A stretch of DNA of 39,300 nucleotides from Chryseobacterium gleum (lineage in GTDB: Bacteria > Bacteroidota > Bacteroidia > Flavobacteriales_D > Crocinitomicaceae): assembly GCA_945888595.1 (NCBI GenBank), contig CAMDAO010000010.1, positions 1-39,300 of the forward strand, given 5' to 3'. The notes beneath the pieces are model-generated. The model saw nothing but the letters and a program-made list of their open reading frames with translations, made no database searches and was not told the origin of the DNA. Below, one piece after another: positions 1 to 39,300 of this stretch. The position numbers and the translations under genes were made by a program. Position 1 is the stretch's first letter. The number at the start of each line of letters is the position of its first letter.

Positions 1-78
1 CCAAATTATGTCTGGTCAAATGATCAATTCGGTGTAAGAGCAATTGATGAAATGGAAAATACCGTTACACGGAAATAA
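1..78 (+). CDS. C-terminal end of an unidentified protein (partial)
   Basis: Frame 1 is open from the first base and ends at TAA (76-78), giving a 25-residue tail that finishes in ENTVTRK. It is followed by a strong terminator hairpin, which supports a real gene end. The tail is too short to assign to a family. It reads toward the minus-strand T9SS genes, so the two transcription units converge on the terminator. Confidence 0.6.
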   Translation, partial: PNYVWSNDQFGVRAIDEMENTVTRK

Positions 79-97
79 TTTTAGAATTTTTAGACAT

Positions 98-134
98 AAA
101 AAAAGCGCAGAATTTATAAATCTGCGCTTTTTTT
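98..134. terminator. Bidirectional intrinsic terminator
   Basis: A perfect 14-bp stem (98-111 with 121-134), GC-rich in its core (GCGCAGA/TCTGCGC), closes a 9-nt loop. Seven A bases open the left arm and seven T bases end the right arm, so either strand gives a hairpin followed by a U-run. It lies between the converging partial plus gene and the minus-strand T9SS genes and can serve both. Confidence 0.85.
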
Positions 135-181
135 GTTGCTATTTTTTTAATTTTTCGCCATTACTCTAGGAGCTGCAAGAT

Positions 182-289
182 TTACAATAAATTGATTACG
201 CAGGTATTAACTGTATTGGGTGTCTGCTGTGAAAATAAATTACCAGCAAAACCAATTGCGATTAAAATAATTAACTTTTTAATAGTCAT
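182..289 (-). CDS. Possible 35-aa secreted micro-protein, coupled to the T9SS gene
   Basis: On the minus strand an ATG (289-287) overlaps the TGA stop of the upstream T9SS gene as ATGA, the usual arrangement for translational coupling. The peptide starts MTIKKLIILIAIGFAGNLFS, a good Sec signal peptide with a likely cleavage before QQ, and has only about 14 further residues including one Cys before a TAA. A different frame continues just beyond the stop (VNLAAPRVMAKN then stop), so this may be a frameshifted remnant of a slightly longer protein. Function unknown. The signal-peptide character and ATGA overlap are what is seen; expression is inference. Confidence 0.35.
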   Translation of the reverse strand: MTIKKLIILIAIGFAGNLFSQQTPNTVNTCVINLL

Positions 290-2733
290 TCTTTAATTAA
301 TGTGATCGTACCAGTCATAACATCTTCTTTATCAGAACCCTCTCCGTTGAAAAAAATCATATAGTAATAGCTTGATACCGGCATTTCTTTTCCTTTATAA
401 GTTCCATCCCAAGGTGCTAATGAATATTGTCCTTCTTTTGAACGATAGATCTCATTACCCCATCTATTATAAATTATCACAAAGTTTGATGGGTATTTCT
501 CATCCAGTCCTATGATCTCCCAAGTGTCATTTTCTCCATCTCCTCCGGGTGTAAACGCTGTTGGAATAATGATATCACAAATCTCTTCAGTCACAGTAAC
601 TATTGCAGATGAAGGATTAGGACATGGTGCAACCGCCACAATTGCATAGGTATACACTCCTGAACCCAAAGGCTGTGGTGACCATGTACCTCCCATATCC
701 GGCGTTCCTCCTAATTCAGTAAAAAGTGAAGTTGCTGTAACTGTTACATCAGAACAGATAAGCAAATCCCCATCAATACCCGCATTTGGAGGTGAACTTA
801 TTTCAATATTAAATGTCGCAATTGCATCGACTGCACATGGCGGACTAGCCGTAACTGTATAACTTATTATGGCTGTTCCTGAAACAAGAGCCGAAACGTT
901 TCCAGAAGCATCAACAATTACAACTGATGTATTTGAAGATGTCCAGACACCACTAGCATCGCCATCTGATGCTAATATTGCAGTCCCTGCCTCACACAAA
1001 GCTGCACTTCCACTAATCGTCCCTGCATCTGGAACAGTTACTTCTGTAACAATAATATTTGCAAAAGCGTCAGCACAACCGGCAGCTGTTACTGTATAGG
1101 TATAGGTTCCAGGTAATAAAGTAGCCGGATCGTAGGTTCCCAAGTTTGCTCCTGTTAAGCCTCCAGACCATGTTCCTGTTGCTGCTGGAGTTCCACCCAA
1201 TGAAGCAAATAAGTTGATCGGTGTGCCTGTTTCACATACTGATGCAGGTCCATTACTTCCAGCATTTGGAGCAGCTGACTCAGTTACCGTTACTGTTGCT
1301 GTCGCATCAGCACAACCCGCAGCTGTTACTGTATAGGTATAGGTTCCAGGTAAAAAAGTAGCAGGATCGTAGGTTCCCAAGTTTGCTCCTGTTAAGCCTC
1401 CAGACCATGTTCCTGTTGCTGCTGGGGTTCCACCCAATGAAGCAAATAAGTTGATCGGTGTGCCTGTTTCACATACTGATGCAGGTCCATTACTTCCAGC
1501 ATTTGGAGGAGCCGTTTCTGTAACCGAAACTGTAGCGGTTGCATTTGGACACCCACCTGTTCCTACAACCGTGTAAGTATAAGTACCGGGGGTCATTGTC
1601 ACAGGATTATAAGTACCAAGATATCCTCCAGTCGTGACTGATGGACCCGACCAAGTTCCCGTGGCTGCAGGAGTTCCACCCAATGAAGAATAGAGATTCG
1701 CAGAAGCGCTATTCGAACAGAAATTTGCAGAACCATTCGTTCCTGCGTTTGGTGGCGCAGTTACCGCAACGGTTGCAGAAGCACAGGTTGTTATTCCACA
1801 TAAATTTTGATTAGCAACATAATAGGTGGTCAGTGAGCCGGGAGAAACAGTTATACTGGCACCTGTGCCGACTAAAGTTCCCCCACATGAACCTGAATAC
1901 CATTTTGAAGATGATGTTCCACCTGTCGCTGTTAATGTGGTACTCCCACCGCTGCATATACTTGTGGTACCTGTTATTCCTGAAGGTGCAGGATTTACAG
2001 GATTGGTGATTTCAAAAGCACTGATGTAAATGTTCTGCTCCCTAGGATCACTTACACTTGTTAAAGCAGCCGGACTTGAGCCGCAACTTAATGTTGGCGG
2101 ATGCCCCGTAGCACTTGAATATGTGATAACTATTAGTGCAACTGACGTAAAAGAAACATCTGCGGCATTGCTAGTATTACTCGACCCGCAGGAGGAAGTG
2201 CCAGTGAGTGTATTTCCCGCCAAGGTCGCATTTGCACAATTTTTAGTTATTGTAGGCGTCGCAGCTGTTGTCAGATCTGCTTCGTAACCTTGAATTGTTA
2301 CCTGGTCAATAAAACGGTTAGTAGCAGCAACTCCACATACGTGCGAATTTAAACCCAATATACTAAAATTGACAGGGTATTCTGTAACAGCTCCACCACT
2401 TGCGTTTTTAAATGTTATAGTCATTGTTGCTGTGGATGTACAATTTGTCCAATCCACAACCATATCCATACCAAATCCGTAAGTTGCAGTGGCATTAGTA
2501 TATCTGGGATACCCTCCAGTTTTCCATGGACCTCCTGACATGGTAACATCCGCATAAACACAACCAGAATAAGAAGTAAACTCCTGATTATCTGGATCGG
2601 ATCGAAGATTCGTTGCAGTGAGTTGACCATTTGGCCAATTGGTTCCGCTGTAAAAGCTTATATACTCCTGGCTGAAAGAACTAGAACTAAAAATAAAAAG
2701 GGTAAATAAATTGAGAAAAAGCACTTTCTTCAT
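286..2733 (-). CDS. Secreted multi-repeat protein with T9SS type B (gliding motility-associated) C-terminal domain
   Basis: An 815-residue protein from the preferred start MKKVLFLNLF at 2733; upstream in-frame ATGs at 2751 and 2781 would spoil the signal peptide (residues 1-22, ending SSSFSQ). After the signal comes a domain of about 220 residues related to that of the neighbouring T9SS protein, then tandem Ig-like/SprB-type repeats rich in Gly, Thr and Pro, two of which are almost identical. The last ~90 residues, from PTAFTPGGDGENDTW through YNRWGNEIY to the end, are the type B sorting domain read by the type IX secretion system. The mature protein is therefore expected at the cell surface or in the medium, perhaps as an adhesin. 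It lies downstream of the other T9SS gene on the same strand (143-bp gap). Confidence 0.88.
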   Translation of the reverse strand: MKKVLFLNLFTLFIFSSSSFSQEYISFYSGTNWPNGQLTATNLRSDPDNQEFTSYSGCVYADVTMSGGPWKTGGYPRYTNATATYGFGMDMVVDWTNCTSTATMTITFKNASGGAVTEYPVNFSILGLNSHVCGVAATNRFIDQVTIQGYEADLTTAATPTITKNCANATLAGNTLTGTSSCGSSNTSNAADVSFTSVALIVITYSSATGHPPTLSCGSSPAALTSVSDPREQNIYISAFEITNPVNPAPSGITGTTSICSGGSTTLTATGGTSSSKWYSGSCGGTLVGTGASITVSPGSLTTYYVANQNLCGITTCASATVAVTAPPNAGTNGSANFCSNSASANLYSSLGGTPAATGTWSGPSVTTGGYLGTYNPVTMTPGTYTYTVVGTGGCPNATATVSVTETAPPNAGSNGPASVCETGTPINLFASLGGTPAATGTWSGGLTGANLGTYDPATFLPGTYTYTVTAAGCADATATVTVTESAAPNAGSNGPASVCETGTPINLFASLGGTPAATGTWSGGLTGANLGTYDPATLLPGTYTYTVTAAGCADAFANIIVTEVTVPDAGTISGSAALCEAGTAILASDGDASGVWTSSNTSVVIVDASGNVSALVSGTAIISYTVTASPPCAVDAIATFNIEISSPPNAGIDGDLLICSDVTVTATSLFTELGGTPDMGGTWSPQPLGSGVYTYAIVAVAPCPNPSSAIVTVTEEICDIIIPTAFTPGGDGENDTWEIIGLDEKYPSNFVIIYNRWGNEIYRSKEGQYSLAPWDGTYKGKEMPVSSYYYMIFFNGEGSDKEDVMTGTITLIKE
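1071..1507 (-). repeat. Near-identical 237-bp tandem duplication inside the T9SS type B gene
   Basis: The stretch 1071-1270 recurs at 1308-1507 with only a few substitutions, an exact offset of 237 bp (79 codons). Each unit encodes one Ig-like repeat (from SNGPASVCETG to CADA). A third, diverged repeat lies at higher coordinates (about 1510-1760). The near identity suggests recent duplication or gene conversion, and the copy number may vary between strains. Confidence 0.9.
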
Positions 2734-2876
2734 AGTTGTTGTATTTATCATTTGTATTAATAATGATCTAGTTGATAACATAGTTTATCATATAAAAGTA
2801 TAATTTAACAATAGAACGTAATGTCCATTCTAACAAAAAAAAATATAGACATAACATAAAAACACGAAAACTGCTC

Positions 2877-4169
2877 TTACTTTTTAATAACCAGCTTTTC
2901 AGTATATACTTTATCGCCCACAACAACTTTAATCAAAAAGATTCCTACTGAAAGATCACTCGTTTTAATCTTAAGCAGTGTAGAGCCCTGCACTTCAAAT
3001 TTTTCATCAATAACAGGAATAACCAATTTCCCTATCGCATCAAAGATCTCCACCGTATAATTTTCTCGGTAATCATGCGCAATAACAAGATTAACATCAT
3101 CATCCGTTGGATTCGGAAAGAGCTGTAGACCATTTGACAGATTCGTACATGGCCATTCTGTTGAGAGTACCCCCAATACTTCATTTGAACCATCATAATC
3201 TGTTTGGGAGAGACGGTAGTAAGACAAACCGCCTAGTGGTCGATCGTCAATTACATTATAGCTAGATAAAAAATTCGTTGAACCGGATCCCGAAACCTTT
3301 TTAATGATTTTAAAATTTAATCCATCTGAAGAACGTTCTATGTTAAAATAATCATTGTTTTGTTCCGAGAGGGTTACCCATTTTAATTGTGTAATATTTT
3401 CAGCACAAACAACATTGAATTCAAGCAATTCAATTGGTAAAATTGTAGCACAGCTGTTACTTCCACTAATACTTCCTATTGTTATGTGTTGCCTTCCAGG
3501 ATCAGCGCAAGCAGACCTTGAACTAAGACAATTTGCTTGTCCACCGGTCGCACATGTATTTGGAGTTGGTGCCAACGACATAACATCAACAGTGGCTGCA
3601 GACGAATATGTTATTGTAATTACAGTTGGTGAGCCATTAATAGTGAAATTAACTGCCCCAGCAAGCCCATTACAAACTGCATTTCCAATAACAGTAACGG
3701 TTGCTGTTCCTGACCCCGAAATTGTCTGTTCAGTAGGTTGGACAGCGGCTGCCGAAACTGTACCATTATTGGTGTTAATAATGACCCTATCTGTCCAAGC
3801 ACCTGAACAACCAAACGAATAGCAAGCTGAGTTACGATTGATATCAAAAATGGAAAATGTCGGATTTAATATTGCAGGATTGAATGTCAAAGTTACTGTT
3901 GTTGAGGTAGTTTTATTGACCCAATTATTATCTACCGACAAACCGGTTCCATTTGAGGGACTGTATGTAACACCTGCATCATCATATCTTGGGGCAGAGT
4001 TTTGAAAATTCGATCCTGCAACCTGAGTGCGCATAGAGCATGAACCTACAGTTCTAGTAATATCAGTTGATCCTGTCGGCCAAGTATTAAAATCAAGACG
4101 AGCTAATTGCCCATTAACACTTAAAATCTGCACACTAAATAGTATCACTAATCCAAAATAATTCCTCAT
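2877..4169 (-). CDS. Secreted protein with T9SS type A C-terminal sorting domain
   Basis: A 430-residue protein with a signal peptide (MRNYFGLVILFSVQILSVNG). Residues ~21-230 resemble the N-terminal domain of the adjacent T9SS type B protein. Residues ~235-340 contain LPIELLEFNV and FNIERSSDGLNF, a segment common before Flavobacteria sorting signals, and YYRLSQTDYDG. The last ~85 residues (LQLFPNPTDD, EIFDAIGKLV, GIFLIKVV, EKLVIKK) form the type A Por-secretion signal. The protein should cross the outer membrane through T9SS and may be anchored to surface lipopolysaccharide. It is divergent from the TPR-HTH regulator across a 150-bp AT-rich gap, so that regulator is a candidate controller. 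Molecular function is unknown. Confidence 0.87.
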   Translation of the reverse strand: MRNYFGLVILFSVQILSVNGQLARLDFNTWPTGSTDITRTVGSCSMRTQVAGSNFQNSAPRYDDAGVTYSPSNGTGLSVDNNWVNKTTSTTVTLTFNPAILNPTFSIFDINRNSACYSFGCSGAWTDRVIINTNNGTVSAAAVQPTEQTISGSGTATVTVIGNAVCNGLAGAVNFTINGSPTVITITYSSAATVDVMSLAPTPNTCATGGQANCLSSRSACADPGRQHITIGSISGSNSCATILPIELLEFNVVCAENITQLKWVTLSEQNNDYFNIERSSDGLNFKIIKKVSGSGSTNFLSSYNVIDDRPLGGLSYYRLSQTDYDGSNEVLGVLSTEWPCTNLSNGLQLFPNPTDDDVNLVIAHDYRENYTVEIFDAIGKLVIPVIDEKFEVQGSTLLKIKTSDLSVGIFLIKVVVGDKVYTEKLVIKK

Positions 4170-4319
4170 GTATATAGTTAATTTTTGTTATGCAAATGAC
4201 CGAAAAAAGAGATATATTATATAATTATTTATATATACAATATATATATATATCGTTTTACCCTGTATAACAATATTAATACATTGTATATTTGTAATTG
4301 AATTGAAAGCAAAAATATT
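4170..4319. promoter_or_regulatory. Divergent AT-rich control region with TAnnTTTG box for the regulator gene
   Basis: The gap between the T9SS gene (minus) and the regulator gene (plus) contains a long alternating AT tract (about 4210-4255) that could melt or bend. A Bacteroidota-type -7 box TATATTTG sits at 4287-4294, 25 nt before the regulator ATG. No convincing -33 TTG is seen at the 19-nt spacing. Confidence 0.45.
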
Positions 4320-5918
4320 ATGTATTTAAAGAGATCAGCGATTATTCTACTAAGTTTAGCCCCACTTTCTTTTATATCTCAAAAAACGCATTACCATGCC
4401 GAAAAGATCATTGATTGGGCCGAAAAACACAAGGATGAATTCCCAAAGCAATCTATTGATACCCTGGAACGAACTGAAAAAACTATTCGTACTGGGAATT
4501 ACCTTGATCGTGCCATTCTACTTGATAAACTCACCTTTATGTACTTTTTTGACCTGTCAAACTATGATCTTGCCTTAAGAACAGCTCAAAGAATCGATTC
4601 TCTTGCCACTGTTTCCTGCGATAAAAGGATTAAGATCCTTTATTATGCAAACATGGGAATGCTCTACTATGAATCTAAAACAAGCATTCAAAAAGGATAT
4701 GAGTACTTCCGAAAAGCCTACGAACTGAGTTTGAAAGAAAAATCCAATTTCCATATCGAATTCATCCTGAACAATTATGCGGTGAGCATAATGAACGAGA
4801 CCAATTACCAGGAGGCTTTGGATAAATTTAGATTAGCTGACGAATATGCTAAGAAACATGGCGACAAAAGACAACAATCGATCATTCACGACAACATGGG
4901 GATCTGCTACCTTATTCAGAGAAAAATGAAAGAGGCAGAAACCTACCTCAACAGTTCATATCAAATCGCACAAAGATCGGAAGGAGCCGATGATGACGCT
5001 GAAAGAGCTTCATATCTTGCTAAGTTCTATCTAGATCAAAATGAATTGGACAAAGCGTATAGATTCGTTCAGCTTGCTCTCAAATATAAGTCTTCGATCA
5101 GGTCAATGCAGATAATTTCGTTTATCTATAAAACATATTCAGACATTGAAAAAAAGAAAAAGAACCTGATGGCTGCGCTAAATGCTATGGACACTTGTCT
5201 TATGTATCGGGATAGTATAGATTTCGTAAATATGTCCAAACAACTATTGGCGATCGAAAGCAACGTTCATATAAATGAAATTCAGTTTAAAAACAGGCTT
5301 GAAAACGAGAAAATGAACAGCATCAGAAAGACTGAGAATATACGCTATCTCTTAATTATACTGACCCTGATGGTAATTTCATTTTTAGCATTTACCTTGT
5401 TCCTTAGGCTAAGGAATAGATCTAGGCTTTCTCAGATAGAAAATGTTCGTGTAATACTTGAAAAAGAAAATTTAGAACTCGAATTATCAGCAAATGAAAG
5501 AGAAGTAACCGCCAAATCATTATACATATTTGAAAAGGACACCCTAATCAATAATATTTTGAATACACTCAAAAAGCTGGAAGCTAACTCGCAAGAAATT
5601 CAAAAAGATGAGATACAAAAAGCTATTAATGACCTAAAGTTTTCAGTTAACAATAAGAGCTGGGATGAATTCGAACTGCGATTCAAAAAGGTTCATCCAA
5701 ATTTCTATCGCTCAATGGAAACAGATTTCCCAAGGTTAACAATTAATGAGAAGCGACTTTGTGCATTTCTAGCAATGGATATGACAACCAAAGACATATC
5801 GACCATCACTGGGCAGACGGCTCATAGTATCAATATCGCACGTTCACGAATGAGAAAGAAACTTGGGCTTACGAACGAAGAAATAAATTTATCGCAATTC
5901 CTCAGTCGTTTTAAATGA
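4320..5918 (+). CDS. TPR-transmembrane-HTH (LuxR-like) regulatory protein
   Basis: A 532-residue protein of a layout common in Bacteroidota. It has an N-terminal signal/anchor segment (to about residue 21), a helical TPR array (about 60-300, e.g. NMGICYLIQRKMKEAETYLN), one transmembrane helix (about 342-364, YLLIILTLMVISFLAFTLFL), a coiled coil (about 370-400) and a C-terminal LuxR/GerE-like helix-turn-helix (about 471-530, LTINEKRLCAFLAMDMTTKD, then a SINIARSRMRKKLG recognition helix). There is no histidine-kinase or receiver domain. The TPR part probably faces the periplasm and the HTH the cytoplasm, making it a one-component transmembrane regulator. Its divergent position suggests control of the T9SS genes, but that is inference. 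Confidence 0.82.
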   Translation: MYLKRSAIILLSLAPLSFISQKTHYHAEKIIDWAEKHKDEFPKQSIDTLERTEKTIRTGNYLDRAILLDKLTFMYFFDLSNYDLALRTAQRIDSLATVSCDKRIKILYYANMGMLYYESKTSIQKGYEYFRKAYELSLKEKSNFHIEFILNNYAVSIMNETNYQEALDKFRLADEYAKKHGDKRQQSIIHDNMGICYLIQRKMKEAETYLNSSYQIAQRSEGADDDAERASYLAKFYLDQNELDKAYRFVQLALKYKSSIRSMQIISFIYKTYSDIEKKKKNLMAALNAMDTCLMYRDSIDFVNMSKQLLAIESNVHINEIQFKNRLENEKMNSIRKTENIRYLLIILTLMVISFLAFTLFLRLRNRSRLSQIENVRVILEKENLELELSANEREVTAKSLYIFEKDTLINNILNTLKKLEANSQEIQKDEIQKAINDLKFSVNNKSWDEFELRFKKVHPNFYRSMETDFPRLTINEKRLCAFLAMDMTTKDISTITGQTAHSINIARSRMRKKLGLTNEEINLSQFLSRFK

Positions 5919-6248
5919 TTATCTTTATGCTAATCCGCTTAAAGTCAACAAAGGTAGCAACTACAACGTGGATACTAAAATATTATAATTAAAACACAGA
6001 AAGGTCAAATAGCCACTCAACCATAAGATTAACTTAATTGAAAAACTCTTGGTTGATTTTAGGATTTTCAACAATAAAATCTGCAAAGCCTAATTTTTGT
6101 TCTGTTTTCATTCTTAAAGTTAATAAACAACCAAAAAAAGGATTAAAACTTAAATTAATTATTGACAATCAAATCATTAATATAATTTCATCCTTGAAAC
6201 GGTCGTATTTATGTTAAAATTTAAGAAAAACCTTTGCGTTATAAATAA
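5919..6248. other. Gene-poor interval holding a transposase relic
   Basis: No full-length gene is visible. The minus strand holds a short decayed transposase-like start (5989-6111). Near 6223-6235 a promoter-like AACCTTTGCG string (one mismatch from TAnnTTTG) points toward no gene. No tRNA or CRISPR-like repeats were found. Confidence 0.5.
5989..6111 (-). pseudogene. Possible decayed N-terminus of an IS5-type transposase
   Basis: From an ATG at 6111 the minus strand reads MKTEQKLGFADFIVENPKIN then QEFFN, a TAA stop (6036-6034), and in the same frame VNLMVEWLFDLSVF before a second stop. Read through the first stop (CAA to TAA would explain it), FFN-x-VNLMVEW resembles the FFxQINxLIDW segment near the start of IS5-type DDE transposases in Bacteroidota, as I recall that family. 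No catalytic region or terminal inverted repeats survive. Too short for certainty. Confidence 0.33.
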
Positions 6249-6292
6249 AAAAAAGAGGCTTCTCAATTATGTTTTGAGACAGCCTCTTTTTT
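6249..6292 (-). terminator. pckA terminator
   Basis: A 12-bp stem (6249-6260 with 6281-6292; core GAGGCT/AGCCTC) carries an inner TCTCAA/TTGAGA extension. On the minus strand it is followed by a U-run (from the A-run at 6247-6254). It lies just after the pckA stop codon. The right arm ends in six T bases, so it can also stop plus-strand transcription. Confidence 0.82.
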
Positions 6293-6305
6293 ATGAAATT
6301 ATCTA

Positions 6306-7922
6306 TTAATTCTTAACCAACATCTTAGGAGCTGCAGCTAAAATATCTTGGCTAGTTTCTGAAGCATATTGAGTAAAGTTTTTCACGAATTGTCCAGCTA
6401 AATTATTCGCTGTCTCATCATATGCACCTTTATCTGCCCATGTTCCTCTTGGGTTTAATATTTCAGCAGGAACACCTTCACATTCTGTAGGCATTGCTAA
6501 ATCGAAAATGGGTAAAGTTTCATATTTTACCGCGTCTAATTTGCCTGTTAATGCTGCTGTGATCATAGCGCGCGTATACGAAAGTTTCATTCTACTTCCA
6601 ACACCGTATGAACCGCCTGACCAACCTGTGTTAATCAACCAAACTTTAATGTCTGTTCCTTCTAATTTTTCCCCTAATAATTTTGCGTATTTTGCAGGGT
6701 GTAATGGTAAAAATGCTTTACCGAAACAAGCTGAGAAAGTCGTTGTAGGTTCAGTAATTCCCATTTCAGTTCCAGCTACTTTCGCCGTATATCCTGACAT
6801 GAAATGATACATTGCTTGCTCTTTCGTTAATCTTGAAATTGGAGGTAACACACCAAAAGCATCCGCTGTCAAGAAGAAAATATTTTTTGGAGAAGTTCCT
6901 AGAGAAGGAACAACAATATTATCAATATAATTAATTGGGTATGAAACACGCGTGTTTTCCGTGATGGTATTGTCTTCATAATCTGGAGTAGAAGTACCTT
7001 CTTCAAAAACAATATTTTCTAAAATTGCTCCAAATTTGATGGCATCAAAAATTTGCGGTTCTTTTTCTCTGGATAAGTCAATTGTCTTAGCATAACAACC
7101 ACCTTCAAAATTAAATACTGAATTATCAGACCAACCATGCTCGTCATCTCCGATTAATCGACGATTTGGATCAGAAGATAAGGTTGTTTTTCCAGTTCCT
7201 GAAAGTCCAAAGAAAACAGCAGTATCACCATCCGTACCGATATTTGCAGAACAATGCATCGAAAGAACATTTTTCTCATGCGGTAGAATGTAATTTAAAA
7301 CAGAGAAAATTCCTTTTTTGATTTCTCCAGTATACCCTGTTCCACCAATAATGATCATTTTTTTGGTGAAATTTAAAATTGCAAAGTTATGTTGACGTGT
7401 TCCATCTTCTGCTGCAACAGCCATAAAGTCAGGTGCACATACGATATGCCATTCTGGTTCGAAAGTATCAATCTCAGCATCAGTTGGACGTAAAAACATG
7501 TTGTAAGCAAACATATTTGACCAAGGAGTTTCTGTAATTACTCGAATGTTTAAACGGAAATTTTGATCAGCACAAGCATAAGCATCACGTACATAAACAT
7601 CTTTTCCTTTTAAATAGGTTTTCATTTTGCCGTAAATAGCATCAAATTTTTCAGGTGTAAATTTGAAATTGACATCACCCCACCAAACAGAAGTTTCTGT
7701 TTTCTCATCACACACTACAAAACGATCTTTTGGAGATCTCCCTGTAAACTCGCCTGTTTCAATTGCTAATGCTCCGTTATCTGTAAGCATCCCTTGACCA
7801 TTAAGAATAGTATCTTCTACTAATTCAGCTGGTGATAGATTCCAAAATTCATTTTCTAACCCTTCTAAACCAATCGATTTATTCAAATCAGCATTTTTAC
7901 CTTGTTTTCCAAAAATGTTCAT
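6306..7922 (-). CDS. pckA: Phosphoenolpyruvate carboxykinase (ATP)
   Basis: Converts oxaloacetate and ATP to phosphoenolpyruvate, CO2 and ADP, the entry step of gluconeogenesis in the cytoplasm. The 538-residue length matches the ATP-dependent family. Visible motifs are the P-loop GLSGTGKTTLSSDP (about residue 240), the kinase-2-like LIGDDEHGW just after it, GTGYTGEIKKGIFSVLNY (about 200) and NTGWSGGSYGVGSRMKL near the C-terminus. The start at 7922 gives the expected N-terminus. A -7 box TACTTTTG lies about 40 nt upstream and a strong terminator follows the stop, so the gene is probably monocistronic. Confidence 0.97.
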   Translation of the reverse strand: MNIFGKQGKNADLNKSIGLEGLENEFWNLSPAELVEDTILNGQGMLTDNGALAIETGEFTGRSPKDRFVVCDEKTETSVWWGDVNFKFTPEKFDAIYGKMKTYLKGKDVYVRDAYACADQNFRLNIRVITETPWSNMFAYNMFLRPTDAEIDTFEPEWHIVCAPDFMAVAAEDGTRQHNFAILNFTKKMIIIGGTGYTGEIKKGIFSVLNYILPHEKNVLSMHCSANIGTDGDTAVFFGLSGTGKTTLSSDPNRRLIGDDEHGWSDNSVFNFEGGCYAKTIDLSREKEPQIFDAIKFGAILENIVFEEGTSTPDYEDNTITENTRVSYPINYIDNIVVPSLGTSPKNIFFLTADAFGVLPPISRLTKEQAMYHFMSGYTAKVAGTEMGITEPTTTFSACFGKAFLPLHPAKYAKLLGEKLEGTDIKVWLINTGWSGGSYGVGSRMKLSYTRAMITAALTGKLDAVKYETLPIFDLAMPTECEGVPAEILNPRGTWADKGAYDETANNLAGQFVKNFTQYASETSQDILAAAPKMLVKN

Positions 7923-7961
7923 ACCTTAATATTTTGAAGCTTTCGCTTTTATTTTAAGGTG

Positions 7962-7969
7962 CAAAAGTA
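7962..7969 (-). promoter_or_regulatory. pckA -7 promoter box
   Basis: Minus-strand TACTTTTG followed by CACC matches the Bacteroidota TAnnTTTG consensus, with the predicted transcript start near 7957-7958 and a leader of about 35 nt. No TTG at the -33 position. Confidence 0.5.
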
Positions 7970-8113
7970 CATCTTTTAAGATAAAAAAGCACGATTTAAC
8001 GCAGATATTTACTCACAATTTGACTATCAAAATTGTTAATATATTAGCAAAAATAAAAAATAAAAATAGTTAACTACTTAATTTTAAATATATTATTAAT
8101 TTATTTGTTAATT

Positions 8114-8794
8114 CTATATTAAATCCTTAAGTGCTTCGATTGCTGTTTTTATGTTGTTTCTAACATCTGAAATAGAAGCATTCATCATATAGCAGGGAGC
8201 TGTGATAATATTATATTTTTTGTCAATTTCGATCTCTCGAATGTTTTTCATTTCGCAATGAACGCCAATTTTTGAAAGTTCATCTGAAAAAGAGTGTATG
8301 TCATAAGGAGATGGTTCTTCTGCTGTTCCCATTGTCATTTTGACTTTTATAGCAGATCCTTGCAGCGCTTTAGCCACAACAATTGGACTAACACACAAAG
8401 CAACAATTGGTTTTCCTATGTTTATTAAATTTACAAGTAATAATTTTACTTCGGGGAGGATTGCTCCATCTGATCCATTAAATGCCCATTTTGTTAAACT
8501 TTTAGCATTTCCGAAACCACCAGGAATTACCAAAGCATCTAAATCAACAGGTTGAACATTTTTTATGTCTACTATTTCTCCTCTAGAAATGCGAGAAGCT
8601 TCTATTAACATATTTCGGGTTTCATTCATTTCTTCGCCAGTTGTGTGGTTGATTACATGATGCTGGTTGGCGTTTACACCTATACAAAAATATTCAAATC
8701 CTGCTTCTTCTATAGCCAACATTGTTAATACAGTTTCTTGGATTTCTGACCCGTCAAAAACGCCACATCCTGAAAGTAATATTCCGATTTTCAT
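8114..8794 (-). CDS. elbB: ElbB-type glyoxalase of the DJ-1/PfpI superfamily
   Basis: A 226-residue protein beginning MKIGILLSGCGVFDGSEIQE, the hallmark N-terminus of the ElbB (isoprenoid biosynthesis glyoxalase) family; the usual length is about 217-220. The nucleophile-elbow Cys is in PIVALCVSPIVVAKAL, and PGGFGNAKSLTKWAF is the conserved glycine-rich loop. ElbB acts on small aldehydes such as glyoxal in vitro; its true role in the cell is not settled. It is upstream of pckA on the same strand but 190 bp away with a promoter box between, so co-transcription is unlikely. Confidence 0.92.
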   Translation of the reverse strand: MKIGILLSGCGVFDGSEIQETVLTMLAIEEAGFEYFCIGVNANQHHVINHTTGEEMNETRNMLIEASRISRGEIVDIKNVQPVDLDALVIPGGFGNAKSLTKWAFNGSDGAILPEVKLLLVNLINIGKPIVALCVSPIVVAKALQGSAIKVKMTMGTAEEPSPYDIHSFSDELSKIGVHCEMKNIREIEIDKKYNIITAPCYMMNASISDVRNNIKTAIEALKDLI

Positions 8795-8937
8795 ATTTTT
8801 TATTTTTTGAGTAGACCAAATTAATTATTCTTAAGTGATTATAAAAATCAAATTGCGTCTATTTAAAAATTAATTTTATTGTTGCATGCATATTAATTGA
8901 TTTTGGGTAATTTTATCAAAAATTAGTTATCAAAAAA

Positions 8938-9561
8938 ATGAAAAATACCGTTGTTCTCTTGTTAAGTGCGCTTGTTATTGCAAGCAGTTTTATTGGTTGT
9001 AAAAAAGGGGAAAATGACCCATTGTTATCACTTCGCAGCCGAAAATCTAGATTAGAAGGTAATTGGGTTATCGTAAAAGAAGAAGTGTCAGAAACGAATA
9101 TAAATGGATCTACCACTGAGGCTATACAGTCTGTCTATGATGGTGAAATGAAAGTTACTACTTCAACAACGACAGTTGGAACTATAGCAACAACGGTGAT
9201 TGATACCGTTAAATACACCTTTAATTTCGATATTAAAAAAGATGGGAATTATAAAATGATCGCTGCAAATGAGAATAAAATTGATATTGTCACAACGGAA
9301 GGTACATGGCTTTTTCTAGGGAAAAGTAAGTTGAATGGCTTAAAGAACAAGGAGGCAATTTTACTAACAACTAGTAAACAGGTCGTTTCTTCAAATCCAG
9401 TCGCAAATTCAGTGAATTATGAGAATTTAAATGGGTTAACCATTGTAATTGATGCGTTGAAAAACAAAGAAATGATGACAATTGTGGAAGAAAATAGTAG
9501 CAATGAAGACGGTTTAACTTCGTCTAAGAAACTCACAAAAACAACCTACAGCCATCCTTAA
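8938..9561 (+). CDS. Predicted lipoprotein, lipocalin-like, unknown function
   Basis: A 207-residue protein with an N-terminal lipoprotein signal: hydrophobic stretch to residue ~18, then SFIGC with the lipidated Cys at 21. After a short linker comes RLEGNWVIVKEE, the opening of the lipocalin-like 'remaining mass/stress' domains common in Bacteroidota, followed by alternating beta-strand-like segments (YTFNFDIKKDGNYKM, TEGTWLFLG). Thr-rich between residues 60 and 80. Probably anchored to the periplasmic face of a membrane. A terminator follows. No specific function can be assigned. Confidence 0.75.
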   Translation: MKNTVVLLLSALVIASSFIGCKKGENDPLLSLRSRKSRLEGNWVIVKEEVSETNINGSTTEAIQSVYDGEMKVTTSTTTVGTIATTVIDTVKYTFNFDIKKDGNYKMIAANENKIDIVTTEGTWLFLGKSKLNGLKNKEAILLTTSKQVVSSNPVANSVNYENLNGLTIVIDALKNKEMMTIVEENSSNEDGLTSSKKLTKTTYSHP

Positions 9562-9586
9562 AATGATGATTTTAAAATAATTAAGT

Positions 9587-9618
9587 AAACCGAAATGAGA
9601 AATGATTTCGGTTTTTTT
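9587..9618 (+). terminator. Terminator of the lipocalin-like lipoprotein gene
   Basis: A perfect 10-bp stem (AAACCGAAAT 9587-9596 with ATTTCGGTTT 9605-9614), 8-nt loop and T-run to 9618. The T-run overlaps the stop codon of the converging minus-strand lipoprotein gene. Confidence 0.8.
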
Positions 9619-10069
9619 ATTCGAAAATATATTTAATTTTTTCTGGCCAACCTGCTAGCGTTAAATAAATCTCACTTCCTTTTGACTTTTTAATGGAAAG
9701 ATCAGAAATATCAATGGTGATTGTTTCAAATGTTACTTTTTTACAATCATCATTGGTTGTTGTATCGATTAATTCAATGAAGCGAATAGGTGGCATTGAC
9801 TTCGCTATTGATGCACTTCCGATCATTTGAAAATCGTGCTCGATGCATCCACCAGTATATTTGATATCAAGTGTTAGTAGATTGGCAGATAGTTTCACAG
9901 ACATAATTTGTAGCGGTTTTGAAATTGTCGCTGATCGCCCTATTTTTGCTATGACAATTTTTTTCGGGGTTATTGTGGCGCTCTCTTTTTGAATTTTTGA
10001 TTCAGAAATTAGCTGTTTCTCAGAGGCGCAACTAGCAGCTAAGAAAAGGAAGAAATAGAAATTTTTCAT
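9617..10069 (-). CDS. Small predicted lipoprotein, unknown function
   Basis: A 150-residue protein starting MKNFYFFLFLAASCASEK, with a short lipoprotein signal and probable lipidated Cys14. The body has YTGGCIEHDFQMIGS, FIELIDTTTNDDCKKV and a closing LAGWPEKIKYIF, with two Cys that could form a disulfide. I recognise it only as a small conserved-looking Bacteroidota lipoprotein. Convergent with the other lipoprotein gene and divergent from rimO (212-bp gap). Confidence 0.7.
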   Translation of the reverse strand: MKNFYFFLFLAASCASEKQLISESKIQKESATITPKKIVIAKIGRSATISKPLQIMSVKLSANLLTLDIKYTGGCIEHDFQMIGSASIAKSMPPIRFIELIDTTTNDDCKKVTFETITIDISDLSIKKSKGSEIYLTLAGWPEKIKYIFE

Positions 10070-10269
10070 CGGTAGATTATTTGTTTTTTAATTGTCACAT
10101 GCATACGCGCCTTCATTTTCATTTCATCAAATGGATTCTGTGAATTTGTAATCAAATATAATACCATTCATTAAAATTAAACCATATTTATACATGAATT
10201 ATGCGATTTATTTTAAGTGGACGATGTATCAATTTCTAGGATGTCAATTTACTATCCTATTTATTTCAT

Positions 10270-10277
10270 TAACTTTG
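10270..10277 (+). promoter_or_regulatory. rimO -7 box implying a leaderless mRNA
   Basis: TAACTTTG ends four bases (CACC) before the rimO ATG at 10282. Since TAnnTTTG is centred near -7, the transcript would start at or within a base or two of the start codon. Confidence 0.5.
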
Positions 10278-10281
10278 CACC

Positions 10282-11595
10282 ATGAAAACAAAGACGCTAA
10301 AAAAGAATAAAGTAAATGTCATCACTTTAGGTTGCTCTAAAAACACATTCGATTCTGAAGTGTTAATGGCTCAGTTGAATGCGAATAAATTTGACGTTGA
10401 GCATGAGTCAACATCTGATGATGCCGAAATTGTGATCATCAACACCTGCGGTTTTATTGATAATGCGAAGCAGGAATCAATCGATATGATTATTCAATAT
10501 GTGGATGCCAAAGCGGAGGGGTTAGTTGAAAAAGTTTTTGTTACGGGTTGTTTATCTGAAAGATATAGAGCCGATTTAGAAGGAGAATTTCCAGAAGTTG
10601 ATGCTTTTTTTGGTACGCGTGAATTACCTCGTTTACTAAAAACATTAAAAGCAGATTATAAGCATGAACTAGTGGGAGAGCGATTACTTACAACGCCATC
10701 TCATTATGCTTATTTTAAAATTGCTGAAGGATGTGATCGTCCTTGTTCATTTTGTGCGATTCCTATTATGCGTGGAAAACATATTTCTACGCCAATAGAA
10801 GATTTAATTACTAGCGCTAAAAGTCTGGCCGCAAAAGGGGTGAAAGAACTGATGCTTATTGCGCAAGATTTGACGTATTATGGTTTAGATATTTATAAAA
10901 AAAGAAACTTAGCTGAATTAGTTGAACGTTTATCAGAAGTGGAAGGAATTGATTGGATTCGATTGCATTATGCGTTTCCAGCAGGTTTTCCAATGGATGT
11001 TTTAGAGGTAATGAATGCAAAAGTGAACGTGTGTAATTATCTAGATATTCCATTGCAACATGGGTCTACTAAAATTTTGCAAGCGATGCGACGAGGTATT
11101 ACGCGAGAAAAGACGGAAGAATTAGTTGCGAACATACGTGAAAAGGTTCCGGGTATTACCTTACGAACAACTTTGATTGCTGGATATCCAGGTGAAACAG
11201 AAGAAGATTTTCAGGAAATGTACGATTTTGTTGAACGAAGTCGTTTTGATCGATTAGGAATATTTACCTATTCTCACGAAGAAAATACGCATGCGCATGA
11301 ATTTGAAGATGATGTTCCTGCAAAAGTAAAACAAGAAAGAGCGGATAAAATAATGGAGTTGCAGTCTGGAATTAGTTTTGAACTCAATCAATTAAAAATT
11401 GGCAGGGAATATAAAGTTTTATTTGATCGAATAGAAGGTGACTATTTTATAGGAAGAACAGAATTCGATTCGCCAGATGTAGACAACGAAGTGTTGGTTT
11501 TGAAATCTAGCGGATATGTTAGAATCGGTGACTTTGCTAATGTGTGCATTACCAGTGCTGATCATTATGATTTATTTGGTGAAATTGTTGGATAA
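10282..11595 (+). CDS. rimO: Ribosomal protein S12 methylthiotransferase (radical SAM)
   Basis: Adds a methylthio group to the conserved Asp of ribosomal protein uS12 (Asp88-89 in E. coli numbering). The 437-residue protein has the three domains in order: N-terminal MTTase domain with the second cluster cysteines (C18 in VITLGCSKN, C56 in INTCGF, C90 in VTGCLSERY), the radical-SAM motif CDRPCSFC (C151, C155, C158), and a C-terminal TRAM-like domain ending DHYDLFGEIVG. The GCSKN signature and the S12-type ending separate it from MiaB. No Shine-Dalgarno is present, and a -7 box ends 4 nt before the ATG. Confidence 0.95.
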   Translation: MKTKTLKKNKVNVITLGCSKNTFDSEVLMAQLNANKFDVEHESTSDDAEIVIINTCGFIDNAKQESIDMIIQYVDAKAEGLVEKVFVTGCLSERYRADLEGEFPEVDAFFGTRELPRLLKTLKADYKHELVGERLLTTPSHYAYFKIAEGCDRPCSFCAIPIMRGKHISTPIEDLITSAKSLAAKGVKELMLIAQDLTYYGLDIYKKRNLAELVERLSEVEGIDWIRLHYAFPAGFPMDVLEVMNAKVNVCNYLDIPLQHGSTKILQAMRRGITREKTEELVANIREKVPGITLRTTLIAGYPGETEEDFQEMYDFVERSRFDRLGIFTYSHEENTHAHEFEDDVPAKVKQERADKIMELQSGISFELNQLKIGREYKVLFDRIEGDYFIGRTEFDSPDVDNEVLVLKSSGYVRIGDFANVCITSADHYDLFGEIVG

Positions 11596-11707
11596 GACGG
11601 AATAAATCGCTCCGCTGAAAGATAAAAGAATCAAGAATGTGTCACTTTTTGCTACTTTTTGACAATGCTTTATTCTTATAATCGTGTATATTTTAGTCTA
11701 GAGAAAA

Positions 11708-12610
11708 TCACTTTATATTTCTTGGATGAAATGAAATAATGGCATCTCTCAAAAAACGTTGATCCAAATGCGCGTATATTTCCGTCGTAGTAATGGATTC
11801 GTGCCCCAACATTTCTTGCACTGCTCTCAAATTTGCTCCTCCTTCAATCATATGTGTGGCAAACGAATGCCTAAAAGTATGCGGGGAAATAGATTTTGTT
11901 AGCTGAATCGCTTTTGCTAACTCTTTGATAATTGTAAAAATCATCACACGAGTCAATTGAGCACCTCTTCGATTCAGAAATACGATGTTTTCGTTTCCTG
12001 GCTTGATACTTTGGTGGCGACGCACGTGGTCATTGTAAATTCCAATTTCATGTTCAACACTCTCACTTACCGGTACCAATCTTTCTTTATTTCCTTTCCC
12101 AATCACGCGAATAAATCCTTCTTCAAAATACAATTGAGAAAATTTTAAGTTAATTAACTCAGATACACGCAGTCCGCAGCTATATAAAGTTTCAATAATT
12201 GCTTTGTTTCGATGTGCCTCCAATTTACTCATATCGATTGCCGCGATCAATTCATCGATTTCTTCAATGGATAATACTTGAGGTAGTTTTCGCCCGAGTC
12301 TGGGCATTTCTAATAATTCGCTTGGATCATCCAGAATAATATTTTCGAGCATCAAAAATCCAAAAAATTGTTTAACACCACTAATAATGCGAGCTTGACT
12401 TCGGGCACTTAGTCCCAAATCATACAAATCAGTGATAAATCCTTTTAAATGATCAAATGTTAAATCAGTTACTTCTAAATTTTGTCCTATTGAAAAATCA
12501 GCTAATTTGGCCACATCGTTTTGATATGCGAAAATAGAATTTTCAGCTAATCCCTTTTCAATTTTTAAAAATGAAACAAAATGCTTAATATAGCGCTCCC
12601 AAGTAGACAT
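11708..12610 (-). CDS. xerD: Tyrosine recombinase XerD-type
   Basis: The start at 12610 (MSTWERYIKHFV) gives 300 residues. In this numbering the catalytic set falls at R148 (CGLRVSE), K172 (GKGNKER), H244 and R247 (HTFRHSF), H270 (LGHES) and Y279 (EIYAHL), the same positions as I recall for E. coli XerD, which strongly supports this start over the upstream ATG at 12661. XerCD resolves chromosome dimers at dif. It has an N-terminal SAM-like core-binding domain (about 5-90) and a catalytic domain. Its start codon abuts that of divergent aroQ, so its promoter must lie in the aroQ coding region. A standalone housekeeping recombinase, not part of a visible mobile element. Confidence 0.93.
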   Translation of the reverse strand: MSTWERYIKHFVSFLKIEKGLAENSIFAYQNDVAKLADFSIGQNLEVTDLTFDHLKGFITDLYDLGLSARSQARIISGVKQFFGFLMLENIILDDPSELLEMPRLGRKLPQVLSIEEIDELIAAIDMSKLEAHRNKAIIETLYSCGLRVSELINLKFSQLYFEEGFIRVIGKGNKERLVPVSESVEHEIGIYNDHVRRHQSIKPGNENIVFLNRRGAQLTRVMIFTIIKELAKAIQLTKSISPHTFRHSFATHMIEGGANLRAVQEMLGHESITTTEIYAHLDQRFLRDAIISFHPRNIK

Positions 12611-12614
12611 GAAT

Positions 12615-13025
12615 ATGAAAATTTTAATAATTAACGGCCCAAATTTAAACTTGCTAGGCAAACGTGATCCACAAATATATGGTAATGAATCATTCGAATT
12701 ATATTTAGAGGAATTAAAATTGAGGACTTCTGTACATTTAGATTATTTTCAATCCAATAGTGAAGGGGAAATCATCAATTGTCTGCAAAGTTCTGCGCAT
12801 GACGGGATTGTTTTAAATGCTGGGGGATATACGCATACAAGTGTATCGATTAGAGATTGTATTGAAGCAATTCAGGTACCTGTCGTTGAAGTCCATATTT
12901 CCAATATTTCTGCGAGAGAAGAATTTCGGCATACTTCATTGATTTCGCCAGTCGCTGCAGGTTGTATTTTTGGTTTCGGAATGAAAAGTTATGAATTAGC
13001 TGTTCGATTTTTTGAGGACAAATAA
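12615..13025 (+). CDS. aroQ: 3-dehydroquinate dehydratase, type II
   Basis: Shikimate pathway step 3, 3-dehydroquinate to 3-dehydroshikimate, a cytoplasmic dodecamer in this family. From MKILIINGPNLNLLGKRDPQ the protein is 136 residues, near the usual 140-150. Conserved parts: GPNLNLLG, YG active-site Tyr loop, NAGGYTHTS, VEVHISNISARE with the catalytic His, and the Arg loop REEFRHTS. A second in-frame ATG at 12609 adds MN and would overlap the divergent xerD start codon within one CATG. I chose 12615 because the family usually begins M-x-I-L. Confidence 0.94.
   Translation: MKILIINGPNLNLLGKRDPQIYGNESFELYLEELKLRTSVHLDYFQSNSEGEIINCLQSSAHDGIVLNAGGYTHTSVSIRDCIEAIQVPVVEVHISNISAREEFRHTSLISPVAAGCIFGFGMKSYELAVRFFEDK
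12640..12647 (-). promoter_or_regulatory. Candidate xerD -7 box inside aroQ
   Basis: Minus-strand TAAATTTG lies in the first codons of aroQ (the GPNLNL region), 30 nt upstream of the xerD ATG. It fits TAnnTTTG, but aroQ coding constraint could create it by chance. Confidence 0.35.
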
Positions 13026-13088
13026 TTTTCATATAGAAGATACCAGCTGTCAATTTAATTCAAAACAGACAGAGGATACTACTTTAAT

Positions 13089-14111
13089 TTAGTCAAAAAA
13101 TCGCTGGTTTAAATCTTTAAATTTTGTAATTCCTTTAAAGTAATACGCCCAAAGTATATTTGCTTTATACAGACCTGTTGCATTAAATTTTGTACTTTTT
13201 CTTTTTATTTCTTTTCGTTGGTTTAACAAAATTCGCAATCGATAATACATCGCCATATGTGCATTAAAGACACTTAAAAAATTTCTAAATTCCCCTCTCA
13301 CTGCAAATCGAACGGCAGCTAATCCGTCGAAAAGCATTCGATTAAGAAGTTTAAAAAATAGTATTCCTTCATGGTTTTTAACAATCATAAAAAGGCTATT
13401 TCTAAAATTTAGATATAATTTTTTAGGGGAAGAGTAGGAGAGGGTCCCTCCACCGACATGGAATAGTTGAGATTTTGGCACCACCACAAATCGATATCCT
13501 TGCTTTTTTAATCGCCAGCACATATCAATTTCCTCCATGTGAGCAAAGAAATATTCGTCTAAGCCGCCACCTTCATGGTATAATTTTGATCGAATTAATA
13601 AAGCAGCTCCTGTCGCCCAAAATATTTCTGTTTCACCATCATATTGGCCAGAATCTGTTTCAAATTGATCAAAAATTCTTCCTCTGCAAAACGGGAAATA
13701 GTTTTTATCTAAATACCCTCCTGACGCTCCAGCATGTTCAAATAAGTCCTTATTTTGATACGAGAGAATTTTAGGTTGACAACCAGCAATGGTTGGGTCG
13801 GTCATTACTTCTAGCAAGGGTTCAACCCAATTGGGTGTCACTTCAATATCACTGTTTAATAATAAATAAAATTCAGCTTCAACAAATTTTAGAGCATCAT
13901 TATACCCTTTTGCAAATCCTCCATTTTCTTGATTTTGAATAATCTCAACAGTAGGAAAATTAGTTCGGACGTATTCTATGGAATCATCGGTTGAAGCATT
14001 GTCAGCCAAAATAATTCGGTAGGTTCCAGAATATAAAACTACTTTTTCAAGAAAATTTTCTAGATGACTTTTCCCATTCCAATTTAAAATTACTATCGCT
14101 ACGTTGTTCAA
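13089..14111 (-). CDS. Family 2 glycosyltransferase
   Basis: A 340-residue GT-A fold enzyme of the rhamnosyl/N-acetylglucosaminyl transferase-like group. Motifs: VAIVILNWNGKSHL at the N-terminus, LADNASTDDS, the metal-binding LLNSDIEV, and ATGAALLIRS / HMEEIDMCWRLKKQGYR around the acceptor site. Donor and acceptor cannot be told from sequence. The start is TTG (14111-14109), the only start that keeps the family N-terminus. It follows the GWxTD gene by 57 bp on the same strand and is probably co-transcribed. Likely role in surface polysaccharide or glycoprotein assembly. Confidence 0.9.
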   Translation of the reverse strand: MNNVAIVILNWNGKSHLENFLEKVVLYSGTYRIILADNASTDDSIEYVRTNFPTVEIIQNQENGGFAKGYNDALKFVEAEFYLLLNSDIEVTPNWVEPLLEVMTDPTIAGCQPKILSYQNKDLFEHAGASGGYLDKNYFPFCRGRIFDQFETDSGQYDGETEIFWATGAALLIRSKLYHEGGGLDEYFFAHMEEIDMCWRLKKQGYRFVVVPKSQLFHVGGGTLSYSSPKKLYLNFRNSLFMIVKNHEGILFFKLLNRMLFDGLAAVRFAVRGEFRNFLSVFNAHMAMYYRLRILLNQRKEIKRKSTKFNATGLYKANILWAYYFKGITKFKDLNQRFFD

Positions 14112-14168
14112 AAGTTTGAAAATAAGTTAAGCAATAAAAACACATGTTTTTCGATGCATTTTCATTTA

Positions 14169-15611
14169 TTAATATTGTTTGAAATTACTATTACTGTTTC
14201 CTCCAAATGTGGACTGAACATTTTGATTTGGGTCATCAATCGTCCCATTATTTGTATTTCGCTTGTTTAACACCAATTGCCAAGAAGGATTTTTTAACTC
14301 TCCAATCATATCCGAATGCAGCAAACGGTAGCCATTGTTCACTAAATCAGGGTTGTAAAAAATAAATCGTTTATTACTAAATTTCCCAATTTTATTGTAT
14401 TGCCATATTTCATAAGGGTATTCATTCGACGAAACATCTTTTTGAATAGCCGTTGTTGGCGCTCCATATTGCAGATAAACCCTTCCTCTATCTGTTTCGT
14501 AGCCCGCTTGAAAATTATTTGAATATAACTCTTCAACTACGTGAACTTGATTTTTGTATTTCATCCACGCCTCATAATAACCCGACCCAGCTGTAAGAAT
14601 CCAATATCCTTGAATATGTTTTCTTGCCAGTTCTTTGTCTTTCGATTTTAAGAGGGTGAGGATGCTTTTTATTTCAACGGATCGTGAAATAGGAATTAAA
14701 CTAGCCAAATAATAAGCGAGACTATCATCTGTGATCGAAGCTTGGAAGGCAGGATCGACAAGTAAAGTGCTTTGATCTGCAGAAAATTGAGCATCATTAC
14801 TGCGTTCAAATTCATATGTTTTTTTTGTTAATTCATTCAAATCTCGCGAAAGAACAGCGATGTCTAATGTATATTTACCTGTATATAAATCGGTAATATC
14901 AATCGCTCTGATAATTGGAACGACTTCATTTGATTTATGACGAGTTGACTGCGTAAAGTCTGTCATTTCCTTCCCTGTTATTACATTTGTAATCGTCTGT
15001 TTTATAGCAAAAACACTATCTTTCAGTTGAAGAGAATTATAAATTTCAAAGTAAACAGGCAGAGTAGATATCTCTGTTGGATAAAAAGTTGAAATTCTTG
15101 GAATGATGTTATAGCCTGATTTAAAAAACACAGAACTATTATCTCCCTTTGTAACAGACTCAGCAATTTGAATATCAGAAATATAAATATTTTTCGAATT
15201 GTTTTCTACCACAATTGGTTTTGAAGCTTTTACACTTTCACCAAATGCGTTTAAATCATCTAATTCAATTTCCAAAGAATACACCCCTGCATTTAAAACA
15301 AATCGCCGTAGGTCATAAAAATCCTCTATTATACTGTCTTTCATCAAAGGACTTTGCAGTCTGTATGCATCTTTAGCTACAATTGAATCTCCTTTTTTTA
15401 TTGCCATTCGCACAGCAACTTCACTAATCAAACCATTATCTTGCCCTTTGTATTTTATAGAATAACCAACAAATTGAAGTTGTATTTCCACATAATCACC
15501 TATTCCAGGGGCGTAAAATTGTTTATCATCTAGATAAGCTCGAATTTTTTGAGTCTGTCCAAAACTAATTAGCGAACAAAACAAAGTGATTATAATGAGA
15601 ATTTTATTCAT
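14169..15611 (-). CDS. GWxTD-domain secreted protein
   Basis: A 480-residue protein with a signal peptide (MNKILIIITLFCSLISFGQ). The N-terminal two-thirds are beta-rich, and residues ~370-450 hold the GWxTD signature region as GYETDRGRVYLQYGAP followed by YEIWQYNKIG and FIFYNPD. The Trp of GWxTD is Tyr here. GWxTD proteins are widespread in Bacteroidota and Acidobacteria and their function is unknown; location is periplasmic or outer-membrane. The C-terminal ~25 residues are Asn/Gly/Ser-rich. First gene of a probable two-gene unit with the GT2 gene. Confidence 0.85.
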   Translation of the reverse strand: MNKILIIITLFCSLISFGQTQKIRAYLDDKQFYAPGIGDYVEIQLQFVGYSIKYKGQDNGLISEVAVRMAIKKGDSIVAKDAYRLQSPLMKDSIIEDFYDLRRFVLNAGVYSLEIELDDLNAFGESVKASKPIVVENNSKNIYISDIQIAESVTKGDNSSVFFKSGYNIIPRISTFYPTEISTLPVYFEIYNSLQLKDSVFAIKQTITNVITGKEMTDFTQSTRHKSNEVVPIIRAIDITDLYTGKYTLDIAVLSRDLNELTKKTYEFERSNDAQFSADQSTLLVDPAFQASITDDSLAYYLASLIPISRSVEIKSILTLLKSKDKELARKHIQGYWILTAGSGYYEAWMKYKNQVHVVEELYSNNFQAGYETDRGRVYLQYGAPTTAIQKDVSSNEYPYEIWQYNKIGKFSNKRFIFYNPDLVNNGYRLLHSDMIGELKNPSWQLVLNKRNTNNGTIDDPNQNVQSTFGGNSNSNFKQY

Positions 15612-15777
15612 TTCTATCTTTTTTGAAATGTAAAGTTACAAAACCAATTTACGCAAATAACATTTTTATTAATATTTGACAAATGGGCGCTATTTAGATT
15701 TAAACGAGCTTGAAATGAGAATAAATTGTTTATCATAGAAGCTTCTGAAAATAAAATTATTTTTTTTCATCAAAACA

Positions 15778-15808
15778 CTTGCTAATACTTAAAGATTTAC
15801 TAATTTTG
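15778..15808 (+). promoter_or_regulatory. tRNA-Ser promoter (-33 TTG / -7 TAnnTTTG)
   Basis: CTTG at 15778-15781, exactly 19 nt, then TAATTTTG at 15801-15808. This is the best full match to the Bacteroidota promoter consensus in the window. The predicted start is 3-5 nt before the mature tRNA 5' end. Confidence 0.75.
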
Positions 15809-15815
15809 CACCTCC

Positions 15816-15900
15816 GGAGAGATGGCAGAGCGGTTGAATGCACCGGTCTTGAAAACCGGCGTACTGTGAGGTATCGGGGGTTCGAATCCCTCTCTCTCCG
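15816..15900 (+). tRNA. tRNA-Ser(UGA)
   Basis: An 85-nt cloverleaf. Acceptor GGAGAGA (15816-15822) pairs with TCTCTCC (15893-15899), discriminator G 15900. Anticodon stem CCGGT/ACCGG (15843-15847, 15855-15859) encloses loop CTTGAAA with anticodon TGA (15850-15852), reading UCA and other UCN codons. The long variable arm typical of class II tRNAs follows, then T-arm GGGGG-TTCGAAT-CCCTC with one G-U pair. CCA is not encoded. The last 12 nt are repeated at 17834-17845 as part of an 81-bp direct repeat, marking this tRNA as an integration site. Confidence 0.97.
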
Positions 15901-15969
15901 CTGAAAAGGTTTGAAGTTTGCTTCAAACCTTTTTTATTTTAGCGGAATTATTTTGAAAATTCTGGGAAT
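15889..15969 (+). repeat. Left direct repeat (attL-like) at the tRNA-Ser 3' end
   Basis: This 81-bp block starts 12 nt inside the tRNA and runs through its terminator. It recurs at 17834-17914 with an offset of 1945 bp and two mismatches (15943 and 15945). A repeat that starts in a tRNA 3' end and flanks cargo is the classic footprint of tyrosine-integrase insertion. Confidence 0.85.
15904..15935 (+). terminator. tRNA-Ser terminator
   Basis: Perfect 13-bp stem (15904-15916 with 15921-15933), TTTG loop, T-run to 15935. It is duplicated in the right repeat at 17849-17880. Confidence 0.88.
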
Positions 15970-16497
15970 GCAGGATCAAACGGATCAAGTCGAATTGTTG
16001 TGGACAAATTAAAAATATTATTCCATTATAAATTATAAAAAAGACCATCGATTTTGCTTCGATTATCATTCCCTCACTTTTCCTTGATGAAGAGAAAATG
16101 TAATTTTCGAAGAAGAACAAATACTATTTGTGAAGACTGAACGTTAGTGAAAGGATCGGTAGTGCAGGAGGTAAGCAAAAATCAAGGACATTTTAAGGAA
16201 GTTTCTACTCTTTCGAAAGTTGTACTTTCTCTCTCTGCGTAAAACCGCACGTAAATACTCTTCTTCATTCCTTGCTCTATCGTTTAGTCTTCAAAAGAGA
16301 TGCTTTTTCTTTTTCGCTGAAAAAGCGAAACGCAATTACGAAGAAATTTACAGCTACTTCTTTAAAATATCCAAACTTTCAAGCTTCACAAGTATTCATT
16401 ATTCATTCAAAAAATCAATATACTAGAATTTCCCCACAAGTTTTAGGTTTGATCCCAATTTTTTTGGTGTGGTGCTAAAAAAAAACGTATCTACATT
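15970..16497. other. Islet left part with no recognisable gene
   Basis: About 530 bp between the left repeat and the Fic control region. Short open frames on both strands (e.g. 16220-16426, 16272-16478, and 15923-16120 on the minus strand) have Phe/Ser/Lys-rich low-complexity translations and no family features, so I do not call them. A small hairpin (TTCGCT/AGCGAA near 16312-16328) and a TAGGTTTG promoter-like box at 16444-16451 are the only marks. Confidence 0.5.
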
Positions 16498-16583
16498 CGG
16501 ATATTTACGGATAAATACGGATATTTTATTTGTTTGAATTGGATATATTTTCGTATATTTACGAATAAATACGGATATTTTAT
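16498..16583 (+). promoter_or_regulatory. Phased direct repeats, candidate operator of the Fic gene
   Basis: CGGATA occurs at 16498, 16508 and 16518, a period of exactly 10 bp. A second cluster has CGTATA, CGAATA and CGGATA at 16552, 16562 and 16572, again 10 bp apart. In total 29 bp (16501-16529) recur at 16555-16583 with one mismatch, the second copy running into the ATG at 16582. Same-face phasing suggests cooperative binding, plausibly by the Fic protein's own winged helix. Confidence 0.6.
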
Positions 16584-17622
16584 GAGTTTAGTAATACATA
16601 CATTGAAACTTGATTTGGGCATGAAACTCATGACTGAATTAAGTAAAATAGACAGATTTGATGCTTCCTGGGCAACTATTGAAAAGCGTGAAGGCGCTTC
16701 TTTGAAACAATTAAAATCCATTGCCACGGTAAGAAGTGTAGGGGCTTCAACCAGGATTGAGGGTTCAAAGATGACGGATGATGAAGTAGCCGTTTTGATT
16801 GAAAAATTGTCTATTTCCAAATTAGAAGAAAGAGACGAGCAAGAAGTAATCGGTTATTTTGAAGCCTTAGATACGATCGCTGAAAACTATGAATCCATCA
16901 GTATTTCTGAAAGCCAAATAAAAAACGTACATAAAATATTGATGCTGCATGGTGATAAAGATGCCTGGCATAGAGGAAACTACAAACAAGTAAGTAATGC
17001 CGTAGAAGCTAATTTGGTTGATGGTACGAAGCAAATTGTATTTAGAACTGCTGAACCAGGATTAGAAACACAGGATGCCATGATGCAATTGTTTGAATGG
17101 TATCATTCAGATAAGGAAACAATTCCTTTGGTTAAGGCAGCTTTGTTTGTTTACGAATTTTTAAGTATCCATCCATTTCAAGATGGCAATGGAAGATTAA
17201 GCAGATTACTTGGTAGTTTACTGCTCTTGAAAAATGGGTATTCATGGATTCAATATGTCAGTTTTGAACATGAAATTGAAAGTAGAAAATCGGAGTATTA
17301 CAAAGTGCTCATACAAACGCAGCGAAACAGGCCAGGTGAAAATGTTACGGACTGGCTAACTTTTTTTATCAGTTGTTTGATAAATATTCAGGAGCAGTTG
17401 CTGGTTAAATTAGAAGAAAGCAGAACAGAACAGCCCGTTTCACAACGAGAGAAGCGCATCTTATTCTTTATACAAAACCACGCAGGATGTGGGTCTAGTG
17501 ACATAGCTAAGAAACTTGACATGGCTTTGCCAACCGTAAAGAAATCTTTGGCTGAATTAGTTTTAAAAGGAGCCATAACCAAAGAAGGACAGGGTAAATC
17601 GACAGGGTATTTTGTAGTTTGA
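16582..17622 (+). CDS. Fic-domain protein (predicted AMPylase) with C-terminal winged helix
   Basis: A 346-residue protein from MSLVIHTLKL at 16582 (a further in-frame ATG at 16534 lies within the repeats; M14 at 16621 is an alternative). The complete Fic motif HPFQDGNGRLSR begins at His197, so transfer of AMP or another nucleotide phosphate to a protein hydroxyl is expected. An N-terminal inhibitory motif S-x-x-x-E-G (S56-T-R-I-E60-G61) makes it a class II, self-inhibited Fic protein. Residues ~287-346 form a MarR-like winged helix (SSDIAKKLDMALPTVKKSLA, then GKSTGYFVV). Target unknown. It is the only clear gene in the tRNA-bounded islet and has no adjacent antitoxin gene, consistent with built-in inhibition. 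Confidence 0.92.
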   Translation: MSLVIHTLKLDLGMKLMTELSKIDRFDASWATIEKREGASLKQLKSIATVRSVGASTRIEGSKMTDDEVAVLIEKLSISKLEERDEQEVIGYFEALDTIAENYESISISESQIKNVHKILMLHGDKDAWHRGNYKQVSNAVEANLVDGTKQIVFRTAEPGLETQDAMMQLFEWYHSDKETIPLVKAALFVYEFLSIHPFQDGNGRLSRLLGSLLLLKNGYSWIQYVSFEHEIESRKSEYYKVLIQTQRNRPGENVTDWLTFFISCLINIQEQLLVKLEESRTEQPVSQREKRILFFIQNHAGCGSSDIAKKLDMALPTVKKSLAELVLKGAITKEGQGKSTGYFVV

Positions 17623-17833
17623 TAAGATAGATTTTAATTGAAGTTTTTTGAAATGAAAATAAATCAAAAATTTGTTTAGGTTCGGGATTCTTTGTAAATT
17701 TAAACCTTTGCAAGAGGGAATTTGGCATTAACGGTCGCCCTGCCTAAAACCATTTTGCAACTTGTGACGTTGACGCGTCACGAACAATGACAAATAATTG
17801 ATAATCAGTAAAATAGTATATTCGGTGTGAGAG

Positions 17834-17914
17834 CCTCTCTCTCCGCTGAAAAGGTTTGAAGTTTGCTTCAAACCTTTTTTATTTTAGAGCAATTATTTTG
17901 AAAATTCTGGGAAT
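17834..17914 (+). repeat. Right direct repeat (attR-like)
   Basis: Copy of 15889-15969 with two mismatches. It carries the last 12 nt of tRNA-Ser without the rest of the tRNA, followed by a duplicate of the tRNA terminator (17849-17880). Bases before and after differ from the left copy, fixing the ends of the repeat. Confidence 0.85.
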
Positions 17915-17971
17915 ATACTATTTTCAAACAAGTTTTAGCCTTCTGATGCGCTGCTTAATCTATTTTATCCT

Positions 17972-17979
17972 TACATTTG
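17972..17979 (+). promoter_or_regulatory. -7 box of the cysteine-rich micro-protein gene
   Basis: TACATTTG matches TAnnTTTG and is followed at once by a 17-bp palindrome. Predicted start near 17983, leader about 18 nt. No TTG at -33. Confidence 0.45.
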
Positions 17980-17996
17980 TTTAGAATTATTCTAAA
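17980..17996. promoter_or_regulatory. 17-bp palindrome, FUR-superfamily-like operator candidate
   Basis: TTTAGAAT-T-ATTCTAAA is a perfect inverted repeat with one central base. Its inner 15 bp have the 7-1-7 layout of Fur/PerR/Zur boxes and differ from the PerR consensus TTATAATnATTATAA, as I recall it, only by one symmetric pair. It covers the predicted transcription start, so a bound protein would block RNA polymerase. Confidence 0.5.
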
Positions 17997-18000
17997 TAAA

Positions 18001-18135
18001 ATGAATCAAGAGAAAGTAGATACTTTTTGTAAGACAAAAATTCTTGAGAGGGAGGTCAACTGCCAATTAAAGAAAAAATGTTGCAAGAAATATAAAAAGT
18101 TTGGTGTTTATTGTAAGAAATGTCCGAAAGTATAG
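18001..18135 (+). CDS. 44-aa cysteine- and lysine-rich micro-protein
   Basis: An open frame from ATG 18001 to TAG 18133-18135, with an in-frame stop just upstream (TAA in the preceding bases). Six of 44 residues are Cys (10, 21, 27, 28, 38, 41) and 13 are Lys. The C-terminal half reads KKKCCKKYKKFGVYCKKCP, a CC plus CxxC-P layout suited to binding zinc or another thiophilic metal. It has its own promoter box and a FUR-like palindrome. I have the impression that similar CC-x-KY...C-x-x-CP mini-proteins exist in Bacteroidota but cannot verify it. Function unknown; metal storage, sensing or nucleic-acid binding are possible. Confidence 0.68.
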   Translation: MNQEKVDTFCKTKILEREVNCQLKKKCCKKYKKFGVYCKKCPKV

Positions 18136-18174
18136 AAACTCTATAAAATCAAAATAGTTTAAAAATAGTTTCTC

Positions 18175-18182
18175 TATTTTTG
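18175..18182 (+). promoter_or_regulatory. -7 box of the SUI1-like gene
   Basis: TATTTTTG ends 22 nt before the ATG at 18205. It also argues for 18205 rather than 18184 as the start, because a transcript starting near 18186 would not contain the earlier ATG. Confidence 0.45.
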
Positions 18183-18204
18183 TGTGAAAATATACCAATC
18201 TATT

Positions 18205-18549
18205 ATGGCAAAGAAAGAAAGAATCAACGTTGTATATTCTACCAATCCGAATTTCAATTACCAAAACGATGAAGATGAAAATGTTTCGACACTGCCTAAA
18301 AATCAGCAAAAAATGTATGTGTCAATTGATCGAAAACAACGCGCAGGTAAGGAAGTGACGCTCATAGAAGGTTTTATTGGTTCAGATGATGATTTAAAGG
18401 ATTTAGGGAAATTACTTAAAACCAAATGTGGTGGGGGAGGAACTGCAAAAGATGGAGAGATTATCGTTCAAGGAAATTTTAAAGATAAGATTTTTGACCT
18501 ACTCGTGAAAGAAGGGTATACATCGACCAAGAAAAAAGGAGGGAATTGA
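18205..18549 (+). CDS. eIF1/SUI1-family translation initiation factor
   Basis: A 114-residue protein from MAKKERINVVYSTNPNF. The C-terminal ~75 residues carry the SUI1 fold signature: KMYVSIDRKQRAGKEVTLIE, then DLGKLLKTKCGGGGTAKDGE and IIVQGNFKDKI. The TKCGGGGT loop contacts the ribosomal P-site region in eukaryotic eIF1. Bacterial homologues (E. coli YciH) discriminate against poor initiation complexes under stress. The start was moved from an upstream ATG (18184) because of the promoter box at 18175-18182. A single gene followed by the heptamer array. Confidence 0.92.
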   Translation: MAKKERINVVYSTNPNFNYQNDEDENVSTLPKNQQKMYVSIDRKQRAGKEVTLIEGFIGSDDDLKDLGKLLKTKCGGGGTAKDGEIIVQGNFKDKIFDLLVKEGYTSTKKKGGN

Positions 18550-18557
18550 TTTGTTTG

Positions 18558-18641
18558 GATTATAGATTATAGATTACAAATTGCAGATTACAGATTATAG
18601 ATTGCAGATTACAGATTTCAAATTGCAGATTATAGATTTGA
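18558..18641. repeat. Twelve-unit heptamer array (GATTACA-like)
   Basis: Twelve consecutive 7-bp units, read as GATTATA, GATTATA, GATTACA, AATTGCA, GATTACA, GATTATA, GATTGCA, GATTACA, GATTTCA, AATTGCA, GATTATA, GATTTGA, with no gaps. It lies just downstream of the SUI1-like gene. Slipped-strand copying is the likely origin, so length probably varies between strains. Confidence 0.9.
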
Positions 18642-18643
18642 TC

Positions 18644-18675
18644 AAAAAAAAGAGGCTCCTGTAGAAAGCCTCTTT
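18644..18675 (-). terminator. Terminator after the membrane glycosyltransferase gene
   Basis: A 9-bp stem AAAGAGGCT/AGCCTCTTT (18649-18657, 18667-18675). On the minus strand it is followed by a U-run (A-run 18644-18651), so it best serves the minus-strand gene ending at 18883. The plus strand has only a short T tract. The core matches the pckA terminator. Confidence 0.65.
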
Positions 18676-18882
18676 AAATAATCATTAACCTGTAGATGTT
18701 AATTTTGATTCTTTATTTGTGAACGAAAGATTAAATAAAAGGTTACATGTTTTGATGTATTTATTGAATTTTTAGAAGGGAAGACCAATCTGGTAATTAC
18801 TAGTAAAAGGTAGTTTAAATATACTGGAGAAGTGATCCATTCTCTTCTAGTGAAATATCTGGTTATAGAGTGATTCTACCGT
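18676..18882. other. Gap with no gene seen
   Basis: With the repeat array and terminator, this makes a 333-bp stretch without a gene between the SUI1-like gene and the convergent membrane protein. Beyond those two elements I see no structure in it. Confidence 0.5.
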
Positions 18883-20679
18883 CTATTTTAGTTCGTATTT
18901 ATTGATAACCAGATCATCAACAAGAATTCGCTTTTTTCCTCGGTGCCATACGTAGACTTTCAAATTATCATCCGTTGTTCGAACTTCTGGCGTTAAATAA
19001 TCAAATTGAATCGTATTCCATGCATTAAAATTTAGTTGATCTTTTTTTAATTCGTAGGTAAAATATTTATACGTCAGTCCTTTGTGGTGAAAGGTAGCAA
19101 CCATAAGTGGCAGTTCTTCATCATACTCTTTTGGGATAAAAATCCGTGCTGAAATTTTTATCCAAGCATGATCTTTTTGAGTAATTTGGGAATATTTTAG
19201 ATCTGGACCTGGAGAGAAAGTGTTTTTTTTATCTAATACAAATGCTTTTGTGTCAGTAATTGTGTCAAATGAGTTTTTGTATATGATTGTTGAACGATAG
19301 TCTTTTTCATTCATTAATTTTTCAAATCCATCTACACTTCGATCGACCAAAAGTAGTTTTTCATTTTTTTGGTCTTTTTTTATTTGTCCAAATATCGCAA
19401 AATAATATGCTTTGGTCATTCTTTCTTTGCTGATGATACCATTTTCAAATTGCCATGTTTGAAACAAATTAAGAAGTAGTAAAAATCCTATAATTGGATA
19501 ATAGATTCGTTTTTTTTGTTTTGATTGACTTATTTTTTCAATGAGAAAACCTAAAGGTATTGCCAGTAAGGAATATATCGAAACTAAAGAACGTGAGCTG
19601 AAACTTCCTCCAGCATACCACCAGTTTGACCAGCTGGAGCAGATATAAATAGCGAGTACAACGAATGAAAAAATGAGGAGCGAAAGAACTTTATTTTTTA
19701 GGTATAAATAGTACATTCCTAGGAAAGAAAAAAGCATTAATGGCGTATAAATAAACCAACCTTTTCGAAAACTACATAGGAATTCATAGGTGTGAGGAAA
19801 GAAAAAATCAAAACCTTCACCTGGGTTGGTGTATGAATAAAACAGATAATTCCCTGAAACCGATTTCCAATATAGAAGTTGAGGAAGTAATACAATAAAC
19901 ACACAAATGGAAGCGATGACTGCATGAAGGAAATGTGATTTTAGTAGTTTTAATTTTGATGTAAAATAATTTTCACTTGAATTACTCCAGAGAAGCGGTG
20001 TTAGAATGCAAATCGCTTCCGATGGTCTTACTAAAGTTATTAAGCCAACTATTAGCCCTACGATGATGCTGTTTTTTAATTTAAAATCTTGATACCATTT
20101 GATCGTAAAATAAATCAAAATGGAATACAACATAAAAAGAAAGTTATGCGATAAAAGTGTTCCGTCAAAGATGGTTAATTGAAAATAATTTGTCCCTAAG
20201 AATATCAGAATCAGCACAATACTTACAGTTTTTTGATCGAAAAAATGCTTTAAAATCCTAGAAAAATAGATTAATCCAATGATTGCATAGATTAATCCTC
20301 CTATGGTAATGGAAAATTGATAAGGAAGCGAAAGTCCGTCTGCTGGAAATCCCAATGGTTCTGCCATAAAATGAGCGACAAAGAAAAAAGGAGCATATAA
20401 AAAGGACATTCCCATACTATATTTCATGACCCAATTTCCATTTTCAATTTGTATTGCTTGATACAAGGTTGATGTTGGTTCGTATTTGTCTAACAGATGT
20501 GTCAGCCATTCTTGGTGTTGCAGTGCAATATCATGGTGAATAAAGTAGGAGGGAAGATACAGATAATAACCAAAAACATCCCACGTGAGCATGTTTGTTG
20601 GTGGAATTGTAAATCGAAATAAGAGTAGCACACAGCAAAGGAAAAATAAAAGATGCTTGTATGAATATGTGTATTTCAT
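18883..20679 (-). CDS. Multi-pass GT-C-like (GT39 type) glycosyltransferase with C-terminal soluble domain
   Basis: A 598-residue membrane protein with about ten or more hydrophobic helices between residues 8 and 410. The first periplasmic loop has LTWDVFGYYLYLPS, where the Asp is at the position of the catalytic Asp of GT-C enzymes that use polyprenyl-phosphate sugars. LVRPSEAICIL and SNWWYAGGSFSSRSLVSIY are typical later signatures. The last ~150 residues lack membrane helices and look like a beta-sandwich (WIKISARIFIP, NAWNTIQFDYLTP, KVYVWHRGKKRILVDDLVI), perhaps carbohydrate-binding. It probably transfers a sugar to a lipid or protein on the outer face of the inner membrane; the substrate is unknown. 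Confidence 0.8.
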   Translation of the reverse strand: MKYTYSYKHLLFFLCCVLLLFRFTIPPTNMLTWDVFGYYLYLPSYFIHHDIALQHQEWLTHLLDKYEPTSTLYQAIQIENGNWVMKYSMGMSFLYAPFFFVAHFMAEPLGFPADGLSLPYQFSITIGGLIYAIIGLIYFSRILKHFFDQKTVSIVLILIFLGTNYFQLTIFDGTLLSHNFLFMLYSILIYFTIKWYQDFKLKNSIIVGLIVGLITLVRPSEAICILTPLLWSNSSENYFTSKLKLLKSHFLHAVIASICVFIVLLPQLLYWKSVSGNYLFYSYTNPGEGFDFFFPHTYEFLCSFRKGWFIYTPLMLFSFLGMYYLYLKNKVLSLLIFSFVVLAIYICSSWSNWWYAGGSFSSRSLVSIYSLLAIPLGFLIEKISQSKQKKRIYYPIIGFLLLLNLFQTWQFENGIISKERMTKAYYFAIFGQIKKDQKNEKLLLVDRSVDGFEKLMNEKDYRSTIIYKNSFDTITDTKAFVLDKKNTFSPGPDLKYSQITQKDHAWIKISARIFIPKEYDEELPLMVATFHHKGLTYKYFTYELKKDQLNFNAWNTIQFDYLTPEVRTTDDNLKVYVWHRGKKRILVDDLVINKYELK

Positions 20680-20896
20680 TGTTTTTTTCTTTGCTATTTG
20701 GTATTGTCAATGCTATAAAAGTACTAATAATTGTAGAAAATGTACGGAGTCACCGATTTTCAGTTTAAAAAACATTTTTCCAATTAAATAAATAATAAAC
20801 AGTTTGAATTTCCTAAATTTTGTAATGATTTTTCTAATTAACAATCTCATCTGAAAAAGTATTTTTATTAAATAAAAAACCAAAACAATCCTGTCT

Positions 20897-20904
20897 TATT
20901 TTTG
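20897..20904 (+). promoter_or_regulatory. -7 box implying a leaderless sirB1-like mRNA
   Basis: TATTTTTG ends four bases (CTTC) before the ATG at 20909, the same spacing as for rimO. Confidence 0.45.
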
Positions 20905-20908
20905 CTTC

Positions 20909-21781
20909 ATGGTAAACTTTGAATCCATACGAGCTTTAATAAATTTGATGGATGATCCAGATGAGAATATTTATTCGCATGTGCATGATCGTTTGTTGAG
21001 TTATGGGGCCGATGCAATTCCTTTTTTAGAAAATTCTTGGGAAGATCAAGATTTTGGCTTATTATTTCAAAGTAGAATTGAAACCATTATTCATGAAATT
21101 CAATTCGAGGAAATTAGGCGGAAATTGACAAATTGGATTGCTTCCTCCGATAAAGATTTACTGACAGGTTCAATTATTATTGCAAAATATCAATATCCAG
21201 GTTTAGATGAATCTGCTATCCGCAGCCAAATTGAAACTATTCAAAAAGATGTTTGGCTCGAGATTAACCAGAAACAAACCGCTTTAGAAAAAGTTCGAAT
21301 TATCAATAAAGTGTTTTTTGGACTACATCATTTTCAAGGAAATGCCAAAACATTCCATTCTCCGTTAAATTCTTATATCAATACCGTACTTGAAACGAAA
21401 AAAGGAAATCCCTTGAGTTTAAGTATTATCTACAGTATTATCGCTCAAAATTTAGGGATGCCTATTTATGGAATCAATCTACCCAATCATTTCATATTAG
21501 CCTATATGGATGAATTTGCGGTGAATCAATACATTCCTGATTCAAATACGCACGGGGTTTTGTTTTATATTAATGCTTTTTCAAAAGGCAGTATCTTCGA
21601 CCAAGATGAAATAAAAGAATTTTTAGATGGGATAAATCAACCTTATTTAAGAGATTATTTTGAACCTTGCTCGAACACAGCAATTATCAACAGAATGATA
21701 ACGAATTTAATATCTTCTTTTCAAGAAGTAGGGAATTCTGAAAAAGTCAATGAATTAATTGAATTACGGGGGTTGTTTTGA
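20909..21781 (+). CDS. SirB1 family protein (transglutaminase-like fold)
   Basis: A 290-residue protein. The N-terminal ~90 residues are helical (HEAT-like: LINLMDDPDENIYSHVHDRL). The core carries the SirB1/transglutaminase-like signature KKGNPLSLSIIYSIIAQNLG followed by MPIYGINLPNHFILAY (about 170-205), where the family has the conserved His. The N-terminal position of the classical catalytic Cys is Ser, as is often seen in SirB1 proteins, so enzymatic activity is doubtful. Function of the family is unclear (E. coli YchA/SirB1 lies near prfA/prmC). Convergent with dnaE across a large inverted repeat. Confidence 0.85.
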   Translation: MVNFESIRALINLMDDPDENIYSHVHDRLLSYGADAIPFLENSWEDQDFGLLFQSRIETIIHEIQFEEIRRKLTNWIASSDKDLLTGSIIIAKYQYPGLDESAIRSQIETIQKDVWLEINQKQTALEKVRIINKVFFGLHHFQGNAKTFHSPLNSYINTVLETKKGNPLSLSIIYSIIAQNLGMPIYGINLPNHFILAYMDEFAVNQYIPDSNTHGVLFYINAFSKGSIFDQDEIKEFLDGINQPYLRDYFEPCSNTAIINRMITNLISSFQEVGNSEKVNELIELRGLF

Positions 21782-21785
21782 GTTT

Positions 21786-21899
21786 TTAACCACAGAGTAT
21801 ACAGAGTTCAAAATAGGGAGTTTCACAGATTTCTTTATTTGTACTACAAAAAAACTCTGTGGCACTTTGTGCCAAAAACTCTGTGTACTCTGTGGTTAA
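21786..21899. repeat. Long inverted repeat (CACAGAG type) between convergent genes
   Basis: Arms 21786-21808 and 21877-21899 are 23-bp inverted copies (TTAACCACAGAGTATACAGAG... and its complement) with one mismatch. Each arm repeats ACAGAG internally. The 68-nt loop contains a further AAACTCTGTG copy and GGCAC/GTGCC. It probably acts as a bidirectional terminator, and resembles dispersed intergenic repeats I have seen in Bacteroidota. Confidence 0.8.
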
Positions 21900-21908
21900 G
21901 AAAAAAAA

Positions 21909-24900
21909 TCACTTAATCTCAAATTCCAAATTAAATTTCTTTAATTCCTTAAATAATTGATCGCTTGGATCTACATAGATGCTTTTTGAAGGCATTTTTA
22001 TTTCCAGATCATTCAAACCATCGAAAACAGTGAAATGCAAAGAACATTTTCCTTCATGCTCTAAGAACAACTTGTTTAAATCAGAAATTAAAATTTGGTC
22101 AATGACCTTGGTATTTATTTTAATGTGAATACTTTTAGCTCTTTGCTCTCTCAGGTTTTGCAACATGTCAATCGCACCTATGTTAAACTCTAATTCATAT
22201 CTTTTATGAGGTATTTCTATGCGACCTTTTATTGCGATGAAAGCACCTGGCGTTAGAAAGTGTTTATATTTCAAATAATTTTCCCTCCAAAGAAAAATTT
22301 TGAATGAATCCGTGTAATCTTCAATCGTAAGTGTACCGTATGCTTCTCCTTTTTTGGTGAATTTATGTTCGGCATCTGATACGGTTGCAGCGATCAATAA
22401 ATCTTTATTTTTATGTGCCTCAAGGTCCGCAAGCATTGCTACATTTCCATTACAAAAGGAATCTATTTCCACTCTAAAATCATCTAATGGATGACCAGAA
22501 ATAAAAATTCCGATGACCTCTTTTTCACGATTGAGTTTATAGACACTTCCCCATTCTTCTGCTTTTGGAATTTCTGGCTCAGGCATTTTAGTTCCTGTTG
22601 AATCCCCAAAAAGAATTCCTTGGGATGAGTTTTCACTTTCTTGGAAACTAGCTCCAAATTTGATTACATTTTCAAGGAAAAGTCTGCCGTTGTTATCTTC
22701 TTTAAAATATTGCGCTCGGTGAATAGTATTGAAAGAGTCAAAGCCTCCACTATAGGCTAAACTCTCAAACGTTCTTTTTGTGCATAGGCGAAGATTACTT
22801 CTTTTTGCAAAATCAAAAACGGAGGTGTATTGTCCGTTTTCTTTTCTTTCATTAATTACAGCATCAACAGGCGCGCTTCCCATACCTCTTATAGCGCCCA
22901 AACCAAAACGAATCGCTCCTTCCTTATTTACAGTGAATTGGTAGTTTGACTCGTTCACATCTGGACCAAGAACGGGAACTCCCATACGTTTACATTCTTC
23001 CATGAAAAATGAAACTTGCTTGATGTCATTCATGTTGTTACTCAGCACAGAAGCCATATATTCAGCCGGATGATTTGCTTTTAGATAGGCTGTTTGATAG
23101 GCAATCCAAGCATAACAGGTCGAATGAGATTTGTTAAATGCATACGACGCAAATGCTTCCCAATCTTTCCAAATCTTCTCTAATTTTTCAGCAGAATGAC
23201 CTTTTTCACCTCCTTTTAGAATAAAAGCTGGTTTCATTTTATCAAGAATATCGATCTGCTTTTTCCCCATTGCTTTCCGCAAGGTATCAGCATCACCTTT
23301 TGAAAATCCTGCTAATTTTTGAGAGAGCAACATTACTTGCTCTTGATACACAGTAATACCGTATGTTTCTTTCAAGTATACCTCGCAATCATCTAAATCG
23401 TAGATAATTGGTTCGGTTCCATGTTTACGTTTTATGAAAGAGGGGATGTAAGCAATTGGACCTGGGCGGTACAAGGCATTCATGGCTATTAAATCGGCAA
23501 AAACGGTCGGCTTTAATTCACGTAAGTATTTTTGCATCCCAGGAGATTCATATTGGAAGATACCAACGGTTTCACCTTTTTGGAAAAGTTCGTATGTTTT
23601 TTCATCGTCAACGGGGAAATTGTCAGGATCTAATTCGATTCCAACTCTTTCTCTTACATTATTAACGGCATGTTTTATTAAGGTCAACGTTTTCAACCCC
23701 AAGAAATCCATTTTTAGTAAACCGGCAGATTCAGCAACAGAATTGTCATATTGCGTACAATACATATCTGAATCTTTTGCCAAAGCAACGGGAACATAAT
23801 TGGTGATATCTCCAGGAGTAATGATGACGCCACAAGCATGAATACCAGTATTTCTGACGCTTCCTTCAATTTTTCGAGCTTGATTTAAAACTCTACTGAC
23901 GAGGTCGTTTCCTTTCGAAATAGCTTTTAATTCATTGACTTTATTAATTTCTTCTTGGTTGTTGTTGAAGCGCTCTGCAATTTCGAGATCTGAAGATTTG
24001 AACAATTTTGCCAATGAAATGTCGGGCACTAATTTCGCTAATCGATCTGCTTCAGATAAAGGTAAATCCATCACCCGTGAAGCATCTCTAATCGCCGATT
24101 TCGCAGCCATTGTGCCATAGGTAATAATTTGAGCAACCTGATTCGCCCCATATTTATTTATGACCCATTCGATTACACGGCCACGACCCTCGTCATCAAA
24201 ATCGATATCGATATCTGGCATGGAAACACGGTCGGGATTCAAGAAACGCTCAAAAAGTAAATCGTACCGAATGGGATCAACATTGGTAATTCCTGTACAA
24301 TATGCTACGACAGAACCCGCTGCAGAACCCCTTCCTGGTCCAACGGAAACACCCATATCTCTGGCAGCTTGACAAAAATCTTGCACAATTAAGAAGTATC
24401 CCGGATATCCAGTTTTGACAACGGTTGCTAATTCAAATTCAATTCTGTCACGTATTTCTTCTGTTATTTCAGGATATCGTTTCGCTGCTCCCTCGTATGT
24501 TAAATGTCTTAAATAACTATTTTCACCTCTTTTTCCACCATCTTCAGCATCTTCTGGCTCAATAAATTCTTCTGGAATATCATAAGCAGGTAAAAGTACT
24601 TCACGCGCCAAAGGATAATGCTCACATTTGTTTATTATTTCTTGTGTGGTTTCAATCGCCTCCGGAAGATCAAGAAAAACCTCCTTCATTTCATCACTTG
24701 ATTTGAAGTAATATTCTTGATTGCTTAACCCATATCTAAATCCACGACCACGTCCTTTAGGTGTAGAAACAAGTTCATTGTCTTTTACGCACAAGAGAAT
24801 ATCATGTGATTCAGAATCTGATTTTTCAGCGTAATACGTATTATTTGAAGCGACTATTTTAACATCGTTTTTTGCAGCTAATTTGACCAACGTTTCGTTC

Positions 24901-26273
24901 ACACGATCTTCATCCTCTTGCCCGTGGCGCATTACCTCAATGTAAAAGTCTTCACCAAACTGTCCTTTCCACCATTTCAAAGCATCTTCTGCTTGATTTT
25001 CTCCCACATTTAGAATTAAATTCGGAATTTCACCGTATAAATTTCCAGAGAGACAAATTAAATCAGACTTATATTTTTCAATTGTTGCCTTATCAATTCG
25101 AGCTACATAGTAAAAACCATCGGTGAAAGCCAATGAAGAAAGTTTTACCAAATTGTGATAGCCTACTTTATTTTTTGCTAATAACACAACTTGATACCCG
25201 TTGTCTTTTTGAGTTTTATCTGTTAAATCTCTACATACATTAAATTCGCACCCAATGATAGGTAAAAGCTCTTTTTTTGTAAATATTTCACCCGCAGCTT
25301 CTGCTTTTTCACGTTCTTTTTTTAAATCATTATTGTACGACGTGACCATTTTCTCAAAATGAAAAGCGGCGTACATATTTCCTGTATCCGTTAAAGCGAC
25401 CGCCGGCATTCCCATACTGGCTGCTTTTTGCACTAAGCTAGCGACATTAATAGTCGATTGTAAAATTGAAAAAGAGGTGTGGTTATGCAAGTGAGAAAAA
25501 GTAACAGAATCCAAGCGAGATCTCGATTTATTAATATCCGCCGTTGTAATTTCTGGTTGAGCAGTCTCTTTTACTTTTAATTTTTCACTCTCTTCTTTGA
25601 GATTCGCATGAACAAGACCAATCGTTGTAAAAGGAACAGGATTGAAAGCTTTAAAGTCTTCAATGTATTGGCTGTCTTGCTCTAATTTTGTAAGACTAAA
25701 TGATTCAATTCGAATTAATTCGAAGAAACAACGAGTCGTAGCTTCCACATCGGCAGTTGCATTATGCGCTTCACCGAAAGGTTCACCGAATAAATGTTGG
25801 TGTAATTCTGTTAAGGTAGGAAGTTTAAATTTACCAAAACGACCACCAGGAAGCTGGCACATCGTAGCAGTAACCTCAGTGCACGTGTCTAAAACAGACA
25901 TCGAAGCCATGGGAGAATCTAATCCTTTTCGGATAAATTCACACCCTAAAATATTTACATCAAATCCAACGTTTTGTCCGACAACAAACTTCGCTTTTGT
26001 AAGAGCAATGTTGAATTCTTTTAAAACCATTTCAAGGTCATCACCCTGCTCTTCGGCCAATGCTGTGGAAATTCCATGAATACGTTCTGCATCATACGGA
26101 ATATCGTAGCCTTCAGGTTTAATAAGATAATCCTTCTGTTCTAGAAGAACTCCCATATCATCATGAAGCTGCCAGGCGATTTGAACCGCTCGAGGCCAAT
26201 TATCCGTATCCGTTATCGGTGCTTGCCAATTCCGAGGTAATCCAGTTGTTTCGGTATCAAATATTATGTACAT
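21909..26273 (-). CDS. dnaE: DNA polymerase III alpha subunit fused to DnaQ-type 3'-5' exonuclease
   Basis: The replicative polymerase, 1454 residues versus about 1160 for E. coli DnaE. Residues 1-190 are a DEDDh proofreading exonuclease with D6/E8 (FDTETTG), D105 (GFDVN), H170 and D175 (HNATAD). A charged linker (about 195-255, with EESEKLKVKETAQPE) leads to the PHP domain (SHLHNHTSF, 260-268), where the usual LTDHGN is LTDTGN (Thr297), suggesting a degenerate PHP metal site. The polymerase catalytic stretch MPDIDIDFDDEGRGRVIEW is near residue 690 and the internal beta-clamp motif QGILFG at 1218-1223. An OB-fold region (TVSDAEHKFTKKGEAYGTLT, then EDYTDSFKIFLWR) follows. An N-terminal exonuclease fusion is known in Flavobacteria. 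Confidence 0.96.
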   Translation of the reverse strand: MYIIFDTETTGLPRNWQAPITDTDNWPRAVQIAWQLHDDMGVLLEQKDYLIKPEGYDIPYDAERIHGISTALAEEQGDDLEMVLKEFNIALTKAKFVVGQNVGFDVNILGCEFIRKGLDSPMASMSVLDTCTEVTATMCQLPGGRFGKFKLPTLTELHQHLFGEPFGEAHNATADVEATTRCFFELIRIESFSLTKLEQDSQYIEDFKAFNPVPFTTIGLVHANLKEESEKLKVKETAQPEITTADINKSRSRLDSVTFSHLHNHTSFSILQSTINVASLVQKAASMGMPAVALTDTGNMYAAFHFEKMVTSYNNDLKKEREKAEAAGEIFTKKELLPIIGCEFNVCRDLTDKTQKDNGYQVVLLAKNKVGYHNLVKLSSLAFTDGFYYVARIDKATIEKYKSDLICLSGNLYGEIPNLILNVGENQAEDALKWWKGQFGEDFYIEVMRHGQEDEDRVNETLVKLAAKNDVKIVASNNTYYAEKSDSESHDILLCVKDNELVSTPKGRGRGFRYGLSNQEYYFKSSDEMKEVFLDLPEAIETTQEIINKCEHYPLAREVLLPAYDIPEEFIEPEDAEDGGKRGENSYLRHLTYEGAAKRYPEITEEIRDRIEFELATVVKTGYPGYFLIVQDFCQAARDMGVSVGPGRGSAAGSVVAYCTGITNVDPIRYDLLFERFLNPDRVSMPDIDIDFDDEGRGRVIEWVINKYGANQVAQIITYGTMAAKSAIRDASRVMDLPLSEADRLAKLVPDISLAKLFKSSDLEIAERFNNNQEEINKVNELKAISKGNDLVSRVLNQARKIEGSVRNTGIHACGVIITPGDITNYVPVALAKDSDMYCTQYDNSVAESAGLLKMDFLGLKTLTLIKHAVNNVRERVGIELDPDNFPVDDEKTYELFQKGETVGIFQYESPGMQKYLRELKPTVFADLIAMNALYRPGPIAYIPSFIKRKHGTEPIIYDLDDCEVYLKETYGITVYQEQVMLLSQKLAGFSKGDADTLRKAMGKKQIDILDKMKPAFILKGGEKGHSAEKLEKIWKDWEAFASYAFNKSHSTCYAWIAYQTAYLKANHPAEYMASVLSNNMNDIKQVSFFMEECKRMGVPVLGPDVNESNYQFTVNKEGAIRFGLGAIRGMGSAPVDAVINERKENGQYTSVFDFAKRSNLRLCTKRTFESLAYSGGFDSFNTIHRAQYFKEDNNGRLFLENVIKFGASFQESENSSQGILFGDSTGTKMPEPEIPKAEEWGSVYKLNREKEVIGIFISGHPLDDFRVEIDSFCNGNVAMLADLEAHKNKDLLIAATVSDAEHKFTKKGEAYGTLTIEDYTDSFKIFLWRENYLKYKHFLTPGAFIAIKGRIEIPHKRYELEFNIGAIDMLQNLREQRAKSIHIKINTKVIDQILISDLNKLFLEHEGKCSLHFTVFDGLNDLEIKMPSKSIYVDPSDQLFKELKKFNLEFEIK

Positions 26274-26328
26274 GGGAAATTAATGTTTGATTGTGAATTG
26301 TTTATATTTAATGTTTTTTGTTTTTTTT

Positions 26329-26354
26329 TAGGTATAGGGCATGCCCTATACCTA
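26329..26354. repeat. 26-bp perfect palindrome flanked by T-run and A-run
   Basis: TAGGTATAGGGCA and its exact complement, with no spacer, sit between accC and dnaE. Nine T bases precede and, after one C, eight A bases follow, the reverse of an intrinsic terminator (A before, T after), so the U/A runs could extend the stem in RNA on either strand. It looks like a REP- or MITE-like hairpin or a protein-binding palindrome. Confidence 0.8.
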
Positions 26355-26388
26355 CAAAAAAAACAAAAAAACAAAAAACAAAAAAAAA

Positions 26389-27873
26389 TTATGCGCGTGA
26401 ATTAATCCAAGAACTAGTCACCTCTCTCGAAGCGAATTCTTTTTTATTTCTTTCTTTAATCGAATTCCAAATTTCATTGATTCCATGTGACAAAGCTTCT
26501 TTCTCTTCCTCCATGGCAGTATACATAATTCTTGGGTCTTCGAAATAATGTTTTACGAAGTTCGTGTCAAAATTACCGCTTCTGAAAGCAGGATGTTTTA
26601 GCACATATTTACCGAAATCAAGCGTTGTTTTTAATCCGGAAATTTGATATTCATCGATTGCAATGAGCGTCCTTTTTATTGCTTCTTCTCGCGTTTTACC
26701 CCACACCACTAATTTTGCAATCATTGGATCATAGTAAATAGGGATTTCCATTCCTTCCAGAAAAGCATCATCAACACGCACACTTCTTCCAGTGGGTATG
26801 CGATAACGGTCGAGTTTTCCAATATCTGGAGTAAATCCATTTAACGTGTCCTCTGCATAAACACGCACTTCAATAGCGTGACCATTAATAGATAATTCTT
26901 CTTGTTTTTTAGGTAAATTTTCACCTCGAGCAACACGAATTTGCCATTCAACTAAATCCAACCCGGTAATTTCTTCAGTTACAGGATGTTCAACTTGCAA
27001 ACGTGTATTCATTTCTAAGAAATAGAATTTCATATCTGCATCTACTAAGAATTCAACCGTTCCAGCTCCTTCGTAATTACAAGCTTTGCAAACTGCCACC
27101 GCAGCTTCGCCCATTTCTTTTCGTAATTCAGGAGTTAACAATGCACTTGGAGCTTCTTCAATGACTTTTTGATGTCTACGTTGAATACTACATTCTCTTT
27201 CAAATAAGTAAACAGTATTCCCAGCTCTATCAGCGAAAACTTGAATTTCTATATGACGTGGTTGGGTAACAAATTTCTCGATAAAAACAGCGTCGTCGCC
27301 GAAAGAAGAGCGTGCTTCGTTTTGAGCTAATTTCATTTGTTCAACAAATTCAGCTGAATTTTCAACTAATCGCATTCCTTTACCGCCGCCGCCAGCAGAA
27401 GCTTTGATTAAGATTGGGTATCCAATTTGCTGTGCTATTTTTATCGCTTCTTGAACATCTGTAATGGCGTGATCGACACCAGGTACAAGTGGAACATTAA
27501 ATTCTTTTACCGCTTGTTTAGCACTTAATTTATCACCCATAATCTCCATTGCTTCTGGAGATGGTCCGATAAATGTCATACCTGCCTCTTTTACTTTTCG
27601 AGCAAAACCAGCATTTTCAGAAAGAAAGCCATATCCAGGATGAATACCATCTACTCCCAATTGCTGGCAATAATCGAGGATTACATCTTGGCGAAGATAA
27701 CTTTCAGAAGAAGGACTTTCGCCCACATAAACAGCTTCGTCAGCTTCTAATACATGAGGTGCATTTCTATCAGCATCTGAATAAATTGCTACACTTGCAA
27801 TTTTCATTTGTTTTAGTGAACGTATCACTCTTCGAGCAATTTCACCTCTATTGGCAATTAGTACTTTCTTCAT
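26389..27873 (-). CDS. accC: Biotin carboxylase subunit of acetyl-/acyl-CoA carboxylase
   Basis: Carboxylates biotin on its carrier protein using ATP and bicarbonate, first half-reaction of malonyl-CoA (or propionyl-CoA carboxylase) synthesis. Domain order: N-terminal KKVLIANRGEIARRVIRSLK, ATP-grasp with the glycine loop KASAGGGGKGMRLV (about 160), catalytic EMNTRLQVEHPVTEEITG (about 285-302), then the biotin carboxylase C-terminal domain (HAIEVRVYAED). The length of 494 exceeds E. coli AccC (449) by a helical C-terminal tail. No accB or carboxyltransferase gene is adjacent, so whether it serves acetyl- or propionyl-CoA carboxylase is open. Confidence 0.92.
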   Translation of the reverse strand: MKKVLIANRGEIARRVIRSLKQMKIASVAIYSDADRNAPHVLEADEAVYVGESPSSESYLRQDVILDYCQQLGVDGIHPGYGFLSENAGFARKVKEAGMTFIGPSPEAMEIMGDKLSAKQAVKEFNVPLVPGVDHAITDVQEAIKIAQQIGYPILIKASAGGGGKGMRLVENSAEFVEQMKLAQNEARSSFGDDAVFIEKFVTQPRHIEIQVFADRAGNTVYLFERECSIQRRHQKVIEEAPSALLTPELRKEMGEAAVAVCKACNYEGAGTVEFLVDADMKFYFLEMNTRLQVEHPVTEEITGLDLVEWQIRVARGENLPKKQEELSINGHAIEVRVYAEDTLNGFTPDIGKLDRYRIPTGRSVRVDDAFLEGMEIPIYYDPMIAKLVVWGKTREEAIKRTLIAIDEYQISGLKTTLDFGKYVLKHPAFRSGNFDTNFVKHYFEDPRIMYTAMEEEKEALSHGINEIWNSIKERNKKEFASREVTSSWINSRA

Positions 27874-28067
27874 GATGTAAAAATAATTAAAAAGGAGGGA
27901 AGAAACAAAGAAAGAAAGAGTAGAATATTAATTTTTTTACGAACACTATTTTCAATAATATTTATGTATTAAACGGATTTACTTTTTCTTGATGGACGTT
28001 TTTACAGCTAACAATTTAACTTTTTTTAGAGGTTTGTTTTAAGGATAACTAACGTTTAGAGATCAGT

Positions 28068-31000
28068 TTATAAGGTAGTAAAATAGTGATTGAAGTTATT
28101 ACTTTCGCAAAAATTCAACTCTTGCTTTGTGAATGAAATTTTGTTTTCCTTCAAAGGAGGTAATTCTGATTGCTTTTTATTTCGTTTAACCTTGTAGCGT
28201 TTATTTTCCTTTTTTCTAAAAATATCTGCAAAATATTGAAGTAATTTAAAATTTTTCAAAGAATTGAAATCTTCTTGATAATGAATACCAGCTCCTTGTG
28301 TAAATAATCCAATTTTATTCTGAAGTATAGAGTTTTGATTGGATTCGTTAAAAACATTGACTGTAAAATTACCAGATTCATTTAATTTATATTGAATATT
28401 TACATCTCCAATTACTGAATTTTGATTTTGACTAATCGTTCCTGCGGTTCCAACACCAACACTGCCGGTCAACACCAATCGATCATTGATTACTTTTGTC
28501 ATTCCCACTGCTATCCTTTCACCACCCGTAAGATTATTTTTTGCTAAATCAACATTTAATAAATAATCTTTAGAAACGTGGGAAAGCATAGAATTAATTT
28601 GACTTGAAACGAGGTCTAAAGCAGCGCTTTCTCCGCCGCCTCCAGCACTTGTTTGTCCATCAATTCGTTGAAATTTTTTAAAGAGTAATAAAGAGAAAAA
28701 TTCTTTATTAAGTAAATCTCTGTCTGTTTTTATTCTCGTCAATAGGGCCTTTCCAGCTTCATTCGTGTTGGCGACGATATCAAATTCGATTTTAGGTTTA
28801 ACTAATGATTCTGTCAACATGATTAAACATTTAATCTCTTGTTTACCAGTTCCTGAGGCTCCTAGATTTTGGTTGGGTGAAATTTCATTTAGGTTAGCAT
28901 TGACTTTGTAGGCACATTTCACGTCTAGAAAAGCTTTATAGGGATCGCCACTCCAAGTTACGGTGCCTCCGGGTTCAAAATCAAATTGTTGGTTGATAGG
29001 TTTCATAACAAAATCGTAGTGTCCTTCCTTAATCTTAAATGTTCCATCCAGCGTAAAGTCATTTTGATTATTTAGACCGATAAAAATATCTCCAGTTCCA
29101 TTCGCTGCTATTTCATCCCCGGTTGACTCATTTAGAATTACTTTTAATTCAGCATCAGGTGTAACATTGATGTTTAATTTCAAGTCTACCCCCGTAAAAT
29201 CAATTTTTGGTTCCTTTTGCTTTTCTTCCCCCTTATTTTTAAACGCTATAAAATTTTCTTGCTCCTGAATTTCTTCCATTCCATACATTGGGAAGTTAAT
29301 TTTTGTCCCTTTTTCTGTTTTTAAATCAACATTTATAGCCAGATTGTCGGTGAAACCAGAAATGTTTACGGTACCCGTGCCATAGCCTTTTCCGTAATAT
29401 ACATCACCCTCTTTGTAGGATGTATTCATGACAAGAAATTTATCTAAAGGTGTTTTGTATCCCGGAGCAAAACCAAAAATATCTGAGTTTTCTTTTAAAT
29501 TAAAATTCAAATTAAAATTCCAATCTTTGAATTTGTTATGATAAATTGAACCCAAGAGTAAACCACTGTTACCTTCTTCATCATCGATCGGCATATTGTT
29601 AATGTAGAATCCATTTTTATCACAACTAATTTTTCCATTTAAACCGAAATTGACGTTCAAAATTTCAAGTTTTGCATTACCTCCTTGTAATTCAATAGTG
29701 CCTTCTAATTCAGGATTTTCTATCGTACCTCCTACGTTCAAACTGCCAACCAACAGACCTCGAATATTCGTCATTACATCAGGATCCATAAATGAATTAA
29801 CAAATTGAATATCTGTATTGTCGAAAATTAAAGCCAATTCTAATTTATCGCTTGTTCTATGGTTGTTGTAATTTCCATTAAAAGAGAAAGTTTCATTTCC
29901 TCTAAAGATTAAATCTCCAGCCATTCCAAAACTAGTACTTTCACTATCCCATTGTGATTGAATGTATAAACTACCAATTTCTCTATTATTGACATAAAAA
30001 TCTTGAATGTTTGCATCACCCATATATTGAAGATTGGTGTATGGATTTGAAATATATCCCCAACCATTTACAAGGCCTTTAATATCTACTGGTAATGAAA
30101 ATAAGGCCCCAAAATCATCTAGTTTGAAATCGTTCATTCTAAAATTCAATTGATCTTCGTTACTCTTTGATATTCTCCCATTTATGGATAGATATTGTTT
30201 TTCACGCTCTAGTAAGAAATTTTCAACATCGATTGTTGAACCTTTAATTTCAATTTTTGACTCATGCACAATACTCCATTTTTTTTGCTTTAAATTAAAG
30301 AAAGAAGGTAAAAGAGTTAATTTATAATGATCAATTCCTAACACATTTGTATTCCAACTTATTTTCGATTCATCCTTTGATTGTGGATCCCAAAGTAATT
30401 GAGAATTTAGCATTTCTTTTGTTCCATTTACTATAAAAAGTAGGTCATTGACACGCACCGAGTCGTTTAAGTGATACGTTTTAATAGAAAATCGTCCGGA
30501 TAAATCGTTTGTATTTATTTTTTGATTAATGTCAATACCTTCAAATCTCATTTCTTTGTATTGTACTAATTGCGAGTTTATTGACATTTCGGCTGTCTCG
30601 TTTAGACCATTGTAAAATCCGTTAATTGTTGTTCCCTTTGAAATTTTTAAATCAGGTATAAACAAGGATAATAAAGTATTGACTTCTTTAATTTTAAAAT
30701 CGTAATCAAATTTACTTTTTGTTTGCGGCTTTTTTTTATTTATTTTTTTTGGAGAAATAATAGCTGGGAATAGCTTACTCACTTGATTTTCTAAATCGCC
30801 TAAAATGGTTTTAAAATCAACTTTCCCATTTATGTAAATATCGGCTAAATCACTCTTTATTTCGAGCATGTCATTTTTTGGTTTTCGATCGACAATAATA
30901 CTTAGATTTGGCACTTTAATTTGCTTATTCCCCTCCCAATAGACCAATCCTTCCAAATTAATCGTGCCAAATAAATTATTGGATTCATCGCCATAAATAT

Positions 31001-32690
31001 TGACATCAAAATTTGATTTTATTTTGGAATTTTTAATATCACTTAAATTTAGATTATCAAGAATTGCTTTGGTAAGGTCAATCGTAAATTTCATATGTGT
31101 TTTTCCTTTGAAATCAATGGAACCATTATAGGTAAGTGCCAGATTATCGTCTTGGATTTCAATTTCTGAATCAAAGACGTGATCTATTAATTTACCTTTC
31201 TTAATGAGAATATTTTTATACGAATACCCTAAGTAATCAAATTTCTTTATTTGCCCTTCAATATCGTCGAATCGGATTTCAGAAAATGACTTAGCTTCTC
31301 CGCTTAGGTCCAAAATCCCGTTTATTGAACCGATATCAGGATTTTGTAAAAATGCACCTAATTCAAAATTATCCACTACAACATCATTCCTTTCTTCTGA
31401 ATCTGATCGTTTAAAAATATAGGATTTATTTTCCGCATTTTCGGTGAATAGAATACCATTTTTCATTTCTATTCCCCCTAAACTGGTGGCTATATTATTC
31501 GCAGCAATTACAAATTCATCGTGGTAACCATCTATTCGTAAGTTTTTTACTTCAAAATATTTTAATCGTTCGAGATGATCATCGATTAAAAGGAATTTCG
31601 ATTTTGCTGATTTGGGAAGTTTAATGTTTTTTAGATCGTGTAATGAAATAAATGCGTAATCAAAACGCTCATTAAAAAACGCTTGACTAAAATTTCTGAA
31701 ATCAGGCAGAAATAGGGTTCCTTTAATGGTTGTTTGGTCACCCGTTTTTAAAATGAGATTATTTATCTTAAGTCTTTTTGTTGTTCTGGAAACATCCGCC
31801 TGTGCATAAACAAGTTGGTCCATTCCTTCTAATTGAGGGGAAAAGTAGGAAATATCTTTTAGTGAAATTTTACTATAATTTAAATGTGAATCAAAGGAAA
31901 CACTATCTTCAAATGTTAAAAAGTCCTGATAATGCTTCGTAAGAAGATTCACCTTTGAGGCATAAATATTTGAGAGAGGAGTTTTCAATTTCACATTTCT
32001 GGCGTAAACACCTTTTTCTGAAACAGTCGCTATTCCACTGTAATTTAAAATTTTAAAACCACATTTTTCATTTAGTGAAAGGTGATGTATTGAACCTTTA
32101 ATGATCCCATTTTTCAATGAGATCTTATTTACGTTGAGGTTGATATTTTTTACCCTGAGATGTTTAAAATCCATTCCAGCTTCAGTGGGATTAGATCTAT
32201 CATCATCATAGTCAAGACTAACATTTGAAAGAGTCAATGCATCTAATTCAATAGCTAATTTGCGAGAATTTTTTCTTTTTGAGGAGGTGAAATAATCTTC
32301 GATAAATTCATAATTATATGTATTGGTCTTCTTGTCAAGTTTTAATTTAAAGACTGAGTTTTCAATTTCAGCTTCATTCAGAATAATCTTATGTCTAAAA
32401 TTAAGTTCATCTAAAGTCACAAATATGTTTGAAACAAAAGCCAAGGTGTCATTTTTTTGATCCCTTATTAGCAATCCATCTATGGCAATTTTATTGACCC
32501 AAACAATTGAAATCTGATCAATTTTAATTTCAGTTTTTAATTCGTTAGATAGATAATTTGTAATTTTCTGGGTAATAAATGTTTGAAACGGACTGGTATG
32601 AATAGCAAAAAGTATAAAAATCAGGAATATCAATATCCATTCAAAAGAAATACCAACAATTCGTCCTATTATTTTAAGTAATTTTGTCAT
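28068..32690 (-). CDS. TamB-like inner-membrane-anchored giant protein
   Basis: A 1540-residue protein with one N-terminal membrane anchor (about 12-32, IVGISFEWILIFLIFILFAI), then a very long series of beta-strand repeats as in AsmA/TamB bridge-like proteins (e.g. IDQISIVWVNKIAIDGLLIR). The C-terminal ~400 residues match the TamB (DUF490) domain: GTGDIFIGLNNQNDFTLDGT, GGTVTWSGDPYKAFLDVKC, and LDLVSSQINSMLSHVSKDYL near the end. TamB-type proteins span the periplasm and help build the outer membrane or carry phospholipids. A -7 box ends 6 nt before the ATG. Divergent from tsaD by only 21 bp. Confidence 0.88.
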   Translation of the reverse strand: MTKLLKIIGRIVGISFEWILIFLIFILFAIHTSPFQTFITQKITNYLSNELKTEIKIDQISIVWVNKIAIDGLLIRDQKNDTLAFVSNIFVTLDELNFRHKIILNEAEIENSVFKLKLDKKTNTYNYEFIEDYFTSSKRKNSRKLAIELDALTLSNVSLDYDDDRSNPTEAGMDFKHLRVKNINLNVNKISLKNGIIKGSIHHLSLNEKCGFKILNYSGIATVSEKGVYARNVKLKTPLSNIYASKVNLLTKHYQDFLTFEDSVSFDSHLNYSKISLKDISYFSPQLEGMDQLVYAQADVSRTTKRLKINNLILKTGDQTTIKGTLFLPDFRNFSQAFFNERFDYAFISLHDLKNIKLPKSAKSKFLLIDDHLERLKYFEVKNLRIDGYHDEFVIAANNIATSLGGIEMKNGILFTENAENKSYIFKRSDSEERNDVVVDNFELGAFLQNPDIGSINGILDLSGEAKSFSEIRFDDIEGQIKKFDYLGYSYKNILIKKGKLIDHVFDSEIEIQDDNLALTYNGSIDFKGKTHMKFTIDLTKAILDNLNLSDIKNSKIKSNFDVNIYGDESNNLFGTINLEGLVYWEGNKQIKVPNLSIIVDRKPKNDMLEIKSDLADIYINGKVDFKTILGDLENQVSKLFPAIISPKKINKKKPQTKSKFDYDFKIKEVNTLLSLFIPDLKISKGTTINGFYNGLNETAEMSINSQLVQYKEMRFEGIDINQKINTNDLSGRFSIKTYHLNDSVRVNDLLFIVNGTKEMLNSQLLWDPQSKDESKISWNTNVLGIDHYKLTLLPSFFNLKQKKWSIVHESKIEIKGSTIDVENFLLEREKQYLSINGRISKSNEDQLNFRMNDFKLDDFGALFSLPVDIKGLVNGWGYISNPYTNLQYMGDANIQDFYVNNREIGSLYIQSQWDSESTSFGMAGDLIFRGNETFSFNGNYNNHRTSDKLELALIFDNTDIQFVNSFMDPDVMTNIRGLLVGSLNVGGTIENPELEGTIELQGGNAKLEILNVNFGLNGKISCDKNGFYINNMPIDDEEGNSGLLLGSIYHNKFKDWNFNLNFNLKENSDIFGFAPGYKTPLDKFLVMNTSYKEGDVYYGKGYGTGTVNISGFTDNLAINVDLKTEKGTKINFPMYGMEEIQEQENFIAFKNKGEEKQKEPKIDFTGVDLKLNINVTPDAELKVILNESTGDEIAANGTGDIFIGLNNQNDFTLDGTFKIKEGHYDFVMKPINQQFDFEPGGTVTWSGDPYKAFLDVKCAYKVNANLNEISPNQNLGASGTGKQEIKCLIMLTESLVKPKIEFDIVANTNEAGKALLTRIKTDRDLLNKEFFSLLLFKKFQRIDGQTSAGGGGESAALDLVSSQINSMLSHVSKDYLLNVDLAKNNLTGGERIAVGMTKVINDRLVLTGSVGVGTAGTISQNQNSVIGDVNIQYKLNESGNFTVNVFNESNQNSILQNKIGLFTQGAGIHYQEDFNSLKNFKLLQYFADIFRKKENKRYKVKRNKKQSELPPLKENKISFTKQELNFCESNNFNHYFTTL
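32679..32686 (+). promoter_or_regulatory. Candidate tsaD -7 box inside the tamB-like gene
   Basis: TAATTTTG within the first codons of the tamB-like gene; predicted start near 32690, about 21 nt before the tsaD TTG start. It crosses the oppositely directed box at 32697-32704. Confidence 0.4.
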
Positions 32691-32696
32691 TCAGTA

Positions 32697-32704
32697 CAAA
32701 TTTA
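32697..32704 (-). promoter_or_regulatory. Candidate tamB -7 box
   Basis: Minus-strand TAAATTTG followed by TACTGA and the ATG at 32690, so the transcript would be nearly leaderless (start about 32693). Confidence 0.45.
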
Positions 32705-32711
32705 CAAAAAG

Positions 32712-33734
32712 TTGAGTCAAAAAAACACATACATTTTAGGTATTGAGTCATCTTGTGACGACACGTCTGCTGCAGTACTCAAAAATGAGACCATTTTATC
32801 AAATATTATTGCCTCGCAAGATATTCACAAAGCCTATGGTGGCGTGGTTCCTGAATTGGCTAGTAGAGCTCATTTGCAAAATATTGTCCCGGTTGTTGAT
32901 CAAGCGATACGAGCGGCAGGGATTACCATACACGATCTTGATGCGATTGCTTTCACAAAAGGCCCAGGATTATTAGGTTCATTGGTAGTTGGCACTTCTT
33001 TCTCAAAAGCATTTTCTTTAGCATTAGGCATTCCTATGATTGATGTGAATCATATGCATGGTCATGTTTTGGCTCATTTCATTAATGATGAAGGAAAGGA
33101 AAAACCCACCTTTCCATTTTTATGTTTAACCGTTTCGGGCGGTCATACTCAGATTGTTTTAGTGAAAAGTTATTTGGAAATGGAAGTAATAGGAACCACA
33201 ATTGATGATGCGGCTGGAGAAGCATTCGATAAATCTGCAAAAATATTGGGTTTTGATTATCCAGGCGGACCATTGATTGATAAATACGCCAAAGAAGGAA
33301 ATCCTTTAAAATTTGAATTCGCTAAACCAAAAATAGAGGGGTATGATTATAGTTTCAGTGGGCTAAAAACTTCCATTCTTTATTTTATTCAAAAACAAGA
33401 AAGGAGCGTCCCTAGTTTTATTGAAGATAATCTGCAAGATTTGTGTGCATCAATTCAAAAAACAATCATAGATATACTTTTTGTTAAATTAATAAAGGCA
33501 TCATGCGATTTAGGAATTAATGACATTGCTATTGCGGGCGGAGTTTCAGCAAATTCTGGACTAAGAAATGAGTTGTATAAAATGAAAGCGGAGCGGAATT
33601 GGAACATATTTATTCCAAAGTTTGAATTTTGCACAGATAATGCTGCGATGATTGCCATTACAGGTAAATTTATGTTTGAACAAAAAAGGTTTGCAGACCA
33701 GTCTGTTGCAGCGATTTCTAGGTTAAAAATATAG
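32712..33734 (+). CDS. tsaD: tRNA N6-adenosine threonylcarbamoyltransferase
   Basis: Transfers the threonylcarbamoyl group to A37 of ANN-decoding tRNAs (t6A), with TsaB/TsaE. The 340-residue length is standard. It has the ASKHA-fold signatures GIESSCDDTSAAVL, GGVVPELASRAH, KGPGLLGSLVVG, the metal ligands H114 and H118 in NHMHGHVLAHF, SGGHTQIV, and a terminal CTDNAAMIA with the third ligand Asp. The start codon is TTG (32712-32714); no in-frame ATG retains the N-terminal signature. Divergent and nearly overlapping with the tamB-like gene. A terminator follows. Confidence 0.96.
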   Translation: MSQKNTYILGIESSCDDTSAAVLKNETILSNIIASQDIHKAYGGVVPELASRAHLQNIVPVVDQAIRAAGITIHDLDAIAFTKGPGLLGSLVVGTSFSKAFSLALGIPMIDVNHMHGHVLAHFINDEGKEKPTFPFLCLTVSGGHTQIVLVKSYLEMEVIGTTIDDAAGEAFDKSAKILGFDYPGGPLIDKYAKEGNPLKFEFAKPKIEGYDYSFSGLKTSILYFIQKQERSVPSFIEDNLQDLCASIQKTIIDILFVKLIKASCDLGINDIAIAGGVSANSGLRNELYKMKAERNWNIFIPKFEFCTDNAAMIAITGKFMFEQKRFADQSVAAISRLKI

Positions 33735-33742
33735 ATGTTATT

Positions 33743-33776
33743 AACTAATTTTCTTACCTTGTTAATTAGTTTTTTT
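33743..33776 (+). terminator. tsaD terminator
   Basis: AACTAATT (33743-33750) pairs with AATTAGTT (33764-33771), 13-nt loop, T-run to 33776. AT-rich stem, so moderate strength. Confidence 0.6.
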
Positions 33777-33834
33777 AACAATGTATTGTTTATTAAAAAA
33801 AAAAGTGTATCTTAGATTTCTAAACCAATAAGTT

Positions 33835-34119
33835 ATGCCAGAAATAACACAAAAGCCGCAAATTATTGAGAAAGAAATGGTTGCGGCGTTATCGTTTCAT
33901 GATAAAAGCCCTATTTCTCAACATCCTGAATTATTCAAGCAAATAGAAACGGCAGTTAGACTAGGAAATGCTCATCATAGTAAAGTCACGATTATTTTTC
34001 AAGATGATTCTGGATTAAAACGGGTAGATACGACACTTTGGGCTAACGGAGCTAAATTTATTTGTCTCAAAGGAGGTGTTTGGATTCCAATTGAAAGAAT
34101 ATTGGAAATTAAGCTTTAA
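33835..34119 (+). CDS. Small conserved-looking protein, unknown function
   Basis: A 94-residue cytoplasmic protein without signal peptide or membrane helix. The C-terminal half is beta-rich (HHSKVTIIFQDDSGLKRVDT, then TLWANGAKFICLKGGVWIPI and ERILEIKL), resembling a small barrel. I have a weak recollection of similar proteins in Flavobacteriales; no function is known to me. It stands alone between two terminators, 100 bp after tsaD. Confidence 0.7.
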   Translation: MPEITQKPQIIEKEMVAALSFHDKSPISQHPELFKQIETAVRLGNAHHSKVTIIFQDDSGLKRVDTTLWANGAKFICLKGGVWIPIERILEIKL

Positions 34120-34143
34120 GTAAGACTACTATACTATTAAACC

Positions 34144-34180
34144 CCCTATATAGTTAAATACTACTATATAGGGTTTTTTT
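34144..34180 (+). terminator. Terminator of the small conserved gene
   Basis: CCCTATATAGT (34144-34154) pairs with ACTATATAGGG (34163-34173), 8-nt loop, seven T bases. Confidence 0.8.
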
Positions 34181-34261
34181 ATGCTCGAAAAAATCATTTT
34201 TAAACTTTTAGGAGTACAAGCATTAAACAAAATTCCAACTCTTTTTATCGATTAGATTGAT

Positions 34262-34269
34262 TATATTTG
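34262..34269 (+). promoter_or_regulatory. -7 box of the dsbD operon
   Basis: TATATTTG, 22 nt before the ATG at 34292; no clear -33 TTG. Confidence 0.45.
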
Positions 34270-34291
34270 AAGCGTTATTTATGAATTTAAA

Positions 34292-34726
34292 ATGAAATTA
34301 ATTACTTTCCTACTCCTTGGATTTTCGGATTTCGTTGGCTTTTCTCAAGAGAAAGTAACGTGGAGTAATGTATACAACGCAAAAACAAAAAATATTGAAA
34401 TGTCTGCTTCGATAGCCGAAGGGTGGCATTTATACAGTCAGTTTATTAGTAATGAAATCGGACCAATACCTACTTCATTTACTTTTACAGAGAATGAATT
34501 TGTGTCCATCGCAGGGAAAGTTTCCGAGCCAAAAGCGATACAAGAATACGATGAAAATTTTGAAGCAACACTTGACTTTTTTAAAAATGAAGTCATGTTT
34601 ACACAAAAAGCAGTAGCGAAACAAACAACTGTTGAAGAAATAATTATTACGTATATGGTATGCAATGAAACAATGTGTCTGCCGCCAATCGATCAAAAGT
34701 TTACAGTTGAAATTAAAGCCAATTAA
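34292..34726 (+). CDS. Stand-alone DsbD alpha-like (DsbD N-terminal) periplasmic domain protein
   Basis: A 144-residue protein with a signal peptide (MKLITFLLLGFSDFVGFSQ) and a single immunoglobulin-like domain of the DsbD N-terminal family. The signature GWHLYSQF and the redox Cys pair in MVCNETMCLPP correspond to the first domain of the next gene. DsbD alpha passes electrons to periplasmic thiol proteins. Here it exists as a separate copy 3 bp upstream of the full DsbD, surely in one operon. It may be a second acceptor of electrons from the membrane domain. Confidence 0.85.
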   Translation: MKLITFLLLGFSDFVGFSQEKVTWSNVYNAKTKNIEMSASIAEGWHLYSQFISNEIGPIPTSFTFTENEFVSIAGKVSEPKAIQEYDENFEATLDFFKNEVMFTQKAVAKQTTVEEIIITYMVCNETMCLPPIDQKFTVEIKAN

Positions 34727-34729
34727 TGT

Positions 34730-36817
34730 ATGAAAAAATTATTTTTTAGTCTTTTAGTAATTCTTCTTGCAGCGAATCTTGTTTCTGCTCAAATGGAATA
34801 TGGTGATGAAAAAGTAAAAGCCAGTTTTAGAGTTGAACAAAACGGTTCCGAAGCAACGATCATTGCGGATATTTCCATTGCTAACGAGTGGCATATTAAC
34901 GCGGTGGTTTTGCCAAAAGGTTGTTTTGGTTATGCCTCTAATCTTACGTTTTTAAAGTCGAAAAATTTCAAAACTGTTGGTAATGTGATTGAACCTAAAC
35001 CGCATTTGAAGCATGATGATGCAGCGGATGAAGATTTAGCCACACACGAAGGGAAAATTAAATTAAAGCAAAAAATACAAATTTTATCAGATAAAGATTT
35101 CGTTTTAGAGGGTGTTTTCGATTTTCAAACGTGTAATGAAGTAAGATGTTTACTTCCTTTTGGTCAAAAATTTTCCGTAAAAGTGAAAGGAGTTAGCGGT
35201 GAGCAAATCGCAGAAGTAGCAAAGGTTGAAAACAATAACGTACAAGGAAATCCTTCTGATTCATCTATTACAAGTAGTTCTGCAAAATCACAGACAACAA
35301 GCAGTAAGGATGATAAAGTCAAAAATGACCTAACAGCAGCAAGTAAATCTAAAAACGAAACGGAAAATAAATCACTATGGGGTATATTTTTTCTTGCTTT
35401 TTTAAGTGGATTTGCCGCATTGATTATGCCGTGTGTTTTCCCTATGATTCCAATGACAGTGAGTTTCTTTACCAAGCGTTCAAAAAATCGTGCGCAAGGG
35501 ATAAAAAATGCTTTTATTTATGGTGGGTCAATCGTATTAATTCATGTTCTTTTAGGTGCTCTTGTAGTTGTAACGGGTGCCGGTCAGCTGTTAAATGAAT
35601 TGTCAACCAATGTTTATTTTAACATTTTCTTTTTCTTGATGTTATTTTTATTCGGACTTTCATTTTTAGGTGCATTTGAAATTCAGATCCCAAGTTCATG
35701 GGTAAATAAAGCAGACGCAAAAGCGGATAAAGGCGGGGTAATCGGAATTTTCTTCATGGCACTTGTTCTTTCGTTAGCTTCTTTTTCTTGTACAGGTCCA
35801 ATTTTAGGTAGTTTACTCGGTGGACTTTCTGCTTATGGAGGAGGTAACGCATTAATGGTGGGTATGCTTGCTTTTGGTCTCGCATTGGCACTGCCATTTA
35901 TGTTATTCTCAATTTTTCCATCGATGATGAACTCCATGCCTAATTCAGGAGGATGGCTCAACGTTGTAAAAGTATTCTTGGGTTTTATAGAAATTGCATT
36001 TGCCTTTAAATTCTTGTCTACTGCAGATACAACTATGCAATGGCATTTATTAGAACGTGAAATTTTTATTTCGATATGGATTGCTGTATTTGGTACATTG
36101 GCTTTATATATGTTTGGAAAAATACGCTTACCTCATGACAGTGTTGTTGAAAAACTATCCGTAGGACGAACCATGATGGCTACCCTAACCCTAACATTAA
36201 CAATCTATTTAATTCCTGGACTTTGGGGAGCGCCACTTAAATTAGTGAACGCTTTTTTACCGCCTGATTTCTATGCTGAATCACCAAAAGGCTTTGGCGG
36301 GGGAGGCAATAGTTCTGCCTCAAATGGAACGACAACTCATGCAGTTGACGGAATGCATGAGGGACCGCAAGGTTTGATGGCTTTTAACGATTATGACAAA
36401 GCACTTGCGTATGCCAAAGAAGTTGGTAAACCCTTATTCGTTGATTTCACTGGTTGGGGCTGCGTCAATTGTCGTAAAATGGAACAATCGGTTTGGGGTG
36501 AACCTGGTGTTATTGAACATCTAAGAAATGACTTTGTAATCGTTTCATTGTATGTGGATGAGCGCACTGAATTGCCTAAAAATCAACAAAAAACAGAGAA
36601 AGTAGACGGTCGTGATTTTGACATTGTCACGATAGGAAACAAATGGACGGCAAAACAAATAAAAGAATACCGCACAGCTTCTCAACCTTATTATGTATTA
36701 AAAACTCCTGAAGGAATAGATTTACCAGTTGGTTCTGCAGATTATCAAAATCATCATGATTCTAAAGTGTTTAAAAAATGGTTAGATGATGGGCTAGCGG
36801 CTTTCAATAAAAAATAA
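34730..36817 (+). CDS. dsbD: Thiol:disulfide interchange protein DsbD (three-domain)
   Basis: Moves electrons from cytoplasmic thioredoxin across the inner membrane to periplasmic proteins. The 695-residue protein has a signal peptide (1-20), an alpha domain (about 22-150; NEWHINAV and TCNEVRCLLP), a Ser/Lys-rich linker (about 155-210), a transmembrane beta domain with about eight helices and its two redox Cys C235 (LIMPCVFPMIP) and C354 (SFSCTGPILG), and a C-terminal thioredoxin-like gamma domain with the CxxC pair C578/C581 (TGWGCVNCRKME). All redox Cys expected of DsbD are present. Second gene of a two-gene operon, ended by a strong terminator. Confidence 0.95.
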   Translation: MKKLFFSLLVILLAANLVSAQMEYGDEKVKASFRVEQNGSEATIIADISIANEWHINAVVLPKGCFGYASNLTFLKSKNFKTVGNVIEPKPHLKHDDAADEDLATHEGKIKLKQKIQILSDKDFVLEGVFDFQTCNEVRCLLPFGQKFSVKVKGVSGEQIAEVAKVENNNVQGNPSDSSITSSSAKSQTTSSKDDKVKNDLTAASKSKNETENKSLWGIFFLAFLSGFAALIMPCVFPMIPMTVSFFTKRSKNRAQGIKNAFIYGGSIVLIHVLLGALVVVTGAGQLLNELSTNVYFNIFFFLMLFLFGLSFLGAFEIQIPSSWVNKADAKADKGGVIGIFFMALVLSLASFSCTGPILGSLLGGLSAYGGGNALMVGMLAFGLALALPFMLFSIFPSMMNSMPNSGGWLNVVKVFLGFIEIAFAFKFLSTADTTMQWHLLEREIFISIWIAVFGTLALYMFGKIRLPHDSVVEKLSVGRTMMATLTLTLTIYLIPGLWGAPLKLVNAFLPPDFYAESPKGFGGGGNSSASNGTTTHAVDGMHEGPQGLMAFNDYDKALAYAKEVGKPLFVDFTGWGCVNCRKMEQSVWGEPGVIEHLRNDFVIVSLYVDERTELPKNQQKTEKVDGRDFDIVTIGNKWTAKQIKEYRTASQPYYVLKTPEGIDLPVGSADYQNHHDSKVFKKWLDDGLAAFNKK

Positions 36818-36834
36818 TAAAATAAAATGACCTC

Positions 36835-36867
36835 AAAATCCTCCGTAACTTTCGGAGGATTTTTTTT
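36835..36867 (+). terminator. dsbD operon terminator
   Basis: Perfect 11-bp stem AAAATCCTCCG/CGGAGGATTTT (36835-36845, 36853-36863), 7-nt loop, eight T bases to 36867. Confidence 0.88.
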
Positions 36868-36872
36868 ATCTT

Positions 36873-37008
36873 TACATTTGTAATTTTAGTAATCTTGTTC
36901 CTTTCTAGCGGCTCAATTCTTGAAAGATTGGAATAAAGTCTTATCTAAATTAGTTGTGATTAATTATTAACCTTATTTTTGATTACTAATTAATCTAAAT
37001 AATAATAA
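36873..37008 (+). promoter_or_regulatory. Leader region of the BRO-N gene with -7 box and inverted repeat
   Basis: TACATTTG at 36873-36880 fits TAnnTTTG, giving a leader over 100 nt. A 9-bp inverted repeat GATTAATTA/TAATTAATC (36958-36966, 36987-36995) lies 13 nt before the ATG and could be an operator, although such AT-rich repeats arise easily by chance. Confidence 0.35.
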
Positions 37009-37830
37009 ATGGAAAAACAAAATGCAATAAAAATATTTAATAGTTCAAAAATTCGGACTCAGTGGCATGATGAATATGAAAAATGGTATTTTTCTATCGT
37101 TGATATAATTTCAGTTTTAACCGAAAGTCCAAATCCTCAGGTCTATTGGCGAGTGTTAAAAAAACGATTAATTGCTGAAGGAAATGAAACCGTTACAAAT
37201 TGTAACGGTTTGAAAATGCAAGCTGTTGATGGTAAGATGAGATTGACGGATGTGGCTGATAATGAAGAGCTTTTTAGAATAATTCAATCCATTCCTTCAC
37301 CAAAAGCAGAACCATTCAAACAATGGCTAGCAAAAGTTGGCAGTGAGCGAATCGATGAAATTGAAGACCCTGAAATTGGTTTTGATCGTTTAATGGAAAC
37401 TTATCTTAAAAAAGGATATTCTAAAGAGTGGGTAAATCAACGTTTGAAAAGTATTGAGGTTAGAAAAGAGTTGACTGATGAATGGGGAGTTCGGGGCGCG
37501 AAGGTTGGAAAAGAATATGCAATTCTTACAGATGAGATAACCAAAGCTTGGTCAGGTTTTTCGACTAAAGAATATAAAAATTTTAAAGATCTTAAAAAAG
37601 AAAACTTAAGGGATCATATGTCAAATTTAGAGTTAGTATTAAATATGCTTGCTGAAGCTTCCACTAATGCAATTTCTAAAAATAAAAAACCTAAAACAGT
37701 TCAAGAAAATAAACATATTGCTAATCAAGGAGGTACAATTGCTGGAAATACGAAAAATGAAATAGAACTGAAGTCTGGAGTTAAAATTGTAACGAGTGAA
37801 AATGCTAAAATGAAGAGACTAAATGAATGA
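37009..37830 (+). CDS. BRO-N / prophage antirepressor-like protein
   Basis: A 273-residue protein whose first ~115 residues match the BRO-N domain found in phage antirepressors, baculovirus BRO and DinD-type proteins: KWYFSIVDIISVLTESPNP, a VYWRVLKKRL helix, TNCNGLKMQAVDGKMRLTDV, then RIIQSIPSPKAEPFKQWLAK. The central part (EIGFDRLMETYLKKGYSKEW, VNQRLKSIEVRKELTDEWG) is common to the chromosomal group of this family. The C-terminal ~50 residues are Lys/Asn-rich and likely disordered. No phage genes are nearby. Its stop overlaps the recG start by 8 bp, so it is probably co-transcribed with recG. DNA binding is likely, true function unknown. A 25-bp perfect palindrome lies in its coding sequence. 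Confidence 0.82.
   Translation: MEKQNAIKIFNSSKIRTQWHDEYEKWYFSIVDIISVLTESPNPQVYWRVLKKRLIAEGNETVTNCNGLKMQAVDGKMRLTDVADNEELFRIIQSIPSPKAEPFKQWLAKVGSERIDEIEDPEIGFDRLMETYLKKGYSKEWVNQRLKSIEVRKELTDEWGVRGAKVGKEYAILTDEITKAWSGFSTKEYKNFKDLKKENLRDHMSNLELVLNMLAEASTNAISKNKKPKTVQENKHIANQGGTIAGNTKNEIELKSGVKIVTSENAKMKRLNE
37187..37211. repeat. 25-bp perfect palindrome inside the BRO-N gene
   Basis: AAACCGTTACAA-A-TTGTAACGGTTT, a perfect inverted repeat with one central base, spans the codons for ETVTNCNG. The protein segment looks conserved in the family, which may partly explain it, but codon choices make the symmetry exact. Confidence 0.75.
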
Positions 37831-39300
37831 ATTCCTCAATACTCCCATTGAATTTTTGAAAGGAGTTGGCCCAAATCGTGCCGAACTTCTAAAAAAAGAA
37901 GCTGGAATTTTTACATTTAATGATTTATTACATTATTTTCCTTTCCGTTATGTCGATCGTTCCCAATACCATGCGGTTGCAGAATTGCCTCAGTTGGATG
38001 GATATTCGCAGTTAAAAGGAAAAATCGTTCATGTGTCAGAGCGATTAATCGGTAAGCAAAATAGATTAATAGCGAAATTCCAAGATCATACTGGTATTAT
38101 TGAATTGGTTTGGTTTCAAGGAGCAAAATGGATTAAGCCACTTTTGAAGCCAGATGTTGAATTTCAAGTGTATGGAAAAGCAAAATTGTTTGGTTCATCT
38201 TTCAATATTCCTCATCCTGAAATAGTTGAATTTGAGAAAGTGAAGTTCGAAAAAGGTTTGCAGGCTGTATATTCTAGTTCTGAAAAACTAGGAATGAATG
38301 GTTTGAGTTCCAAAGGGATTGAAAAAATAATTACAGCTTTAGTTTCACAATTACAGGGTAAAATTGCAGAAACATTGCCATCATCGATTGTTCAAGATTT
38401 ACATTTAATTTCAGCAGAAAATGCCTTCATTCAAATTCATTGTCCCATCGATGAAGCGAACGCAAATAAAGCTAGAATTCGCTTAAAATTTGAAGAATTA
38501 TTTTTCCTTCAGTTGGAAATGTTGATGCGAAAGCTTATCAGTATTCGTAAAACAGGTGGACATGTTTTCACGGAGGTTGGCCTGCCATTTACTGATTTTT
38601 ATGAAAATTACTTACCGTTCACGTTAACAAATGCGCAAAAACGCGTTTTAAAAGAGATTCGAAAAGATTTCTTAACGGGTCACCATATGAATCGCTTGTT
38701 GCAAGGAGATGTTGGTAGCGGAAAAACATTAGTTGCCCTCTTAACGATGTTAATTGGAATTGGAAATGGTTTTCAAGCAGCATTAATGGCTCCAACTGAA
38801 ATCTTAGCTAGTCAACATTTTGTGACATTAGTTGACTTGTTAAAACAGATGGACATAAAGATTGAATTACTGACTGGATCGGTAGGAAAAAAAGATCGCA
38901 GGAGAATTCATGAGGGACTGGAAAATGGTGAAATAAATATTCTCGTTGGCACGCACGCTTTATTAGAAGACGTGGTTCAATTCAAAAATTTGGGAGTCGT
39001 TGTGATTGATGAGCAGCATCGGTTTGGGGTAGCTCAACGTGCTCGAATGTGGAAAAAAAATACGATTCCCCCACATGTTTTAATTATGACAGCGACGCCC
39101 ATCCCCAGAACGCTAGCGATGACTTTTTATGGTGATTTGGACGTTTCAGTTATTGATGAATTACCTCCTGGTCGAAAGTCTATTGAAACTTCTCATCGAT
39201 TTGAAAGCAATCGTTTAACGGTTTTTGGCTTTATGAAGTCAGAAATTGCAAAAGGGCGCCAAATATATGTCGTGTATCCATTGATTAAAGAATCAGAAAC
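37823..39300 (+). CDS. recG: ATP-dependent DNA helicase RecG (partial, runs off the window)
   Basis: Branch-migrating helicase that remodels stalled forks and recombination intermediates. 492 codons of an expected ~700 are present. It starts at ATG 37823 (MNEFLNTPIEFLKGVGPNRA), overlapping the BRO-N stop by 8 bp in another frame; the next ATG (37827) hits a stop at once. Seen in order: the N-terminal helical and wedge (OB) domain (FPFRYVDRSQYHAV, FQDHTGIIELVWFQG), motif I LLQGDVGSGKTLVAL, motif II VVIDEQHRFGVAQRARMW and motif III MTATPIPRTLAMTFYGDLD. The second RecA domain is beyond the window. Confidence 0.96.
   Translation, partial: MNEFLNTPIEFLKGVGPNRAELLKKEAGIFTFNDLLHYFPFRYVDRSQYHAVAELPQLDGYSQLKGKIVHVSERLIGKQNRLIAKFQDHTGIIELVWFQGAKWIKPLLKPDVEFQVYGKAKLFGSSFNIPHPEIVEFEKVKFEKGLQAVYSSSEKLGMNGLSSKGIEKIITALVSQLQGKIAETLPSSIVQDLHLISAENAFIQIHCPIDEANANKARIRLKFEELFFLQLEMLMRKLISIRKTGGHVFTEVGLPFTDFYENYLPFTLTNAQKRVLKEIRKDFLTGHHMNRLLQGDVGSGKTLVALLTMLIGIGNGFQAALMAPTEILASQHFVTLVDLLKQMDIKIELLTGSVGKKDRRRIHEGLENGEINILVGTHALLEDVVQFKNLGVVVIDEQHRFGVAQRARMWKKNTIPPHVLIMTATPIPRTLAMTFYGDLDVSVIDELPPGRKSIETSHRFESNRLTVFGFMKSEIAKGRQIYVVYPLIKESE

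What the first reader, a model, noticed from the sequence alone, without database searches (positions are those of the whole stretch)
15889..17914. Integrase-less Fic islet bounded by 81-bp direct repeats at tRNA-Ser(UGA)
The last 12 nt of tRNA-Ser plus 69 nt downstream, including its terminator, recur 1945 bp later with two mismatches. The interval holds one confident gene, a self-inhibited Fic protein fused to a winged helix. This looks like a minimal satellite-type island: att sites and a single cargo gene, with mobility presumably supplied in trans. A defence or host-control role would fit a mobile single-gene Fic unit but is inference.
Basis: partly seen in the sequence, partly recalled or inferred. 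Interest (0 to 1): 0.75.

Follow-up and report, generated by a model that had tools for sequence, protein, structure and literature searches.

The report
Fic gene between duplicated tRNA ends
A single toxin-like gene (Fic) sits beside a tRNA gene between two copies of an 81-base stretch of host DNA, and a survey shows that relatives of this gene in unrelated bacteria often sit between long host-DNA duplications, as if they spread without carrying any gene for moving themselves.

Summary
In detail: tRNA-Ser(UGA), two 81-bp direct repeats (two mismatches, found nowhere else in the genome) and one Fic-winged-helix gene between them. A sister species has the same islet. The reading as an att-bounded satellite is only partly right. 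In another species of the genus, an element with a tyrosine integrase sits at the same tRNA with an att core of only about 13 bp. The last ~200 bp of our islet are 89% identical to that element's right end, arm-type motif and core included. The left end and integrase are absent; instead 81 bp of tRNA end, terminator and flank are duplicated, and the islet lies next to a ~20-kb inversion breakpoint. Across 76 Fic-wHTH loci, 20 have long direct repeats around Fic, against 1 of 115 control genes; in 11 independent cases the repeat is essentially confined to Fic. This resembles 'insertion with long target duplication' described for restriction-modification genes; YhcG genes show it too (5/29). I favour capture of a defence-type Fic cargo gene with the stub of an integrative element, by one-sided illegitimate recombination. 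No exact empty site was found; mobility and phage defence are untested.

The parts
15816..15901 (+). tRNA-Ser(UGA), whose 3' end is the attachment site
   Evidence: ARAGORN; an integrase element at the same tRNA in G004
15889..15969 (+). Left (upstream) copy of the 81-bp direct repeat: last 13 nt of the tRNA (att core CCTCTCTCTCCGC), terminator hairpin, ~40 nt flank
   Evidence: core defined by comparison with G004
15973..16461 (.). Insertion of ~490 bp of interspersed-repeat DNA, absent from the sister species; not part of the original islet
   Evidence: gap in G003; 67 hits in own genome
16489..16589 (+). Tandem operator-like repeats (47 bp, spacing 54) at the Fic promoter
   Evidence: family D3; CGTATC/CGTATA-type repeats upstream of almost all homologues
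16582..17622 (+). Fic protein, class 2 (N-terminal inhibitory motif), with C-terminal winged helix
17629..17833 (+). Right end of a tRNA-Ser integrative element, with arm-type motif TTTTGCAACTTGTGACG
   Evidence: 89% identical over 229 columns to G004 C575 end (17629-17852)
17834..17914 (+). Right (downstream) copy of the 81-bp direct repeat, beginning with the att core
17915..17945 (.). Inversion breakpoint zone: beyond it the sequence is the native upstream region of SUI1

Best explanation
The islet is a captured fragment, not an intact mobile element: a self-inhibited, probably autoregulated Fic gene of defence type plus the right-hand ~200 bp of an integrative element that uses the 3' end of tRNA-Ser(UGA). 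Shown: an element end with a tyrosine integrase lies at this tRNA in a sister species; the matching right end is conserved in the islet up to and including the ~13-bp core; left end and integrase are absent here; 81 bp of tRNA end, terminator and flank are duplicated instead. Inferred: Fic was cargo near the right end of an integrated copy in a relative, and the piece Fic + right end + core + flank recombined with an empty tRNA-Ser site by homology on the right and by a non-homologous join on the left, 68 bases past the tRNA, leaving the target stretch duplicated (insertion with long target duplication, by homology-facilitated illegitimate recombination). The same outcome, with other targets, recurs around this Fic family. 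Function (inferred): an AMP-transferase held off by its N-terminal helix and repressed by its winged helix at tandem operators, which on infection or stress poisons the cell, as proposed for SoFic.
For: Right end shared with G004 up to the core, left end different; integrase domains. Flanking direct repeats >=50 bits in 20/76 Fic-wHTH loci against 3/209 same-size intervals, 1/115 distant genes (p=2.6e-8), 1/76 inverted and 1/225 cross-locus pairs, 0/21 other Fic. In 11 independent cases the repeat is essentially confined to the two sides of Fic genome-wide. Targets are unrelated gene ends and terminators, with no conserved element ends. Repeat copies at mpl differ mainly at silent sites, as if one came in from a relative. 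Islet beside an inversion breakpoint, as reported for restriction-modification genes. Fic dS 0.024 against ~0.14 in neighbours. Operators; PADLOC SoFic.
Against: No exact empty site for the window or any other locus. The 81 bp start exactly at the core, which a purely homologous/illegitimate model does not require on the left. The two repeat copies do not sort by orthology between the two species, so order of events is unclear. Some repeat-flanked Fic genes sit among multi-copy repeats, where target duplication need not be invoked. The G004 element is split over two contigs and carries no close Fic. Defence function untested.
Confidence: 0.5

Rival explanations
1. Integrase-less satellite islet: the repeats act as attL/attR, the element's attP carried the tRNA end plus terminator, and an integrase from a resident or incoming element moves the Fic unit in trans.
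For: Genuine right att end with arm-type motif and core next to a tRNA used by an integrase element in G004. Several other Fic-wHTH genes lie 0.4-0.6 kb downstream of a tRNA on the same strand: Asn, Lys, Gln, and in G005 Lys, G028 Arg. At tRNA-Gln in L127 an 82-bp tRNA end + terminator repeat is also seen, though Fic lies outside it.
Against: No left element end or left arm motif; the repeat is far longer than the 13-bp core; most repeat-flanked relatives are not at tRNAs and no common ends exist.
Confidence: 0.23
2. Decayed remnant: a full integrative element once sat here, and deletions removed all but Fic and the right end; the 81-bp repeat was its normal long att repeat.
For: Right-end homology to a full element at the same tRNA; Fic could be its cargo.
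Against: The G004 element shares only the core with its flank, not 81 bp; no other element gene or pseudogene was seen in the islet.
Confidence: 0.17
3. The repeats arose with the neighbouring inversion or by a local tandem duplication, and Fic's presence is coincidental.
For: The islet lies within about 30 bp of an inversion breakpoint specific to this lineage.
Against: Strong enrichment of flanking direct repeats around the same gene family elsewhere.
Confidence: 0.07

Closest known systems
Insertion with long target duplication of restriction-modification genes (Nobusato et al. 2000, as described in PMC3031569 and PMC1643837)
   Same: Small gene unit without recombinase between long direct repeats of variable target DNA; linked to an inversion; toxin-like, selfish type of gene.
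   Different: One Fic (or YhcG) gene instead of a restriction-modification pair; Bacteroidota instead of Helicobacter; here with the end of an integrative element attached; no empty allele seen.
tRNA-associated integrative elements of Bacteroidota with Arm-DNA-bind_5 tyrosine integrases (as at G004 tRNA-Ser)
   Same: Same tRNA, same core, same right end and arm-type motif.
   Different: No integrase, no left end, no Toprim/AAA/HTH genes; 81-bp rather than 13-bp repeat.
SoFic anti-phage Fic proteins (class 2; PMC12249575)
   Same: Single protein, N-terminal inhibitory motif, Fic core, PADLOC SoFic model E=3.4e-48 over residues 44-341.
   Different: Far below NCBIfam's SoFic equivalog cut-off (59 against 550 bits); no AS1-like partner identified; activity unknown.
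Mobile mystery protein B (TIGR02613), a Fic family named for mobile contexts
   Same: Fic core similarity (E=6.3e-6).
   Different: Far below its cut-off (26 against 124 bits); no partner protein A seen.

Membership tests
tRNA-associated integrative element | Direct repeats including the tRNA 3' end at both boundaries | tested here: met
tRNA-associated integrative element | Own site-specific recombinase | tested here: not met
   only Fic between the repeats
tRNA-associated integrative element | Both element ends with arm-type sites | tested here: not met
   right arm motif present, left absent
tRNA-associated integrative element | Empty site in a relative | tested here: inconclusive
   genus tRNAs without the islet exist but the right flank differs through an inversion
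Insertion with long target duplication | Long direct repeat of target DNA confined to the two sides of the gene unit | tested here: met
   window and ten other loci
Insertion with long target duplication | No recombinase and no conserved ends | tested here: met
   for the window; for the family (operators and a minor motif only)
Insertion with long target duplication | Target present once in genomes lacking the gene unit | tested here: inconclusive
   mpl 3' end single in 60/60 other Hymenobacter, but its right flank lies elsewhere there
SoFic defence protein | Match to the curated SoFic models | tested here: inconclusive
   PADLOC E=3.4e-48; NCBIfam equivalog cut-off not reached
SoFic defence protein | Fic active site with N-terminal inhibitory motif (class 2) | tested here: met
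   HPFQDGNGR and S56-x-x-x-E60-G61 invariant
SoFic defence protein | Anti-phage activity by AMPylation | not testable with these tools
   needs plaque assays with active-site mutants

The most novel reading that the evidence does not exclude
Single-gene defence-type units (this Fic-winged-helix family, and YhcG) form a recombinase-free class of mobile unit in Bacteroidota and neighbouring phyla, entering gene ends and terminators with long target duplications, so that they spread as the selfish restriction-modification genes of Helicobacter are thought to.
Probability: 0.35. Interest if true: 0.7.

Novelty: new variant of a known kind. Interest (0 to 1): 0.5.

Why it matters
How single genes without any recombinase become mobile is an old open question, raised for restriction-modification genes. 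If Fic and YhcG defence-type genes enter genomes with long target duplications, the repeats give a simple sequence signature for finding such insertions, ordering them in time, and testing whether toxicity or uptake by recombination drives their spread. The islet also shows a concrete case of an integrative element reduced to one cargo gene and one end.

Tried and rejected
Conserved ends for a Fic transposon: none apart from the operators and a minor downstream motif. Integron-like attC sites as explanation of the repeats: looked at by eye only, core motifs not seen in the L138 and L208 repeats. All repeat-flanked cases as target duplications: rejected for L114, L172, L138, L103 and L208, whose repeats occur 6 to 36 times per genome; in G062/G435 Fic is one cassette of a repeat-separated gene array with other cargo in G435. 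Repeat-rich neighbourhood as explanation: rejected by inverted-repeat, cross-locus and gene controls. Empty site in Hymenobacter: target single but right flank elsewhere. Operator scan outside Fic promoters: none at a strict threshold in 0.9 Mb, but that threshold also misses most promoters (32 of 87 found). Viral contigs: only one close Fic relative, the rest about 30% identical. One search stopped on an N after its first part, one search failed, and alignment A1 had malformed input; none carries weight beyond what is cited. The dnaE value was read in the wrong frame and is ignored. Not done: copy number of the YhcG repeats, structure prediction, search of our genome for a G004-type integrase.

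Full report
What is there. The tRNA-Ser(UGA) gene is at 15816-15901. The stretch 15889-15969 recurs at 17834-17914 with two mismatches. It consists of the last 13 nt of the tRNA, its terminator and about 40 nt more. A search of the whole genome finds these two copies and otherwise only a diverged second tRNA-Ser. Between them lies one confident gene, a 346-aa Fic protein with a C-terminal winged helix. It has an intact HPFQDGNGR active site and the N-terminal inhibitory motif S-x-x-x-E-G, invariant in six homologues.

The sister species. Genome G003, about 95% identical in the flanks, has the same islet with both repeats, so an assembly artefact is unlikely. It has only about 1.36 kb between the repeats. 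The additional ~490 bp in our genome (15973-16461) is interspersed-repeat DNA with 67 hits in this genome and 77 in G003. In the nine other genus members whose tRNA-Ser(UGA) was read, no second copy of the tRNA end lies in the stretch fetched.

A real element at the same tRNA. In G004 the same tRNA is followed directly by a tyrosine recombinase with Arm-DNA-bind_5, SAM_5 and Phage_integrase domains. A second G004 contig, with Toprim, AAA and HTH genes, has a 229-bp stretch 89% identical to window 17629-17852. That stretch runs through the 13-nt core CCTCTCTCTCCGC, after which G004 continues with a different terminator. The motif TTTTGCAACTTGTGACG occurs near both G004 ends and once in the islet, at its right end. 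That the two G004 contigs are one element is likely but not proven. So the islet's right boundary is a genuine attR-type end, its left end is missing, and the duplication extends 68 bp beyond the core.

An inversion. In G001 the order is glyA - tRNA-Ser ... pckA ... folD - lpd - 161-aa gene - 193-aa gene - SUI1. In G003 and our genome the segment between glyA and SUI1 (about 20 kb) is inverted: glyA lies next to the 193-aa and 161-aa genes, and tRNA-Ser faces SUI1 (in our draft genome the two junctions are on different contigs). The breakpoint falls between 17914 and about 17945, beside the islet. This is why no exact empty site exists among the held relatives.

The family. Homologues of 44-99% identity were collected: 80 loci from genome contigs, one viral contig, and relatives. 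The gene is sparse: 7 of 395 genomes drawn from the phylum have it at E<=1e-80. Almost all carry upstream tandem CGTATC/CGTATA-type operators. For 76 loci with enough flank, a direct repeat of at least 50 bits between the 900 bp upstream and the 900 bp downstream of Fic was found in 20 (the window and G003 share one event). Controls: 3/209 same-size intervals, 1/115 distant genes of 250-500 aa in the same loci (Fisher p=2.6e-8; 4/168 with neighbours), 1/76 inverted and 1/225 cross-locus pairs, 0/21 loci of other Fic clades.

What the repeats are. Genome-wide copy counts split them. In eleven independent cases (the window, L091, L166, L164, L136, L160, L144, L162, L149, L106, L143) the repeat occurs essentially only on the two sides of Fic; L164 has two further weak partial hits. 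In others (L114, L172, L138, L103, L208) it is a multi-copy repeat; in G062 and G435 Fic is a cassette in a repeat-separated gene array with other cargo. Targets of the two-copy class include the 3' ends of mpl and dapA (named here from their sequence), the 5' ends of a flavin-oxidoreductase-like and a methyltransferase-like gene, and terminators. At mpl and dapA the copy next to the gene body completes the gene and the other copy is a detached end. Five of the six mpl differences leave the protein unchanged, as expected if one copy came with the insert from a related genome. In 60 of 60 other Hymenobacter genomes mpl has a single 3' end. YhcG/DUF1016 genes, another candidate defence family, have such repeats in 5 of 29 loci (copy number not tested).

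Recent movement. Between our genome and G003, Fic has 5 silent differences in 212 silent sites (dS 0.024); ten neighbouring genes pool to about 0.14. Fic has therefore been exchanged after the species split, or is unusually constrained. The repeat copies themselves do not sort by orthology, so the order of events is open.

How it most likely works. The pattern matches what Kobayashi and colleagues called insertion with long target duplication for restriction-modification genes (quoted in PMC3031569, and PMC1643837), which they also link to inversions. Homology-facilitated illegitimate recombination, known in naturally transformable bacteria (discussed in PMC2884548), could give such a structure when one side of the incoming DNA pairs by homology and the other joins without it; that it makes duplications of this kind is my inference. 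Here the incoming piece would be Fic, the element's right end, the core and the flank. The protein resembles SoFic, a class 2 Fic that acts as a one-protein anti-phage system (PMC12249575); PADLOC's SoFic model matches at E=3.4e-48, while NCBIfam's SoFic equivalog does not pass. Defence and autoregulation are inferences.

Verdict. The satellite reading is partly right about origin, and not supported about the att sites and completeness. The interest lies in the family pattern more than in this single locus.

Noticed in passing
window 15973-16461: About 490 bp of interspersed-repeat DNA with imperfect inverted ends (GGATCAAAC / GTTTGATCC); pieces of it match 67 places in this genome and 77 in the sister species. 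Looks like a nested, MITE-like repeat family.
   Followed up: partly
window 178-6305: About 6 kb (genes at 286-2781, 2877-4169, 4320-5918) is missing at this place in sister species G003, where 1-177 and 6306 onward lie next to each other.
   Followed up: no
G003 C2 181334-204239; window 17915-17945: A ~20-kb inversion between glyA and SUI1 is shared by our genome and G003 against G001/G007.
   Followed up: yes
L270 (G062 C81) 8300-10800; L269 (G435 C233): Gene arrays in which single genes or pairs are separated by a repeat present ~36 times per genome; a 206-aa gene plus Fic travel as a 2.3-kb cassette, with other cargo between the same repeats in the relative.
   Followed up: partly
L239-L268 (YhcG/DUF1016 loci): 5 of 29 YhcG genes are flanked by direct repeats of 128-416 bp, like the Fic genes.
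   Followed up: partly
L177 7029-7068; L152 7036-7071: The Fic operator-like sequence is repeated directly after the Fic stop codon.
   Followed up: no
L099 1-242: A tRNA-Ser in another Flavobacteriales genome is followed within ~180 bp by a second copy of its 3' end, with a Fic gene 87% identical to ours 2 kb further on; the tRNA is probably an attachment hotspot.
   Followed up: no
L097 2653-4385: A Fic 94% identical to ours sits directly after a truncated type I restriction (HsdR-like) gene and a second, unrelated Fic protein; the record is labelled Bifidobacterium breve, which is probably a mislabelled MAG.
   Followed up: no
window 37009-37830: A BRO-N domain gene, another single gene of a type often found on mobile elements and phages.
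   Followed up: no

Follow-up and report, generated by a model that had tools for sequence, protein, structure and literature searches.

An overlooked cysteine-rich microprotein gene preceded by a putative Fur box recurs across its bacterial class

Results

The microprotein gene and its surroundings

The window, by which we mean the whole 39,300-nucleotide stretch of DNA analysed, contains a short reading frame just upstream of sui1 (Table 1). Its translation, MNQEKVDTFCKTKILEREVNCQLKKKCCKKYKKFGVYCKKCPKV followed by the stop codon, agrees with the original prediction of a lysine-rich protein of 44 residues with six cysteines spaced as C-x10-C-x5-CC-x9-C-x2-C-P. Thirteen residues are lysines, none is histidine, and the protein is strongly basic. 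The ORF sits in a 58-codon frame bounded by stop codons at both ends. Promoter type and gene content suggest that the DNA belongs to Bacteroidota. The promoter box, start and stop predicted for the ORF are also present, the box as a -7 element; upstream of position 18001, no clear -33 element was visible by eye. Structure prediction from the single sequence gave two helices with mean pLDDT of 77.5, a model that is not informative for the cysteine site. By inspection, no membrane segment is predicted in the microprotein family.

Table 1. Features at the microprotein locus (positions in the window)
Feature	Position	Strand	Basis
tRNA-Ser 3´ end and terminator, 81-bp direct repeat, first copy	15889..15969		
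Fic/winged-helix gene	16534..17622		
tRNA-Ser 3´ end and terminator, 81-bp direct repeat, second copy	17834..17914		
TACATTTG, match to Bacteroidota -7 promoter element TAnnTTTG	17972..17979	+	Read directly; TAnnTTTG 5´ of the palindrome in most close homologues
Fur-type operator (putative) GTTTAGAATTATTCTAAAT, 7-1-7 palindrome TTAGAAT-T-ATTCTAA	17979..17997		Consensus match and conservation
Microprotein gene, 44 residues, ATG to TAG	18001..18135	+	Translation, homologues and decoy, codon-position test
Conserved core CC-x2-Y-x6-C-x2-C-P, residues 27-42	18079..18126	+	Alignments A1 and A5, NCBIfam matches to TIGR03950, FhuF tails
Tandem-like runs directly downstream of the SUI1 gene	18560..18640		

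No Pfam family was found for the window protein, and 30 members of the family yielded a single weak and unrelated Pfam match. Searches of the PDB by sequence and by fold, using the window protein, returned no match, nor did a search of plasmids and phages for the microprotein. Searches of open-licence papers gave no description of the family. It is a family without a name, consisting of tiny cysteine-rich proteins spread across many related bacteria.

Within its own taxonomic family, the gene is often flanked by a DUF6272 gene on one side and the SUI1 gene on the other, and at some loci a predicted outer-membrane protein gene and a phosphodiesterase-like gene intervene between these two. In distant families the neighbours, as judged by inspection, are different and include a J-domain gene and genes of tyrosyl- and asparaginyl-tRNA synthetases. 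Because of this variability, the microprotein gene looks like a one-gene unit without fixed operon. At one locus in a genome of the same genus (L012), the upstream neighbour (802-1287) encodes a protein of 161 residues that contains a CxxCxxCC cluster and, on inspection, looks YkgJ-like; the microprotein copy at this locus has no significant box. The tandem-like runs listed in Table 1 consist of cagattatagatt/gcagattacagatt.

An integration site had been placed next to the gene. The two copies of the 81-bp repeat, with two mismatches, do flank about 1.9 kb containing the Fic/winged-helix gene, and this segment looks like a tRNA-targeted insertion lacking its own integrase. Genome G003 likewise has the Fic gene upstream, which G001 and G028 do not. 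A link between the microprotein and this element was ruled out, as homologues elsewhere in the family have neither the tRNA repeat nor the Fic gene alongside. The site does lie next to the gene without belonging to its biology, and its proximity looks incidental.

Distribution and selection

When relatives were searched with the window protein, homologues were found in 40 of 99 at E<=0.01, all of them free of internal stops, while the reversed-sequence decoy matched in none of the 99. The original prediction had named beforehand a lack of homologues with conserved cysteines and frame as grounds for its refutation, and such homologues evidently exist. Family-wide, a profile built from 33 members (A5) detects the microprotein in 101 of 150 genomes and 21 of 23 genera; class-wide, the count is 103 of 396 genomes. 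As a rule there is a single copy per genome. The frames with A5 matches mostly span 43 to 84 residues from stop to stop, the ORFs ending just past the motif. Chance probably accounts for a few weak matches, such as those to frames with internal stops and to a 484-residue frame of the own genome (E 0.001).

In the 18-codon core, compared across 30 members, entropy at the three codon positions amounts to 0.33, 0.30 and 1.18 bits. Pooled pN/pS of the core is 0.12, and both cysteine and lysine codons are mixed among the members. Comparison of the window copy with that at locus L002 (pS 0.19, pN 0.06) points in the same direction as the pooled test, with few changes only. The core is under purifying selection, since its variation is concentrated at third positions and pooled pN/pS is low. 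The frame is therefore a genuine, conserved and overlooked gene. The earlier view of a small, easily missed gene with a probably metal-binding product holds.

A conserved four-cysteine core

The CC pair, one glycine, the CxxC pair and the proline following it are invariant in the 33 diverse members aligned in A5, and several lysines are nearly so. Across the family, the conserved C-terminal unit can be written as CC-x2-[YF]-K-x4/5-C-x2-C-P, with nine residues between CC and CxxC in most members and eight in several distant families. The six-cysteine pattern is accordingly conserved in part only: its last four cysteines persist together with Tyr/Phe, Gly and Pro, while C10 is replaced by leucine in the nearest relative and C21 is missing from several members. 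About 20 N-terminal residues can scarcely be aligned, and the first two cysteines are present in some members and missing from others. Judged from the alignments, the functional unit is thus the C-terminal motif with its four cysteines and not a protein of six.

These results speak against two of the assignments first suggested for the protein. A metallothionein-like nature, for which many clustered cysteines (repeated CxC/CxxC) would be expected, disagrees with the presence of only four conserved cysteines, and neither a metallothionein profile in Pfam nor any PDB entry was matched. A zinc knuckle (CCHC) would require the spacing C-x2-C-x4-H-x4-C, which is absent from this histidine-free protein, and here too no Pfam match was obtained. 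The lysine content speaks neither for nor against nucleic-acid binding.

A conserved Fur-type box at the promoter

The strongest functional clue, missing from the original prediction, is the conserved Fur-type operator immediately upstream of the gene. The putative Fur box GTTTAGAATTATTCTAAAT overlaps the -7 element TACATTTG and ends three bases 5´ of the ATG. It agrees in 18 of 19 positions with the Fur-binding consensus of Riemerella anatipestifer, ATTTAGAATTATTCTAAAT (PMC5609570), a consensus backed by gel shifts with promoters that are stated to contain it. A second paper on Riemerella refers to the classical Fur consensus GATAATGATAATCATTATC instead (PMC7976709). Assignment of the box to Fur thus draws on one study (PMC5609570) and on the set of genes linked to the box, and it makes the microprotein gene a candidate member of the Fur regulon.

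The same palindrome is observed upstream of nearly all of 39 aligned loci. Scored against shuffles (p<=0.05), the box was significant at 35 of these first 39 loci and at 48 of 63 overall, distant families included; several loci were fetched twice and the loci are related, so that these counts are not independent. The 15 loci without significant box may include groups in which the site has changed or been lost. One Fur homologue was found in the own assembly, which is 86% complete.

Other genes behind the box

The perfect 17-base core of the box occurs once in the 2.62-Mb assembly, at the microprotein gene, which thereby has the best-matching box of its own genome. When mismatches were allowed, 18 sites were found, against six for a control pattern. 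Sites with one or two mismatches precede genes for glutamyl-tRNA reductase (HemA), SufS (aminotransferase class V by Pfam, SufS cysteine desulfurase by inspection), an Mrp/NBP35-type Fe-S carrier and a multihaem cytochrome. Other such sites, located inside genes, are probably due to chance. The exact 18-base box is infrequent in 59 relatives, with 0 to 3 copies on each strand of a genome (0 for the control pattern), and apart from the microprotein gene it stands upstream of genes for TonB-dependent receptors, flavodoxin, Nfu, a SufA-type protein and NqrA, as well as a pyridine-nucleotide oxidoreductase and cytochrome oxidase subunit III. Through one box match (L095), a divergent relative of the microprotein came to light in a different family of the same order; the first protein search had not listed it.

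Resemblance to the C-terminal end of FhuF

In NCBIfam, 29 of 33 members match TIGR03950, a siderophore ferric-iron reductase model, below threshold (best E 5.4e-4). The matches cover approximately the last 24 residues of the model and are C-terminal wherever positions are shown. Single members match TIGR03951 and PRK10647, both siderophore-iron reductases, and a vicinal-cysteine model related to ArsD drew one further weak match. None of ten control sequences, five shuffled and five reversed, matched TIGR03950, TIGR03951 or PRK10647. All scores against TIGR03950, TIGR03951 and PF11575 lie below the curated cut-offs, the best of them far short, and the window protein reaches 9.3 of the 137.9 bits set for the siderophore-reductase family. 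Pfam FhuF_C (PF11575) does not match the window protein and gives scattered sub-threshold matches only across the class.

Escherichia coli FhuF ends in RRTCCQRYRLPDVQQCGDCTLK, and comparable motifs are found close to the ends of ten FhuF-like proteins encoded on plasmids. The CC-x10-C-x2-C motif of FhuF binds a [2Fe-2S] cluster, and E. coli fhuF is under Fur control (PMC8068687). The microprotein shares with FhuF-type reductases (TIGR03950, TIGR03951, PF11575) basic residues, CC-x2-[YH/F] and C-x2/3-C-P near the C-terminus, and a connection to iron, FhuF genes being iron-repressed and the microprotein gene having its putative Fur box. Residue order and flanks are alike, whereas the spacing is CC-x8/9-C (x9 in most) in the microprotein and CC-x10-C in FhuF. 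The microprotein stands alone with 44-60 residues against about 260 in FhuF, and lacks both the catalytic/helical N-terminal domain and the proline-rich turn. By the tests made (cut-offs, length, N-terminal domain), it falls outside the FhuF family. Profile-profile comparison of the microprotein with FhuF tails gave P of 0.002-0.014, a level reached equally by 7 of 200 shuffled decoys; charge and lysine runs inflate the similarity. Common descent with the FhuF tail is possible, similarity of working being the safer claim. No FhuF was found in the 12 genomes searched for it.

Discussion

We propose that the gene encodes a free-standing microprotein that resembles the FhuF tail, carries iron or a [2Fe-2S] cluster and is induced when iron is scarce, a reading to which we give an even chance of being right. 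A role in iron starvation is suggested because the Fur-type box is conserved, because the same box also precedes iron and Fe-S genes and because the protein resembles the FhuF tail. When iron is plentiful, a Fur-type repressor, probably the product of the single Fur homologue of the assembly, would sit on the palindrome and block the promoter; when iron falls, the repressor would leave and the 44-residue protein would be made. Judging from the motif, CC-x2-Y-x6-C-x2-C-P would bind iron, a [2Fe-2S] cluster on its four cysteines as in the FhuF tail being the likeliest form, and the product might serve as a small redox protein or iron/Fe-S carrier delivering electrons or iron to a partner under iron starvation.

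The main rival is binding of zinc with a structural or nucleic-acid role. The four cysteines would then hold one Zn(II), or another divalent metal, structurally, the lysine-rich surface would bind protein, rRNA or DNA, and under iron control the protein would act as a regulator at times of stress or stand in for an iron protein. Four-cysteine sets of the CC...CxxC type often bind zinc, the sequence is strongly basic, its reversal resembles the SEC-C zinc motif and so has zinc-like spacing, and in part of the family sui1 is the neighbouring gene. On the other hand, no zinc-finger, zinc-ribbon or nucleic-acid-binding family is matched in Pfam or NCBIfam, whereas siderophore reductases are, and the box groups the gene with iron and Fe-S genes; we consider this rival rather unlikely. 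The company of Fe-S assembly and carrier genes behind the same box (sufS, mrp, nfu, sufA-type) would also suit an iron or Fe-S chaperone or sensor without redox function, which would take up Fe(II) or a labile cluster and pass it to Fe-S assembly or signal iron status; the very small size and basic surface also speak for it. The gene has, however, no fixed neighbour among Fe-S assembly genes, and its closest sequence likeness is to a reductase tail, which leaves such a function improbable.

In the window, where the frame directly follows the conserved operator and closely precedes sui1, one might suspect a leader peptide or an ORF that arose by chance within conserved regulatory DNA 5´ of sui1. 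Conservation at the protein level with third-position variation, the many gene contexts without common downstream gene and a stop at a fixed place past the motif all contradict it. Both versions were ruled out by the count of homologues against the decoy together with the codon-position test, and we regard them as extremely improbable.

Other known systems resemble the FhuF-tail-like microprotein proposed here in part. Bfd-like bacterioferritin-associated ferredoxin is a very small [2Fe-2S] protein made under iron starvation, and differs from the microprotein in cysteine spacing and fold; the microprotein gave no match to it in Pfam or NCBIfam. A FeoB-associated cysteine-rich membrane protein belongs to the iron-depletion stimulon of Porphyromonas gingivalis (PMC10434189). 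It is likewise a small, cysteine-rich and iron-linked protein of Bacteroidota, but a membrane protein tied to feoB, whereas the microprotein has neither a feoB neighbour nor a match to its profile. SEC-C motif proteins show similar residues and spacing only when the microprotein is read backwards, the reversed window protein giving weak matches to them and the forward one none. We take this backward likeness as coincidence and as a warning about decoys rich in lysine and cysteine.

Small enough to be easily overlooked, the gene comes up repeatedly across a bacterial class as a candidate for control by an iron-type operator. More broadly, and with somewhat more doubt than confidence, the class may harbour a widespread family of Fur-controlled [2Fe-2S] microproteins of 44-60 residues, in which the FhuF cluster tail exists as a free-standing protein and acts as a minimal ferric reductase or Fe-S carrier where no FhuF is found. 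The microprotein would be a candidate for a missing player in iron starvation in such bacteria, and its small size makes the [2Fe-2S] question directly approachable with a synthetic or expressed peptide.

Searching with the box pattern itself picks up genes for Fe-S proteins, haem and uptake, and could serve to chart the iron regulon of these little-studied organisms. In three genomes of the same genus (L075, L078, L079), the exact box lies upstream of a gene for an outer-membrane-like protein of about 400 residues in the two complete copies; that of L078 has no Pfam match, and the protein is possibly an iron-regulated porin. DUF6607 and DUF4856 genes stand behind the exact box at L101 and L097, which suggests that these families are linked to iron. 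At L061 in the own genome (C55:12941-12957), a box with one mismatch overlaps a LuxR-type response regulator gene at its start, the layout matching that of the microprotein gene.
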